Positions 1 to 60,173 of a stretch of 60,173 nt of DNA are shown here, piece after piece. A program made the translations under genes and the position numbers. Each line of letters opens with the position of its first letter. The stretch's first letter is position 1. Under the pieces are notes generated by a model. It was not told where the DNA came from, made no database searches, and saw only the letters and a program-made list of their open reading frames with translations. The stretch comes from Desulforudis sp. (lineage in GTDB: Bacteria > Bacillota > Desulfotomaculia > Desulfotomaculales > Desulforudaceae), in contig JAHRFU010000116.1 of NCBI GenBank assembly GCA_019084485.1, positions 1 to 60,173 of the forward strand, written 5' to 3'.

Positions 1-336
1 CTCCGTGAACGCCGGGCGCAGCTTGCCGGAACGCTCAGCGGCGGTGAGCAGCAAATGCTGGCGATCGGTCGAGCGTTGATGTCTAAGCCGCGCCTTTTGC
101 TGATGGACGAGCCTTCGATGGGTCTGGCCCCGATGCTTGTCCGCGAAATCTTTGTCATTATTAAGGAGCTTCACGCGGCCGGTACCACGATTCTTTTGGT
201 TGAACAGAACGCCCGTATGGCGCTCTCCATCGCCTCTCGCGCCTATGTGCTGGATACGGGCAAAATCGTCCTGTCCGGCGATGCCGCGCAACTCGCCGGA
301 AACCCCGAAGTGCGCAAAGCCTATCTTGGTGCCTAG
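1..336 (+). CDS. livF: Branched-chain amino acid ABC transporter ATPase LivF (3' part)
   Basis: The reading frame is open from base 1, so the 5' part lies outside the window. About 111 C-terminal residues are present. They include the ABC signature LSGGEQQ, a Walker B stretch [13 protein letters not shown], and the switch histidine position occupied by LLVEQN, where Gln-Asn after the Glu is typical of the LivF/LivG branch of amino-acid uptake ATPases. The GLAPMLV segment and the short C-terminal tail fit LivF rather than LivG. By family knowledge it would power uptake of branched-chain amino acids with LivHMG and a binding protein, presumably encoded upstream. A hairpin follows at 368-392, so this is probably the last gene of its operon. 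Confidence 0.85.
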
Positions 337-367
337 GCAAGTGTAGATCAAGAACACTATCAGAACG

Positions 368-396
368 GCGGCTTTCTAGCGATAGAAGCCGCTTTA
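368..396 (+). terminator. Rho-independent terminator after livF
   Basis: Inverted repeat GCGGCTT (368-374) and AAGCCGC (386-392) followed by TTTATTA. It lies 32 nt past the livF stop and before the next gene on the same strand. Confidence 0.7.
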
Positions 397-517
397 TTAC
401 TTGGCGGGAAAGTGCTACAGTATACTTCGGGTGTGTTCTGCAGTCAATCAGTTATCTGGCTTGGAAGGCACAGCCGGCCGGGCCGTTTAGACTTTGGTAA
501 AAGGGGAGGGGCTTGCA

Positions 518-1495
518 CTGATCGAGGTGAAAAACCTTCATAAGACCTACAAAAGCATCGCCGCGGTCAGCGACCTTTCCTTCTCGGTCGATTCTGGGGA
601 GTTCTTCGGTTTTCTCGGTCCGAACGGGGCAGGGAAGACCACTACGATTAAAATTCTGGCCACCCTGGTGCGCCCGACCAGCGGAACCGTTACCCTGAAC
701 GGATACGATGTGGTGCGTCAGGCAACGGATGTGAGACGATCAATCGGAATGGTGTTTCAGGATCCCAGCCTCGACGAACGGCTTACAGCTGTCGAAAACA
801 TGGAACTGCACGGGATGCTCTACGGTATGCAGCGCGGGCTGATGAAAGCGGAGATCACCAAGCTGTTGGAATTGGTCGACCTTGGCGACCGTAGGAACGA
901 CATGGTACGGTCATTTTCCGGAGGGATGAAACGGCGGCTGGAAATCGCACGTGGGCTTCTGCACCAGCCCCCGGTCCTGTTCCTCGATGAGCCGACGGTT
1001 GGTCTAGACCCTCAAACCAGAAAACACATTTGGGACTATATTTCGGAAGTGCGCAAGAGCAGGGGAGCGACCATATTCCTGACCACTCATTACATGGAGG
1101 AAGCGGAAGGCTGCCACCGGGTAGGGATTATCGACCACGGCCGGCTAGTGGCTATCGACACCCCCAGCGCCTTGAAGAAGTCAGCGGTGAAGGACGTACT
1201 CACCTTACGGACCAGCGACCCCGCAGTCGCAGTGGCCATCATTCGTGATGAACTAGGGATCGAACCCGATCTGGACGGAGAGACCATCACGCTGACCGCT
1301 CCTGATGATGGAGAGTCGTACCTGGCGCGCCTGGTCGCACTTATTCCGGGTATCACCGCCATCGGAGTGAATCGGCCGACGCTGGAAGATGTCTTTCTGA
1401 AACTTACCGGACGGGACATCCGGGACGAACCGGTGAGCGCTCTGGATCGCATGCGCACCCGACACCGTTCTGTAAGCAGGAGGGGTAAACACTGA
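518..1495 (+). CDS. ABC-type exporter ATPase, DrrA/CcmA-like
   Basis: ATPase of an ABC-2 type exporter. Visible motifs in order are Walker A GPNGAGKTT, the Q-loop region VFQDPSLDE, the signature SFSGGMKRR, Walker B PVLFLDEPTVGLD and the switch region LTTHYMEEAE. A C-terminal extension of about 90 residues resembles the domain found in DrrA (daunorubicin resistance) proteins. An upstream in-frame TTG at 494 exists, but an AAGGGGAGGG ribosome site at 501-511 lies downstream of it and 6 nt before an in-frame CTG at 518. That would give an N-terminus IEVKNLHKTYK, normal for the family, so 518 is preferred. The partner permease follows after 2 nt. The exported substrate cannot be told from sequence. 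Confidence 0.88.
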   Translation: MIEVKNLHKTYKSIAAVSDLSFSVDSGEFFGFLGPNGAGKTTTIKILATLVRPTSGTVTLNGYDVVRQATDVRRSIGMVFQDPSLDERLTAVENMELHGMLYGMQRGLMKAEITKLLELVDLGDRRNDMVRSFSGGMKRRLEIARGLLHQPPVLFLDEPTVGLDPQTRKHIWDYISEVRKSRGATIFLTTHYMEEAEGCHRVGIIDHGRLVAIDTPSALKKSAVKDVLTLRTSDPAVAVAIIRDELGIEPDLDGETITLTAPDDGESYLARLVALIPGITAIGVNRPTLEDVFLKLTGRDIRDEPVSALDRMRTRHRSVSRRGKH

Positions 1496-1497
1496 AT

Positions 1498-2277
1498 ATG
1501 CTGAAACCCTTCTGCGTTTGTGTATACGTGATCTGGCTCCGGGAAATCCGCAAGTTTGCGCGGGAACGTACCCGACTTTTTGCCATGCTCGGGCAGCCAT
1601 TGCTTTACCTGCTGATTATGGGTCAGGGGCTAAGGGCGATTTTCAGCATTGATATCCCCGGTTTCGATTATCTTTCCTTTATGTATCCGGGGATAATTGG
1701 AATGACCATTCTGTTCACCGCGATGTTTGCTTCGGTCTCGATCATATGGGACCGGGAATTCGGGGTGCTGAAGGAAGTTCTGGTGGCACCGGTACCGCGG
1801 AGCGCAATCGCTGTCGGCAAGGCCCTTGGCGGCAGTACCACGGCGGTGATCCAGGGTACCATCCTGCTGCTCCTGGCGCCGTTCGTCGGGATTTCGCTCA
1901 CCCTGGTGGCCGTACTGCAACTGATCCCCTTGATGTTCCTGCTCGCCTTTGCGATTACCTCGCTGGGAGTGCTGGTGGCGGCCCGGACCGAAACAATGGA
2001 AGGCTTCCACATGATCATGAACTTCATTATTATGCCGCTGTTTATGCTTAGCGGCGCCTTTTTCCCGATCGGATCGGCACCGGAATGGATGCAGCCGCTG
2101 ATGAAGGCTAACCCCGTCGCCTACGGCGTGGACGCCTTCCGAAACATCTTCTTCGCCGGTTCAGAGGTGCTGGACTTCATAGTTTATTACCCGTTGTACT
2201 ATGACGTACTGGTGTTGGTGGCCTTCTCCACAGTCACCGTATTACTCGGCATGCAAGCCTTCCGTAAGGTGGACTGA
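1498..2277 (+). CDS. ABC-2 type transporter permease
   Basis: About 259 residues with roughly six hydrophobic membrane segments and the ABC-2 permease pattern. There is a cytosolic N-terminus (REIRKFARERTRLF), a Glu/Arg-rich loop with REFGVLKEVLVAPVPR, and near the end GAFFPIGSAPEWMQP followed by NPVAYGVDAFR, a signature seen in DrrB/NodJ-type permeases. It starts 2 nt after the ATPase stop, so the two form one exporter operon. Substrate unknown; drug, lipid or polysaccharide export are all possible. Confidence 0.88.
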   Translation: MLKPFCVCVYVIWLREIRKFARERTRLFAMLGQPLLYLLIMGQGLRAIFSIDIPGFDYLSFMYPGIIGMTILFTAMFASVSIIWDREFGVLKEVLVAPVPRSAIAVGKALGGSTTAVIQGTILLLLAPFVGISLTLVAVLQLIPLMFLLAFAITSLGVLVAARTETMEGFHMIMNFIIMPLFMLSGAFFPIGSAPEWMQPLMKANPVAYGVDAFRNIFFAGSEVLDFIVYYPLYYDVLVLVAFSTVTVLLGMQAFRKVD

Positions 2278-2285
2278 GAGACCAA

Positions 2286-2600
2286 CTAGTTAGCCTGATC
2301 CGACACCACTTTCGGGGAGCCGTCTGAACCCTGTTCCAGACGATCCCCAGCTTGCAAGACGATGACCACACCTTGTTCCACGTCCAACGCGATCTCACGG
2401 TTCACCTTGGTGGTTACACGCTTTCCGTCAGCGCTGAGTACGGTCTCAATTTTGGCGCCGTCGGCAAAGTGCATGACCTGCTTCAGTGAGCCATCATCCA
2501 GAGGAATCAGTTCCTGGCGTTCCGGTTCATCCAGGCCGCTGCGCTGAAAGCGCCAATCGATATTGCCGGGCAGTTTCTTGCCGTTGACCACAAAACTCAT
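2286..2600 (-). CDS. Unrecognised 104-aa protein
   Basis: I do not recognise a family. The protein is small, acidic and soluble-looking, with alternating strand-like segments (KQVMHFADGAKIETVLSADG, then KVNREIALDVEQGVVIVLQAGD) that suggest a beta-rich fold. It has no signal peptide and no membrane segment. The ATG at 2600 has a GGAGG ribosome site about 9 nt upstream, which supports real translation. It converges on the ABC permease with only 8 nt between stops and has no operon partner. Function not assigned. Confidence 0.6.
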   Translation of the reverse strand: MSFVVNGKKLPGNIDWRFQRSGLDEPERQELIPLDDGSLKQVMHFADGAKIETVLSADGKRVTTKVNREIALDVEQGVVIVLQAGDRLEQGSDGSPKVVSDQAN

Positions 2601-2639
2601 GCTACAACCTCCACAAGTGAGTAAGGGGCGTTACAAAAA

Positions 2640-2667
2640 GCCGAAGACAATGATATCTTTCTTCGGC
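2640..2667. other. Hairpin in the 5' region of the 104-aa gene
   Basis: Perfect 8-bp inverted repeat GCCGAAGA / TCTTCGGC with a 12-nt loop, about 40 nt upstream of the start codon at 2600. On the plus strand it has no T-run. On the minus strand it is followed by TTTTTGTAA, so it could act as an attenuator or a weak terminator before the small gene. From here to 3009 (about 340 nt) I see no gene. Confidence 0.45.
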
Positions 2668-3009
2668 GCACCAACTTAGATTCCTGCCAGGGCATTTCGG
2701 TGGATCAGACGGGAGCGTGATTAATTCCCGATACAACATCGGAAGGGCTGTTGACGGGATGGAGTAAGCATCCGTAGGCGAGACGCTCTGGCGTGGAGCA
2801 GGTGTTGGTTTAGGTGTAGATTGTAAGGTTTGACGTGCAGATACAAAGAACCGAGGCTTAAACCGATAGCCTATGCAACATAATACATCTTATCGGAACC
2901 ACAACGGCAAGGGGCACCCTGAAGGATTTTGGATGGCCATGGCGAATTCCGACATAGTCTTCTCTGATGGCCGACGATTGGATGGCCCCTTGTGAATCGA
3001 GGTGTCTCG

Positions 3010-4107
3010 TTGCCAAAGATACACGTCAGTATGCTGGTTCCTGGTATGCGGCTGTCCAAACCAGTGTATGGCCTGGACGAGGCTGTGCTTTGGGTCGGTC
3101 ACGCCCTGACCGTACGGGCCATCAAGCGGTTGAAGCTGCACCGAATCGAATATGTCGATGTTGAAGGCACTGAGGATGAAGCTCTTGCTGAGGTTCCCAC
3201 GGTGGAATTAATTCCACCCGAAAGCCGCGAGAAGGCGATTTCCAGCGTTAAGGCATCTTTTCAGGAAGCAGTGCACCATAAACCGTCCGCCCATTCTCCC
3301 GAAATTGAGGAGACCGCCCGTGACCTAGTCCATTTTCTGACCAGGCACCAGCGCCTGATCAGCTCCATTTCTGAAATTCGTAGCCTCGACGAGTACCTGC
3401 TCGAGCATAGTGTAAATGTTAGTGCCTTAGCCATAATGACCGGTGCATGCCTTGGGCTGGGTGAAGATGAGTTGTACCAGTTAGGCGTTTGCGGGTTGAT
3501 GCACGATATCGGCAAGGTCAAGGTGCCGCAGGCTATTCTGAATAAGCCCGGCCGGCTTACCGCAGATGAATTCAGAGAGGTCCAGAAGCACACAGTATAC
3601 GCCCTTGAGTTGCTGTCATATGACCCGATTGCCGCTAAGGTCGCAAGCCAGCATCACGAGCGCTATGACGGAAGCGGTTACCCCTTTATGCTGAAGAGGG
3701 ACGAAATACACGTGTACGCGCAGATTATCGGGCTTGCAGATGTGTATGATGCGATGACCGTTGACCGTTGCTACCGGGATGCCTGTCAGGCCCGTGAAGT
3801 GATCGAATTGATTGCCGCTACCGGCAATTATCATTTTGAATACCGAATTGTAAAGGCGTTTCTGTCAAACATCGCCCCCTACCCTGTCGGTAGCAAGGTA
3901 CTCCTCTCCAATGGTCAAAGCGCTATTGTGGTGAGCGCTTCGCACCATTTCCCAATATACCCCAGAATTCGCCTGCTAACGGATGAGCGTGGTGAGCAGT
4001 TGTCAACCTTTGAAGACATTGACTTGCACACCGGCTACAAAGGCCTGTATATTGTTCGCCAACTGAGTACACAGCAAGCTCATACCGACTCTCCTAGAGC
4101 CGGTTAG
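3010..4107 (+). CDS. HD-GYP domain protein, probable c-di-GMP phosphodiesterase
   Basis: The N-terminal ~110 residues resemble the DUF3391-type domain often fused to HD-GYP (VSMLVPGMRLSKPVYG). The HD-GYP domain then shows EHSVNVSAL, the metal-binding HDIGK, HTVYALELL and the full HHERYDGSGYP motif, so all catalytic positions look intact. The family hydrolyses cyclic di-GMP. About 60 C-terminal residues (YPVGSKVLLSNGQSA onward) form the usual small tail domain. A GTG at 2992 would add six residues, but GAGGTG at 2999-3004 sits 5 nt before the TTG at 3010, giving the family-typical start MPKIHVSMLVPGM. It converges on a cyclase gene 22 nt away. Confidence 0.9.
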   Translation: MPKIHVSMLVPGMRLSKPVYGLDEAVLWVGHALTVRAIKRLKLHRIEYVDVEGTEDEALAEVPTVELIPPESREKAISSVKASFQEAVHHKPSAHSPEIEETARDLVHFLTRHQRLISSISEIRSLDEYLLEHSVNVSALAIMTGACLGLGEDELYQLGVCGLMHDIGKVKVPQAILNKPGRLTADEFREVQKHTVYALELLSYDPIAAKVASQHHERYDGSGYPFMLKRDEIHVYAQIIGLADVYDAMTVDRCYRDACQAREVIELIAATGNYHFEYRIVKAFLSNIAPYPVGSKVLLSNGQSAIVVSASHHFPIYPRIRLLTDERGEQLSTFEDIDLHTGYKGLYIVRQLSTQQAHTDSPRAG

Positions 4108-4129
4108 GCGCCGGGGACAAGTTGAGCGG

Positions 4130-5224
4130 TTACCTCCCTGCGGAATCTAGGTTGGCACGGGTACGGTTTCGCAGCCTATATAGCGAGACCAGGTTTCTCT
4201 TTCCGGTCACGCTGATTTGCCTTACAAACTCAAACTCGGCGGAATTTCGCAAGCGGGAAAAGGTAGCCTCTGATATGTAGATCGAGTCAATCTCCGCTTC
4301 GTTTTGAATTCGAGATGCGGTGTTAACTACATCTCCAATCACCGTAAGGTCCTTCCGGCCAGTTCCGCCGATGTCCCCTTGGATTACGGTTCCGCTGTTA
4401 ATGCCGATCCGAACGGAAATCGGCTGCATCCCCTCCATCATTTTGATGGAGTTTAGCTGGGAGATTACGCTGAGTACCTTCCTCCCTGCCGCGATGGCAT
4501 CGTCGGCATCCACGAAGACGGCCAGAACAGCGTCACCGATGAACTTGTCGATGTCCCCGTGGAATCGATCAATTACCGACTCGCATATCCAAAAGAAGTC
4601 GTTGAGCCTCTTCACGGCCTCTTCTGGTAGAGAGGTCTCCGCAAAACCGGAAAACCCTACAATATCAATAAACACTATGGTAAGGTGGCGTTTTTGGGTT
4701 TTGTTGTCCACCCCCGATTGAACCTGCCGTACGATATTGTGGAATGTGTACGAGGACACATATTTCTTTATTACCGCGTTGAACTTCTCTTGGAGAATTC
4801 GGAAGTCTTCTTCTGCAGAGATATTGTTGAATACTGCAATTGCGGCTACAATTTCCCCTTCCTCATTGGCTAACGGGTGAACATGAAGCTTAACTGGAAA
4901 GCGGTTGCCGGACTTGTGCCGGACGTAGACCTTGGATTGCAGAAGCCGTCCCTGTTCAAGCGCCTTGCTCAACGGGCAGTTACCGTCGCATAACGGTTCA
5001 CCTTCTGCATCGGCGTGGTTTAGGATACGGTTGCCACAGGTCTTACCAAGGACTTCATCGGCGTTGTAGCCGGTCATTCCTTCGGCTATCCTGTTCCAAT
5101 AGACGATTCGGCGTAGCCTGTCTACTATGTAGACCCCGTCATGGACCGAGTCTAATAGTCCGTTCAAAACTCCTTGCGGCTCAAGTACTCCCAGTGAGAC
5201 CAGTTTCAAAGTAGCATCAGACAT
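4130..5224 (-). CDS. PAS domain - class III adenylate/guanylate cyclase
   Basis: A PAS domain (residues ~20-145, with DGVYIVDRLRRIVYWN and a cysteine-bearing loop ending in CDGNCPLSKAL) is joined by a helical linker to a class III nucleotidyl cyclase catalytic domain (~175-340). Catalytic elements are visible: metal-binding aspartates in VFIDIVGFSGF and DKFIGDAVLAVF, and the purine/transition-state segment DLTVIGDVVNTASRIQ, whose Asn and Arg are present. Lys in DKFIGD and the Asp-x-Thr pattern favour ATP as substrate, but this is inference. A GTG at 5242 is possible, but GAGG lies 8 nt before the ATG at 5224. Soluble, with no membrane segment. The PAS cysteines might bind a cofactor. Confidence 0.88.
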   Translation of the reverse strand: MSDATLKLVSLGVLEPQGVLNGLLDSVHDGVYIVDRLRRIVYWNRIAEGMTGYNADEVLGKTCGNRILNHADAEGEPLCDGNCPLSKALEQGRLLQSKVYVRHKSGNRFPVKLHVHPLANEEGEIVAAIAVFNNISAEEDFRILQEKFNAVIKKYVSSYTFHNIVRQVQSGVDNKTQKRHLTIVFIDIVGFSGFAETSLPEEAVKRLNDFFWICESVIDRFHGDIDKFIGDAVLAVFVDADDAIAAGRKVLSVISQLNSIKMMEGMQPISVRIGINSGTVIQGDIGGTGRKDLTVIGDVVNTASRIQNEAEIDSIYISEATFSRLRNSAEFEFVRQISVTGKRNLVSLYRLRNRTRANLDSAGR

Positions 5225-5334
5225 GCGGCCATCCTCACTCACCCACAGAACTGTTACTACACTAGATTCTCACCTGCATCGGTGAATTCCTGCCGTGGGA
5301 AGGCTTGACAATGCAGGCACCGTCTGACTAATAA

Positions 5335-6214
5335 TCATATCTCCCTGCGTCGTAGGGTCAGTATCTTCTTGGGTTTGCCTCTACCATCCTTACTTTCCAT
5401 TAGAGAACTGTAGGAGTCCAATACGTCTTCACCGGTCCGGCGACCCCCGACCAATGGGCATTCAAATCCAAATATGTAACCTCCAATACGCGGCGGCCCC
5501 GAACGCGAGAGTAGACTCCTAAGACTAGGAAGAACGTGCTCAGAAAAACCAGGACTGCAATGAATGCCAACACTATCGTTAGCCTCCCTGTTGGGATAAT
5601 CGCTTCTTGGATACCGTGCTGTAGGGGAAACGGAACACATCCACTGGGATGTGATTCCCTGAATGCTCGCACGAATCGGTAATTCAACGCCCGCCATCAG
5701 TACCATTGTCTCCAGGCGGGCAAGCATATCTCGTGGAGAGTTAGCGTGCCCGGTGGTTAGTGACCCATCGTGACCAGTGTTCATCGCCTGCAGCATATCC
5801 AGGGCCTCTCCTCCCCGGACCTCGCCGATGACGATGCGATCAGGACGCATCCGTAGGCTGTTAATCACTAAGTCACGAATCGCAATGCGCCCTTTACCTT
5901 CCAGGTTGGGGGGGGGCTGTAGCTCGGCGGCGTCCTCAATGGTGATAATGCGCTCATCTTCTGGAATGAACCTGGAAAGGACGTTTAAGACGGTCGTTTT
6001 ACCGGACCCGGTAGAACCGGAAACGACAATGTTGATCTTTGCGGACACACAGGCTCGTAAAAAGTGGGATATCTCCGTGGATAACGCGCCAAAGTTGAGC
6101 AGGTCTTCTACCGTAAACGGGTCTGCCGCAAACTTCCGGATCGTGATTGTCGGACCGTTAATGGTCAGAGGAGGGATGATCGCATTGACCCGGGAACCGT
6201 CAGGCGTCGCGCAT
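5335..6214 (-). pseudogene. Broken CpaF/TadA secretion ATPase (3' part)
   Basis: Second half of a type II/IV secretion ATPase of the Tad (Flp pilus) system. In this frame one reads PDGSRVNAI, then a Walker [10 protein letters not shown], an Asp box [11 protein letters not shown], Walker [16 protein letters not shown] and [15 protein letters not shown]. Three defects show decay. A 1-nt loss near 6205-6214 separates it from its N-terminal half. About 12 residues that normally follow AELQ (with the conserved HVVRLETR) are missing at a run of nine C. After LPIRASIQG the family sequence stops and the frame runs into unrelated residues to 5335. It lies downstream of the TadG-like ORF in the same direction. 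Confidence 0.8.
5400..5687 (-). pseudogene. Membrane-protein fragment, possibly a TadB/TadC start
   Basis: In another frame inside the end of the CpaF remnant lies a strongly hydrophobic segment ([20 protein letters not shown], then [12 protein letters not shown]). A single membrane helix followed by basic residues is how TadB or TadC proteins begin, and those genes normally follow cpaF. Nothing family-like continues after it. I read this as the 5' end of a deleted tadB-like gene fused to the cpaF remnant. The identification is tentative. Confidence 0.35.
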
Positions 6215-6992
6215 CAACCAATGGAGAGGCCTCGTCTATGCGACGGCCGAGGGGCAGGATGATTTTCTCAATCGTGTGAAGGACGTGATCGTCGTCCTTA
6301 AACTTGGTGTCTGTTAGGTGGAGTTTGCCCTTGCGTTCCACATATACCTGTTTTGGACCAATTACCATAATTTCCGAGACATCCGGATCCTTAAGTAGCA
6401 GTTCGATCGGTCCAAAACCAGCGATTTCGTTGTCGCGGTAGTCACTGGCACCAGGCTTGCCGGGGGCGATCGGGTTGAAATTGCCCGGACCAAGCTGTGA
6501 CTCTTTCCACTGACCAACCTTCAGTTCATAAATCATTCCCTGCTGATACTCAATGTCAGGTGCGGCCAACGGTACAATACCCCGCATCCCAACAATAGAT
6601 CCCACGATTGCGGTCGCTCTGGCGGACACATTAACCGATTGAAACCCTAAGACACGGGCCAAACCGTAGTGCACCACCTTGCCGGCCTGAACCGTGACGG
6701 CGCTGTTCCCATTACTGACTACGGCTGTTACCTTGTCAGCATCAGCTCCGTTCTTTTGTACCGCATACTCGATGGCCTTACCCTGGGCGGCAGCTGGGTT
6801 GAACACCAATTCCTGTGCAGCGGCCAGAGCAGCAGCATCAGCAGCAGTGACCACAGTTCGTTTTTCGGCGGTGGCCAAGCCGATACCGATATCAACAGCT
6901 AGGGCCGCAAAGCCCAGTAAGGTAACGATCATCGCTGCTACCAGTACTGATACCGATCCTGTTTCGCTATTGAATCTCGGTCCTAGGTTCAC
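6165..6992 (-). pseudogene. TadG-like pilin-assembly N-terminus fused to CpaF N-terminus
   Basis: The first ~170 residues resemble TadE/TadG proteins: a short cytosolic lead, one membrane helix (VSVLVAAMIVTLLGFAALAV), then a Pro/Ala/Val-rich exported part with GIVPLAAPDIEYQQG and GQWKESQLGPGNFNPIA. After YRDN the sequence jumps in frame into the N-terminal domain of CpaF (AGFGPIELLLKDPDVSEIMV, then GPKQVYVERKGKLHL and [16 protein letters not shown]) and ends 11 residues after a 1-nt frameshift. The fusion implies a deletion removing the end of tadG and all genes up to cpaF. A GTG at 6992 has GAGGTG 7 nt upstream; an ATG at 7025 is also in frame. Confidence 0.7.
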
Positions 6993-7104
6993 TGCATCAC
7001 ACCTCATTCCAGCCGCATTGGTCATCGGTTACACAAGCTACCCGTGCCCCTTCGCGGGTTGAGCTGGTTACGGTGATTGGTTCTGTTCACCATATATCTC
7101 CCAC

Positions 7105-7582
7105 CTACCCCGCAATTTTCAAATCTATTAAGTAGGCCGTTACTGTGCCAGCGAAAATCGCCATCCCCATATGGAACAGCGAGTCGCTTCCGGTCTGGGC
7201 CAGTGCCGTCGGAAACCATTATCGGGGATCCAATCGCTCCCCCTGGTCAACACAAAGAACCCTAATCCTTTTCCGAGATCCCTCAATGCCGTGGGGCGGT
7301 GTGTAATTACGATCGCCAGCAGGTGATCACTCCTCCCCAAACTGCTGTCAGTAGCGCCGCTTCCAAGGTAAAGGCCCATCCTTTCAGCGCCCCGATTGCT
7401 CCCATGAGCTTGACGTCGCCCCCACCGATACCACCCATCGCAAAAGGAATAACGAAAATGGCCACTCCTAAGAGTAAACCCTGAAGACTGTAAACCACAC
7501 CTTCAGGGCCGTTAATAAATCCGTTGCAGATGAACCCAGCGGTGATTGCAGGTAGGGTCAACCAATTGGGGATCTTGTTCAC
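7105..7582 (-). pseudogene. Frameshifted prepilin peptidase (CpaA/TadV-like, A24 family)
   Basis: Frame one gives NKIPNWLTLPAITAGFI, a membrane helix and GGIGGGDVKLMGAIGALKG, which carries the second catalytic Asp motif GxGD of A24 aspartic prepilin peptidases. It then stops early. The rest of the protein continues in two other frames (LLAIVI... with GKGLGFFVLTRG, then RLAVPYG, then MAIFAGTVTAYLIDLKIAG up to a TAG at 7105). At least two frameshifts are therefore needed. The N-terminal helix with the first catalytic Asp (normally just before RKIPN) is also absent. This is a clear pseudogene in the decayed Tad locus. Confidence 0.8.
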
Positions 7583-7856
7583 CTCCTTTCAGTCGACTTC
7601 GTTTTTCATAATCCTTCCTATTTCTGAAACTGCCGGTGCTAGTCGTCGAAATGTCCCGGCCCGGAGTAAATGCATTTGCCATAAAGTGTGGCGGGTTAAC
7701 ATTTTGCGCCAGAGCCTGTCCATATTCTAGCGCCAACGCATCAAACGTGTAAGAGTACAATTGCTCATATTTTAGTTGGTCGTTTGTACCAATTGCCTGA
7801 ATATTGAATCGGACCATGGTCCCACCTGTTGCGCGGGTGTTACGGAAAATGGGCAC
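7583..7856 (-). pseudogene. Unrecognised ORF remnant upstream of the prepilin peptidase
   Basis: An open frame of about 90 residues with a plausible soluble composition (VRFNIQAIGTNDQLKYEQL, then YTFDALALEYGQALAQNV) runs into the start of the prepilin peptidase in a different frame. The in-frame sequence extends upstream of its GTG without a family-like start. An AAAGGAGGTG at its end overlaps the first codons of the peptidase remnant. I cannot name a family. It may be the 3' end of a deleted gene or a small Tad accessory protein. Confidence 0.35.
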
Positions 7857-7927
7857 AGCATTCCACCGAGGGAAAGCCTGATTTTCCGCGAATCCGACAC
7901 CGAAACATGGTTGATAAACAAAAGAAA

Positions 7928-7961
7928 ACCGGGAGTACCCTGGCGAAGGGCTACTCCCGGT
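7928..7961 (-). terminator. Terminator after mdh
   Basis: Inverted repeat ACCGGGAGTA...TACTCCCGGT (7928-7937 / 7952-7961) with further CCC/GGG pairing inside. It lies 27 nt past the mdh stop on the minus strand and is followed there by TTTTCTTTTG. Confidence 0.8.
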
Positions 7962-7987
7962 AAACGATGATTAGGAATAGGCTGGTT

Positions 7988-9732
<1,745 letters not shown>

Positions 9733-9754
9733 AACCCCCAGACATCCGGGGGTT
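9733..9754 (-). other. Hairpin holding the tatC ribosome site
   Basis: AACCCCC (9733-9739) and GGGGGTT (9748-9754) can pair with an 8-nt loop immediately before the GTG start at 9732. In the minus-strand mRNA the arm next to the start codon is the G-rich ribosome site. It could lower tatC translation or act as a weak terminator after tatA. Confidence 0.45.
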
Positions 9755-9792
9755 GACGAAATGCTCTTTCAGAGGATGGCTGACCGTCGGTT

Positions 9793-10047
9793 CTAGCTCT
9801 TCGCTGATGGGGCGGATTCATCTTCGGTCTTGACGATTTCCAGGGAGCTACGGGCCCCATGGAGGTCCTCCTTGACCTCTTTCACAGTATCCGTAACGTC
9901 CCCAAACGTCTCACGGGATGAGGTTCTAAACTCCCGGATGGTCTTACCGAGTGACTTGCCGACCTGGGGCAGTTTTCCAGGACCAAAGATGATCAAGGCG
10001 ACCACCAGGATCAGGACCATTTCGGGCATGCCAATGTTTGGTAGCAT
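9793..10047 (-). CDS. tatA: TatA-family translocase subunit (copy 1)
   Basis: 84-aa protein with the TatA/E architecture: one N-terminal membrane helix (PEMVLILVVALIIFGPGKLP), the FGPGKLP hinge, an amphipathic helix (QVGKSLGKTIREFRTSS) and a charged C-terminal tail. It would oligomerise into the Tat pore with the neighbouring TatC. It lies between the two tatC genes in the same orientation and has an ATG start with GAGGGGG upstream. Confidence 0.92.
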   Translation of the reverse strand: MLPNIGMPEMVLILVVALIIFGPGKLPQVGKSLGKTIREFRTSSRETFGDVTDTVKEVKEDLHGARSSLEIVKTEDESAPSAKS

Positions 10048-10114
10048 CAGAATCCCCCTCTATTGGATTGAATCAACAGCATACTTCGACACTCAAAAGG
10101 TAATTCCTGCTGCA

Positions 10115-10936
10115 CTAATGTGGGTTTAGAACTGCTGCTCGGGTCGCTCTAGCTTTGCCTCTCTCCACAAACTTGGCTACGGTGACGCTGATCTCGTACA
10201 GCAGGTATATCGGCCCGGCCATTACCGCACAGGTAAATATGTCCGGGGTCGGCGTTAGGACAGCAGCAACTACAAGCGAGCCAAGGAGTGCATACTTACG
10301 CGCCTTCAACAGTCCTGTGTAGGTAACTATACCCAGTTTGCTTAGGAAATAGACGACCAGAGGTAACTCAAAAATCAACCCAAACGGTACGACGAAACGG
10401 ATTGTAAAGGAGATATACTTGCTGACAGTCAGCATTGGTATAAGTTCCGGTCCTGCAAACCGCAAGAGGAACGCGACCCCGATTCGGTAGACACCAAAGA
10501 AAGCAAACGCCATCCCGCCGATAAACAAGAAGAAGGACAAGACTAGGAATGCTTTGAAATACCGCTTTTCCTTCCCCCGGAGTGCCGGTAGCACCACCAA
10601 GGCTACCTGCCACAGTATAATCGGTAAGGCGGCCAGGAAACCAAGGAATAGAGAGAGCTTAAGCTTTGTGATCAGGGCCTCGGTAACACCGAGTACCACT
10701 AGGTCATAGCCCTGATTGGTTACCGGTTCTAGCGCCTTCTGCAGAACGTAGTCTGAGAAGACGTAGACAACAACGGCCATTGCAACGGTAGACACCAGAC
10801 AGACAATGATAGCACGCCGAAACTCGCCCAGGTATTTGAGAAACGGCAGTTCAGTCAGGCTCTTTTCGCCCACTTCAGTAAGCGCCTCCGTTATTTCAAA
10901 GAACAACCCCTGGAGAACTATGTATAGCAGAACCAA
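10115..10936 (-). CDS. tatC: Twin-arginine translocase subunit TatC (copy 2)
   Basis: A second full TatC with the same landmarks as copy 1 ([65 protein letters not shown]) but many differences between them, so the duplication is not recent. A TTG at 10936 is open. An internal GTG at 10873 has GGAGG 11 nt upstream and would remove 21 residues that have no counterpart in copy 1; it may be the true start. It is followed by tatA copy 1 and preceded by tatA copy 2. Confidence 0.93.
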   Translation of the reverse strand: MVLLYIVLQGLFFEITEALTEVGEKSLTELPFLKYLGEFRRAIIVCLVSTVAMAVVVYVFSDYVLQKALEPVTNQGYDLVVLGVTEALITKLKLSLFLGFLAALPIILWQVALVVLPALRGKEKRYFKAFLVLSFFLFIGGMAFAFFGVYRIGVAFLLRFAGPELIPMLTVSKYISFTIRFVVPFGLIFELPLVVYFLSKLGIVTYTGLLKARKYALLGSLVVAAVLTPTPDIFTCAVMAGPIYLLYEISVTVAKFVERGKARATRAAVLNPH

Positions 10937-10960
10937 GGGTCATAGGTCCAACGATGCGAA

Positions 10961-11233
10961 TTATCCCTTGGCCGATTCTTCCTTCTTCCCGTCATCCTCT
11001 TCAGAATGATACTCGATATTTCCCGTTTCAATCGCCTTGGACTCAGACTTGACCTCAACGTCCTTGACGTTGCCCTCCATTAGATCGTCGGACATTGAAC
11101 TCGACGACTTACGGAATTCTCTGATGGTCTTACCTAATGATTTGCCAACATCAGGAAGCTTGCCGGGGCCAAAGATGATTAGTGCGACCACAAGAATTAG
11201 AATCAGTTCAGGAATCCCGATATTTGGGAGCAT
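10961..11233 (-). CDS. tatA: TatA-family translocase subunit (copy 2)
   Basis: 90-aa TatA/E protein: membrane helix PELILILVVALIIFGPGKLP, amphipathic helix DVGKSLGKTIREFRKSSSS, then an acidic/lysine-rich tail. The first 45 residues are nearly identical in pattern to copy 1, so the tatA-tatC pair appears to have been duplicated as a unit. ATG start with GGAGAG upstream. It sits 24 nt before the second tatC. Confidence 0.92.
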   Translation of the reverse strand: MLPNIGIPELILILVVALIIFGPGKLPDVGKSLGKTIREFRKSSSSMSDDLMEGNVKDVEVKSESKAIETGNIEYHSEEDDGKKEESAKG

Positions 11234-11311
11234 GCGCTTCTCTCCTTCACTTATCAGGGTTAGTTACCCAGTTAACAGAATAACATCTTTCATCAATAAA
11301 TTCAAATCAGA

Positions 11312-11656
11312 TTAGGGCAGTCTTCGTCGCCATTTCCACAACTTGGCCAGGAACTTGAGCAGACGCCAGCCGCCGGTGATTGAGGCTCGTTTGACCGGAT
11401 CCTCTACCGCCTCTTCCCTCATCTGTTGCCGAGGTGCCGCCTCGCCAACAGACATCTGATCCTCCCGCCGCTTTTCGGAGGCCTTCTCCCAGCGGGACTT
11501 CTGTGGGGGCGGCAGCCCTTTGGTGGACTCGCCACGGTACTGCTTCACCGTCTCTCCGATGGCCTTTCCCAGCTTGGGCAGTCTGCCCGGTCCCAGGACA
11601 ACCAGTATGACGATCAGGATCAGGATTAGCTCAGGAATCCCAATGTTAAACGGCAT
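11312..11656 (-). CDS. TatA/TatB-like subunit (copy 3)
   Basis: 114-aa protein with the Tat hinge FGIPELILILIVILVVLGPG-type N-terminus (here LGPGRLPKLGKAIGETVKQYRG), followed by a longer, basic and proline-rich tail ending WKWRRRLP. The longer tail and the LGPG variant differ from the two TatA copies and could mean a TatB-like role, but Firmicutes usually use a bifunctional TatA, so this is uncertain. It is the first Tat gene of the cluster, 72 nt after pfkA. Confidence 0.85.
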   Translation of the reverse strand: MPFNIGIPELILILIVILVVLGPGRLPKLGKAIGETVKQYRGESTKGLPPPQKSRWEKASEKRREDQMSVGEAAPRQQMREEAVEDPVKRASITGGWRLLKFLAKLWKWRRRLP

Positions 11657-11727
11657 TAGACAGCTCCTCTGATAATCTATAACACCTTCGACGGTTAACC
11701 CAGTTTGTCCTGCAGTAATGGACGACC

Positions 11728-12834
11728 CTAGTCGCCAAAGGATACTCCGATCTGCTTCGCCATCCGAACCATGTCGCTGCCCAGTGGTACACGCCGCATC
11801 TCACCGATTGCTTCGGCCAGCGGTACCGTAGCGATGTGCGGTGTGCGCAGACAGACCATTTCACCGAAACGGCCGTCCATAACCGCGTTCACTGCAGCCG
11901 CCCCTAGCCTGCTCCCCAGGATACGGTCAAAGGGTGTCGGTGAGCCACCACGCTGCAGGTGCCCCAGGACAGTCACCCTGGTTTCGATACCGGTAATCTG
12001 TTCGACCCTCTCCCCTACCAGGTTGCCAACGCCCCCTAGACGAATCTGTTCAAAGCTATCCTTGACGATCTTCGCTACCACCATCTCACCATCAACCGGT
12101 TTTGCACCCTCAGCAACGACGATAATGCTAAACGCCTTGCCTTTGGCGTGCCGTTCCTCAATTTTCTCGCAGACCTTGTTAATGTCAAAAGGAATCTCCG
12201 GTATCAGGATGACGTCGGCACCGCCTGCCAGCCCGGACTGCAAAGCAATCCACCCCGCATACCGACCCATCACTTCAAGCACCATAATGCGGTAGTGCGA
12301 CTCGGCCGTGGTATGCAGTTTATCAATGGCCTCCGTGGCCGTGGTCAGCGCCGTGTCAAAACCGAAAGTCTGGTCCGTAGCGGACAGGTCGTTGTCAATG
12401 GTCTTCGGTACACCGACCACCGGAAACCCATACCGCTCGTAAATCATGTTGGCGATCTTAAGGCTACCGTCTCCCCCAACCGCGATCAGAGCATTCATCC
12501 CGGAAGCCTCTACATTGGCCATGGCCTGCTCCGAGACATCCTTAAAGACTACTTCCCCGTTCTCCTTGATTGGAAAGTGAAACGGGTTATCCCGGTTCGT
12601 GGTACCCAAGATCGTTCCGCCTCGGGGCAGGATGCCGCGCACATCCTTAGCTGTCAGCCGCCTCATCTTGTTTTCGACGAGGCCACCAAAGCCCTGCTCA
12701 ATCCCGATCACCTGCAGGCCGTAATCTCCGGTAGCCACCTTTACGGCGGCCCGGATTACGGCGTTAATCCCCGGGGCATCACCACCACCGGTCAGAATTC
12801 CAATTTTCTTGATGTTTAGCCTACGTCTGTTCAT
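11728..12834 (-). CDS. pfkA: 6-phosphofructokinase (group III PFK-A)
   Basis: 368-aa enzyme phosphorylating fructose 6-phosphate in glycolysis. Visible: the N-terminal nucleotide loop TGGGDAPGINAVIR, GGTILGTTNRDNPF, GGDGS (residues ~120-124), the catalytic PKTIDNDL (Asp147), MGRYAGWIAL and GHLQRGGSPTPFDR. At the two positions that separate ATP from PPi enzymes (E. coli 104 and 124) this protein has Gly123 and Lys144, the mixed state seen in group III. Gly104 favours ATP. ATG at 12834 with GGAGGG upstream. It heads the tat-mdh stretch. Confidence 0.93.
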   Translation of the reverse strand: MNRRRLNIKKIGILTGGGDAPGINAVIRAAVKVATGDYGLQVIGIEQGFGGLVENKMRRLTAKDVRGILPRGGTILGTTNRDNPFHFPIKENGEVVFKDVSEQAMANVEASGMNALIAVGGDGSLKIANMIYERYGFPVVGVPKTIDNDLSATDQTFGFDTALTTATEAIDKLHTTAESHYRIMVLEVMGRYAGWIALQSGLAGGADVILIPEIPFDINKVCEKIEERHAKGKAFSIIVVAEGAKPVDGEMVVAKIVKDSFEQIRLGGVGNLVGERVEQITGIETRVTVLGHLQRGGSPTPFDRILGSRLGAAAVNAVMDGRFGEMVCLRTPHIATVPLAEAIGEMRRVPLGSDMVRMAKQIGVSFGD

Positions 12835-12890
12835 TTAATCCCTCCTATTACTATAATGTTCGATTTAAGTCTCTTTTCCCCTGCCAGAAG

Positions 12891-12927
12891 AAAAAAATGG
12901 AGGCTGGTTTCCCAGCCCCCATTTTTA
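12891..12927 (-). terminator. Terminator after the UPF0182 gene
   Basis: ATGGAGGCTGG (12897-12907) and CCAGCCCCCAT (12912-12922) pair with one mismatch, flanked by an A-run on one side and TTTTT on the other, so it can work in both directions. It lies 14 nt past the stop of the gene at 12941. Confidence 0.8.
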
Positions 12928-12940
12928 GAAAAGTCCCAGA

Positions 12941-15688
12941 TTATTCGGTCTGAGCGGACAATCGGTCGAGGGTACGCTTCATACTATCCAATGACTGACC
13001 ATAACCGGTCCAGTCGCCGGAACGCATCCGGTCTTGGGCAGTATTGTAGTGCATCACGGCCTCATCGATCAGGTCACGGATGCTGACATCGACACCTGGA
13101 TCTGTTACCACCGGAGTGGTGGGGTCATCCACACCAGGAGGCGAGACAGGCCTACCGTCCGAGGTTCCGAAGATAGCGGCTAGCGCCATCTCTAGGGTCG
13201 GTTCCATAACCACGCGATCTCCATGGGCCACGATGACCCGCCGGAGCTCAGGCATTCGGCTCTGTTCAGCTTGCAGGTAGATGGGCTCGACATACAGCAG
13301 GCTGTCCTTAATCGGAATGATGATCAGGTTACCCCGGATAACGCGTGAACCACGGTTTTCCCAGAGAGTTAGCTGCTGCGAAATTGTGGTATCCTGGTTG
13401 ATTCGGGCTTCGACCTGCATCGGGCCGTATACCAGGCTCTGTTTCGGCATCTCGTAAACCAGCAGGTTGCCGTAGTGCTCACCATCGGAACGTGCTGCCA
13501 TCCAGCCGATCATATTCTTTTTGTTCGTCGGCGTGAACGGGGTGATCAGGACAAACTCCGTTTCCTCTTCACCCGGCAGTTGCACGATGGTGTAATAGGG
13601 CTCCATCAACTGCTCGTCGCGTTCAAAAATCTCCGTCGGCATCTCCCACTTGTCTTCGCGGTTGTAGAAGACCTGCGGGTTCTGCATGTGATAGAGCGTG
13701 TACAGGTTCGCCTGAATCGTGAACATGTCTTGCGGGTACCGGACGTGGGCCCGGAGGCTTTCAGACATCTCGTCGAGCGGCCTGAACATTTCCGGGAAGA
13801 TTTTCTCAAGGGATTGGATAATCGGATCACTATCATCTGCGACATAGAACGTAGTCTCACCGTTGTAGGCGTCAACTACCACCTTCACCGAGTTCCGGAT
13901 GTAGTTGTTACGACCTTGGAATGGTTGCGAATAGGGATACATGTTCGTTGTCGTATAGGCATCCCACATCCAGACGAGGCGTCCATCGTTAATGACGATG
14001 TACGGATCCTCGTCCATCATCAAGAATGGAGCGATTTTCTGTACCCGCTCGCTGATGTTCCGGTAGTACAGCATCTGGCTGTCCGGGGTAACGTCCGTGG
14101 ACAGCAACAGTTTGTAGTCTCCCAGAGCCAGGGCGAACATCACCCGCTTGAAGATCGAACCGAGCTTTACTCCGCTCTCTTCCTGATAGGTGGCGTACAC
14201 ATTGTCCTCACCCTCAGGGTAGTCAAACTCCTGAGCGTGGGTATTGACAATCACGTACTGGTCGGTGGCTTCACCATAGTAGATCTCAGGACGGTCCAGT
14301 ACGATGTCGGTATCCGTTACCGGAGGGATATCCTTAATAAAGAAGTGAGGCATGCCCTCGCCGGAAACCTTGTTCACCGGGCTCATCGCCACACCGTAAC
14401 CGTGTGTGAATACGAGCCGCTGGTTCACCCAGGTCTTAGCCTGATCTTGTAGGCGGTTCTGCTCCAACTCACGGGCGGCCAGCATTACCTGACGGTGTTC
14501 CCCGTCAATGATGTATCGATCCACGTCGATGCCCTTAAATTCATAGTAAAGCCGCATTTCCTGGAGCTGACTGTAGGTCTGACGTAGCGGCTGCCCACCC
14601 CAGAGCCGGATGTTGTCGACGGTTGCCTGATTGGCTTCAAGATCGGCCAGATCTACAGTCCGCCCGGCCGGGAAGGGTTTACGCTCAATGTTATGGAGGT
14701 TATAGGCCTCTCGAGTAAACTTGATGCTGTGTTCAATATAGGGGAGTTCGCGGTTCAGTTCGTTAGGCTCGACCACAAACCGCTGAACCACGGACGGGTA
14801 GACCGAGTTCAACAGGATCGAAGCCAGCACCAGACCACCGACCGCATACAGCGCAATACCTGATCCCCTTCTCATAAACCCGGTTACCAGCACCACTATC
14901 GCCGACAGGAGGGATATTACGAGCAGAACCTTTAGAGCCAGCATATTGGCATTGATTTCCGTGTAGCCTGGTCCGAACACGGCGCCCCGATCCGAATAGA
15001 GCAACAGGTATTGTTGCAGCACATAGCCCCAGGACTTGACCGCCAGCAGGAAGGCCAACAGTACGGACATGTGGATACGGGAGGACGGGTGGGCGAACAG
15101 CCCCCCTACTCCGGCAACGGGGTTTGAAAGGAAATAGGCTACGCCCACAAAGAACGCCGTAATTAGACCAGCCCAAAACAGGATGTTGAAAACGAAAATC
15201 TGAAATGGCAGAGTGAAGACGTAGAAACCAATGTCCCTGCCAAAAATCGGGTCGACAGTTCCGAACTGAGACGGATTCAAGAATTTCTGCAGGACGATCC
15301 AATCACCGGCTACAGAGAGGCTGAACATGTAGGCAAGCACCGCACTTGCACCCAGGAATACCCAAGTAAGCACCCGCTTGTTGAGGAAGTCCTTCCAGGG
15401 GACGTTCTCCATCGAGATTACGTTGCCTTCCTGAAGCGATATGGTACCCTGCTCCAGGACCGTCTTCCTGGTTACCAACAAGTTGACGAGCAGGAACAGG
15501 AAGAAGGCTACGCCTACCGTCACCCTCAGGCCAATGTCGGATACCATAATCTTGATAAAGACGGAGTCATAGCCTAGAGACTGAAACCATAACCAATCAG
15601 TGAACAACCGCGCCCCACCGCTCACCGTCATAAATATTACGGCGATGGCGGCAATAATTAAGTATAAAGTCACTCTTCCGGTTGCCAT
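12941..15688 (-). CDS. UPF0182 (COG1615) large membrane protein
   Basis: 915 residues. About seven membrane helices fill the first ~300 residues (for example VTLYLIIAAIAVIFMTVSGG near the start), followed by a large region that should lie outside the membrane. It contains family-typical stretches such as RPEIYYGEATDQYVIV, KEFDYP-like QEFDYPEGEDN, RNNYIRNSVKVVVDAYNG and GGRPVSPP-like DGRPVSPPGVDDPT. The protein ends with a helical tail (AQDRMRSGDWTGYGQSLDSM). Family function is unknown. ATG at 15688 with AAGGAGG upstream. No operon partner is evident apart from small genes 50 nt upstream. Confidence 0.92.
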   Translation of the reverse strand: MATGRVTLYLIIAAIAVIFMTVSGGARLFTDWLWFQSLGYDSVFIKIMVSDIGLRVTVGVAFFLFLLVNLLVTRKTVLEQGTISLQEGNVISMENVPWKDFLNKRVLTWVFLGASAVLAYMFSLSVAGDWIVLQKFLNPSQFGTVDPIFGRDIGFYVFTLPFQIFVFNILFWAGLITAFFVGVAYFLSNPVAGVGGLFAHPSSRIHMSVLLAFLLAVKSWGYVLQQYLLLYSDRGAVFGPGYTEINANMLALKVLLVISLLSAIVVLVTGFMRRGSGIALYAVGGLVLASILLNSVYPSVVQRFVVEPNELNRELPYIEHSIKFTREAYNLHNIERKPFPAGRTVDLADLEANQATVDNIRLWGGQPLRQTYSQLQEMRLYYEFKGIDVDRYIIDGEHRQVMLAARELEQNRLQDQAKTWVNQRLVFTHGYGVAMSPVNKVSGEGMPHFFIKDIPPVTDTDIVLDRPEIYYGEATDQYVIVNTHAQEFDYPEGEDNVYATYQEESGVKLGSIFKRVMFALALGDYKLLLSTDVTPDSQMLYYRNISERVQKIAPFLMMDEDPYIVINDGRLVWMWDAYTTTNMYPYSQPFQGRNNYIRNSVKVVVDAYNGETTFYVADDSDPIIQSLEKIFPEMFRPLDEMSESLRAHVRYPQDMFTIQANLYTLYHMQNPQVFYNREDKWEMPTEIFERDEQLMEPYYTIVQLPGEEETEFVLITPFTPTNKKNMIGWMAARSDGEHYGNLLVYEMPKQSLVYGPMQVEARINQDTTISQQLTLWENRGSRVIRGNLIIIPIKDSLLYVEPIYLQAEQSRMPELRRVIVAHGDRVVMEPTLEMALAAIFGTSDGRPVSPPGVDDPTTPVVTDPGVDVSIRDLIDEAVMHYNTAQDRMRSGDWTGYGQSLDSMKRTLDRLSAQTE

Positions 15689-15737
15689 GATTACCTCCTT
15701 AAAATATTCATCCTACTTGTGTTGAAAGGTGCTCTGC

Positions 15738-15923
15738 TTACACAGGTTTTGGGGGTTTCTGCCCCTTATCGGCCTCGTGCTTTAACTTGGCCTGGCAAAG
15801 TTCACAAATTGCAACGGGTTTTTTCCTTTTTTCCGGTGGGGTAAACAAGTCATCGTCATGGTCACCAATGTCGCAGGCATCAGGTACATAAGCACGCCCA
15901 CACAACATGCACCGAATCTCCAA
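15738..15923 (-). CDS. Small zinc-ribbon protein, YlaI/DUF2197-like
   Basis: 61 residues with two CxxC pairs (CMLCG near the start and CELCQ at ~40), arranged like the DUF2197/YlaI zinc-ribbon proteins of spore formers. The start is a TTG with AAGGAGG about 8-10 nt upstream, which supports translation. Family function is unknown. It lies between comFB-like and UPF0182 genes, all in the same direction. Confidence 0.7.
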   Translation of the reverse strand: MEIRCMLCGRAYVPDACDIGDHDDDLFTPPEKRKKPVAICELCQAKLKHEADKGQKPPKPV

Positions 15924-15953
15924 CCTCTCCCCTCCTTGCCTCTCCTAAGTTCT

Positions 15954-16244
15954 TTAACTAGTGGGATCCTTCTTATGACGGGGGCTTTGACCGACCAGTT
16001 TAAAGCCGTGCATTAGCGCGGCGATAATTTGGGCCTTACCCCCAACCTGGTCAAAACTGGCCTTGGTGTAAACCTCACCGAGACCGCGGGCCACGTATCG
16101 CGGCGGGAGACGGTTCAGGGCAACGGCCATGACGTCTTCACGGCAACGCTGACAGTCGCACAAGTCAGGGTTCTGCTTGATCTCCTCCCGCAGGACGCTG
16201 TCAAATACTTCGGCTACGACAACCTCAGTATAGTTCCTTAACAT
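15954..16244 (-). CDS. ComFB-family protein
   Basis: 96-aa protein matching the ComFB pattern: NYTEVVVAEVFDSVL, the cysteine cluster DLCDCQRCREDVMAVALN and LPPRYVARGLGEVY. In Bacillus comFB lies within the comF competence operon; in cyanobacteria ComFB homologues have been described as c-di-GMP receptors. No comFA or comFC is nearby here, so a competence role is not supported by context. The four cysteines probably bind zinc. It overlaps nothing and is 30 nt upstream of the zinc-ribbon gene. Confidence 0.85.
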   Translation of the reverse strand: MLRNYTEVVVAEVFDSVLREEIKQNPDLCDCQRCREDVMAVALNRLPPRYVARGLGEVYTKASFDQVGGKAQIIAALMHGFKLVGQSPRHKKDPTS

Positions 16245-16274
16245 ACCGTGCCAGTTCCCCTTCCTTCCAATAGT

Positions 16275-16760
16275 TTACCACCTGAGGGTTGCTTTCAGAC
16301 GGTCCGGCACCAGAAGCAGATCCAGACCATCATTAATGGAAGTAACAACGACGTCGGCAGCCAGGATGCAGGCGCTTGCAGCACCTTCACCGATCAGCAC
16401 TGCAACCCCGATCCCAGCCTCCCTGAGCATTAAGGCATCAATGGCTCCATTTCCGAATGCCACCGTATTCGGCGCCCCCAGCGACCGGACGATCTGCTGT
16501 TTGCCAGGTCCGCCGGGCTCCTCATCCAAAACAATCACCCGACAGTTAACGGCGGACAAAGCTCGACGCACAGTACCGTACGTATCGGCGGTGATTACCA
16601 CCACCTCAGCACTCTCTGCTAACCGGTTCAGCCTCTCGCGAACCCCGGGAATCAGCTGTCCGTTGATGGCCAGTGTCCCGTTGTAGTCCGCTACCACAGA
16701 CCGGACATTCAGGGTTTCTCGGCCTGGGATCTCAAAGCTGAGCACGGAACCATCCCCCAC
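16275..16760 (-). CDS. HAD-superfamily protein, COG4087 'soluble P-type ATPase'-like
   Basis: About 155-160 residues. HAD motif I is VVADYNGTLA, where the first Asp is the nucleophile and the usual second Asp is Asn. Motif II is VVITADT, and motif IV is the region VAFGNGAIDALML, where the usual Asp pair is partly replaced (GNGAID). This DYNGT pattern is seen in small proteins related to the phosphorylation domain of P-type ATPases. Substrate unknown and activity may be altered. A GTG at 16760 or an internal GTG at 16745 (GGGGGAT 8 nt upstream) may be the start. Confidence 0.75.
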   Translation of the reverse strand: MGDGSVLSFEIPGRETLNVRSVVADYNGTLAINGQLIPGVRERLNRLAESAEVVVITADTYGTVRRALSAVNCRVIVLDEEPGGPGKQQIVRSLGAPNTVAFGNGAIDALMLREAGIGVAVLIGEGAASACILAADVVVTSINDGLDLLLVPDRLKATLRW

Positions 16761-16950
16761 CTAATAATCTAATACAAAAGCGACCTCAGAGTCAAAACCC
16801 AAGGTTTCGGAGAGAAAATAAACGGATCGGAAGGGGGTTCAGGTGAGGTGCTCACCGGCGTTCGGCCTTCCGGGTGATAAGACGGCGTATCCGGGCATGC
16901 AGCCTCTGCGCAGGAATCAGGGTTGATTGATCCCTTCCCGCTAATAGTTT

Positions 16951-16976
16951 AAAACCCCCGGGAAGCCCGGGAGTTT
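16951..16976 (-). terminator. Terminator after adk
   Basis: AAAACCCCCGGG (16951-16962) and CCCGGGAGTTTT (16965-16976) form a GC-rich stem ending in a T-run on the minus strand, 6 nt past the adk stop. Confidence 0.85.
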
Positions 16977-16982
16977 TGTTTG

Positions 16983-17627
16983 CTAGCGACCTAGGCTGGC
17001 GAGTACATCCTTTGTTACTATCTTGATGTCTTGGTCTCCGTTGACTTCCTTCAACTGCCCCTGCTTGCCGTAATACTCGATAAGTAGTGCAGTCTGGGCT
17101 TCATACACATCCAACCTTTGATTCACGGTGGTTTCAGTGTCGTCGCTCCTCTGGTAAAGCTCTCCACCACAGCTACCGCATTGTCCTTCGTTCTGGGGAG
17201 GATTGAAGAGCACGTGGTAGGTTGCTCCGCAGGAGCGACATACCCGGCGACCGGTCAAGCGGCCCAGAAGTCTTTCACGGGGAACGGCAATATTCAACAC
17301 GGCATCCAGCTTGATACCCATATCCTTCAGAGCGGCATCCAAGGCCTCAGCCTGAGGGGTGGTCCGGGGGAAACCGTCGAGTAGGAATCCATTCTCGCAG
17401 TCAGGCTTGGAAAGCCTGTCCTTCACCATCGCAACCACCAGCTCATCAGGAACAAGCTGACCATTATCCATGTACTCCTTGGCCTTTTTGCCCAAGTCCG
17501 TACCAGCTTTAACGTTTTCCCTGAACATGTCCCCAGTTGAAATGTGTGTGATCTTTAGCTCTTTAGTAAGCACTTCACACTGTGTGCCCTTGCCGCCGCC
17601 GGGCGGTCCCATGATTAACAGATTCAC
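16983..17627 (-). CDS. adk: Adenylate kinase (zinc LID type)
   Basis: 214-aa enzyme balancing ATP + AMP with 2 ADP. It has the P-loop [11 protein letters not shown], the AMP-binding [20 protein letters not shown] and [10 protein letters not shown]. The LID carries four cysteines (CRSCG and CGSCG), the zinc-binding form common in Gram-positives. Length is normal. Start is GTG at 17627; an AAGGAGGGG ribosome site and an A/T-rich promoter-like stretch lie upstream. It is monocistronic here, outside the ribosomal-protein operon where Firmicutes often carry it. Confidence 0.95.
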
Positions 17628-17694
17628 GCAGTATTCCCCTCCTTATAATATTGTTATATATTTGTGAAACACGGCACTTAAAGTTAGATATAAA

Positions 17695-17771
17695 TGGTCG
17701 GGATGACAGGATTTGAACCTGCGACCTCACGGTCCCGAACCGTGCGCTCTACCAAGCTGAGCCACATCCCG
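17695..17771 (-). tRNA. tRNA-Pro (anticodon CGG)
   Basis: On the minus strand the 7-bp acceptor stem CGGGATG/CATCCCG, the D-arm (GGCTCAGCTTGGTAGAGC), the anticodon arm CACGG-TTCGGGA-CCGTG and the T-arm GGTTCAAATCC are all present, and CCA is encoded. The anticodon loop gives CGG, reading proline codon CCG. Confidence 0.95.
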
Positions 17772-17867
17772 ATCACTAGACTATTTTAGCCTATACGCAG
17801 ATTAAAGTCAATAAACGGATTATTCGGGAGTAATGCTCCGAATGCTTGATGTGGAACGGATAGCCGA

Positions 17868-19097
17868 CTATTTCCCACTCAGGAATCGCTGTATGCGACC
17901 GTGCCATAGGGTGGGCATTATGGCCTCGATCAGCACCCCGTCTTCCCGAAACTCTTCTTTAAGCACTTTGCCGAACCTGTGAATCTGTCCTACCAGGTGC
18001 ATCATTTCCGTGGGGATAAGATAGGTCTCCTGTGACCGCCGATCGGTCATCAGCGCCGAAACAGCCAGTTTGAGGTCATCCAGCCCCCTTCCGGTTACCG
18101 CTGAAACACAAAGTAAGCCGGAAGGAGGCTCCACACCTTGTAGTTCCAGCAGGTCAGCCTTGTTGAAGACCTCAAGGCGTGGTTTGTCCAGAATACCGAG
18201 GGACTTCAGAACCTGCTCTACGGATGCAACCTGGGCTTCCCAGGCACTATGGCTCAGATCAATCACGTGCAGGATGTAGTTCGCAGCGACAACCTCTTCG
18301 AGGGTAGCCCTAAACGCAGCCACGAGGTGATGCGGAAGGCGTTGGATGAACCCTACGGTGTCGGTCAGGACGACTGTCTCATTGCCGGGCAGGATCAGTC
18401 TGCGCGCTGTGGGATCTAAAGTGGCGAACAGTTTGTCCTCCGTGAGCACTTCAGCACCGGTAAGGGCATTTAAGAGTGTGGATTTTCCCGCATTGGTATA
18501 GCCTACCAGAGCCAACAGCGGCACACCCTCGCTTTCGCGTCTACGGCGCAGGATCGAGCGTTGGCTGCGAACTATCTCCAGTCCCGCTTCAAGATCCCCG
18601 ATCCGTTTACGGATGCGGCGCCGGTCAGTCTCGAGTTTGGTCTCGCCAGGCCCGCGCGTGCCGATACCGCCACCAAGCCTGGAAAGCTCGACACCCCTTC
18701 CGATCAGGCGAGGCAGGAGATACTTCAGTTGAGCCAGTTCAACCTGCATTTTCCCTTCTTTAGTACGTGCCCTTAAAGCAAAAATATCCAGAATCACCTG
18801 GGTTCGGTCGACAACGCGAAGATCCAGCCGTTCTTCCAGATTCCTGACTTGGGCTGGCGAGAGTTCGCCGTCGAAAATGACTATTGAAGCGTCATTACTC
18901 TCACAGCACTCCTTAAGTTCATCCACCTTACCCCGTCCAATGTAGGTGGCGGGGTCAGGCTTAGAACGGTTTTGGGTCATTCGACCAACCACAGCACAGC
19001 CGGATGACTCCGCAAGGCTTTTCAGTTCAACAAAGGGATCGTCGTCAGGAGCGTCACTGCGGGTATCTATAGCTAGGCCGACCAGGACACAATTCAT
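17868..19097 (-). CDS. hflX: GTPase HflX
   Basis: 409-aa ribosome-associated GTPase. The N-terminal HflX domain (YIGRGKVDELKE, then VIFDGELSPAQVRNLEE) leads into the glycine-rich GGIGTRGPGETKLETDRR helical linker. The G domain follows with G1 GYTNAGKSTLLN, G3 DTVGFIQRLPH and G4 NKADLL. HflX splits or rescues stalled ribosomes by family knowledge. The frame is open to 19142, but the ATG at 19097 (MNCVLVGL) has a GGGGGAG ribosome site upstream and is preferred. It is divergent from fakA. Confidence 0.95.
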   Translation of the reverse strand: MNCVLVGLAIDTRSDAPDDDPFVELKSLAESSGCAVVGRMTQNRSKPDPATYIGRGKVDELKECCESNDASIVIFDGELSPAQVRNLEERLDLRVVDRTQVILDIFALRARTKEGKMQVELAQLKYLLPRLIGRGVELSRLGGGIGTRGPGETKLETDRRRIRKRIGDLEAGLEIVRSQRSILRRRRESEGVPLLALVGYTNAGKSTLLNALTGAEVLTEDKLFATLDPTARRLILPGNETVVLTDTVGFIQRLPHHLVAAFRATLEEVVAANYILHVIDLSHSAWEAQVASVEQVLKSLGILDKPRLEVFNKADLLELQGVEPPSGLLCVSAVTGRGLDDLKLAVSALMTDRRSQETYLIPTEMMHLVGQIHRFGKVLKEEFREDGVLIEAIMPTLWHGRIQRFLSGK

Positions 19098-19262
19098 TAT
19101 CGGTGCTTCTCCCCCTCGTCTAGGACAATCAGGATGAATCAATTGCAGCCTATTATAGCACTAGGAAGAAGACTAGGCAAAGAAACCAATATATCTGATA
19201 ACTTAAAGGAAATCAAAGCCTATTCGTCGAAAGATTATTCCAAACAAAAGGGGACGTGTTGA

Positions 19263-20864
19263 TTGCCTGCCAATTCAATTGATAGCTCACAACTGCAGGA
19301 AATTCTGGTCGCTGGTGCGACCAGACTGGCCCGTCTGCGCAAAGACATCGACCGGCTTAACGTTTTTCCGGTTCCAGACGGTGACACCGGTACAAACATG
19401 TACCTCACTCTAATGGCTGCGCTGCAGGAGATGGGTAAGGTTTCAGAGGACTCCATCGGGGTGGTCAGTGAGGCTGTGGCCAGGGGTGCTCTAACGGGTG
19501 CCAGAGGGAATTCGGGTGTCATTTTGTCGCAGATTCTTCAAGGATTCGCTCACGCCTTGGCCGGAAAGGAAAAAGCTACGGCTGCGGATATTGCCCTCGC
19601 ACTTGAGACTGGATCACAGTATGCATATCGTGCGGTCAGTGAACCGGTTGAGGGTACCATCCTGACCGTGGCTCGCAGCGCCGCCGAGGCTGCCCGTTTC
19701 GCGGCGGAACGGAGCGGTGATCTTCTCCGTTTAGGGCTCTACGTCTATCGCCGGGCTTCAGACACTGTGCTCCTCACACCGGAAATGCTGCCGGTGTTAA
19801 AGGAGGCCGGTGTGGTCGATGCCGGCGGTAAAGGTTTTGCCGCAATCCTCGAAGGCATCCTGCAGATATTTACACGATACAGAAGCGAGGCAGCACAAGA
19901 CGCACCCTTTGACTTTCGGCCGTCCGAACCTGATGCAGAACCGCGTTTTGCTAGTGCTGCCGATATCAAGTTTACGTATTGCACGGAGTTTATCATTAAG
20001 GGTCAGGGTATTCCGATTGAAGAGATCAAGCAGGTGCTTAGGGAGTATGGCGATTGCATGATGGTGGTTGGTAACAGCGGTACCGCCAAGGTACACATCC
20101 ACTCTAACAACCCGGGGCGAGTAATTGAGAGCTGTCTTCTTTACGGCTCTTTACATCAGATTCAGGTTAACAACATGCTCGATCAACACCAAGAACTCCA
20201 GCGGCAACAGCCAAAGCCGATGGGGGTAGTGGCGGTGGCGCAGGGTGAAGGCATCGCAAAGATACTGGAGAGCCTCGGTGTAGACGTGGTTGTGAACGGC
20301 GGGCAGACTATGAATCCAAGCGCCGAAGAGATCGTCAAGGCTATTGACCGCGTCACTGCGGACAGTGTTTTCGTCCTGCCCAACAACAAGAACATTGTTT
20401 TGGCCGCCCAACAGGCGCAGCAGCTCACTTCTAAAAACGTCGCCGTAATTCCTACGCGTAGTGTCCCTCAGGGTATTGCGGCACTCCTGGGCCTTAATTC
20501 CGAGGCGGACTTTGAGACTAATGTTTCCCAGATGCAGGAGTCATCGACTAACGTGCTTACCGGCGAGGTGACTCGGGCTGCAAAAGACGCCGCATTCAAC
20601 GGTCTTACCATTACCGAGGGTGAGTTTATCGGTATCGCGGAAGGAACTCTGATGAAAGGCAGTAGCTTGATCGAGGCGGTCCTGAATGTGTGCCGTGAAT
20701 TGGTCCCACGGGGTGAATTATCAACTCTCTATTACGGAATGGATGTACCGGGCAAGGAAGCTGAAGCGATATTGGAGAGACTGGCGCAAATCTACCCTGA
20801 GGTCGAGTTTGAACTCTACTACGGGGGACAACCCCTGTATCACTTCCTAATCTCAGTAGAATAG
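19263..20864 (+). CDS. fakA: Fatty acid kinase FakA-like (DAK2 domain)
   Basis: 533 residues. An N-terminal DhaL/DAK2 kinase domain has NVFPVPDGDTGTNMYLT (Asp residues for Mg-ATP) and GARGNSGVILSQILQG. A middle domain with YCTEFIIKG, GNSGTAKVHIHSNNPG and cysteine C20053-region residues, and a C-terminal domain with LPNNKNIVLAAQQA, complete the three-domain layout of FakA/YloV. FakA phosphorylates fatty acids held by a DegV-type FakB; such a gene follows 11 nt downstream. The start is TTG at 19263 with GGGGA about 10 nt upstream. Confidence 0.92.
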   Translation: MPANSIDSSQLQEILVAGATRLARLRKDIDRLNVFPVPDGDTGTNMYLTLMAALQEMGKVSEDSIGVVSEAVARGALTGARGNSGVILSQILQGFAHALAGKEKATAADIALALETGSQYAYRAVSEPVEGTILTVARSAAEAARFAAERSGDLLRLGLYVYRRASDTVLLTPEMLPVLKEAGVVDAGGKGFAAILEGILQIFTRYRSEAAQDAPFDFRPSEPDAEPRFASAADIKFTYCTEFIIKGQGIPIEEIKQVLREYGDCMMVVGNSGTAKVHIHSNNPGRVIESCLLYGSLHQIQVNNMLDQHQELQRQQPKPMGVVAVAQGEGIAKILESLGVDVVVNGGQTMNPSAEEIVKAIDRVTADSVFVLPNNKNIVLAAQQAQQLTSKNVAVIPTRSVPQGIAALLGLNSEADFETNVSQMQESSTNVLTGEVTRAAKDAAFNGLTITEGEFIGIAEGTLMKGSSLIEAVLNVCRELVPRGELSTLYYGMDVPGKEAEAILERLAQIYPEVEFELYYGGQPLYHFLISVE

Positions 20865-20875
20865 CAGGTGAAAAA

Positions 20876-21724
20876 ATGGCCGATGTACGGATTGTAACCG
20901 ACAGCACCGTAGACTTGCCGCCGGAATTGGTAGCAAGGTACGGGATCACAGTTGTTCCCCTTAAGGTTCTCTTTGAACAGGACGTTTACCGTGATGGTGT
21001 GGATCTCTCCCTCGACGACTTCTACCGTCGGTTGGTTGAGCAGCCTTCATCCACATCCCAGCCATCACCGGCCGAGTTTCTAGATGTGTATCAGCCTTTT
21101 TCCGAGCAAGGCGACAGTATTGTGTCCATACACATCTCCGCAGCACTCAGCGGCACACACCAATCTGCTCAGCTGGCCAAAACGATGATGTTGACGGCCG
21201 ACATTGAGCTGATTGATTCCAAGGTTACCAGCGTCGGTTTGGGTCTTATTGTAGTCGCTGCCGCAAGGGCTGCACAGGAAGGTTGGAACAAACACGAGGT
21301 GATCCATTTCGTTAACTGGCTGGTAGACAACGTCAGGGTTTACTTTATGGTTGATACGTTGGACTATCTGCAGCGGGGAGGCCGTATCGGCCGCGCTTCG
21401 GCCTTTCTCGGCACGCTCTTAAACATTAAGCCTCTACTCACCCTCAGTGACGGCTTGGTTACCCCGCATGAGAAGGTTCGAGGCCGGAACAAGTGCCTGG
21501 ATCGGATAGCGGAGATTACCAAGGAATTCAGCGAGCAACGCGGCCAACTAGTCTATAGCACTCTACACGGAAATGCGCCGCAGCTTCGGCAGGAGCTTGA
21601 GGAGCGTTTGGTTGGGCGGCTAGGGTATGAGCCTGAATACCGAACCCGCGCAGGAGCAGTCATTGGCACTCATACCGGACCAGGTGTAGTGGGAGTCGCA
21701 TTTCACCCTGTATACAACAAGTAG
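20876..21724 (+). CDS. DegV-family fatty-acid-binding protein (FakB type)
   Basis: 282-aa DegV protein: VRIVTDSTVDLPPEL at the N-terminus, TSQPSPAEFLDVY (the fatty-acid head-group loop), SIHISAALSGTHQSA, IELIDSKVTSVGLG, VDTLDYLQRGGRIGRA and the C-terminal GAVIGTHTGPGVVGVAF. These match FakB proteins, which hold a fatty acid for phosphorylation by FakA. It is encoded 11 nt after fakA with its own AGGTG ribosome site, so the two form one operon. In Bacillus, degV lies beside degS-degU, and a degS remnant lies just downstream here on the other strand. Confidence 0.92.
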   Translation: MADVRIVTDSTVDLPPELVARYGITVVPLKVLFEQDVYRDGVDLSLDDFYRRLVEQPSSTSQPSPAEFLDVYQPFSEQGDSIVSIHISAALSGTHQSAQLAKTMMLTADIELIDSKVTSVGLGLIVVAAARAAQEGWNKHEVIHFVNWLVDNVRVYFMVDTLDYLQRGGRIGRASAFLGTLLNIKPLLTLSDGLVTPHEKVRGRNKCLDRIAEITKEFSEQRGQLVYSTLHGNAPQLRQELEERLVGRLGYEPEYRTRAGAVIGTHTGPGVVGVAFHPVYNK

Positions 21725-21767
21725 ACAATCAAAACGGCTCGGCCACTACAGATCGACGATCTTATTC

Positions 21768-22339
21768 CTAATGGCATACAGGAATGATTTTACGGACATC
21801 CCTTAAACAGGCGCGAACCAGCCCCTGCAGCATTGCCGGCTCATCCGGAATATTCTCCGGGTCACGATCAAGCATGCGGGAACAAAACTCTGACTGTAGA
21901 ATCAGGTTTGCCATGGACTGCGCAGGGCCGTCGTGGATTTCCCGGGCAATTCTCCGGCGCTCCTCATCCAGAGACGTTTCTGACTACGCTCCACGTGTTC
22001 ACGGCGAAACAAAAGGGTTTTCTCCTGCTCCCGAGCGGTTATCAGTTTGATCTGTAGACTCTGAGCGTTTTCGTAACTAGCTTTGATATCCTCTTCAGTG
22101 AAACTTGAGAAGTCGCGGCTGACCTCCATTAATCTGACCCGTGCCCCATGCATCAAAACGGTCAGTTGGTCAACCTCTTTAATATTCCGCAGAGTTTCCT
22201 GCGCCACAACAAGCAGCTCGGCCTTGACCCGATCCACTTCGGCCTGGGCATTGTCAGCAATCTCCAGGATCTGCTCCTTGCTGCTTTCGATGACCTGTAC
22301 GGTCTCGTTAATTATGGGGTCAAGTGCTTGAAAACCCAT
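21768..22339 (-). pseudogene. Truncated DegS-type sensor histidine kinase
   Basis: The first ~115 residues (ILEIADNAQAEVDRVKAEL, LMHGARVRLMEVSRDFSSF, EEDIKASYENAQSLQIKL) match the coiled-coil sensor domain of DegS. After EHVERSQKRL the family sequence continues in another frame as DEERRRIAREIHDGPAQSMA, which contains the phospho-acceptor His, and on to LVRACLRDVRKIIPV before a TAG at 21768. About 45 residues between the two parts and the entire ATP-binding domain are missing, so it cannot be an active kinase. No degU is nearby. Its place next to a DegV gene is what one expects of a relic degS-degU-degV cluster. Confidence 0.8.
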
Positions 22340-22357
22340 CAGGCTTGAGACGCTCCC

Positions 22358-23530
22358 TTACTGGGCCGAGTAGTTAATACTTCTGTTACTTGCAATCAAC
22401 TCTTCGTATGTAGACACCAATTCCCGGGCCATGATCCTTGAGGAGAGTTGTTCGGCGTTTCGTCGGGCGTTGTCGGCAAACTGACGTAACAGGTGGTCGT
22501 CGTGTAGAAGCATCCCGACACGCTCGGCAAATTCACTCTCATTAGGTTCGACTAAGAAACCGTCCTCCCCGTCGATAACCATCTCCCCCACTCCAAAGGC
22601 GTTTACAGCTACCGAAGGCAGGCCGGCCGCTTTAGCTTCGCCGATAACCAACCCCTGAGTCTCAGTAATAGAGGGGAAGACAAAGAGGTCAGATCCAGCG
22701 CAGCAGTGGGCTACCTCCGAGCCCGAAACGGGTCCAGCAAATACCACCTGGTCACTGATCCCTAAGTCACGGCTCAGTGCGGTCAGGCTCTCCGTCTCAG
22801 GGCCGCCACCGACCAGAAACAGCCTTACCTTCCGGTTGTCCGTCATACCGCATACGATTTGGAATGATCGCAACAGAAAAGCAAGGTTTTTCTCAAGTCC
22901 GATCCGGCCCACGAAAAGTAGCACCTTTTCATCTGCAGCAATACTGAACCGTTCCCGGAACCACAGGGGGTCACCATTCTGGAACTGCTCCAGATTAATT
23001 CCGGTCGGTAGCTTACGGATCGGGACAGTTACTCCGAGATCACGGATGTAGTCACCGATGACGTTGGTGGGGACCAGAACCTGGTCACAGCGGTTACTGA
23101 ACTGAGCGCACAGGTGCTGGGTTACCTTACGGGTGAAATTCTGGGCCAATGGGATGTAATGCACATAGTGGTCATACAGGGTATGGTAAGTAAACACCAA
23201 AGGCAAACCGAGATCACGCGCGCTTCGAGCACCCATACGGCCCAACATAAATGGCGAGTGGACGTGAATTATGTCCACGCCCAAACGCCTCAAGGTCGCT
23301 TTCAAACGCAAAGAGATCGGAATCGCGATGTTGAATTCCGGGTTTGTTGGTGATGGGAATGAATAGAACCGATAAACTGCATCCTCAACTCCGGCGAGAG
23401 GCCCGTATCGGGGGGCAAAGATGTGAACGCGGTGCCCAAGGGCGTCCAATTCTTCACTGAAGGTCTCGATTGAACGCACCACGCCGCTGGTATACGGCCG
23501 GTAGCTGTCGGTAAACACCGCGATCCGCAA
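22358..23530 (-). CDS. GT4 glycosyltransferase, diacylglycerol glucosyltransferase-like
   Basis: 390-aa GT-B fold enzyme. The N-terminal half has FTDSYRPYTSGVVRSIETFS (glycine-rich acceptor loop) and DIIHVHSPFMLGRMG. The C-terminal half has LLFVGRIGLEKNLAFLLRSF and the nucleotide-sugar site FPSITETQGLVIGEAKAAGLP, with the E-x7-E pattern of retaining GT4 enzymes. The N-terminal pattern resembles alpha-monoglucosyldiacylglycerol synthases and related lipid glycosyltransferases, but the acceptor is inferred. ATG at 23530 has GGAGG upstream. Confidence 0.85.
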   Translation of the reverse strand: MRIAVFTDSYRPYTSGVVRSIETFSEELDALGHRVHIFAPRYGPLAGVEDAVYRFYSFPSPTNPEFNIAIPISLRLKATLRRLGVDIIHVHSPFMLGRMGARSARDLGLPLVFTYHTLYDHYVHYIPLAQNFTRKVTQHLCAQFSNRCDQVLVPTNVIGDYIRDLGVTVPIRKLPTGINLEQFQNGDPLWFRERFSIAADEKVLLFVGRIGLEKNLAFLLRSFQIVCGMTDNRKVRLFLVGGGPETESLTALSRDLGISDQVVFAGPVSGSEVAHCCAGSDLFVFPSITETQGLVIGEAKAAGLPSVAVNAFGVGEMVIDGEDGFLVEPNESEFAERVGMLLHDDHLLRQFADNARRNAEQLSSRIMARELVSTYEELIASNRSINYSAQ

Positions 23531-23637
23531 CGCTCGATTCCTCCTTCAGATACCAATTAGTATTTTCTACGGCTCGGTACATATTCCTGCCGGATTCTCC
23601 CTTGGATCCAGCAGCAGGGTCATCAGAAAAAGAAAAA

Positions 23638-23662
23638 CAGGAGCGACATAAGGCCACCCCTG
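23638..23662 (-). terminator. Terminator after the Yip1-like gene
   Basis: A nine-pair stem with three G-U pairs (CAGGAGCGA against CACCCCTG-side bases) is followed on the minus strand by TTTTTCTTTTTC. It lies 26 nt past the stop at 23688. Confidence 0.7.
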
Positions 23663-23687
23663 GTTGTCTCGGGTTCGTGCAATGCTT

Positions 23688-24410
23688 CTATCTGCCGGGT
23701 AGCGTAGCCGTAAGCGCACCCATTAACGTGAAGACCACCCAAAGCCCCATCAGAAACACACCCGTCTTACGGAACGATACACCGAGGGCCTGCGCACCAC
23801 CGTAAGCGGTTAACAGAATGGCCCACACCGTAAACGGGTTAATCCGATCCAGTAGCAGGAACTGCGCCCCTTGTCCCAAGTCAGGGAACAATCGAGCGAG
23901 ACTGAATGTCGCCGCCTGCAACTGTTGGGGATCGGCCATTAGCCTCAGCAGAGAATCAACGGTCAGACCCAGGATGTGCGGGACAAAACCGAAAACGGTA
24001 ATGGCAAAGAGAGTACCCATGCCCACTTTCGAGCCGGAGAAGTTGCCATAGACCCGGAGGAGCACAGCGTACAGCAGAAACAAAGCTAAAGGCCCCACAA
24101 CAGCAGTGAGCAACGGTTGTGAAGCCAGAACGGTAGGACTCATGGCATGAAATGCTTCAATCTGGGCTGGACTTAGTTCCTCGGCCATCGGGCCGTACTG
24201 TACAGACCAGTGCATGTGCTCAATGAATTTCGGAATCACCAGTGCGGTGAAGAAAATATTGACACCGATCAGCGCAAACAAGGCGGTCTTATATGAAGGG
24301 TGTTCAATCACATCCCGGAACACCTCTCCCGGCCGGAACAGCACTCCGGTAATCCGTTGCAGAATTCCAAACTTGGGTACCCGAACCTTCTCCGGTACTG
24401 TCGTGCTCAT
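23688..24410 (-). CDS. Yip1-domain membrane protein
   Basis: 240 residues. A short cytosolic N-terminus with GVLFRPGEVFRDVIEHPS (the typical entry to bacterial Yip1 domains) precedes five or so membrane helices, including ALFALIGVNIFFTALVIP and VVGPLALFLLYAVLLRVYG, and the end segment NPFTVWAILLTAYGGAQAL. The function of bacterial Yip1 proteins is unknown. ATG start at 24410 with GGAGC upstream. It has its own terminator. Confidence 0.8.
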   Translation of the reverse strand: MSTTVPEKVRVPKFGILQRITGVLFRPGEVFRDVIEHPSYKTALFALIGVNIFFTALVIPKFIEHMHWSVQYGPMAEELSPAQIEAFHAMSPTVLASQPLLTAVVGPLALFLLYAVLLRVYGNFSGSKVGMGTLFAITVFGFVPHILGLTVDSLLRLMADPQQLQAATFSLARLFPDLGQGAQFLLLDRINPFTVWAILLTAYGGAQALGVSFRKTGVFLMGLWVVFTLMGALTATLPGR

Positions 24411-24480
24411 AACGTAGCTCCTTTAGGCGGATATCATTGCGGCTTATCATCTGCCAGTTTACCTTCTTACGTGGAACCCG

Positions 24481-25113
24481 TCAAACTCCCCGCTTAAGGC
24501 ACGGAAGACACACGACCTGCCCCTTGGCCAAACGCGCCCGGCTCTCCATAACTCCTTCACCACAGCGGGCGCAGCAAAGTGATGGCAAGACGCGGGGACG
24601 GGACGGCAACTCAGAGTGGAAACTGGAAATTTCCCACAGTTCCTCCTCCGGCATTTCCATCAGCTGGTCGGCGATAGCCTCGCGCCTTCTGGTCAGGATG
24701 CGCTCGTTCTCCGCTGAAGGCTCCCGGAGGAAGTCCTCTCTTAGCTCCTGCAGCCCGGCAGCAAAACCGAGCGCTGTGAAACGAAGCGCCACCCGGACCG
24801 CTTCTCCGGTATCACGGCACACAAACGAGTACACGTGTTTTCCGTAGTCACGCAACTCCAGGCTGCCCTTCCCCAGTGTACATCCGGTTACAACCTGGAT
24901 CGCGTCTACCGCGCAGGACTGATTCTCGGCGATCACCACCAGATTATCCGGGTTTAAACCATCGATTCCGAGTTCACGCAGGCCACGTTCGGCCGCCCGA
25001 AAACCAATCACCAAACCAGGACACACGTGTCCATGAAATTCAAGTGCCCTTTCCCACGGTGTCTGCATGCACAACGTTTGATCACCGTCCCTATTTGGTT
25101 TAAGTATCTGCAT
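24481..25113 (-). CDS. FmdE-family protein with C-terminal zinc ribbon
   Basis: About 195-210 residues. The FmdE domain begins ALEFHGHVCPGLVIGFRAAE, with the conserved HGHxCPG, and continues with VVIAENQSCAVDAIQVVTGCTLGKG, YGKHVYSF, all hallmarks. A C-terminal module has CCARCGE and CLPCL cysteines. FmdE was named in formylmethanofuran dehydrogenase operons of methanogens, but in bacteria these proteins stand alone and likely have a metal- or redox-related role; function unknown. The N-terminal ATG at 25113 has no clear ribosome site; an ATG at 25065 (MQTPWERAL) is an alternative. It lies just downstream of the Ech operon and its terminator. Confidence 0.85.
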   Translation of the reverse strand: MQILKPNRDGDQTLCMQTPWERALEFHGHVCPGLVIGFRAAERGLRELGIDGLNPDNLVVIAENQSCAVDAIQVVTGCTLGKGSLELRDYGKHVYSFVCRDTGEAVRVALRFTALGFAAGLQELREDFLREPSAENERILTRRREAIADQLMEMPEEELWEISSFHSELPSRPRVLPSLCCARCGEGVMESRARLAKGQVVCLPCLKRGV

Positions 25114-25190
25114 TCATAGTAACTAATTCGGTCCGGTCTGTCCAATTCCTCCCCTAAGGAGCCAACGGGTATAGGCTGAAATAACAGCAG

Positions 25191-25215
25191 TGAGCGGGAG
25201 TTATACTCCCGCTCA
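25191..25215. terminator. Terminator between the ech operon and the FmdE gene
   Basis: Perfect 11-bp stem TGAGCGGGAGT / ACTCCCGCTCA with a 3-nt loop, 33 nt past the echE stop. T-richness follows on both sides (TTTTC on plus, TGTTATTTC on minus). Confidence 0.8.
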
Positions 25216-25247
25216 CCAGGTTTTCTGCGGCCTACTAGCGACCGTCA

Positions 25248-26324
25248 TTAACGCTCGGCACAGGCGATGCATGGATCAATGGACATGACAATCACAGGGA
25301 CGTCGGCCAATTCGCAACCGGGCAGCATCGTCAGTAACGGTACGATGTTTTGGAAAGTCGGAGTTCTGATTTTCAACCGCTCCAGGTATGCCGTTCCATT
25401 ACCTTTCGCATAGTAGAAGAGCTCTCCACGCGGCTGTTCGGTACACACTACCGCTTCACCGTTGGGGAATCCGTTTACCTTAACGGCGATCTCGCCGGAC
25501 GGCAGTTTCCCTAAGACCTGACGGACCAGTTCATACGAAGTACCAACCTCACGGGCCCTACAAATCATGCGGGCATAACTGTCACCGCCGGACTTGACCA
25601 CTGGGGCAAAGTCTAAATCACTGTATGCACCGTAGCCGGTTGTGCGCATATCCACGTCCCATCCGCTCCCGCGGAGGGTGGGACCGACCGCCCCGAGTTT
25701 CCACGCCTTGTCCTGGGGCAGGATCCCCTTACCTACGGTACGGATTCGAATAGTGTAGTCCTTCTCGAAGACCGGGAGAATAGCATCCCATTCGCGCTTG
25801 AACTCGCTTAGAATTGCGCCAATGCTGGATGACAGTTCTTCATTTACGTCTCGCCTTACTCCCCCGATCACTGCCGCGGACTGAATAACGCGCTGTCCGG
25901 AGGTAATCTCCAGAACATCAAGCACCTTTTCACGGGCCCTCCAGCACTGCATAAAGAGGCTTTCAAATCCGAATGAGTCGGCCAGTAGTCCCAGCCACAG
26001 CAGATGGGAGTGCATCCGGGACAGCTCGCTCCATAACACCCGTAAGTACTCGGCTCGAGGCGGGATTTGAATATCCATCATCTTTTCTATAACCTGGCAG
26101 TAGGTAGCGCCGTGGATGAAGCTGCAGATACCGCAAACACGCTCACAAAGAAAGACATTGTCTGGGAATGGGTTTTTCTCAGCCGCCTTTTCAATCCCCC
26201 GGTGCATGTATCCGATCACCGGCAGCACTTCGACCACTTTCTCGTCCTCACAGGTCAGCTGGAACTGAATCGCCTCTGGTAGCACGGGGTGTTGTGGTCC
26301 AAATGGGAATGTTACTCGAGCCAT
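25248..26324 (-). CDS. echE: Ech hydrogenase large subunit EchE
   Basis: 358-aa catalytic subunit of a group 4 membrane-bound [NiFe] hydrogenase. It starts with FGPQHPVLPEA, as in NuoD-related proteins. Both nickel-binding cysteine motifs are present, ERVCGICSFIH near residue 63 and DPCIACAER at the C-terminus, so it is a true hydrogenase and not a complex I subunit. GYMHRGIEKAAE and MHSHLLWLGLLADSFG are also typical. There is essentially no extension after the second motif, as in EchE, which is not cleaved. It is the last gene of the operon before a terminator. Confidence 0.92.
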   Translation of the reverse strand: MARVTFPFGPQHPVLPEAIQFQLTCEDEKVVEVLPVIGYMHRGIEKAAEKNPFPDNVFLCERVCGICSFIHGATYCQVIEKMMDIQIPPRAEYLRVLWSELSRMHSHLLWLGLLADSFGFESLFMQCWRAREKVLDVLEITSGQRVIQSAAVIGGVRRDVNEELSSSIGAILSEFKREWDAILPVFEKDYTIRIRTVGKGILPQDKAWKLGAVGPTLRGSGWDVDMRTTGYGAYSDLDFAPVVKSGGDSYARMICRAREVGTSYELVRQVLGKLPSGEIAVKVNGFPNGEAVVCTEQPRGELFYYAKGNGTAYLERLKIRTPTFQNIVPLLTMLPGCELADVPVIVMSIDPCIACAER

Positions 26325-26384
26325 GGGTACTCTCCTTCCGTCTCGGAAAAAGTCAATAGATGATGAACCGTTGAACGGTATGTA

Positions 26385-26735
26385 CTAGATTTTCAAAGAC
26401 TTAAGCATCGGTGCTTTGGGGCTGTTCCCGGCAAGGAGCATGCCACCCTTAAAGTCAATGGCGATATCAGTAATATTGATACCGAAGAACTCTCGCATCT
26501 CATTTTCGATCAGCGCTGCGTTCAAAGTTAGGTGTGAAATGCTCGGAAGTTCCTCTCCCCGATCAATTCTCACCCTTAAGTTGATCAGTTCCAGGCCTTT
26601 GTTGAAATGATAAATCACCTCAAACTGATCTCCTAAGTCCAGACAGGTGGCCATCGCAATCCGTGCGTCCTCCTGCAGTAACTGCTCCACCCGTTCCGGC
26701 AACTCTGCTATCGACAATATCTCGCTACTCAGCAC
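26385..26735 (-). CDS. echD: Ech hydrogenase subunit EchD (NuoC-like)
   Basis: 116 residues related to the 30-kDa (NuoC) family: FEVIYHFNKGLELINLRVRI and a Glu-rich helix ALIENEMREFFGINITDI, which match EchD's short form. It lacks iron-sulfur motifs. By family knowledge it bridges the large and small subunits. It begins 6 nt after echC and ends 60 nt before echE. Confidence 0.85.
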   Translation of the reverse strand: MLSSEILSIAELPERVEQLLQEDARIAMATCLDLGDQFEVIYHFNKGLELINLRVRIDRGEELPSISHLTLNAALIENEMREFFGINITDIAIDFKGGMLLAGNSPKAPMLKSLKI

Positions 26736-26741
26736 TCAGTC

Positions 26742-27182
26742 TCACCCCACCTTTGTACTCTTCTTTAAATTGAGCTTATCCAGAGCCAGAACTACTCCGT
26801 CGATGATGGCCTCGGGTCTGACGGCGCATCCGGGAATATATACGTCAACCGGAACTACTTTGTCAATACCCCCGAGAACGTTGTAGCAGTTATGAAACAC
26901 CCCTCCCGAAGAGGCACACGTCCCCACAGCCATAACGGCCTTCGGATTGGGCATCTGGTCGTAGAGAGTTCTTAGGACACGGGCATTGCGGTGGTTTACC
27001 GGGCCGGTAACCACCAGAATATCGGCGTGCTTGGGGTTACCGATGTTCAGAATGCCGAATCGCTCAACATCATAGAGAGGCGTGAGACAGGCCAGCAACT
27101 CAATGTCACATCCGTTGCAACCCCCGCAACAGTAATGGACAATCCATGGTGACTTCACCCTGGATTTATTGATCAGCCCCAT
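26742..27182 (-). CDS. echC: Ech hydrogenase small subunit EchC (NuoB-like)
   Basis: 146-aa electron-transfer subunit with the proximal [4Fe-4S] ligands: CCGGCNGCDIELLACL, GTCASSGGVFHN and PGCAVRPEAII. The stretch ERFGILNIGNPKHADILVV and TGPV matches EchC and CooL. The frame is open upstream to 27305, but ATG at 27182 (MGLINKSRVK) with GGAG about 7 nt upstream is the family-typical start. It sits between echB and echD. Confidence 0.92.
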   Translation of the reverse strand: MGLINKSRVKSPWIVHYCCGGCNGCDIELLACLTPLYDVERFGILNIGNPKHADILVVTGPVNHRNARVLRTLYDQMPNPKAVMAVGTCASSGGVFHNCYNVLGGIDKVVPVDVYIPGCAVRPEAIIDGVVLALDKLNLKKSTKVG

Positions 27183-27205
27183 TAATCCGCTCCACTCCTT
27201 TTCTC

Positions 27206-28078
27206 CTAGACCCGAATGAAACCGCCTGCACAGTAGATGAGCACCATGTTGGCGATAATGAATCCGATGCCGACTACCCAGCTTACCCCCAACATCCACG
27301 ACCACTTAAGCCGAGCCGAGATGTTGTCGATGATCAGTTCCAGCACAAACACTCCCAGAGCGATCAGCAGCCCGATCCAGAGCGGCTGTGCCCAGAACAA
27401 GGTAATGAACCCAAGAATCAGCACAATTTCAAACCAGTGCGTTAACGTAATCAGAGCCAGATGCCGACCAGAATACTCGGTGTACACACCGCGGACAATC
27501 TCCTGGTGCGCGTGTTCGCAGGCCGAGATATCGAACGGAGACTTACGCATCTTGATCCCGAGAGCAATCAGGATGGCCACGAAGGTCAGCGGCAGATAAG
27601 GCAGTAGCGGTTCTCCGAATTCGAAAACACCGGTAATCATGAACGTTCCGGTCTTTAGGAAGACGGCCACCGCCGCCAATAGCAAAATAGGTTCATAGGC
27701 TAACATCTGCAATATTTCTCTGTGGGCGCCCAGGTGCGAGTACGGGGCGCGAACGCTGAAGGCACCAAAGATCAGGCACGCGCCGGCAAAGGCGAGCACA
27801 AAGAAGATGATCAGTAGATCCTGCTGGAAGAAGAACATAAACACCGCGACCATGGTCAGCAGCAGGTATCCCCAGGCCCAGATCAGGTTTTCCCGCGTTG
27901 TCACCAGTGTATCCTTACCCCAGAGCTTAAAGAAGTCATAAAAGGGCTGGAGGATGGGCGGGCCGATCCTTCCCTGCATTCTCGCTGAGAGCTTCCTGTC
28001 AATCCCGGTCAGGAGCCCCCCAACGACCGGGGCCAGCATAAAGGCAGCCATTGCGAGACCCAATTCGCCTGAACTCAC
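27206..28078 (-). CDS. echB: Ech hydrogenase membrane subunit EchB (NuoH-like)
   Basis: 290-aa protein with about eight membrane helices. Conserved loops include RKLSARMQGRIGPPILQPFYDF near the start, SVRAPYSHLGAHREILQMLAYEP and FDISACEHAHQEIVRG with EYSGRHLAL, all NuoH/EchB signatures for the quinone-chamber-like region and proton channel. Its ATG overlaps the echA stop by 4 nt, so the two are translationally coupled. Confidence 0.92.
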   Translation of the reverse strand: MSSGELGLAMAAFMLAPVVGGLLTGIDRKLSARMQGRIGPPILQPFYDFFKLWGKDTLVTTRENLIWAWGYLLLTMVAVFMFFFQQDLLIIFFVLAFAGACLIFGAFSVRAPYSHLGAHREILQMLAYEPILLLAAVAVFLKTGTFMITGVFEFGEPLLPYLPLTFVAILIALGIKMRKSPFDISACEHAHQEIVRGVYTEYSGRHLALITLTHWFEIVLILGFITLFWAQPLWIGLLIALGVFVLELIIDNISARLKWSWMLGVSWVVGIGFIIANMVLIYCAGGFIRV

Positions 28079-30030
28079 ACAAACACCCCCACAAAGAGAA
28101 CTACCAGCAACAGTAATGCGGCTCCGTTTATCCAGTTAGTTAGGCCACGTTCACCGAACAAAGCCTCCCAGTATGCGCCTCCGGTCCGGACCGCGACCCC
28201 CTGATCAGCTATTGAGTGAAAGGTCGGTCCTACCCCACTCGGGTCGTTGGCACCACACAGGTACGGCTCCCGATACTGGTCACCCCTGACTCTGATTAGA
28301 AGCGCCGGAAGCAGCAGGGCCAGAGTGATGGCAATAAACAACGGCCAGGGAGTGAACAGGCCCCAATCAGAGCGCAGATGCCACCCGGCTGTTTCAAAGG
28401 CCTTGGCGTAGCCCATCGTAGATTCGGCGGGAGTGATCAGAATGTTAACCAGTGGAGCTACGAATACACTGAGAACAACCGCACCGGCCACCATCAGCAA
28501 AATCGTGGTGTAGGACAGGAACGACTTTGGCTCAACCTTAGCATCGCGATTAAATGATACCACGCTGATCATTCGACCGATCCATTTCGTCCAGTACACC
28601 ATAGTCGTAGCGCTACCTATGGCCAGGAGGCCGACTACCAGGGGGAACCACGCTGAAAACGGTACAGCGGCAGCCTGGATGCTCGCCCACTTACCGAACA
28701 ATACGCCGAAGGGAACGAAAAGCATTGTGACCATACCCAGTATCGCCATCCCGGACAGCAGGGGTAACTTGGCCACCAGACCCTCCATGTCCTCGATGTC
28801 CCGACTCTCGATACGCTGTTCAATGGAGCCCACTACCAAGAACAGGACTGCCTTTGATACGGCGTGGAACACGATTAGGGCAATGGCTGCGGCTATGGCC
28901 AGATCACTGTTGATACCGGCACAGCAGATTATTAACCCAAGGTTCGAAACAGTGGAATACGCCAACACGCGCTTGGCGTTGTTTTGACTGATGGCCACGA
29001 CCGAAGTCACCATAAAGACAAAGGCACCAAATATGGCAATAGCCACTGATAACTGCGTTCCTTCATAGGCTGGGGCCAACCGTAATACCAGATACACCCC
29101 GGCCTTAACCATAGTGCTGGAATGCAACAAGGCGGAAACCGGAGTGGGTGCCACCATCGCCCCGAGTAACCAGCTTTGGAAGGGCACCTGAGCGGCCTTT
29201 GTAAACCCGGTGAAACAGAACAAGGCAATCGGCAACAACAGAGCGGCTCCGACCGTACCTAAACCCATCAGTTGCTGGATAGCCAAGGTTTCGCTGGCCT
29301 GCCAGAGCAGGATCATTCCCAGAACCAGCGCAGCACCACCCAGCAGGTTCATCCATAGCGCTCGAAGGGCGTTCCGGATAGCCTCGGCATTTAGATCATG
29401 TCGGATCAGGTGGAAACTGCACAGAGTGGTCACTTCCCAGAAGAAGAAGAGCCAGAGCAAACTGTTAGCGAAAACCAAACCGTTCATAGCACCCAGAAAA
29501 GCGATCATGAAAAAGAAGAAGATATGCTGGCGGGTCTTGTCCAGTTTCAGATGGGCCTCGTGGTCACGCATATAGTCCAAGGCATAGATGATGATCAGCC
29601 CGCCGATAATGGAAATCACGAGCGCCATTATAACGGAAAGTAAATCAATGTAAAGAACCGGATCCACCTTCGCCGTAGAGGGCAGGATATAGAATTTCAG
29701 AACTGGAAGCATGACCGCTTGCGCACCGGCCAGGGTTAGGATCAGAGGATGTCTGGACGTAAAACCGATGTAGAGGAAGTACGCCAGAAGTACGAAGTCC
29801 AAAACCAGGATCAGAATATCCCACAGATTTCCGGGGGAAAATGCGATCGGCCCGGATTCCAGCACCCGGATCAGCAGTAGCACTGAGGCCACCATTAATA
29901 CCGATATTGACGCGATGACGAGGGGCTTTATGATCCGTGCATCCTTAACTACCAGAGTGAGCAGCGCCGCCGCAAAAGGCATGATTACCAACACCGCAAT
30001 AAGGGTTTCCACGCCCATGATTAATCCCAT
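28075..30030 (-). CDS. echA: Ech hydrogenase ion-pumping subunit EchA (NuoL-like)
   Basis: 651-aa antiporter-like subunit with about 15 membrane helices. It has the Mrp/NuoL core: LLWLFFFWEVTTLCSFHLI (functional Glu), KAAQVPFQSWLLGAMVAPTPVSALLHSSTMVKAG (Lys and His of the channel), and NAKRVLAYSTVSNLG. The C-terminal YREPYLCGAND segment is typical of EchA. By family knowledge it couples electron flow between ferredoxin and H2 to proton or sodium translocation. ATG at 30030 with GTGGAGG upstream; it is the first gene of the operon. Confidence 0.92.
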   Translation of the reverse strand: MGLIMGVETLIAVLVIMPFAAALLTLVVKDARIIKPLVIASISVLMVASVLLLIRVLESGPIAFSPGNLWDILILVLDFVLLAYFLYIGFTSRHPLILTLAGAQAVMLPVLKFYILPSTAKVDPVLYIDLLSVIMALVISIIGGLIIIYALDYMRDHEAHLKLDKTRQHIFFFFMIAFLGAMNGLVFANSLLWLFFFWEVTTLCSFHLIRHDLNAEAIRNALRALWMNLLGGAALVLGMILLWQASETLAIQQLMGLGTVGAALLLPIALFCFTGFTKAAQVPFQSWLLGAMVAPTPVSALLHSSTMVKAGVYLVLRLAPAYEGTQLSVAIAIFGAFVFMVTSVVAISQNNAKRVLAYSTVSNLGLIICCAGINSDLAIAAAIALIVFHAVSKAVLFLVVGSIEQRIESRDIEDMEGLVAKLPLLSGMAILGMVTMLFVPFGVLFGKWASIQAAAVPFSAWFPLVVGLLAIGSATTMVYWTKWIGRMISVVSFNRDAKVEPKSFLSYTTILLMVAGAVVLSVFVAPLVNILITPAESTMGYAKAFETAGWHLRSDWGLFTPWPLFIAITLALLLPALLIRVRGDQYREPYLCGANDPSGVGPTFHSIADQGVAVRTGGAYWEALFGERGLTNWINGAALLLLVVLFVGVFV

Positions 30031-30141
30031 CCCTCCTCCACCTACTCCAAGTGTTACAGCAACCTCTGTCAGCTAACTGGTTCGCACCCTCCACAAAAAG
30101 AAAAAACCGTACATGCCTACTTTCTGCTGACCGTTGGCTCT

Positions 30142-30147
30142 ATTATA
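30142..30147 (-). promoter_or_regulatory. Possible -10 element upstream of the ech operon
   Basis: TATAAT reads on the minus strand here, about 110 nt before echA. No convincing -35 box lies at 16-18 nt, so this is a weak call. The 410-nt gap between echA and the SleB gene holds this, a hairpin at 30390-30410 and no protein gene I can support. Confidence 0.3.
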
Positions 30148-30389
30148 CCTATATTCCGGGGGTCGGTCTTTTAATTGTCCTTAAATGGCTATGGTAAAGG
30201 CTCGAGTGGTAGAATTTCAGACTTTTCCGGTTTGTAGACACAATTCTATGCCTTCGGACGCTGTCGGTCAATCCTGAAAAAGCATAACGTATCAAGTGAC
30301 TCAAGCATTTGGGCACGGTGCCGAGCAGGCATGACCATTCCCCAGATTAAAGGCATCATTGTTAAACCCTTTCTTCAGCACAAGAAGAA

Positions 30390-30410
30390 GCCAGGTGACA
30401 GACACCCGGC
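30390..30410 (-). terminator. Terminator after the LysM-SleB gene
   Basis: GCCAGGTG (30390-30397) and CACCCGGC (30403-30410) pair with one G-U; on the minus strand TTCTTCTTGTG follows. It is 33 nt past the stop at 30443. Confidence 0.6.
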
Positions 30411-30442
30411 CGGTTCGATTTGGTTCTGAGTGGGATGATCCT

Positions 30443-31228
30443 CTATCTGGCATAGGCGAAAACGAAGGCGCCTAGCTTCCGGGCCACGGGGAGCGTGTGG
30501 AGAAAGCGGTTACTAACCCACGGCTCAAAGAAGAATGTCGCGCCATAGGAAGGATCCCAGCCGTTCAAGGCTTCTCGTGCTGCCCGTTTTGCTTCAGACG
30601 AGGCGGGACGATTGATCCATCTGTTTAGAACCGGCTCAAACTGAACCTTTCCTCCGGTGCTATCGTAGGCGACCCCGCGAATGGAGTTAGGAAACAGGTT
30701 GCTTTTCACCCTGTTGAGGATAACCGCCCCAACCGCGACCTTAACTTCAAACGGCTGGCAGTCCGCTTCAGCGGTGATCAGGCGTGCCAGAAGATCAAAA
30801 TCACTCGCCGAGGCCCACGCCGGACCAGCGGATGATGCCGGTGACACCGCGCGACTCACTGGTACAGTGGAACCGGACGGTATTACGAGCTTCTGTCCGG
30901 GCTGGATTTCCGAGCCACGAAGCCCATTAGCACGTCTGAGCTCCTCGACGGTGACACCGTGGCGCTGCGTAATCTTGAACAGGGAGTCGCCACGCTGAAT
31001 CGTGTAAGTGTTGACCTTTGAAGGGACGGTAAGCTTCTGACCGGGATAGATTGTAGATTGCTGACCGAGACTGTTGGCGGCTCGCAGTTCCTGAACCGAG
31101 ACGTTGAAGCGCTGTCCAATCTTAAACAGGGAATCACCGGATGCCACGGTATAGCTCGCCGCTAAAGCGGCGCTGACCGGCACTGTGAGGAGACACGCGG
31201 AAAACAGAAGCGTTAGAAAGAAGCGCAA
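30443..31228 (-). CDS. LysM-SleB cell wall (spore cortex) hydrolase
   Basis: 261 residues: a signal peptide (residues 1-24, hydrophobic core and cut after AALA-AS), two LysM repeats for peptidoglycan binding (YTVASGDSLFKIGQRF...PGQKLTVPS and YTIQRGDSLFKITQRH...PGQKLVIPS), a Pro/Ser linker, and a hydrolase_2/SleB domain (LLARLITAEADCQPFEVKVA, GAVILNRVKSNLFPNSI, GGKVQFEPV, GATFFFEPW). The Glu of the ITAEA motif is the expected catalytic acid. SleB enzymes degrade spore cortex at germination; the exact role here is inferred. The start is TTG with GGAGGG 7 nt upstream. An unusual structured leader precedes it. Confidence 0.9.
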   Translation of the reverse strand: MRFFLTLLFSACLLTVPVSAALAASYTVASGDSLFKIGQRFNVSVQELRAANSLGQQSTIYPGQKLTVPSKVNTYTIQRGDSLFKITQRHGVTVEELRRANGLRGSEIQPGQKLVIPSGSTVPVSRAVSPASSAGPAWASASDFDLLARLITAEADCQPFEVKVAVGAVILNRVKSNLFPNSIRGVAYDSTGGKVQFEPVLNRWINRPASSEAKRAAREALNGWDPSYGATFFFEPWVSNRFLHTLPVARKLGAFVFAYAR

Positions 31229-31243
31229 ACCTTTCCCTCCTGC

Positions 31244-31309
31244 GGCCTTCGAGGTTAGTTGAAAATCTTATTCCCCCGTTCTCTGCCAGCTATGACAGAG
31301 ATTCGGCCA
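31244..31309 (-). ncRNA. Structured leader resembling a shortened c-di-AMP (ydaO) riboswitch
   Basis: Minus-strand RNA of 66 nt. Closing stem GGCC/GGCC (31306-31309 side with 31244-31247). Inside are a 7-bp hairpin CUCUGUC/GGCAGAG, then CGGGGGAA, then CAACUAACCUCGAAGGCC. CGGGGGAA and CUAACCUCG are the first and last conserved blocks of the ydaO/yuaA class, as in the full copy at 59062-59192, but the central blocks (GGGGUGAAUC, GGGUAGGGU, CCCGAAUCCG) are missing. A TATAAT box places the RNA 5' end right at the element, and the ribosome site follows 3 nt after it. Identity is inferred, ligand unknown. Confidence 0.45.
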
Positions 31310-31317
31310 TTTTTGCC

Positions 31318-31346
31318 ATTATACCTTACTTGTGCCCCTCTTCCAG
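31318..31346 (-). promoter_or_regulatory. Promoter of the LysM-SleB gene
   Basis: -10 TATAAT (31318-31323) and a weak -35 CTGGAA (31341-31346), 17 nt apart, on the minus strand. Transcription would start about 10 nt before the structured leader. Confidence 0.6.
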
Positions 31347-31362
31347 ACTGTAAATCTTGGAA

Positions 31363-31764
31363 TTACCCCCTGCTACCTGACAATGCAGACAATATCTGGT
31401 CGAGCAACTGATCCAAAGCCTTGTTTGTATGGTCTACCAGCAAGGCAATATCGTCCGGACTGGCTTGATCAATGTGTATCCCCACAACGACCACGACCGG
31501 AGTTCCCAGTATCCGAGCTGCCCGTCCGGCGGCGGTTCGGGCAATCTCGTCGTCCTTATGCCCGAGGCGCGGCACCACAGTAACGTTGCTGCTCATTCGG
31601 GCCGGGTCGTCCAGGCTCGGTCGTGGCACACCAAAGGCTACAGCACCTACGTGTGGCCGTTGCCCTCCGAAAACTTCCATGTTTACTCCGTCGGCTGTTA
31701 CCGTAGCCGCGGCTTCGATTGAGTACGGGTAGTCCCCGTATGCTGTATGTAGCCGGATAATCAT
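31363..31764 (-). CDS. LpdD-like protein (prenylated-flavin chaperone family)
   Basis: 133 residues. The pattern GGQRPHVGAVAFGVPRPSL, RMSSNVTVVPRLGHKDDEIARTAA and VVVVVGIHIDQASPDDIALL matches small proteins of the LpdD-like family, described as helpers of UbiD-type prenylated-FMN decarboxylases. I infer the family from memory of this pattern, so the function is tentative. ATG at 31764 has GGAGGG upstream. It is a single gene, divergent from the DUF1657 gene and not beside any ubiD-like gene in this window. Confidence 0.6.
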   Translation of the reverse strand: MIIRLHTAYGDYPYSIEAAATVTADGVNMEVFGGQRPHVGAVAFGVPRPSLDDPARMSSNVTVVPRLGHKDDEIARTAAGRAARILGTPVVVVVGIHIDQASPDDIALLVDHTNKALDQLLDQILSALSGSRG

Positions 31765-31847
31765 CCAATTTCCCTCCGTAGAATAATAATCCCGCCTGTT
31801 GGGTTAGATTATGATGGAGAAATATTAAACAGGAGGAATGGTATACA

Positions 31848-32075
31848 ATGACTGTAGGCGAAAAAATGCATCACACTCTGGCCACCCTTCAGGGCTGCGC
31901 AGGAGAAATGAAGTCCTATGCCCTGGAGACACAGGACAGCAATGCCAAGAAAATGTTCTCGGACTATGCCGATCAGCTGGAAACGATCACCCGGGGATTC
32001 AAGGGCCGTGTAAACTACATCGAACAGCAAGAACCTCAATACAAGGTCTTTGAGCAAGCCCAGCAGCAACATTAA
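31848..32075 (+). CDS. DUF1657 family protein
   Basis: 75 residues, helical, matching DUF1657: TVGEKMHHTLATLQGCAGEM, MKSYALETQDSNAKKMF, FSDYADQLETITRGFKGRV. The family is found in spore-forming Firmicutes and often near spoVA genes; its role is unknown. A strong AGGAGG at 31831-31836 precedes the ATG by 11 nt. Its end is 22 nt from selB, which it converges on. Confidence 0.85.
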   Translation: MTVGEKMHHTLATLQGCAGEMKSYALETQDSNAKKMFSDYADQLETITRGFKGRVNYIEQQEPQYKVFEQAQQQH

Positions 32076-32097
32076 CCAGAAGGCGCATCAGCGCCTT

Positions 32098-34011
32098 CTA
32101 TTTCTTTGATAGCTTACGCTTATCCCCTACCCGTTTCGTGAACCGCTGCTGATCAAGGTATTCCAGCAGTGGTAAAATATATTTGCGAGACGAACTAAGC
32201 AAGTCACGCGCTTCCCCAAGCGTAATTTCGCCGTTCTCCCGAAAATAGCCTTCCAGAGACTCCTTGGCGGCCTCAATGGCTTCGGTGTGCAGATAGAGTT
32301 CCCCGGTCAGCCGGTGAAGAATTCCTTGGCGGGTTAGGTAGGATAAGTATTCGGAATAAAGATCCGACTCCGCCCCGGCCCTGGCCATGACCTCTGAAAT
32401 ACTATCCGGCCGGATACCCGCTGCCTTAAGATCAGCAGTAACACTTTCAATAACCTGCTTTAGCCTGCCCGGGAGCACATCGGTGGCGTGGGGCAAGGCG
32501 ATAGTTTGTGGTTGCAGGACAACTGCTCCTTGACCCTCAAGGTAGTTCATCATCGCGCTGAACACCTTAGGTGAAGCCTGAGGCAAGGTACGCGAACGCA
32601 TTTCCTCCCGGGGATAGCCTTCCCGTAACGGATAAGCCCGGTGGAACTCACGGAGTGTCCCCAATACTCGATCCTTCCACTCCTGGAACCTTCCCCCCGA
32701 AAAGTAGAGCGGGATGTCGTCCACTCTCAACTGCACTGCGGTACCGTCTTCCACCAACTGGCGGCAGAGGGAAGCTGCTTCGTCTTTACCCAGACCTGTA
32801 GCCTCAGCGATCTCCGATACACTCATCTTAGTAGCCCGATCCCCAAGGAGTTGTTCCACCTGCTCGAGAGGCGTACCCATCTCCAGGGTCGCCAGAGAGT
32901 TGATCACTTCATCTCGAAAACGCTTGTGGCGTTCCGGGTTTGGGTTGATCACCCGTCCGCCTCCGATGGTTCGCATTGGTGAATAGGAACGGATAACGAA
33001 ACGGTCTTCCTTCGCGGCCACACCCTCATGTTCAAGAACAATCTGGGCGTACCCCTCTTCCCCAGGGTCTAATTCGTTTCGATCAAGTAAAAGCACCCGT
33101 CCCAGGATCTCGGCAGACCCCAAGTGAAAACGGACTCTAGCCCGGTTCTTCAAGCTCCGGTTTGCTGTTTTGAGCAGGAACAGCCTGACGTCCACAAACC
33201 TGGAAGCCTTAAACACGCCCGGCGTGACCATTGCCTCGCCCCGCCCGATGTCATCAACTTCCACTCCGGTGACATTCACCGCTACTCGGTGTCCGGCCTC
33301 CACCTCAGCCACCTTTTCCTTGTGTACCTGAAGGGAGCGGATCCGGCTGTGATGACCGGAAGGCAGGATGTCCACAGAGTCGCCGACACGCAGGGTGCCA
33401 GAAGTTAGGGTTCCGGTGGCTACAGTGCCGAATCCGACCACGGAAAAGACCCGGTCGATTGGAAGCAAAGCCGGACCAACAGCACTCCGTTCGGGAAGAT
33501 CCGTAGCCATTGCCTCAATCCGGTTGATCAGTTCGGGCAGTCCTTCTCCCGTTGTCCCTGAAACGTGCATGATGGGAGCGTCCTTGAGAGCTGTTTCGTT
33601 CAAGTACTCTCGTACCTCTTCGTCTACCAGTCCAAGCCAATCCTCATCCACCATGTCGATCTTCGTGAGCACGATAATACCTTTGTCGACGCCAAGCAGT
33701 TGGATGATGTCAAGGTGCTCACGCGTTTGGGGCATTACCCCCTCGTCTGCTGCAATAACCAGCAAAACCAGGTCAATCCCGCCCACTCCGGCCAACATAT
33801 GCTTCACAAACCGTTCATGTCCCGGAACGTCTACAATACCTGCCCTTCCGCCACCGGACAAGTCCAGATAGGCAAAACCGAGTTCGATGGAGATACCCCT
33901 CTCCTTCTCCTCCCGTAGGCGGTCGGTATCGATTCCGGTAAGGGCCCTGATCAGGGTAGTCTTACCGTGATCAACGTGTCCTGCTGTACCGATCACAAAA
34001 TAACGCATCAC
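32098..34011 (-). CDS. selB: Selenocysteine-specific elongation factor SelB
   Basis: 637 residues. EF-Tu-like G domain with [44 protein letters not shown] and TKIDMVDE, two beta-barrel domains ([35 protein letters not shown]), then C-terminal winged helices that bind the SECIS hairpin in mRNA. Length is normal for bacterial SelB. It delivers Sec-tRNA to UGA codons. Its ATG overlaps the selA stop by 4 nt. No tRNA-Sec gene was found in the window. Confidence 0.96.
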
Positions 34012-35429
34012 TTGGTAACCTCCGTGCAGACCTGCCTGAGTACCCGCGCCACCAAGGGAAGCTCCTCATCCCGTAGCGTGCGGGTGTCGAGGAGCAGTTT
34101 CAGATCGTGGACACGCCCTACCAAGGCAGGGTCGGTGTTCCTGAGACGCGTGGTCAGTTCCTCCACACTTAGCTCATGTGGCCGGAGGGCAACCAGCACG
34201 GTTGGGGGATCAGCGGTGGGCATTGCCCCTCCCCCGACCTGGGAGGCACCATTTTCCAGGGATACATTCAAATAGTCACCGGCTTCGGTACGGATCAGGC
34301 CGGCCAGACGGGTTGCTTTCTGTTCAATCTCTCCGAGATCCATGGTAAGCATGCGCAAAGTCGGTACAGTATGTAGCGCCAACTCCGGATCAAGGTACTC
34401 TCGCAGTGTGGCCTGCAGGGCGGCTAGGGTCAGCTTATCCGCACGGAGGGCCCGGGTCAGCGGGTTCTTCTTCATGCGGTCGATAATCTCTTTTCGGCCG
34501 ACGATGATCCCGGCCTGAGGACCGCCAAGGAGTTTATCACCGCTAAAGGTGACTACGTCTGCTCCGTCCGCGACCGTTTCCTGCACCGTCGGCTCATAGG
34601 GCAGCCCGAAGGGGCTAAGGTCGATCAGGAAGCCACTCCCCAGATCACTCATGACCGGCAGACCGGTCTCACCACCCAGTTCCGCCAATTCTTTTACGCT
34701 AGTCTCATGGGTAAAGCCGACAATCCGGTAGTTTGAAGTGTGGACGTGGAGCAGGAGGTTGGTCTCGCTGTCGATTGCCCGCCGGTAGTCACGCAAATGC
34801 GTCTTGTTTGTAGTGCCTACTTCAACCAGTCTGGCTCCACTCTGTTCCATTACGTCCGGAATCCGGAATGAACCCCCGATTTCAACCAGTTGGCCCCTGG
34901 ATACAATGACCGATCGGCCCTTGGCTAGGGTTCCCACGGCCAGCAGCACAGCGCCCGCGTTGTTGTTTACGACCAATGCCGACTCGGCGCCGGTCAGACG
35001 AACCAGGAGGTCTTCAACCAGCGAGTATCTGCTGCCACGCTTGCCCGAAGCTAGGTTCAACTCCAGGTTGCAGTAGTTCTGTGCCACCTGACTGACCGCC
35101 TCACGTGCGGATACACTTAAAATCGACCGTCCCAGATTGGTATGCAGAACCACACCGGTGGCATTTAGGACGCGACGCAAAGCAGGCCGTGCTTTCTGCG
35201 CCACGCGGCTGTACACCCCCTGCAACGCGTCACTGATCAGAACATCCCGTTCTAAAGGCCTGGAATCGGACTCATTGATTAGGTCATTCCGGATTTCGTC
35301 CAGAGCCTCCCGAATACTCTCCACAACCAGAACCCGCGGATGCTTTTGGAGCAAAGCCGCAATTTGCTCCGTGCGCAATACCTCATCAACTGCGGGCATC
35401 TGCCTCAATTTGGCGATTTCTTTGGACAT
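34008..35429 (-). CDS. selA: L-seryl-tRNA(Sec) selenium transferase SelA
   Basis: 473-aa PLP enzyme converting seryl-tRNA(Sec) to selenocysteinyl-tRNA. It shows [59 protein letters not shown] and the PLP lysine in [16 protein letters not shown]. Full length, with the N-terminal tRNA-binding domain ([13 protein letters not shown]). Translationally coupled to selB. The presence of selAB means the organism makes selenoproteins (for example formate dehydrogenase), though none is evident here. Confidence 0.96.
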
Positions 35430-35452
35430 TATGTAACCCGTCCTCCCCTATC

Positions 35453-36118
35453 TCATTCCACGATCAGGGTCAGAGTCGTCCCCATCATAAGTGCATCAAT
35501 GCCCTTGTCCCCTTCCGACTCGAGGCGGGCAATGAACATCCACTCGCCTGGAAACACACCGAGATGACAAATGCCATCCGCATTGGTACGCGCAAACCGG
35601 GATACCGATCGGCTTTTGCAGTAACCGAACACCTGACTGCCGCCAAGCGGTCTTCCATTAGCCTGGATCAGAAGCTCAACCTCATCCCCGTCCAGTCGGA
35701 GCGGGATGATCTCCAAGGGCATACCGTACGATCCAGACTGGTGTCCTTGGTCGCCAATGGTTACTAAGGCCTTGGCGAAATGTTTGAAATGGACGATTTG
35801 GGCTACGTCATCCGAAGACAACTTACCCCGGAGGTAACTCCCGTCCTTAAGCTGGCTGTGCAATCCCAGATCATACTCGGCTAACAGGGTATGCACGCCG
35901 GGCTGTTCGCCGGAAAAACCGGCAACAAGTCCGTCTTCACGCGCCTCCAGCGTCAACTCGTGGCGTACACCCCCTGGGATTTCCAGAACAACGCGTGATT
36001 CCGACCGGTCGGCTACCCCTAGCACCTCGAAGTGATGACCGTACAGCAGAATGCAACGCAGGTATTGACCGATCTCGCCCTTGGACGGGCACTGCAGCCA
36101 TAGGTTGTGTGGTGCCAT
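35453..36118 (-). CDS. DUF4198 (NikM-like) protein
   Basis: 221 residues. It resembles DUF4198 proteins: HNLWLQ near the start, YGHHFEVLGVADRS, TLLAEYDLGLHSQL, KHFAKALVTIG and the end PGEWMFIARLESEGDKG. Such domains occur beside nickel or cobalt ECF transporters (NikM). No signal peptide is evident and no transporter lies nearby. It sits between mqnC and selA in the same direction. Nickel would be needed by the Ech hydrogenase, but any link is speculation. The C-terminal region lacks the expected membrane anchor. Confidence 0.65.
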   Translation of the reverse strand: MAPHNLWLQCPSKGEIGQYLRCILLYGHHFEVLGVADRSESRVVLEIPGGVRHELTLEAREDGLVAGFSGEQPGVHTLLAEYDLGLHSQLKDGSYLRGKLSSDDVAQIVHFKHFAKALVTIGDQGHQSGSYGMPLEIIPLRLDGDEVELLIQANGRPLGGSQVFGYCKSRSVSRFARTNADGICHLGVFPGEWMFIARLESEGDKGIDALMMGTTLTLIVE

Positions 36119-36222
36119 TTTTCATCCGCCCCTCTTCTATATAGTCTCCCCGGAATAACCTGCAGGGCAGGAAACGGGGACAGGCAACTTTTTCGAGACG
36201 TAATCTACCCCCGATTCCCGCC

Positions 36223-37293
36223 CTAGTGGTACCGGATGATTGCGTATCCGGTGTTCCGTTGGGCGGGCCGGAATCCAGCGTCCCTGATAACCCGCAGGAT
36301 TTCATCCAGCGGAACCCGATAGGCCGCACCGGCTGCCCGTACCACGTTTTCCTCCAACATGGTACTGCCGAAGTCGTTGGCCCCGAAGGCCAGGGCCACC
36401 TGCGCCACCTTCGGCCCCTGGGTCACCCACGAAGCCTGGATATTGTCAAAGTTGTCCAACATCAGCCGGGATACTGCCAGCATTTTAAGATAGTCGACCG
36501 CGGTGGCACCGGCACTTCCCAACTCGGTATTCATCGGCTGGAAAGTCCACGGGATGAAGGCGGTGAATCCGCCTGTCCGGTCTTGAGCATCCCGCAGACG
36601 GACAAGGTGCCGAACACGCTCCTCAAGGGTCTCACAAGTTCCGAACATCATCGTGGCCGTGGTACGCATCCCTAAGGAGTGCGCCTGCAACATTACATCC
36701 ATCCATTCTTCCCACGAAATCTTGTGCGGGCTAATCTCCCGGCGTACCCGGTCAACCAGGATTTCCGCACCGCCGCCCGGAAGCGAATCAAGTCCGTGGG
36801 CCTGCAAAACGGCCAGGGTCTCTTTTACGGACTTTCCGGACCTACGGGCTAAGTGGACGATTTCCGGTGGAGAGAAGGAGTGGATATGCACCTGGTACCG
36901 GGACTTGATCGCGTTAAGCATTCCAAGGTAGTAGTCCAGATCCAAATGCGGGTGCAGCCCGCCTTGGATCAACAGCTGCGTCCCCCCTACCTCCAGCAGT
37001 TCCCGAACCTTGTCCAGGACCTGATCATAGGTGAGCACAAAGGCATCAGTAGCCGATTCGTCCCGGTAGTAGGCACAGAAACGGCAACGAGACAGGCAGA
37101 CGTTGGTGTAATTGATGTTTCGGTCGATTACGAAGGTGACAACGCCTTCCGGGTGTCGCTGGCGGCGGGCAATGTATGCCGCTTTCCCGAGCGGCAAGAA
37201 AGCATCGGATCCCAGAAGGGTCACACCCTCTTGCTCAGTCAATCGTTCCCCGGAGACGGCCTTACCCAGGATGCGGTGTACCTGATCCATCAT
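36223..37293 (-). CDS. mqnC: Cyclic dehypoxanthinyl futalosine synthase MqnC
   Basis: 356-aa radical SAM enzyme of the futalosine menaquinone pathway. The cluster motif is CLSRCRFCAYYRD (CxxxCxxC). Also seen are GGTQLLIQGGLHPHLDLDYY, LDSLPGGGAEILVDRVR and MMFGTCETLEERVRHL, with the C-terminal GANDFGSTMLEENVVRAAG, all MqnC/MqnE/CofH group features. The tyrosine pair CAYYRD and QNRTGG-like QDRTGGF separate it from MqnE (CAFGKDE). Its start overlaps the mqnA stop by 4 nt. Confidence 0.93.
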   Translation of the reverse strand: MMDQVHRILGKAVSGERLTEQEGVTLLGSDAFLPLGKAAYIARRQRHPEGVVTFVIDRNINYTNVCLSRCRFCAYYRDESATDAFVLTYDQVLDKVRELLEVGGTQLLIQGGLHPHLDLDYYLGMLNAIKSRYQVHIHSFSPPEIVHLARRSGKSVKETLAVLQAHGLDSLPGGGAEILVDRVRREISPHKISWEEWMDVMLQAHSLGMRTTATMMFGTCETLEERVRHLVRLRDAQDRTGGFTAFIPWTFQPMNTELGSAGATAVDYLKMLAVSRLMLDNFDNIQASWVTQGPKVAQVALAFGANDFGSTMLEENVVRAAGAAYRVPLDEILRVIRDAGFRPAQRNTGYAIIRYH

Positions 37294-38132
37294 CGTTCAC
37301 TCCAGAAGTTTAGACGGACGCGTTCCTCGAGCAGGCCCGCCTTGTAGGCATAATCATAAAACCGCAGCAAACCCTGCTGGTAATCTCGATCTAAATCGTA
37401 CCTGATCAGGGTAAAGTATTCACGCAGTACAGCGGTGGGTAGACCGGTGCGCAGGCATCCGGCCTCCAATATTTCATCGGCGCACTCGACCCCCATCCTC
37501 CGTGCGGTGTCGAGCAACCGTACCAGTTCTCCAGTGGATTTGGGATCTTGGTCCGCGAAATACCGCCTGATCACCCACAGGGCATATACCATCCGCTCCC
37601 CGGTCCACGCCTTCCACGCTTCACCCAAGTCCGTGATGTACAATCCTTCGCTGCTTCTCAAACGATGATCGGTAGTCAGCGCCTGATCACCGATCAACAG
37701 GGCGGCGTCATGGTTCATCAGCATTACTTCGAGTTCGGCAGTGCCCATATCATACTCCACGTCTACCTGATAGTAGTATTTGAGCAGAATTTGGAGCAGA
37801 ACGACCGAAGTGGCCGAGGCACCCGTCAAACAGATCCGGCCTCCATCCAGTTCGGTGACCGGAACTTTGCTAAATAGAAAAATGCTCCCCACCCTTCCGT
37901 CCGAACTTACCGAAAGATTGGGAACGACTAGGCAGCAACCGGGGTTACGGGCATACTCGATCGAGGAAATCGGCGTTACTTCCAGTTCGCCCTGGAGAAA
38001 ACGGCGGTTCAGAAATGTCGGCACACCCCGGATTAAGCTGACGTTGGAGGGCAGTGCGCCGGTTTCGAGCGCGTGGTACACCGGCAAACAGTTCAGATAG
38101 TCCACCTGACCGAGCCTGATCACCGACATCAA
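37290..38132 (-). CDS. mqnA: Chorismate dehydratase MqnA
   Basis: 280-aa enzyme removing water from chorismate to give 3-[(1-carboxyvinyl)oxy]benzoate, the first futalosine-pathway step. Visible: LGQVDYLNCLPVYHAL, GVPTFLNRRFLQGELEVTPISSIEYA, the conserved SVSSDGRVGSIFLFSK and EAWKAWTGERMVYALWVIR. Overlaps mqnE upstream and mqnC downstream by 4 nt each, so the three are translated as one unit. Confidence 0.93.
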   Translation of the reverse strand: MMSVIRLGQVDYLNCLPVYHALETGALPSNVSLIRGVPTFLNRRFLQGELEVTPISSIEYARNPGCCLVVPNLSVSSDGRVGSIFLFSKVPVTELDGGRICLTGASATSVVLLQILLKYYYQVDVEYDMGTAELEVMLMNHDAALLIGDQALTTDHRLRSSEGLYITDLGEAWKAWTGERMVYALWVIRRYFADQDPKSTGELVRLLDTARRMGVECADEILEAGCLRTGLPTAVLREYFTLIRYDLDRDYQQGLLRFYDYAYKAGLLEERVRLNFWSER

Positions 38133-39238
38133 AAGCCCTCCCGGATAACGTTGTACAGAGTATCCCTCTCTACAGGGATTCGACCGGCCGCCCGAATCAT
38201 GCGGATCAATGCAACGCGCGTCAGCGCCTGTTCAGAGTCTGCCCCGGCGGCGTGGGTAATCTTCTCCTCCATCACTGTACCGTCAAAATCATCGACGCCG
38301 AAGCTCAGCGAGATCTGCGTCAGTTTTGGGCCGATCATGACCCAGTAGGCCTTGATATGGTCAAAGTTGTCCAGCAGGAGCCGTGACACGGCCAACACCT
38401 TAAGGTCGTCAAAGCCGGTAGTGCGCGTCGGAACCGCCGGTTCAAGCTCGGTGTGGCGGGGCTGAAAAGCCAGGGGGATGAAGGTCAGAAAGCCTCCGGT
38501 TCGATCCTGCTGTTCTCGAAGCCGAATCAGGTGATCCACTCTTTCTTCGATGGTTTCCACGTGGCCGTACAACATGGTGGCATTAGTCCTGATCCCAAGT
38601 GTATGTGCCGCGGCGTGCACTTCAAGCCACCGCTCGCCGCTTATTTTCTTCGGGCAGATTTCCTGCCGGACACGGTGGGAGAAAACCTCGGCGCCGCCGC
38701 CCGGCATGGAATCCAGGCCAGCCTGGCGCAGGGTGGTCAACACCTCGTGCACCGACAGAGAGTGTAATTCCGCCAGGTAGTCGATTTCCACCGCAGTAAG
38801 GGCCTGAATGATAACCCCCGGCAGCGCTTCGCGTAACCGCCGGATCATTTCCAGGTAATAATCCATCGACAGTTCAGGATGGAGGCCTCCAACTACGTGC
38901 ACTTCCGAAACGCCTTTTAGCCAGGCGTCACGGGCCTTAGCTTCAATCTCATCCAGAGACAAAACGTAACTGGACGGATCATCCTCGTCCTTACCGAAGG
39001 CACAGAGGCGGCAGCGATTCACACAAATATTGGTGTGGTTAATATGACGGTTTACTACGAAATACACGCGGTCACCGTGCTTACGCTGCCGCACCAAGTC
39101 GGACAGGTGGCCCAGGGCAAGCAGGTCGTCGGACTCAAACAACCGAATACCGTCGTCAGCACTGAGCCGGTCTCCGCGTATTACCTTGTCCGCTATGTCG
39201 GCCAGGTTGCTTGGCACCATTAGTTGATCCAAGCCCAA
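38129..39238 (-). CDS. mqnE: Aminofutalosine synthase MqnE
   Basis: 369-aa radical SAM enzyme joining the MqnA product to adenosine. The cluster site is CVNRCRLCAFGKDEDD. VSEVHVVGGLHPELSMDYY, LDSMPGGGAEVFSHRVR, PKKISGERWLEVH and the FGVDDFDGTVMEEKI segment are typical of MqnE. The start is near GTG/ATG at 39238. It follows mqnP by 23 nt. mqnB and mqnD are not in the window. Confidence 0.93.
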   Translation of the reverse strand: MGLDQLMVPSNLADIADKVIRGDRLSADDGIRLFESDDLLALGHLSDLVRQRKHGDRVYFVVNRHINHTNICVNRCRLCAFGKDEDDPSSYVLSLDEIEAKARDAWLKGVSEVHVVGGLHPELSMDYYLEMIRRLREALPGVIIQALTAVEIDYLAELHSLSVHEVLTTLRQAGLDSMPGGGAEVFSHRVRQEICPKKISGERWLEVHAAAHTLGIRTNATMLYGHVETIEERVDHLIRLREQQDRTGGFLTFIPLAFQPRHTELEPAVPTRTTGFDDLKVLAVSRLLLDNFDHIKAYWVMIGPKLTQISLSFGVDDFDGTVMEEKITHAAGADSEQALTRVALIRMIRAAGRIPVERDTLYNVIREGF

Positions 39239-39261
39239 ACCCTCATTTCATTATCTACTGC

Positions 39262-40194
39262 TTAGTGAAAGAGCACCTCGGCCAGGGTAAAGGCGAAGAC
39301 CGTCATCCCAAGGACCGCGTTCGCCTGGAAGAAGGCCACATTCGCCCTGGACAGGTCATTAGGCTTAACGATGGCGTGTTGGTAACCGAGGATTAGGATC
39401 GCCAATCCGATCCCGATATAATATAGTGTTCCGAGACCCAGCACCATCCCTGCTGCCGCAAGAAAGGCCGGTGCCAAAATGTGAAAGCCCGCCGCAATCT
39501 TCAGGGCCGCGGGAATCCCGAAACGGGCGGGAATGGAGCGTATCCCTGCGTCCCGGTCAAACTCGTAGTCCATACTCGCATAGATGATATCAAAACCGGC
39601 TACCCAGAACATCACGCCCAAGCCGAGCAGAACCGGTGGCAGGGCAAAGGCATCGGAAATGGCGATCCAGCCCGCCACGGGCGTAAAGCCCAGTGCCACG
39701 CCCAGCCACAGGTGGCAGGCCCAAGTGAAGCGTTTGGTATAGGAATAGCCAACCAGAATGAACAGCACCAACGGAAATAGTTTTACGGCGAGCGGGCTCA
39801 GTTGAATTGCCGCGAATAGCAAAACCGCCATCGAGATCACGGCGTGCACACACACCTCGTTGACGGAGAGCAGCCCCTTCGGAAGAGCCCTGTCCGCTGT
39901 GCGTGGATTGCGAGCATCAATATGCCGGTCAAAGATCCGGTTCAGCGACATCGCCGCCGTCCGCGCCCCAACCATGGCCACGGTGATCCAAATGATGTCC
40001 CACAGTCCCGGAATTCTCATCTGTACCAGCAAGGCTCCGATGAAAGCGAACGGTAACGCGAACACAGTGTGTTCAAACTTGATCATATCCAGAAAGACCC
40101 TGACCTTATTGAAAGGCCTCGATCCGGTTGCCGAACCCGGTATCGCTCCAGTAGCCAATCTGTTTTCCAGAGGCAGATTACCCATCTCCCGCAA
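39262..40194 (-). CDS. mqnP: UbiA-family prenyltransferase MqnP
   Basis: 310-aa integral membrane enzyme that attaches the polyprenyl tail. It has eight or so membrane helices and the two Asp-rich UbiA sites: NRIFDRHIDARNPRTADRAL and DYEFDRDAGIRSIPARFG. FEHTVFALPFAFIGALLVQ near residue 42 is the usual start of the domain. About 30 N-terminal residues before KVRVFLDMIKFEHT are extra and poorly conserved; a later start is possible. Context gives the acceptor as 1,4-dihydroxy-6-naphthoate. Confidence 0.92.
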   Translation of the reverse strand: MREMGNLPLENRLATGAIPGSATGSRPFNKVRVFLDMIKFEHTVFALPFAFIGALLVQMRIPGLWDIIWITVAMVGARTAAMSLNRIFDRHIDARNPRTADRALPKGLLSVNEVCVHAVISMAVLLFAAIQLSPLAVKLFPLVLFILVGYSYTKRFTWACHLWLGVALGFTPVAGWIAISDAFALPPVLLGLGVMFWVAGFDIIYASMDYEFDRDAGIRSIPARFGIPAALKIAAGFHILAPAFLAAAGMVLGLGTLYYIGIGLAILILGYQHAIVKPNDLSRANVAFFQANAVLGMTVFAFTLAEVLFH

Positions 40195-40245
40195 TTACCT
40201 CAACCTCTCCCCTGATAATCTCTAAAGCAGGTGGCTCGCACGGTT

Positions 40246-40968
40246 CTAGTCGACCTTGGTACCCACCTGGACGGCCACAATGCCGCCTGTTAAATCGTAG
40301 TTCTTCGCCTCAGCCAGACCCAACTCCGTAAACAGCTCTCTGATCTCCGTCTGGTGCATAAAGTGCTTCAACGAGTTCGGTAAGTAACTGTAAGGTCCTT
40401 TTAGGCCTACACCCAAACGTCCCATAACCGGAACCAGCTTATCAAAATACAGCCAATAGGCCTGTTTGAATCCCAGGGCACCGGGCTTCCCCAACTCCAG
40501 GTTGACCACTTTTCCTCCCGGTTTCACGACCCGGGCCATTTCCTCGATGGTCTTGCGTACATCGGGAACGTTACGTAAAGCAAACCCGATCGTAGCACAA
40601 TCGAACGTATTATCAGGGAAAGGCAGCGCCACGGCATTGCCCTGCATAAAGCTAACGATGCCTTGGTATGGTGTTTTCTTTAGGTTATCTTCAGCCCTCT
40701 TCAACATTTCCTCACAGAAGTCCACTCCGGTTACTCTACCCGTTGCCCCGACCGCCTTAGCCTGCTCAAAGCTTAGCATACCGGTTCCACAGGCGACGTC
40801 TAGGCCGTACCCGCCCGATTTCAGGCCGGACTGTCGCACCGCAAAACGGCGCCAAGCCTTATCCTGGTTAAAGCTGAGTACCGTATTTAACAGGTCGTAT
40901 CGGTGGGCGATCGAAGAAAATAAGGCGTGGACATATTCTTCTTTTTTGCGCGGGTCTTCAAACTTCAT
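40246..40968 (-). CDS. menG: Demethylmenaquinone methyltransferase (UbiE/MenG)
   Basis: 240-aa SAM methyltransferase for the last menaquinone step. UbiE hallmarks are present: FSSIAHRYDLLNTVLSFNQDKAWRR, the SAM site GLDVACGTGMLSFE, GVDFCEEMLKRA, FDCATIGFALRNVPD and KPGGKVVNLELGKPG. Starts 6 nt after the polyprenyl synthase-like gene and ends 50 nt before mqnP. Confidence 0.95.
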   Translation of the reverse strand: MKFEDPRKKEEYVHALFSSIAHRYDLLNTVLSFNQDKAWRRFAVRQSGLKSGGYGLDVACGTGMLSFEQAKAVGATGRVTGVDFCEEMLKRAEDNLKKTPYQGIVSFMQGNAVALPFPDNTFDCATIGFALRNVPDVRKTIEEMARVVKPGGKVVNLELGKPGALGFKQAYWLYFDKLVPVMGRLGVGLKGPYSYLPNSLKHFMHQTEIRELFTELGLAEAKNYDLTGGIVAVQVGTKVD

Positions 40969-40974
40969 TGAGTG

Positions 40975-41850
40975 TCACCTTTCTATAGTAACCGCCGTAA
41001 CCGCCGGTTTTTGGTCGGCACGGAAATGAAAATGCTCGATGACCTCCTGCAGCCCTCTACGGGCAGCGCTGTCCGGATGTCTGTGCAGTTCTGCCAGCGC
41101 CTGATCCAAGTATCCGGCAGCAAGACTCGACATCCCCCTATCCATTAAACCGTATCCCATCCCAAGTTTCAAGCCGACCATCCGGATCGACTCTCTTCCT
41201 TCCGGATCAGCCCCTGCCAGTTCACCGCCCATAGCCATCCCTTCGGCAATCAACTCAGCCGTCTGATTACGCACCAAGCGGGTGACGTCTTGAAGAGCGC
41301 CGTCACTCCCGGCCTCCCGGATCGCACTGGCACTGATCAGACAAACCGTCTCCGACAAAGGGCGCAGGAAACGTGTAAGATGTGCCTCGGCGGCCAGGGC
41401 AAAGAAGCGACTGTAAAAATAGTCCCCCAGCAGGATGGGCATTGAGGATGAGCCGCTCTCAGACTCTCGTTCATAACGGACAATGGAGTGGACATGGGTC
41501 GCGAGATGCACCATCTGCACCATGCCTGCCAGGCCGACCGCCTTTTCACGGACAAAACCAAACATCCTTGCTCCCAGCAGGACCACGGCAGGCCGAAGAG
41601 TGTGTTCGAGGGGTGACAGCTTTAGCGATCCGATCGGATCCAGGTTGCGCATAATCGGAGATCGACTTCGGAGCGTGTCTTCTACAAGGAGCAGTTCTTC
41701 TCGAACCAGGTAGAACAACTTTGGTGACAGCAGCAGCAATTCCTCCGAATTCTTTCGACGGATTGGAAGACTATTTCGGGTCGGGAGTACAATATTCCTC
41801 CTTATTTTACCCGTGATTCCACGAATTAAGTGACTATAGCCATCCAACAA
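40975..41850 (-). CDS. Degenerate polyprenyl synthase-like protein
   Basis: The core resembles trans-isoprenyl diphosphate synthases (PLEHTLRPAVVLLGARMFG in place of KRLRP, then MVQMVHLATHVHSI, ILLGDYFYSRFFALAA, IREAGSDG). The first Asp-rich motif (normally HDDxxD after the His) reads HVHSIVRYERES, and the second DDxxD is also absent, so catalysis is unlikely. It may be the regulatory subunit of a two-part synthase, as HepS is for HepT. The start is uncertain: AAGGAGG at 41797-41803 points to a rare ATT at 41793, while TTG at 41850 gives the longest frame. It heads the menaquinone genes. Confidence 0.7.
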   Translation of the reverse strand: MLDGYSHLIRGITGKIRRNIVLPTRNSLPIRRKNSEELLLLSPKLFYLVREELLLVEDTLRSRSPIMRNLDPIGSLKLSPLEHTLRPAVVLLGARMFGFVREKAVGLAGMVQMVHLATHVHSIVRYERESESGSSSMPILLGDYFYSRFFALAAEAHLTRFLRPLSETVCLISASAIREAGSDGALQDVTRLVRNQTAELIAEGMAMGGELAGADPEGRESIRMVGLKLGMGYGLMDRGMSSLAAGYLDQALAELHRHPDSAARRGLQEVIEHFHFRADQKPAVTAVTIER

Positions 41851-41857
41851 ACAAAGA

Positions 41858-41892
41858 GGCCCTGCAATTCCCTTCTTCTGGATTGCAAGGCC
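41858..41892 (-). terminator. Terminator after speD
   Basis: GGCCCTGCAAT (41858-41868) and ATTGCAAGGCC (41882-41892) pair with one mismatch and are followed on the minus strand by TCTTTGTTTG. It is 52 nt past the speD stop. Confidence 0.7.
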
Positions 41893-41943
41893 GAACTTAC
41901 ATACTATGATCCTTATACGGATTGGTACTAATAAATATCCCTC

Positions 41944-42330
41944 CTACATATTCGCCACTTTAAGTGGCAACGCTTCCGGTATGATACCCCGGATGGTCTC
42001 CGTAGCCTGAACCTGTTGAGCCTTAAAAGCTTCTGTCATATAGTTACAGGCGTTCCAAGGATCTACCGTGTCACCGCAGGTGAACACATCCACTGCTGCG
42101 TATCCCAGTTCTGGCCAGGTATGGATCGTGAGGTGTGACTCGGAAATAACAACTACACCGCTTACCCCTTGAGGGCTGAACTTATGGAAGACATATTCCC
42201 GGACTTCTGCGCCGGCCTCCAGAGCAGCACTCACCATGATTTCCTCGACCTTCTTCGGATCGTTCAGGAGGCCATACTCACATCCGTAGATCTCTGCCAG
42301 GACATGTCGCCCCATTGGTTTCATTGACAT
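41944..42330 (-). CDS. speD: S-adenosylmethionine decarboxylase proenzyme SpeD
   Basis: 128-aa pyruvoyl enzyme of polyamine synthesis, small prokaryotic form. The self-cleavage site is in [15 protein letters not shown] (Glu-Ser; the Ser becomes the pyruvoyl group), with the proton-donor Cys in [12 protein letters not shown] and the conserved [11 protein letters not shown]. The frame extends upstream, but ATG at 42330 with GGGGGAGG upstream is the family start. A good promoter lies 70 nt upstream and a terminator follows, so it is monocistronic. Confidence 0.95.
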
Positions 42331-42399
42331 TATCCTCCCCCTTTTACCACGTTTTAGCTGCAACCAACCCGTTGTACCGGGCAATTCCAACCAAATTCA

Positions 42400-42427
42400 A
42401 TTTTAACATAAAGCTTCCTTTTGTCAA
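42400..42427 (-). promoter_or_regulatory. Promoter of speD
   Basis: -35 TTGACA (42422-42427) and -10 TAAAAT (42400-42405) on the minus strand, 16 nt apart, about 70 nt before the speD start. Confidence 0.7.
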
Positions 42428-42450
42428 CAATATTCTTAGATTTGCCATGC

Positions 42451-42861
42451 TCACACTACTGTATTCTCAAGGCTTCCCGCCTGCCCTACAACCACACTGA
42501 CCCGATCCGAAATGACCAAGGAGCCGACTCCACCAGGTGTACCGGTAAGGATGACGTCCCCAGGTAGCAGAGTCATAATCCGGGAGATATAACTGACCAG
42601 ATAACCGTACCCGAATACCATCTGCATCGAAGATGAGTTTTGACGCAGTTCACCATTGACATCGGATTTCACCTTAATGTTAGCAGGGGGTCTTCCAGTT
42701 ACAATGTACGGGCCGAGAGGACAGAAAGTGTCAAATGACTTGGCTTGAGTCCATTGTCCGTCTTGCCGCTGAAGGTCTCGAGCCGTAACATCGTTAGCTC
42801 CAGTGTACCCAAAAATGTAGGCGTGGGCATTAGCTTCAAAGCGACAAATCTTTACACTCAT
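42451..42861 (-). pseudogene. Fumarylacetoacetate hydrolase family, internal deletion
   Basis: 136 residues where about 250 are usual. The first nine (MSVKICRFE) look like a normal FAH-family start, then the sequence jumps to FGYTGANDVTARDLQRQDGQ, KSFDTFCPLGPYIVTG and MTLLPGDVILTGTPGGVGSL, the C-terminal half of the domain. The missing ~110 residues include the HHEVE-type segment with two metal-binding Glu; the third ligand (Asp of GAND) is kept. The frame is still open, so a short protein may be made, but the hydrolase should be inactive. Its ATG overlaps the stop of the 728-aa gene by 4 nt. Confidence 0.7.
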
Positions 42862-45044
42862 TGGAAGTCCTCCAAAAAGATGTACATCAGCGGCAAACCT
42901 GCAAAGATCATGGTGGTGGCTGCGGCCACCACACCGGAATCATTGACAATCAAAGCCACGATCGCTCCCAGGATAATGCCCACAAAGCCACGGAAGAGAT
43001 CGGGATACTGCTGTTTAAACTCTGGCATCTGCCCCACCGGGCGGAAGAAGAGCAGTGCAAACCCACCCAGAGTCGCCAGAAACACGCGGCTCCAGATCGT
43101 ATACTTGAGCAGCTTCCAGTTCATGGCGACCTTTCTGCTCAGTATGTTGTAGGCCTCCTCCAGTCCCTGGGCAAAGCCCCCCGTGAACACCAGTCGGGCC
43201 GCCCGGCCGATGTGCGACTGTTGCTCTGCACCGCGCAAAAAGTCGACCGTAGTCAGTCCGGCCAGGAAGAGTAGCACACCGCCCCCGCTCAGTAGGATCA
43301 CACGGCGGGTAAAGCGAACCCCGAGGAACAACAAAAACGTGACCAGAAGAGCAATGGAGGCTGTGATGGAACCGCCCATATTGGCACCCATCTGTGGGTT
43401 AGCGACGGCGAAGAGGGTAATCAGAAATACCACCGCGATTCCCGGCAAGACATAGGCGCGCAGGCGGGGCCATTGGGTAAGAATAGAAGCGGCGGCCAGG
43501 ATCACAGAGCCGACCAAGACGCCCATATACTCATTGCCGAGCCCGTAGAACCGAGCCCCGCCCAAGGGATCGTAGCTGAGCAGAGACTGCTTCTGCAGCG
43601 GGGATCCGAGCAAAAGATCAATGATGATCGAACCGGCCGTAACCGCGCCTAGGAATACGAAGGGCATCATGTCCTTCTCTCTCCCCAGCCATACGGATGC
43701 GGCCGTAATCAGGATGATCAGTCCCACCAATCCAGCCACCACTCCCACTGCCGTGTTCGCACCAAGCGGTACAAGCAAGAGCGCCGCCAAAGGGAAGCTC
43801 ATCACCAGCAGTAGCATCTGGCGTAGATAGCGCCTGTCGATCAGCCTCAAATCCCGGAAGATGATCATGAGCATTACCACCAGCACCAAGCCGATCTGGA
43901 GGGTCATATAGGTTTTGATAATCGGGACTCGTATGGTATGAGTTAAGACGAGGCCATCGTTTAACTCCATCAGGTTTTCTAGCCCTCCGGCTCCGGCGTT
44001 GGAGGTAATAGACCGGCCGGTCACACTGCCTGGAGGGTTTATGTCAAAGTATCGAAGCACGGTCGGTGCTATGTCAATATTCAGGATGATTCCTTCACGC
44101 CGGGTTGATGCTGAAGTTAACAATCCCGGCCCTACCCCTGCGCCGGTCATCACCAGAGGGGTGAGCAGATCCTTCTCGGGAATCGCCGAAATTGAGGGGG
44201 TCGGCACAACCACCATCAGGAGATCCCGGTTCAAATCCAGTTCCCCAAGAAGTCGGTTAATGAATAATGCGGATCCCTCTATCGCCGAGATGCGATGGGC
44301 ACGCAACATGTCGGGCAATAATTCCCCGGCCGCTTCTTCCACCCGCGAGGTATCTCCGGTTTCGATTACGATCAGATCGGCGCTATCCAATGCCCTGAAC
44401 CGTTCCATCAAATCATCGAAGTCCGTGCGGTACCCCCCGGGAAAATCGGGGTCCTGGCGTAATACGTCTCGACCCACGCTGCCATGGTCGACCAGGCCGT
44501 TCCGGTCCATGGCAATGGTGGCGGCATGCCGGCGATGGGCACCGTCCCAATCGGCATTGCCGATCACCGCCGTCTCCAATCCTTCGTTCCGTAGCGCGGT
44601 TCCCAGCGTCCCGGCTACGGCCGGTGACGGGACAGTGCCTGTAAGCTGATGCAACCGGGCAATGCCGAGATGTACCACACCGTCTTGGGCAGGCTCTACA
44701 CCCGTACGCCTGCGGAACTCCTCACCCGCCTCCACGCGGTGTACGGACTCACCGACATCAAAGGCGTGGAAAGCGGCACCCGTCCCTACGGCGCGCGCGC
44801 CAGCACCGATCGAGACATGCGTATTTTCAACATTCCTCAGCCCGGCGGTGTTTGTGTTGAGAAGTCCAATGGAGGAAACCGAAAGCAGGTCTGTAAAGGC
44901 CGGATTATTCAGATCGGTCAGGGTGATCCGGTCCAGCACAACGATAACCACCCGGCCACGCTCCAGCGGTTGCGCCCAGGACGCGCCGCAGATGACAAAC
45001 CCAGTGACCAACACCAGAAACAGCGCTAAGAGCATCCGGCGCAA
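42858..45044 (-). CDS. Alkaline-phosphatase-fold/multi-membrane-helix protein
   Basis: 728 residues in two parts. A signal sequence (cut near SWA-QP) is followed by a ~370-residue exported domain like alkaline phosphatase/sulfatase-fold proteins: VVIVVLDRITLTDL near the start, NADWDGAHRRHAAT, DLIVIETGD and LLMVVVPTPS, then DIAPTVLRYF. Several metal-ligand positions look substituted (LDRIT for a DG-T/S nucleophile site), so activity is doubtful. The second part has about ten membrane helices with SYDPLGGARFYGLGNEYMGV between them. Unknown function. It follows a GT4 glycosyltransferase, so a surface-polymer role is likely but inferred. Confidence 0.75.
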   Translation of the reverse strand: MRRMLLALFLVLVTGFVICGASWAQPLERGRVVIVVLDRITLTDLNNPAFTDLLSVSSIGLLNTNTAGLRNVENTHVSIGAGARAVGTGAAFHAFDVGESVHRVEAGEEFRRRTGVEPAQDGVVHLGIARLHQLTGTVPSPAVAGTLGTALRNEGLETAVIGNADWDGAHRRHAATIAMDRNGLVDHGSVGRDVLRQDPDFPGGYRTDFDDLMERFRALDSADLIVIETGDTSRVEEAAGELLPDMLRAHRISAIEGSALFINRLLGELDLNRDLLMVVVPTPSISAIPEKDLLTPLVMTGAGVGPGLLTSASTRREGIILNIDIAPTVLRYFDINPPGSVTGRSITSNAGAGGLENLMELNDGLVLTHTIRVPIIKTYMTLQIGLVLVVMLMIIFRDLRLIDRRYLRQMLLLVMSFPLAALLLVPLGANTAVGVVAGLVGLIILITAASVWLGREKDMMPFVFLGAVTAGSIIIDLLLGSPLQKQSLLSYDPLGGARFYGLGNEYMGVLVGSVILAAASILTQWPRLRAYVLPGIAVVFLITLFAVANPQMGANMGGSITASIALLVTFLLFLGVRFTRRVILLSGGGVLLFLAGLTTVDFLRGAEQQSHIGRAARLVFTGGFAQGLEEAYNILSRKVAMNWKLLKYTIWSRVFLATLGGFALLFFRPVGQMPEFKQQYPDLFRGFVGIILGAIVALIVNDSGVVAAATTMIFAGLPLMYIFLEDFQ

Positions 45045-45112
45045 CTGTGCACCCCCTGTGAGAGTCGACTTCTACTATTCTAAATCATCCATCCAGGAAA
45101 AGACAATACTCC

Positions 45113-46252
45113 CTACACGCCGTACTGGCTCTTGCGTCGCCTCAATTCACGGTATGCTTCCATGGTTTCATCGATCATCCGATCCACGCTGAATAGGGCC
45201 CTTACTCTTTGCGCACCGGCGGAAGCGCTGGTACTCCCGGCCGCGCGGTCGCTGAGAAACTCGTTGATGGCAGCTGCCAGCTGCTCCGGACGATGCGGAT
45301 CGACCAGGCGACCGGTACATCCATCGATAACCGCTTCCGGTATACCGCCGACCCTGGACGCCACTATCGGTAGCCCAGCCATCATGGCTTCGAGGATGAT
45401 CAGGGGCAGACCCTCAGAATGTGACGGGAGCACAAACACATCCATGGAGGCCAACAATGCCGGTACGTCATTGCGATAACCGGCGAAAGTGGCCTCAATG
45501 CTAAGCTGCCTGGCCTGGGCTCGAAGCTGGCCTTCCAGCGGTCCACTCCCAACTAGGAGCAGATGTACCGGGTGCGTACGTTGCACCATTTCCACCGCCA
45601 GCAACAAGTCTTGCAGGCCTTTTTGCGGCGCGAAACGGGCCACACATCCGACCACATTCTGTTCAGCGGCAATACCGAACTCTTGGCGCACCCTCTCCCC
45701 CTCACCCCCATGAAAGGGAAACCCCGGCACCCCGTTACGAATGGTGCGCAACCTGGTTGGGGGAATTCCGGCCACTCTGATCAGCTCCGCTCTCAAAGCC
45801 TCGGAAACCGTAATTACCAAATCAGTGTGTCTGGCCAGAAGCCCTTCTACTACGGCTGCCGTCCGGCGTTTCCATCCCGGCCAAAACTCGTGGAACACCG
45901 AATTGTGTACCGTATAGACCACTGTCGGTGTAGCAGTCAGGTGTCCGGCTACCCTCCCGGCCAAGCCCGCCTTCGCTCCGTGAAGATGTAGAATCACAGG
46001 TCGGTAACGGATGATCAGCTTGACCAGCTGAACTATGCTCAAAGCATCTCTAACGGGGTCTACGCTTCCAGGTAGGCTGATCTCTGCCACCTTTAGCCCG
46101 GCGTTTCGGAAATGCGTCGCCATGGCCCCGCGGTTGCAGGCAATGATCTGGTCCACCCCTCGACAACGGAGTCCATTAGCCAGTTCGAGTAAGTGATTCT
46201 GCATCCCCCCCTGCGCCGGGCGGATCACCTGTAACACACGTAGCCGATCCAC
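45113..46252 (-). CDS. GT4 glycosyltransferase
   Basis: 379-aa GT-B glycosyltransferase: VIRPAQGGMQNHLLELANGL with the glycine-rich acceptor loop, ILHLHGAKAGLAGRVAG, VYTVHNSVFHEF, VGCVARFAPQKGLQDLLLA, LLLVGSGPLEGQL and the donor site LPSHSEGLPLIILEAMMAGLPIV. This is the pattern of family 4 enzymes acting on cell-surface polysaccharides. The sugar and acceptor cannot be given. It is followed 68 nt later by the phosphatase-like membrane protein gene. Confidence 0.88.
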   Translation of the reverse strand: MDRLRVLQVIRPAQGGMQNHLLELANGLRCRGVDQIIACNRGAMATHFRNAGLKVAEISLPGSVDPVRDALSIVQLVKLIIRYRPVILHLHGAKAGLAGRVAGHLTATPTVVYTVHNSVFHEFWPGWKRRTAAVVEGLLARHTDLVITVSEALRAELIRVAGIPPTRLRTIRNGVPGFPFHGGEGERVRQEFGIAAEQNVVGCVARFAPQKGLQDLLLAVEMVQRTHPVHLLLVGSGPLEGQLRAQARQLSIEATFAGYRNDVPALLASMDVFVLPSHSEGLPLIILEAMMAGLPIVASRVGGIPEAVIDGCTGRLVDPHRPEQLAAAINEFLSDRAAGSTSASAGAQRVRALFSVDRMIDETMEAYRELRRRKSQYGV

Positions 46253-46361
46253 GCTTCTCCCCCCTGCCTGCTATCTGCATTCTTGACCATATCATTCCTT
46301 TTAACACCAAAGGACGCGGATTATACCGCGCCCTTTGCATTACCTGATCATAGCCTTCCTG

Positions 46362-46550
46362 TTACATTTCCTTAATCGCTTCGGTTGGGCACCCCTCCAC
46401 CGCTTCGTGTGCACACTCCTCCAGATCGTCCGACACTTCATCTTCGGCCGCTCGGGCCTTCTCCTCGTCGTCCCACTCAAAGACGTCCGGACAGACCTCG
46501 ACGCACACCCCGCAACTGATGCACAGGTCAGGATCAACCTCAACTCGCAT
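46362..46550 (-). CDS. Ferredoxin, single [4Fe-4S] type
   Basis: 62 residues with CISCGVCVEVCPDVF and a distant GCPTEAI. Cys10, 13, 16 and 54 would bind one [4Fe-4S] cluster; Cys20 and Cys46 could form the disulfide known from one-cluster ferredoxins such as those of Desulfovibrio and Thermotoga. The acidic composition is typical. It is a single gene with GGAGG upstream. A candidate electron carrier for anaerobic metabolism; its partner is not evident. Confidence 0.93.
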   Translation of the reverse strand: MRVEVDPDLCISCGVCVEVCPDVFEWDDEEKARAAEDEVSDDLEECAHEAVEGCPTEAIKEM

Positions 46551-46820
46551 TCAAAACACCTCCGCCAATTAAAAACTAGAAATCGGGTATATCCGTGGCT
46601 AGTTTGGCTTCGGGACGTTGCATCTATACATGGGCTGCCAGCAACACCCGGTACCCAAAGACCACCTCCTACCGATCATAGAACACCCTGATCCAACATT
46701 TCCCCCTGAAGATGGTCGTTGAGTACAAAAACGTAAAGGTGGGGAACATTCTCGCTTCACTGTTTAAACTTCCTGCCGTCCTTGAGGTAATGGAATTCCA
46801 GATGTAGGTCCGGAAAACCA

Positions 46821-46853
46821 AGAGCCCGGTCGGACAATGTCCGTACGGGCTCT
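46821..46853 (-). terminator. Terminator after tRNA-Pro (GGG)
   Basis: AGAGCCCG..CGGACA and TGTCCG..CGGGCTCT pair with a 2-nt internal mismatch; TTGGTTTTCC follows on the minus strand. The 320-nt gap between the ferredoxin gene and this tRNA holds nothing else I recognise. Confidence 0.7.
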
Positions 46854-46870
46854 TATGTTCTGTAATTTAA

Positions 46871-46948
46871 TGGTCGGAGCGACAGGACTTGAACCTGCGG
46901 CCTCTACCACCCCAAGGTAGCGCTCTAGCCAAACTGAGCTACGCCCCG
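46871..46948 (-). tRNA. tRNA-Pro (anticodon GGG)
   Basis: On the minus strand: acceptor CGGGGCG/CGCTCCG (one G-U), D-arm GCTCAGTTTGGCTAGAGC, anticodon arm CTACC-TTGGGGT-GGTAG and T-arm GCAGGTTCAAGTCCTGT, with encoded CCA. Anticodon GGG reads proline CCC/CCU. It is the second proline tRNA of the window. Confidence 0.95.
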
Positions 46949-46999
46949 ACAACTAGCAACTTACATTTTACCTAAATCGGGCTGTGAAGTCAAGGGAAA

Positions 47000-47026
47000 G
47001 GCCCCGACGAACTCGCCGACGGGGCC
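47000..47026 (-). terminator. Terminator after sat
   Basis: GGCCCCG (47000-47006) and CGGGGCC (47020-47026) form a GC-rich stem; TTTCCC follows on the minus strand. It is 25 nt past the sat stop. Confidence 0.8.
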
Positions 47027-47051
47027 GTATTGGTAACTCAAGTCCTTGGTT

Positions 47052-48314
47052 CTATTTCTTGGCGTCCTGGATCTTCTTAAGCATTTCAGGGCTCAGGTCT
47101 TCGTAAGCGCCCTTCTTGATCTCAACCTTCTCCGCAGTCATGTAGTAATCCTTGAGGATCTCAAGCACTTCGGGACGACCGAATTCCTTCGGCAGTTCTT
47201 CGCCTTCCTGCATCGCGCGGCGGAACTGGGTTCCGGACACGATCACGCGGTCTTCCTTGCCGTGGGGGCAGGTCGCCAGCGAAGCCATGCTCTCGCACTT
47301 GTGGCAGAAGAAGGTCCAGTTGATCTTCTGGCATTTCAGTTCCAGGGCACCCGGCCACAGTTCATCGAAGATGGTCTGGGCGTCAAACGGGCCGTAGTAG
47401 CTGCCCACACCGGCGTGGTCACGGCCGACGATCAGGTAGGAGCAGCCGAAGTTCTGACGAATAACGGCGTGCAGCAGGGCCTCACGCGGACCGCCGTAAC
47501 GCATTTCCATCGGATACACGCCAAGGGCGCAAGCCGCTGCCGGGAAGTAGTTGTCTACTAGAACTTCGTAGCACTTCACCCGGACTTCACCAGGAATATC
47601 GCCAGCCTTCAGGGCGCCAACGACGGCGTGGATGAAGGCACCATCAACGAATCCGCTTTCAAGGGCGAACTTGACGAGGTACTCGTGGGAACGGTGCATC
47701 GGGTTACGGGTCTGGAAGGCCACAACCCGGGACCAACCCTTATCGTCGAAAATCTTCCGGGCTTCGGCCGGATACAGATAGTACTCGCCGTATCTCGCAG
47801 CGTAGTCACCTTCGTTTAGGCACTTGACGGGGCCGGCAAGGTTGTACTCGCCCTGGGCAAAGGTCTTCTCCACACCGGGGTGTCCTTCGGCGTCAAGGGT
47901 CTTGTACACTTCACGGGCCTGGGCTTCCTTGTCGATCTGGTAGATCTCTTCGATCTTCATGGTGGCATAGAGTTCATCAGTATCGCGGTCAATAAGGGCA
48001 ACTTCGCTGCCCGCCTTGATACCGGATGATTCTAGTTCCGCGGCGGAGATCGAAAGGGTAACCGGCATCGGCCACATTGTGCCATCCGGCAGCTTCACTT
48101 CGAATACGCAGCCCTGCCACTCGGCTTTGTTCATAAAGCCTTTCAGGGGGGTAAAGGCACCCATTCCGAGCATTAAGATGTCGGAGGTCTCCATTGTACT
48201 CATGTAGACTTTCGGGAGGCTTGCCGCACGGGCGATCTCGTCTGCTTTTGCCTGACCTTCCAAGAACAGAGGCATTAGCTTCTTCTCTGAACCATGTGGA
48301 CTCGGTAACGCCAT
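47052..48314 (-). CDS. sat: Sulfate adenylyltransferase (ATP sulfurylase)
   Basis: 420-aa enzyme activating sulfate to APS, the first step of dissimilatory sulfate reduction. Active-site motifs are QTRNPMHRSHEYL, GRDHAGVGSYYGPFDAQ and VSGTQFRR. A zinc-type cluster CHKCESMASLATCPHG is present, as in Sat of many anaerobes. It has a strong promoter and its codons are unusually uniform (frequent GAC, ATC, AAG, GGC), suggesting high expression. Its dissimilatory role is supported by the rest of the gene set, but aprAB are not in the window. GGAGGG lies about 10 nt before the ATG. Confidence 0.95.
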   Translation of the reverse strand: MALPSPHGSEKKLMPLFLEGQAKADEIARAASLPKVYMSTMETSDILMLGMGAFTPLKGFMNKAEWQGCVFEVKLPDGTMWPMPVTLSISAAELESSGIKAGSEVALIDRDTDELYATMKIEEIYQIDKEAQAREVYKTLDAEGHPGVEKTFAQGEYNLAGPVKCLNEGDYAARYGEYYLYPAEARKIFDDKGWSRVVAFQTRNPMHRSHEYLVKFALESGFVDGAFIHAVVGALKAGDIPGEVRVKCYEVLVDNYFPAAACALGVYPMEMRYGGPREALLHAVIRQNFGCSYLIVGRDHAGVGSYYGPFDAQTIFDELWPGALELKCQKINWTFFCHKCESMASLATCPHGKEDRVIVSGTQFRRAMQEGEELPKEFGRPEVLEILKDYYMTAEKVEIKKGAYEDLSPEMLKKIQDAKK

Positions 48315-48403
48315 TAGATTTTTCCCTCCTACCTTTTTTTAGTGAATAGTTTGTGATCGGGGGAACAAAAGGCTCCCCGCAAAAACCGACAGTTCTACTT
48401 GTA

Positions 48404-48432
48404 ACTATATCAAACAGGGTGCTCAACGTCAA
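48404..48432 (-). promoter_or_regulatory. Promoter of sat
   Basis: -35 TTGACG (48427-48432) and -10 TATAGT (48404-48409), 17 nt apart, on the minus strand. The ~85-nt leader includes a GGGGA...TCCCC hairpin. The 290-nt gap between sat and lysC holds no other gene I can support. Confidence 0.75.
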
Positions 48433-48607
48433 GACAGATTTGACAAAAATGGAACGGACGAGAGCTTCTGCATAAACGCTTCCGATGCTACCAGATAAGC
48501 GGACAACTCCCATGGGGAAATCTGATTATTTGGAACAAAACACCCGCGAGAGCGACCTTTTTACGTTACAAGGATTTAGTTACTTCCGTAACGAATCCGA
48601 CTTTCGG

Positions 48608-49822
48608 CTAGACCTCGTGGAGTTCAAACCGCGCATGCAGGGACTGCACCGCCCGCTCTACGTCCTTACGATCAACCACGCACGAAACCTTAATCTCCGA
48701 CGTGCTGATCATCTCGATGTTGATTCCTTCTTCCGCCAACGCACGAAACATTTCCGCAGCGACTCCGGGAAATGAAACCATTCCCGCACCAACGATCGAT
48801 ACCTTGGCAAGATCCTCGGCGTGACATACCCCCTCGGCTCCCACGACATCCTGAAGCCCGTGGATTACTTCCAGAGCCTTGGATAGGTCGTCGCGGCTGG
48901 TGGTGAAAGCAATGTCGTTCCGTCCCCCGCGCGTGGCTCCTTGAATAATCATGTCAACGTTGATATTCTCTGCGGCTAGGGCCAGGAAAATACGCGATGC
49001 TATGCCGGGTTCGTCCTGAACGTCAAATAGACCAATCTTGGCGACATTAGTATCGTGCGCGATACCTGTGACCACTGCGGCCTGCTCCAACTTGTCAACC
49101 TCCTTGATCAGTGTTCCCGGGTTCTCGTTAAAGCTCGAGCGTACCACCATCGGGACACCATATAGCTTAGCCAGCTCAACCGCACGGGGGTGTAACACCA
49201 CCGCACCGAGACTGGCCAGTTCGAGCATTTCGTCATGCGAAATCTGTTCCAGCTTTCGTACATCCGGTACGACCCGTGGATCGGCGGTATACACTCCGTC
49301 CACATCCGTATAGATCTCACAGAGATCGGCCTTCAGGGCGGCCGCTACGGCGACTGCTGTCGTGTCCGAGCCACCCCGGCCCAAAGTGGTGATGTCGGCT
49401 GAGGCACTGATACCCTGGAAGCCAGCGCCCACAACCACATTTCCGTTACCTAGTTCACGCTGCATGCGCTCCGGATTGATCCCGGTGATCTGAGCCTTGG
49501 CGTACACTCCGTCGGTAGTGATGCCGGCCTGAGGACCGGTCATCGAAACCGCTCCACATCCCAACTGGTGAAGAGCCATTGAAACGAGGGCAATGGAGAC
49601 CTGCTCCCCGGTTGACAGCAGCATGTCCATTTCCCGAGCTGACGGGCACGGCGTCAGGCGTAGGGCTAGGCCGATCAGGTCATCCGTAGTATCGCCCATA
49701 GCGGAAACGACCACTACCACCTGATCGCCCCGCTCCACGGCCTTTTTAACCCGCGACGCAACCCGTATGATCCGCTCCGGGTCGGCTACCGAACTTCCTC
49801 CGAATTTCTTAACCAGAAGCAT
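48608..49822 (-). CDS. lysC: Aspartate kinase
   Basis: 404-aa enzyme phosphorylating aspartate for Lys, Thr and Met synthesis. N-terminal kinase signature VKKFGGSSVADPERI, ATP-site region FQGISASADITTLGRGGSDTTA, TDVDGVYTADPRVV, then two C-terminal ACT domains (KIGLFDVQDEPGIASRIFLAL and KVSIVGAGMVSFPGVAAEMF) for feedback control. Length fits the monofunctional class with two ACT domains. It is the last gene of hom-thrB-lysC, 4 nt after thrB. Confidence 0.95.
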   Translation of the reverse strand: MLLVKKFGGSSVADPERIIRVASRVKKAVERGDQVVVVVSAMGDTTDDLIGLALRLTPCPSAREMDMLLSTGEQVSIALVSMALHQLGCGAVSMTGPQAGITTDGVYAKAQITGINPERMQRELGNGNVVVGAGFQGISASADITTLGRGGSDTTAVAVAAALKADLCEIYTDVDGVYTADPRVVPDVRKLEQISHDEMLELASLGAVVLHPRAVELAKLYGVPMVVRSSFNENPGTLIKEVDKLEQAAVVTGIAHDTNVAKIGLFDVQDEPGIASRIFLALAAENINVDMIIQGATRGGRNDIAFTTSRDDLSKALEVIHGLQDVVGAEGVCHAEDLAKVSIVGAGMVSFPGVAAEMFRALAEEGINIEMISTSEIKVSCVVDRKDVERAVQSLHARFELHEV

Positions 49823-49826
49823 TGCT

Positions 49827-50738
49827 TTACCCCGTCTCTTCTAAAAGTATCGCTCCTGACCGATCTACTTCCAGCACTAGCGGGTCTGCATCGATGCTAT
49901 TGCGCTCAAAGGCTCTACACATTGACTCCGCTACTGTATCCGCACTTCCCCTGCACAGCGCCACTATCGTGGGGCCAGCGCCACTTAAGCTTACCCCGAG
50001 AGCCCCGGCGTTGGTTGCGGCCTGGAAAACATCCATCAGTCCGGGAACCAACTGCGCCCTGTATGGGTGATGCAGGCGGTCTTTCATGGCCGTCTTTAGC
50101 AGGCTGCTATCCCCGGCCGCCATCCCCGCCACCAGGAGGGCGGCTCGTCCGACATTGTATACGGCATCAGCATGCGTAACGGTTACCGGAAGCACTGCCC
50201 GGGCGTCATCAGTACGTAGCTCGTACCGTGGTACCGCTGCGGCTACCCTCAAATCTAGCGGCGGTTCTAACCGGATACATTCCACGCCGGCACTGGTACG
50301 AACCGCTACCGTAAAACCCCCAAGCAAAGCTGGGGCGAGGTTGTCCGGGTGCGGTTCGATTTGGACGGCCAGTTCAAGAAGCTGGCGACGCGTTAGCTTT
50401 TGCCCGCAAAGTTGATCCGCGGCAAGCATCCCCCCGATAATCGCGGCGGCACTTGATCCGAGGCCACGGGCGGGGGGAATCCCGCAAGATACGTTGATCG
50501 TGAGACCATCAGCCGAAAACCCCAGATGGGTCAGAACCAAGTGCACAGCCCGATATACAAGGTTGCGCTCGTCTCTGGGGATGCTGGCTGCTCCGGCCCC
50601 ACGCACGATTATCTCCAGGCCTTCTCCGCCTGCTTCCAATGTCACTTCATTGTGTAGAGCCAGGGACAGGCTCACACAGTCAAATCCGGGACCAAGATTG
50701 GCAGTACTGGCCGGAACCAGGACCCGAACCAAACCCAC
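49827..50738 (-). CDS. thrB: Homoserine kinase
   Basis: 303-aa GHMP kinase making O-phosphohomoserine for threonine. It shows VPASTANLGPGFDCVSLSLAL, the ATP loop GIPPARGLGSSAAAIIGG and the C-terminal GVSLSGAGPTIVAL. It lies between hom and lysC with 4-5 nt gaps, so the three are one operon. Confidence 0.95.
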   Translation of the reverse strand: MGLVRVLVPASTANLGPGFDCVSLSLALHNEVTLEAGGEGLEIIVRGAGAASIPRDERNLVYRAVHLVLTHLGFSADGLTINVSCGIPPARGLGSSAAAIIGGMLAADQLCGQKLTRRQLLELAVQIEPHPDNLAPALLGGFTVAVRTSAGVECIRLEPPLDLRVAAAVPRYELRTDDARAVLPVTVTHADAVYNVGRAALLVAGMAAGDSSLLKTAMKDRLHHPYRAQLVPGLMDVFQAATNAGALGVSLSGAGPTIVALCRGSADTVAESMCRAFERNSIDADPLVLEVDRSGAILLEETG

Positions 50739-50743
50739 CCCTC

Positions 50744-52036
50744 CTAGCTTTCCTCCACCCGGATCACGTTACAAACCTCTTCCACCACAGCCAGTTTCCG
50801 AAAACCCTCCAGAGCCTGCATCAGGTTCTGCTCTGCGACTTCATGGGTCACTAAAACCAGTTCCGCCTTCCCCTCTACGGTTTCCTTTTGCAGAACCGTG
50901 GCCAGGCTGACCTGGTTCTCACCAAATAGATAGGCGATCTGGGCCAACACTCCGGGTTCATCCACCACCCGCAGCCTGAGGTAATTTCGGGTGCGCACTT
51001 CGCCCATCGGTTTCACCGTCTTCTCATCAAAGCAGGTACATCCAATAATGCCCTGCACCTGGTGCACGATGTTCCGTGCCGCATCAATTACATCTGCAGT
51101 CACCGCACTTGCTGTCGGCAACTCCCCGGCACCCCGACCGTAGAACATTGTCTCACCTACGGCATCTCCTTTAACGAAGACCGCGTTAAACACGTCATTA
51201 ACCGCTGCCAATGGGTGCGATTCAGGTAGCAGAACCGGATGCACCCGGACCTCCACGCCGCTTGGTGTGTCTTTGGCTATTCCCAGCAGCTTCACCACGT
51301 AGCCTAGCTCACAGGCGTATTTGATGTCTTCGGCGGTTATCCGGGTGATACCCTCAACGTACACCTGCTTCAAAGCAATCCGGGTGTTAAAGGCGATTGA
51401 CGCCAGAATCGCGATCTTTCGGGCGGCATCGAAGCCCTCAACATCATTTGTGGGGTCAGCTTCGGCGTAACCCTTGGCCTGAGCTTCGTCCAACACATCT
51501 TGAAATTCACTGCCGTCTTGTGTCATTTTGGTAAGCATATAGTTGGTGGTTCCGTTTACGATGCCCATAACCTGCTCAATACGGTTGGCCGCCAGACTCT
51601 GCTTGAGCACCTTGATGATCGGAATACCTCCGGCCACACTGGCCTCAAACAATAGATCGCAACGATTTTCATCCGCAGCCTTGAATAGTTCCTCACCGTA
51701 AACGGCCATCATGTCCTTGTTGGCGGTAACCAAACTCTTGCCACTCTGCAGTGCGGTCAGGGCGTACTCACGCGCCAATCCGATGCCCCCCATAACCTCA
51801 ACCACAATATCAATGGTTTCATCCCGGAGCACCTCATCGGGATTGTCGGTCAGGACTCCTTCCGGTATGTCCAGGCCTCTACTTTTACCTGTGTCGCGAA
51901 CCAGAATCTTTACGACCTCAATCCGCGCTCCGGTTTTTCGGGCAATCAAGGACGCGTTTGACTGGAGCACTCTGTAAACACCGGAGCCCACGGTTCCCAA
52001 ACCCAACATTCCGACTCTTACTGTTTCTTTCGCCAG
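50744..52036 (-). CDS. hom: Homoserine dehydrogenase
   Basis: NAD(P)-dependent reduction of aspartate semialdehyde to homoserine. Motifs: GLGTVGSGVYRVL, SLVTANKDMMAVYGEEL, GGIPIIKVLKQSLAANRIEQ, GIVNGTTNYMLTKM, EADPTNDVEGFDAARK and a C-terminal ACT domain (LRLRVVDEPGVLAQIAYLF). The first ATG (52009) would cut off the first beta strand of the Rossmann fold (VRVG). AAGGAG lies 9 nt before an in-frame CTG at 52036, giving LAKETVRVGMLGLG; no ATG, GTG or TTG lies between it and the in-frame stop. CTG is therefore taken as the start. Confidence 0.93.
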   Translation of the reverse strand: MAKETVRVGMLGLGTVGSGVYRVLQSNASLIARKTGARIEVVKILVRDTGKSRGLDIPEGVLTDNPDEVLRDETIDIVVEVMGGIGLAREYALTALQSGKSLVTANKDMMAVYGEELFKAADENRCDLLFEASVAGGIPIIKVLKQSLAANRIEQVMGIVNGTTNYMLTKMTQDGSEFQDVLDEAQAKGYAEADPTNDVEGFDAARKIAILASIAFNTRIALKQVYVEGITRITAEDIKYACELGYVVKLLGIAKDTPSGVEVRVHPVLLPESHPLAAVNDVFNAVFVKGDAVGETMFYGRGAGELPTASAVTADVIDAARNIVHQVQGIIGCTCFDEKTVKPMGEVRTRNYLRLRVVDEPGVLAQIAYLFGENQVSLATVLQKETVEGKAELVLVTHEVAEQNLMQALEGFRKLAVVEEVCNVIRVEES

Positions 52037-52205
52037 CGCAAGTCACTCCTTCCCGGCCGAAGTCATCCCCCAAATTATGCAGAAACAAGATAGTGATTCG
52101 CGATAACTCCGGAGAATCCTTTAATTTATTCATCTTTCCCACCGTATTCCCCTGCTAAGCCGGTATACTATGCGAGAGGCTTGTTGAAAAGGAGGCACAT
52201 CCAAC

Positions 52206-53108
52206 ATGCAACCCAAAGCCGCTTATACGCTACTTCAGCCGGATGAACTGGCCCGAAGGGCTGGGTTTGCCTACCGCCGATTGCGTGAATGCCGTCTTTG
52301 CGGTCACTGGTGTGCTGTAGACCGGCTCTTCGGCGAGACGGGTGTCTGTCGTGCGGGCAAATCGGCTATGATCTCCGGCTACGGTCCTCACTTTGGGGAA
52401 GAGGAACCCCTGGTCGGCAGATTCGGTTCCGGAACCATTTTCTTCAGCTATTGCAACCTGCGCTGCGTCTTCTGCCAAAACTTTGACATCAGCGCCGAGG
52501 GTGACGGCTACCATGTATCAATTCCGCACTTGGCCAGGCTTATGCTCTCCCTCCAAAACAAGCGTTGCCATAACATTAATCTGGTTAGCCCGTCCCATTT
52601 TGTGCCCCAGATACTGTGTGCCCTATATCTGGCGTCCCGTCAGGGCCTGAATTTGCCTATCGTTTACAATACCGGCGGTTACGACAGTCTGGAAACCCTA
52701 AGGGCTCTGGATGGGATAGTCGACATCTATATGCCGGACGTCAAATTTCTCCGCGCCGAAACGGCCAAGCGGCTAGCCGGAGCAGCCGGATATCCGGATG
52801 CGGTCAAGCAGGCATTGGTTGAGATGCAGCGTCAGGTCGGTGATCTGGTGCTGGACGACCGGGGTATCGCCGTGCGTGGTTTGATTGTGCGTCATCTGGT
52901 TCTTCCCGGAAATCTGGCAGACACCGAGGCGGTTTTGGAATTTCTGGCGTCCAAGGTCTCCCCGAACTGCTTTGTGAACATCATGGATCAATACCAGCCT
53001 GCATACCGGGCGGCGGAGTATCCGCCACTGGATCGGCGCCCCTCCCGTTCAGAAATCGGTGAGGCCATGGAGATCGGTCGTAGATACGGCTTGCGTGTTT
53101 ACTCCTAA
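52206..53108 (+). CDS. Radical SAM protein, PflX/COG1313 type
   Basis: 300 residues. Zinc-like cysteines come first (CRLCGHWCAVDR, GETGVCRAG), then the radical SAM motif YCNLRCVFCQNFDIS, followed by LVSPSHFVPQIL, IVYNTGGYDSLETL and IDIYMPDVKF-type VDIYMPDVKFL. This is the layout of the PflA-like COG1313 group, annotated as pyruvate-formate-lyase-activating-like but with no proven target. No glycyl radical enzyme lies nearby. ATG at 52206 with AAAAGGAGG at 52187-52194. Confidence 0.88.
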   Translation: MQPKAAYTLLQPDELARRAGFAYRRLRECRLCGHWCAVDRLFGETGVCRAGKSAMISGYGPHFGEEEPLVGRFGSGTIFFSYCNLRCVFCQNFDISAEGDGYHVSIPHLARLMLSLQNKRCHNINLVSPSHFVPQILCALYLASRQGLNLPIVYNTGGYDSLETLRALDGIVDIYMPDVKFLRAETAKRLAGAAGYPDAVKQALVEMQRQVGDLVLDDRGIAVRGLIVRHLVLPGNLADTEAVLEFLASKVSPNCFVNIMDQYQPAYRAAEYPPLDRRPSRSEIGEAMEIGRRYGLRVYS

Positions 53109-53143
53109 ACACAGGAAGCGCCCTGCATAGGCGCTTCCTGTGT
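53109..53143. terminator. Bidirectional terminator between convergent genes
   Basis: Perfect 14-bp stem ACACAGGAAGCGCC / GGCGCTTCCTGTGT with a 7-nt loop directly after the radical SAM stop codon and before the converging gene at 53168. Confidence 0.85.
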
Positions 53144-53167
53144 TGGTCTATTAAACTGGCCAGAGTC

Positions 53168-54562
53168 CTAATGTGCGAAGACACCCCTGACCCGAACAGC
53201 GAGCCGAACCAGTGGATGCTTGATAACCCGCTCCAAGTCACGGTATTCTTCACGAACACGTGATACCTCCTGTTGCAGGTAGCGAACCGATCGTTGCAAG
53301 TCTTCGCCCGCCTCGAGGGCGTCTTTTAGGTCGGCCTGCAAACGGTCGATCTCCTCCTCCAGGAGCTTCTCCCTCTTTGAGGATCCATACTTTTGTTTTT
53401 CTAGCCGACTCTTCAGATCAATGATTTCTCCCTGCAGTTCAGCCAATCTTGAACTGTGTTCATCCTTTACCTGGGCTAACTGAGCCTTGGCCTCCCGGTA
53501 CTTCTCCTTGGACTGCTGCAGCTTACTGAACATACCCTCCAAGTTCGCTTGACTGGCTTCCAGGCTTTGATGCCGGCTTTCAACTTCTTCCTGGGTATCC
53601 CGTGTTCGCTGTACCCAGAGGCGGCATTGGTAAAGGACGCTATTCGCCTTTGCCTCCAGCTTCTTAACCTGGTCTTGATAGTAGAGAATTTCCTTCTTAC
53701 GTAGGGATAGCAACAGGTCTTTCTCCGAAATCTGGGTTACGAGATGATCATTACGGTCCCGTACCACGGCGTGCTCCGCCAACGCTGCAGCCACCTCGCG
53801 CTGCGCACGTCCAACCTCTTCGTACTGATTACGGACTTGTTGGTATTTGTTGTACCATTGTTCCCTTTCCCATTGCCAGCGCCTCTTCTGTTCACGCAGG
53901 ATGGCTAGGTACTTCTTCATTACCTCGTCGTAGACCCGATGCGCCACCTGGTTGTATTGCCAAAGGCTCTCCCCTTGCTGCTCGAAATAGGGGAACTTGC
54001 TAAGGATGGCTTCAGCCGAAGTTTCCGTTGTCGGCCTCCATGTGTTCACTACACCGACCAACTGAGCCAGAGACAAACCCCCCGGATGTAGCCGGAAGGC
54101 TTTGATGATCAAGTGTTTAAGCGGGAATTGTCCGACCTCGACGTCCCACTCAGTCAGCCCCCACAGGCCGTTATCAAGCTGAATGAAACGCCCATCCGAG
54201 ATCAAGTTGGCCTCCTCAGCAATCATGCGGCGGAGCTTTTTCTTCTTCGACTGGTTCGACTTGACGATCTCCCACAAACTTAGCGGCTGTTGCTTCTTCA
54301 GAAGTAAGTGATAGAAGTGGTCGTTTTCGCGTACCCCCTGCAGGTTAAGCCTCCAGAGCCGATCCTCTCCATGGTCGAAGCAGTTGTGTTGCTTCAGACA
54401 CAGGTATACCTTCTCTTCAACCTGCGCTAGAGAATAGTCTTGTAGCATTTTACGCCGTACGTACGGAGCAAGCTCTTTGGCCGACATGGCTTCAAAAAAG
54501 AATAGTGTCCTTTTCAAAACATCGGTAAGAGAGTGAAGATTTCCGCTCACCTGCGCAATCAC
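53168..54562 (-). CDS. Winged-helix (HARE-HTH-like) and coiled-coil protein
   Basis: 464 residues, no named family recognised with certainty. The first ~210 residues look like three winged-helix-type repeats: residues ~15-75 (VLKRTLFFFEAMSAKELAPY ... DRLWRLNL), ~85-145 (QPLSLWEIVKSNQS ... NGLWGLTEW) and ~150-210 (LSLAQLVGVVNTW ... ESLWQYN). Each ends in a wing with a Trp (LWRL, LWGL, LWQY), as in HARE-HTH and RpoE-delta domains. The remaining ~245 residues are charged, almost continuous coiled coil (for example KLEAKANSVLYQCRLW, EEIDRLQADLKDALEAGEDL). DNA-linked structural or regulatory role is a guess. No operon partner. Confidence 0.7.
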   Translation of the reverse strand: MIAQVSGNLHSLTDVLKRTLFFFEAMSAKELAPYVRRKMLQDYSLAQVEEKVYLCLKQHNCFDHGEDRLWRLNLQGVRENDHFYHLLLKKQQPLSLWEIVKSNQSKKKKLRRMIAEEANLISDGRFIQLDNGLWGLTEWDVEVGQFPLKHLIIKAFRLHPGGLSLAQLVGVVNTWRPTTETSAEAILSKFPYFEQQGESLWQYNQVAHRVYDEVMKKYLAILREQKRRWQWEREQWYNKYQQVRNQYEEVGRAQREVAAALAEHAVVRDRNDHLVTQISEKDLLLSLRKKEILYYQDQVKKLEAKANSVLYQCRLWVQRTRDTQEEVESRHQSLEASQANLEGMFSKLQQSKEKYREAKAQLAQVKDEHSSRLAELQGEIIDLKSRLEKQKYGSSKREKLLEEEIDRLQADLKDALEAGEDLQRSVRYLQQEVSRVREEYRDLERVIKHPLVRLAVRVRGVFAH

Positions 54563-54735
54563 CTTCCCCCATTCTAATTCCCATCACTTTCCATACTTCA
54601 GGATAGAAGGGTGATTTCCCTGCGCAAAATTGAAAAAGGTTTACAATTAATTCCAACACCATTCTACCAAAACGGTCATGGTCGGGGTTCCCGGGAAGGA
54701 TAGCGCTATCGGATCCGATTACCTGTACAGATGAA

Positions 54736-54762
54736 TCAGGCTCCCCTGGAAGGGGAGCCTGA
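54736..54762 (-). terminator. Terminator after guaB
   Basis: Perfect 11-bp stem TCAGGCTCCCC / GGGGAGCCTGA with a 5-nt loop, 4 nt past the guaB stop. Confidence 0.85.
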
Positions 54763-54765
54763 GGA

Positions 54766-56238
<1,473 letters not shown>

Positions 56239-56257
56239 CTAGTAAATGTATCCGACT

Positions 56258-56287
56258 ATTATAGCACAGCCTGTTTCTTGTTGCCAG
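56258..56287 (-). promoter_or_regulatory. Promoter of guaB
   Basis: -10 TATAAT (56258-56263) with a -35 CTGGCA (56282-56287) 18 nt upstream, about 35 nt before the guaB start. Confidence 0.6.
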
Positions 56288-56353
56288 GAAAGTGTTCGTA
56301 GCTTGAAGTGTTTGTCGCTCCGGTGCGCTTTGGCGAATATTGGCGGGTCGTGA

Positions 56354-56578
56354 TCAGTCCTGTCCCATAACGGAGTCCAGTCCGAACCGGAAAAAGTGTT
56401 CGCGCAGGTTGCTGATTACACCAACCGACACGCTGAAGTCCTGGGCCATCTCCGCGTCACTACGGTCGTCCCGGATCCCTTCGATGAAGCGGTCAAAGTC
56501 TACGCCGACCTCGTCTGTCTTCAGCTTCAGACTGGGTTGTGTGCTCCAAGGTACGCGCGCCCAGTGTTCCTTATCCAT
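56354..56578 (-). CDS. Small HTH-like protein
   Basis: 74 residues. The second half (DDRSDAEMAQDFSVSVGVIS then NLREHFFRFG) has the spacing of a helix-turn-helix: an alternating helix, a turn at VS-V, and a second helix. The first half is polar. ATG at 56578 has GGAGG 4 nt upstream. I do not recognise a named family; DNA binding is an inference. It lies between guaB and the YtrI-like gene. Confidence 0.6.
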   Translation of the reverse strand: MDKEHWARVPWSTQPSLKLKTDEVGVDFDRFIEGIRDDRSDAEMAQDFSVSVGVISNLREHFFRFGLDSVMGQD

Positions 56579-56638
56579 TGTTCCTCCCGCGTAAGTGTAT
56601 CGTAATCTGCTTAGGTTACCCCGTCAGCCAGGTAATAA

Positions 56639-57118
56639 TCAGGTAATCGGAACGCTACTGCGCTCCGGTTTTCCCTCAACGTACACGATGATCTCTTCGC
56701 CGATGTACACAATCCGCGTTTGCAGACGGTAGACCTTCCCGTCCACGTCCACGTCCCTCCCGTCAATGATCTGAGGAACCACAGGGAATCGCAACGCCTT
56801 TACGTCCTGCCCATGCAGGGGTTGTAGCCACCCCTTTACGGTCTTCTCAATTTCTAGACGCACCGAACGTTCTTCATAGCTTGTCAGCTCATCGGGCAGG
56901 CGCACGTCAACCTTGATCCCCCGCACCACCTGAAGACGCTGGTCGGATAGACTGTCACGGGCGCTCTCCAATTCCCGGTTGGCCGCCGTCAGTTCTTCAT
57001 TAAGAACCCGCACCGTATACATCAGCTGTTCGATCTGCCGCCCCATGTGCACCGTTATCAGCGTCGCGCCGATGAGAATACCCAGCAGGATCGGTGCCGC
57101 GAACCGCAGTGCCCTCAT
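56639..57118 (-). CDS. YtrI-like sporulation membrane protein
   Basis: 159 residues: one N-terminal membrane helix (ALRFAAPILLGILIGATLIT), a coiled-coil segment (LNEELTAANRELESARDSL), then a conserved alpha/beta domain (GIKVDVRLPDELTSYEERSV, LEIEKTVKGWLQPLHG) and an end strand rich in Val/Ile. The layout matches YtrI, which in Bacillus sits beside YtrH in the forespore membrane. Its ATG overlaps the ytrH stop by 4 nt, which supports the assignment. Sequence identity to YtrI itself cannot be judged here. Confidence 0.7.
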   Translation of the reverse strand: MRALRFAAPILLGILIGATLITVHMGRQIEQLMYTVRVLNEELTAANRELESARDSLSDQRLQVVRGIKVDVRLPDELTSYEERSVRLEIEKTVKGWLQPLHGQDVKALRFPVVPQIIDGRDVDVDGKVYRLQTRIVYIGEEIIVYVEGKPERSSVPIT

Positions 57119-57444
57119 CCTTCCTGCCCCCCCACAAGGCTCACCAGGATAAAGTACCCAACCTGAGCCCCGGCCAGGCTGCTCAGGACATAGCAGAGTT
57201 GTTTAACAACGGCCGTTATTTCCCCGCGAAAGAGGCCAGACTCAAACACCTCAAAGGTCGAAAAAGTCCCTCCAATGGCGGCCACAATCGCCCAAATCTT
57301 CACTTCCTGAGCTATTCGCAGCATTACGGTAATGGGCGGTTCCCGAACCAGGGCGGCACCTAGTGATCCGAGAAGCGCAGCTCCGAGCAATACGCCGCAG
57401 GCTGTAAAGAAAACCAATACGAGTTTGTGTGAAAACCCGTCCAA
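57115..57444 (-). CDS. ytrH: Sporulation protein YtrH
   Basis: 109-aa membrane protein with three helices: VLVFFTACGVLLGAALLGSL, then the conserved MLRIAQEVKIWAIVAAIGGTF, FESGLFRGEITAVVKQLCYV and GAQVGYFILVSLVGG. These are YtrH family features; the protein is needed for normal spore formation in Bacillus. The frame is open to 57483, but GGAGG lies 7 nt before TTG at 57444, which gives the usual short N-terminus. Coupled to the YtrI-like gene. Confidence 0.88.
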   Translation of the reverse strand: MDGFSHKLVLVFFTACGVLLGAALLGSLGAALVREPPITVMLRIAQEVKIWAIVAAIGGTFSTFEVFESGLFRGEITAVVKQLCYVLSSLAGAQVGYFILVSLVGGQEG

Positions 57445-57672
57445 CTCAATCCCTCCCTGAGGCCCCCGATCAACACCCTTCACTCCCTAGAATCTGTATG
57501 CGCCGATCAACGATCTTACCAACAAATCGTTGTCAATCTACCTCACAAACGGTGGTGTGGCAGAGGATTGCCGTGTGGAATCAAGGGAAACTGCAGGAGG
57601 GAAACAGGGCAAAGAAAAACCGTTCACGCCGTCAGCCGCGAACGGCCTAAGTGGAAACTCGCTGAGAATAGG

Positions 57673-58947
57673 CTACCGATGCGATCGGGGTTGATTGACG
57701 TAGCTGAAAACCCTGTTCTCCCACGTCCGTATCTTCAACTTTTTGCGGTCTCGCTCGACTATGTATGACGGCCCAATCGGGATCTTGCCGTACCCCCCTG
57801 GGGCATTGACAATGTATTCCGGAACCGCAAGACCTGATGTGTAGCCTCGCAGGTGCTCCATAATCGCCTGGCCTTCGTCGATGGATGTGATAAAATGACC
57901 GGTCCCCTGAACCTGCTTAGCGTGAAAGAGGTAATATGGCCTCACCCTAATCTTAAGCAATTCCTGGTTCAGCTTCTTCATTACGTATCGGTCGTTGTTC
58001 ACACCGCGCAGGAGAACGGTTTGGTTTCCCAGTACCACACCGGCCTTAATCAGGCGTTCACAGGCCGCTTTAGCCTCTTCCGTTACCTCCAGGGGATGGT
58101 TAAACTGGGTGTTTATGTAGATCGGTGGATACTTAGCCAAGACAGCACAGAGCTCCTCTGTAATACGCTGGGGCATGGTGACAATGGTCCGGGTTCCCAG
58201 CCGCTTGATCTCGACGTGCTCAATACGGTGCAGTTCCCCGAGTAACCAGTCCAACTGCCCGTCACTCAGGAGCAGAGCATCCCCGCCCGTTACCAGAACG
58301 TCCCTAATCTCCCGGTGCGCCCGCACGTAGGACAGAGCCTGCTCCAAAACACGGCGTGACTGGTGCTTGTCGATCTCCCCAATGTTGCGTCTGCGCTGAC
58401 AGTGCCGACAATACATGGCACATTGATTAGTGACGTTAATAATCAGACGGTCTGGATAACGTCTTGTTATCCCAGGAGCCGGAGATGTTAAGGCCTCATT
58501 CATTGGGTCAGGCAGGCCGATAGCATCCCGCAGTTCCAGAGGGGATGGTACACCCTGCTTCCAGATCGGCCCTTCCGGCCCGCCAACCGCGACGAGTGCC
58601 GCATAATAGGGCGAGATAGCCCATCGGCATTCTCGGGAAACCTTTTCGATGTCTGACACCTGCAAACGGTCTAGATCCATCAACTCTGCCAGTAAAAGCA
58701 GGGATGAAATCCGGTTTTGTAGCTGCCAGTGCCAGTCCGTCCAGTCCGCATCCGATCCGTCAAGCATCTTAAGCAGTTGTCTCTTCGCAAGGTCTATGCG
58801 GCTCGCCATTTTACGGCCAGTCGGCATTGTCGGTTCGGCGTCTAGATACCCGGTTATTCGGTTCTTCAGCTCCGCTGCTCTGCGTATCGAGATTGCCTGC
58901 CGCTCATCAGGGGCGAGAATACCCGCATCCACCCTGTTAGTGGCCAT
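57673..58947 (-). CDS. eam: Glutamate 2,3-aminomutase (KamA-family radical SAM)
   Basis: 424-aa radical SAM/PLP aminomutase. The cluster motif is CAMYCRHC (Cys176, 180, 183) and the PLP lysine is Lys388 in APGGYGK. In lysine 2,3-aminomutase two Asp (293 and 330 in the clostridial enzyme) hold the substrate amino group. Here the matching residues are Lys344 (FHAKQVQGTGHF) and Asn381 (YIVNAPGG), with the same 37-residue spacing. Lys and Asn at these sites mark glutamate 2,3-aminomutase, which makes beta-glutamate, a compatible solute. GGAGGG lies 8 nt before the ATG at 58947. A c-di-AMP riboswitch and terminator precede it. Confidence 0.88.
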   Translation of the reverse strand: MATNRVDAGILAPDERQAISIRRAAELKNRITGYLDAEPTMPTGRKMASRIDLAKRQLLKMLDGSDADWTDWHWQLQNRISSLLLLAELMDLDRLQVSDIEKVSRECRWAISPYYAALVAVGGPEGPIWKQGVPSPLELRDAIGLPDPMNEALTSPAPGITRRYPDRLIINVTNQCAMYCRHCQRRRNIGEIDKHQSRRVLEQALSYVRAHREIRDVLVTGGDALLLSDGQLDWLLGELHRIEHVEIKRLGTRTIVTMPQRITEELCAVLAKYPPIYINTQFNHPLEVTEEAKAACERLIKAGVVLGNQTVLLRGVNNDRYVMKKLNQELLKIRVRPYYLFHAKQVQGTGHFITSIDEGQAIMEHLRGYTSGLAVPEYIVNAPGGYGKIPIGPSYIVERDRKKLKIRTWENRVFSYVNQPRSHR

Positions 58948-58977
58948 CCTTTCATCCCTCCTGCATACAGAATGAAA

Positions 58978-59002
58978 CGCCCCGGAGTTCTACTCCGGGG
59001 CG
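58978..59002 (-). terminator. Terminator hairpin of the c-di-AMP riboswitch
   Basis: Perfect 11-bp stem CGCCCCGGAGT / ACTCCGGGGCG with a 3-nt loop, followed on the minus strand by TTTCATT. It lies between the riboswitch and the aminomutase start, as an expression platform should, though the U-tract is short. Confidence 0.8.
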
Positions 59003-59061
59003 TGATATACCAGAACACCAAACACTAAAACTAAAAGTTGTTTTCGTGCTTGCTTCTGCTT

Positions 59062-59192
59062 CTCACGCTTACGAGGTTAGCTGACGGATTCGGGTCAGAA
59101 GAATAACCCTACCCGGGACAAGACACCCGGGATTCACCCCATTTGTTGGTTCCCCCGCTTCTCACCGGAGCGAGAACTCAGCGATCTAACTA
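59062..59192 (-). ncRNA. c-di-AMP riboswitch (ydaO/yuaA class)
   Basis: On the minus strand all conserved blocks of the class appear in order: a P1 arm near AUCGCUGAG, the first hairpin closing to GAGAAGCGGGGGAACC, GGGGUGAAUC, a stem CCCGGG...CCCGGG, UAGGGUUA, CCCGAAUCCGUCAG and CUAACCUCGUAAGCG, which closes P1. The class senses cyclic di-AMP and normally switches genes off when it binds. A terminator hairpin 60 nt downstream and the aminomutase gene make up the rest of the unit. Boundaries are approximate. Confidence 0.9.
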
Positions 59193-59205
59193 TTTAATTG
59201 GTGAC

Positions 59206-59235
59206 ATTATACCACAGAGACGAGGATGCAGTCAA
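59206..59235 (-). promoter_or_regulatory. Promoter of the riboswitch-eam unit
   Basis: -35 TTGACT (59230-59235) and -10 TATAAT (59206-59211), 18 nt apart on the minus strand. Transcription would start just before the riboswitch P1 stem. Confidence 0.8.
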
Positions 59236-59276
59236 ATATTGGGATTGACTCCAAGGCCCCATTGGTCTGTGTCGTT

Positions 59277-59888
59277 TTACGGTAAATGAGTGGTATCATT
59301 GAACAGCCGCAGTTGACCGCGATCATCGTCATATACGTCCACAATACTCAGCGCGGCGTTGTCCTGCCGTAATCGCCAGTACTCGTTCAAATCCATTCCC
59401 AGGTATGTAGCCACTATCGCTCTGATAGTGCCTCCGTGTGCCGTTATGATTACTTGATCCCCGGTATGGTTCCGGGCAATTGATTGGACTGAACCGACCG
59501 CCCGGTCCCTTACCTCAGCGAGTGTTTCTCCTCCCGGCAACCGGGTGTATAGCGGCTGCGCCCACCACAGTTCACTCTCCTTCGGATAGCGTCTCCGAAT
59601 TTCTTCACGGCTCAATCCTTCCCACTCGCCGAAGTGGATCTCTCTTAGGCTGTTAAGCCTGTTGACCGGCAAACCATGCGGCTGGGCAATAATCGAAGCG
59701 GTCTGATACGCTCGGGTCAGATCACTTGAGTAGACCGCAGCAAACTGCTCCCCCGCTAGCCGGTCAGCCAGTGCTCGAGCCTGCCGCTCACCTGTTTCAT
59801 TAAGAGCGATGTCACAGTGTCCCTGATAGCGCATCACATTATTCCACAAAGTCTCACCATGACGGACCAAATAGAGACTGCAAACCAC
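59277..59888 (-). CDS. Histidine phosphatase (phosphoglycerate mutase/CobC-like)
   Basis: 203 residues. Catalytic LVRHGETLWN with the phospho-acceptor His, SSDLTRAYQTASII, REIHFGEWEGLSREEI (acid residue Glu region), and the second His in VIITAHGGTIRAIV. The sequence resembles GpmB/CobC-like phosphatases (alpha-ribazole phosphatase, cofactor-dependent mutase-like), but the substrate cannot be told without neighbours; no cobalamin genes are nearby. ATG/GTG at 59888 with GGAGG upstream. Confidence 0.85.
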   Translation of the reverse strand: MVCSLYLVRHGETLWNNVMRYQGHCDIALNETGERQARALADRLAGEQFAAVYSSDLTRAYQTASIIAQPHGLPVNRLNSLREIHFGEWEGLSREEIRRRYPKESELWWAQPLYTRLPGGETLAEVRDRAVGSVQSIARNHTGDQVIITAHGGTIRAIVATYLGMDLNEYWRLRQDNAALSIVDVYDDDRGQLRLFNDTTHLP

Positions 59889-59941
59889 AGTAATCCTCCT
59901 TTATGGTCACGGTAGTTCACAATGCTAGGGATGGAGTGAAG

Positions 59942-60173
59942 TCATCTGGTCTGCAAAGATTTCAATCGCGTAATCAACTCGTCTATTAAGTGTGGCAGAG
60001 GTTCAGAACGCAGACCAACGATCTCCACGTCACCCCTGATCAGGGGAAGTAGGATTTTGCGTGCGGGACTTGAAGAAATGGCTTCGGCCATACTAGGGGT
60101 CAATTCCCCAGACATCGCGTTGGGCAGGACGATACTGATCGATCCGACAATGACATCAACACGACCGGCGTTA
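59942..60173 (-). CDS. DUF3842 family protein (3' part)
   Basis: The frame is open to the right edge, so the 5' part is outside. The 76 residues present (NAGRVDVIVGSISIVLPNAM, GELTPSMAEAISSSPARKIL, LPLIRGDVEIVGLRSEPLPH, LIDELITRLK) match the C-terminal half of DUF3842, a small Rossmann-like family of anaerobic Firmicutes with unknown function. It ends 54 nt before the histidine phosphatase in the same direction. Confidence 0.75.
   Translation of the reverse strand, partial: NAGRVDVIVGSISIVLPNAMSGELTPSMAEAISSSPARKILLPLIRGDVEIVGLRSEPLPHLIDELITRLKSLQTR

Follow-up and report, generated by a model that had tools for sequence, protein, structure and literature searches.

Architecture of the eam leader

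The window, a contig stretch of 60,173 nucleotides from a Desulforudis genome, carries a c-di-AMP riboswitch aptamer directly before eam, a gene of the KamA family. The elements of this locus, in the order of transcription, are:

59206..59235, minus strand: sigma-70-type promoter, TTGACT-18-TATAAT with TG before the -10 element, 11/12 consensus matches
59051..59193, minus strand: c-di-AMP (ydaO/yuaA) riboswitch aptamer, RF00379, 102 bits (cut-off 38)
59063..59068, minus strand: GCGUGA, P1 3' strand of the aptamer plus 3' flank, predicted to form the antiterminator 5' half
59000..59005, minus strand: UCACGC, sharing bases with the terminator 5' arm, predicted to form the antiterminator 3' half
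58977..59003, minus strand: terminator-like hairpin of 12 bp, then a weak T-run, TTTCATTCTGT
58956..58962, minus strand: ribosome-binding site AGGAGGG, 8 nt 5' of the ATG, read from the sequence
57673..58947, minus strand: eam, glutamate 2,3-aminomutase, KamA family radical SAM protein of 424 aa (TIGR04368)
57617..57648, minus strand: intrinsic-terminator-like hairpin 3' of the eam stop codon

The match to RF00379 spans the full model (positions 1-134) with an E-value of 3.9e-23 in a search of the whole window. No non-standard pairs are flagged, and the score of 102 bits is among the better RF00379 scores in the class. The covariance-model search thus bears out the original prediction of a ydaO/yuaA riboswitch, and the promoter proposed with it is found at 59235-59206. 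A terminator hairpin had been proposed as well and is present at 59003-58977, with a stem of 12 bp instead of the 11 claimed; 9 of the 12 pairs are G-C. The expression platform in the 5' leader of eam comprises the promoter, this hairpin and a leader-specific antiterminator, and the leader fold is 4.3 SD more stable than dinucleotide shuffles. The ribosome-binding site lies outside the aptamer and outside the hairpin stem. For the Na+ aptamer RF03071, the Rfam scan gave no match in the window, so that a tandem Na+/c-di-AMP arrangement is absent here. Because a further hairpin follows the eam stop codon, the transcription unit looks monocistronic.

Enzyme identity

The open reading frame at 57673-58947 is the KamA-family gene that was expected downstream of the riboswitch, and its assignment as a glutamate 2,3-aminomutase is upheld. 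It scores 671.9 bits against the Eam equivalog model TIGR04368 (cut-off 650). Its score of 422.9 bits against the lysine model is below that model's cut-off of 525.4, and it also stays below the cut-offs of the arginine and EF-P-lysine (EpmB) models. For most of its length, Eam can be aligned with 2a5h, a lysine 2,3-aminomutase of known structure, and alignment to 2a5h and to the genome's own ablA product reveals that the radical SAM motif CxxxCxxC (C176, C180, C183) and the PLP lysine K388 are retained. Eam carries Lys344 and Asn381 where the lysine enzyme of the same genome (contig C62) has Asp at both positions. In lysine aminomutase, two Asp residues hold the side chain of the substrate. 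Lys and Asn occupy the same two positions in six other Eam proteins; the glutamate enzyme that has been characterised reportedly has this pair as its signature. Having passed the curated cut-off, the protein is predicted to convert L-glutamate to β-glutamate.

The lysine 2,3-aminomutase gene of this genome (L117 494-2845, G000:C62) has no c-di-AMP riboswitch. It is divergent to a gene for a 283-aa protein, which may be a β-lysine acetyltransferase.

Conservation of the riboswitch-eam arrangement

eam is present in most of the 113 genomes of the class. The Rfam scan covered 79 eam loci of the class besides that of the window, and RF00379 lies directly upstream of eam, in the orientation of the gene, at 60 of them (61 of 80 with the window). 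The E-value of the window match and the recurrence of the arrangement at 60 other loci together exclude a chance match. The aptamer is kept at all eam loci of family f1 that were scanned, and it is absent from all 15 scanned loci of family f4; outside f4, 61 of 65 loci have it. Since f4 keeps eam without the riboswitch, c-di-AMP control is unnecessary for the role of the enzyme. For named genomes, in a set that overlaps the class set, the conserved-core motif is found upstream of 48 of the best 80 eam loci. Rfam confirmed RF00379 at 20/20 motif-bearing named loci tested. Among them are four from Moorella, two from Syntrophomonas (named or near-named species), and Carboxydocella thermautotrophica. 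At three loci (L018 939-1341, L082 263-664 and L089 226-595), RF03071 stands in tandem upstream of the RF00379 aptamer before eam.

The same riboswitch-eam unit is also found in a record named Thermodesulfobacterium thermophilum DSM 1276 (L177 545-2023), which points to gene transfer or to a mislabelled assembly. By coordinates, RF00379 lies directly before seven KamA paralogs that score below the cut-off for the glutamate enzyme (G036:C12, G037:C8, G039:C9, G073:C8, G096:C2, G098:C155 and G107:C52); these paralogs are probably lysine-type. In the same family of genomes, c-di-AMP aptamers stand before genes whose translations look, by eye, like parts of glycine-betaine-type ABC transporters (L145, L147, L154, L155).

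Expression platform and predicted antiterminator

A terminator-like hairpin between aptamer and gene is present in 45 of the 61 leaders, and our script found none in the other 16. In about ten of these 16 (L005, L017, L030, L063-L067, L101, L116), the last few bases of the aptamer match are the ribosome-binding site, immediately followed by the start codon, an arrangement that suggests translational control in these relatives.

For the antiterminator, we paired the aptamer 3' tails of 35 non-redundant terminator-type leaders with terminator 5' sides, both that of the own leader and those of all the others. The mean pairing energy is -12.0 kcal/mol within the own leader and -9.4 kcal/mol across leaders (z -6.8; own mean reached by 0/20,000 permutations). 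With one value per family, the energies are -11.1 and -8.5 kcal/mol, respectively (0/50,000 permutations). The pairing is thus leader-specific. For families f7, f9 and f16, own pairing is no better than cross pairing within the family, and the 'AGCGCY' leaders of f15/f16 misfit the antiterminator model. In the window, GCGUGA (59068-59063) and UCACGC (59005-59000) are a perfect strand match, and in predicted folds of growing transcripts this pairing precedes completion of the terminator arm.

The T-run after the window hairpin, TTTCATTCTGT, contains 5 T in the ten bases scored, compared to 7 in the sibling L107 of the same genus, where an 11-bp stem is followed by TTTTATTTTGG. Given this weak T-run, termination may be leaky. 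The weak T-run, together with the roughly ten relatives that have their ribosome-binding site at the aptamer 3' end in place of a detected terminator, would fit a real aptamer followed by a poor terminator, with control in this strain mainly translational or weak. We consider this unlikely, since the ribosome-binding site of the window is outside both aptamer and hairpin stem, and the 12-bp stem is strong and shares its base with a perfect antiterminator strand. We retain transcription termination as the preferred mode of control.

A second, shortened aptamer

RF00379 has two matches in this genome, the eam leader and a shortened form in the same window:

31230..31318, minus strand: c-di-AMP aptamer of reduced length, upstream of a LysM+Hydrolase_2 gene, 36.7 bits, sub-threshold (cut-off 38)
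30443-31228, downstream of the shortened aptamer: LysM+Hydrolase_2 cell-wall hydrolase gene

The orthologous hydrolase gene in the same-genus genome G049 has a complete RF00379 aptamer in the same place (75.7 bits). The two upstream regions align from promoter through aptamer to gene start, except for one internal deletion of ~68 nt in the window. The shortened form retains the promoter, P1, P2, GGGGGA, CTAACCTCG and the ribosome-binding site. Intact switches stand before the hydrolase orthologue in many other families. G046 and G048 keep an RF00379 match at eam only, and G048 has an eroded remnant before the hydrolase gene.

We rejected a conserved mini-class of short aptamers. A pattern search of 113 genomes gave one other case only, and the orthologous site holds the full aptamer in G049 and the eroded remnant in G048. 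The same observations make decay the simpler reading: the element at 31230-31318 is probably a broken switch, although it may be a minimal working one. This lineage thus seems to have retained the eam switch while that of the hydrolase decayed, and the one before eam is the sole intact c-di-AMP riboswitch that was found in this genome. Visible decay in the lineage raises the question of whether the eam RNA is itself decayed or differently tuned and thus unresponsive to c-di-AMP. We regard this as highly improbable, as the eam aptamer is of full length, has one of the better scores of the class and is kept throughout the scanned f1 loci.

A second short c-di-AMP aptamer of 94 nt and 43.3 bits occurs in another family (L149, G020:C21:38559-38652). 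The translation of the gene that follows reads as a LysM-NlpC/P60 protein.

Proposed mechanism

We conclude that the eam leader is very probably a canonical OFF-type c-di-AMP riboswitch that acts by transcription termination on the single gene eam, with the osmolyte β-glutamate as output. At high c-di-AMP, the folded aptamer would hold the P1 3' strand GCGUGA inside the aptamer. With GCGUGA sequestered, the 12-bp hairpin would form and transcription would stop before eam. At low c-di-AMP, as expected in osmotic stress, GCGUGA would pair with UCACGC at the base of the terminator, and formation of the antiterminator would allow read-through, so that Eam would convert L-glutamate to the compatible solute β-glutamate. 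The originally predicted direction of control, from ligand to terminator and OFF state and from absence of ligand to antiterminator and ON state, gains support from the leader-specific antiterminator pairing and from the analogy to the ablA switch described below. Two diadenylate cyclase genes are present in the genome.

A different role can be considered for the output of this mechanism, in which the riboswitch governs eam, but β-glutamate is not osmoprotective or the enzyme uses another amino acid. In methanogens, β-glutamate serves as a static solute that responds to salt, and a few bacteria have also been seen to contain it (PMC1224877); these few bacterial reports leave room for such a role. 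In Moorella thermoacetica, whose eam (L187) also bears RF00379, the 7.7-fold induction of eam came with blue light rather than salt, which likewise leaves room for it; the gene was read as osmoprotective (PMC7835215), and this evidence for the osmolyte role is circumstantial. Against a different role stand the equivalog match with the Lys/Asn signature, the RF00379 aptamers before glycine-betaine-type transporter-like genes in the same family of genomes, and the occurrence of Na+ riboswitches before eam as well (Rfam loci; PMC9337991). We consider a different role to be quite unlikely and retain β-glutamate as the predicted osmolyte.

Comparison with known riboswitches

Among the closest known systems is the lysine 2,3-aminomutase gene ablA of Dehalobacter sp. 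CF (White et al. 2022, PMC9337991), before which a c-di-AMP riboswitch and a Na+ riboswitch stand in tandem. In vitro, the c-di-AMP switch follows OFF logic, with <5% read-through in the presence of c-di-AMP (PMC9337991). It shares with the eam leader the aptamer class, the enzyme superfamily and, as predicted for the window, the synthesis of a β-amino-acid osmolyte and the terminator/antiterminator logic with sequestration of the P1 3' strand. In contrast to ablA, the substrate in the window would be glutamate instead of lysine and there is no Na+ aptamer, whereas three relatives have both aptamers. Na+-I (DUF1646) riboswitches before eam are ON switches (PMC9337991). Both they and the window leader place a glutamate 2,3-aminomutase under riboswitch control; theirs is Na+-responsive and ON, while that of the window is expected to be c-di-AMP-responsive and OFF. 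With the ydaO/yuaA switches before K+ and osmolyte transporters and cell-wall hydrolases, the eam leader shares aptamer sequence and structure and the osmotic regulon. Unlike their targets, which import solutes or remodel the wall, the target in the window would make an osmolyte.

The novelty originally claimed is weaker than it was put. A c-di-AMP switch does stand before eam, but c-di-AMP control of β-amino-acid osmolyte synthesis was published in 2022 for ablA. In the searchable open literature, which leaves key papers and supplements outside reach, we did not find the c-di-AMP-eam pairing stated, and a search for c-di-AMP riboswitches with aminomutases returned PMC9337991 alone. RF00379 and Eam are known, as is the control of a β-amino-acid mutase by c-di-AMP; the broad distribution of the riboswitch-eam arrangement was not met elsewhere in the literature searched.

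The c-di-AMP-eam pairing could be an ancient osmolyte switch shared across the class. The last gene with an intact switch in Desulforudis-type subsurface genomes would be eam, the hydrolase switch having decayed, and β-glutamate synthesis would there be the core RNA-level output of c-di-AMP. We hold the case for this joint reading to be evenly balanced. Beyond K+ and osmolyte transport, osmolyte synthesis emerges as a candidate c-di-AMP target that is widely conserved among the sulfate reducers, acetogens and syntrophs of the Bacillota. With the eam switch, it can be tested clearly whether β-glutamate is an osmoregulated solute in bacteria. eam also represents a natural series for the study of how riboswitch platforms change, as it is found behind transcriptional, tandem Na+/c-di-AMP and apparently translational ones.
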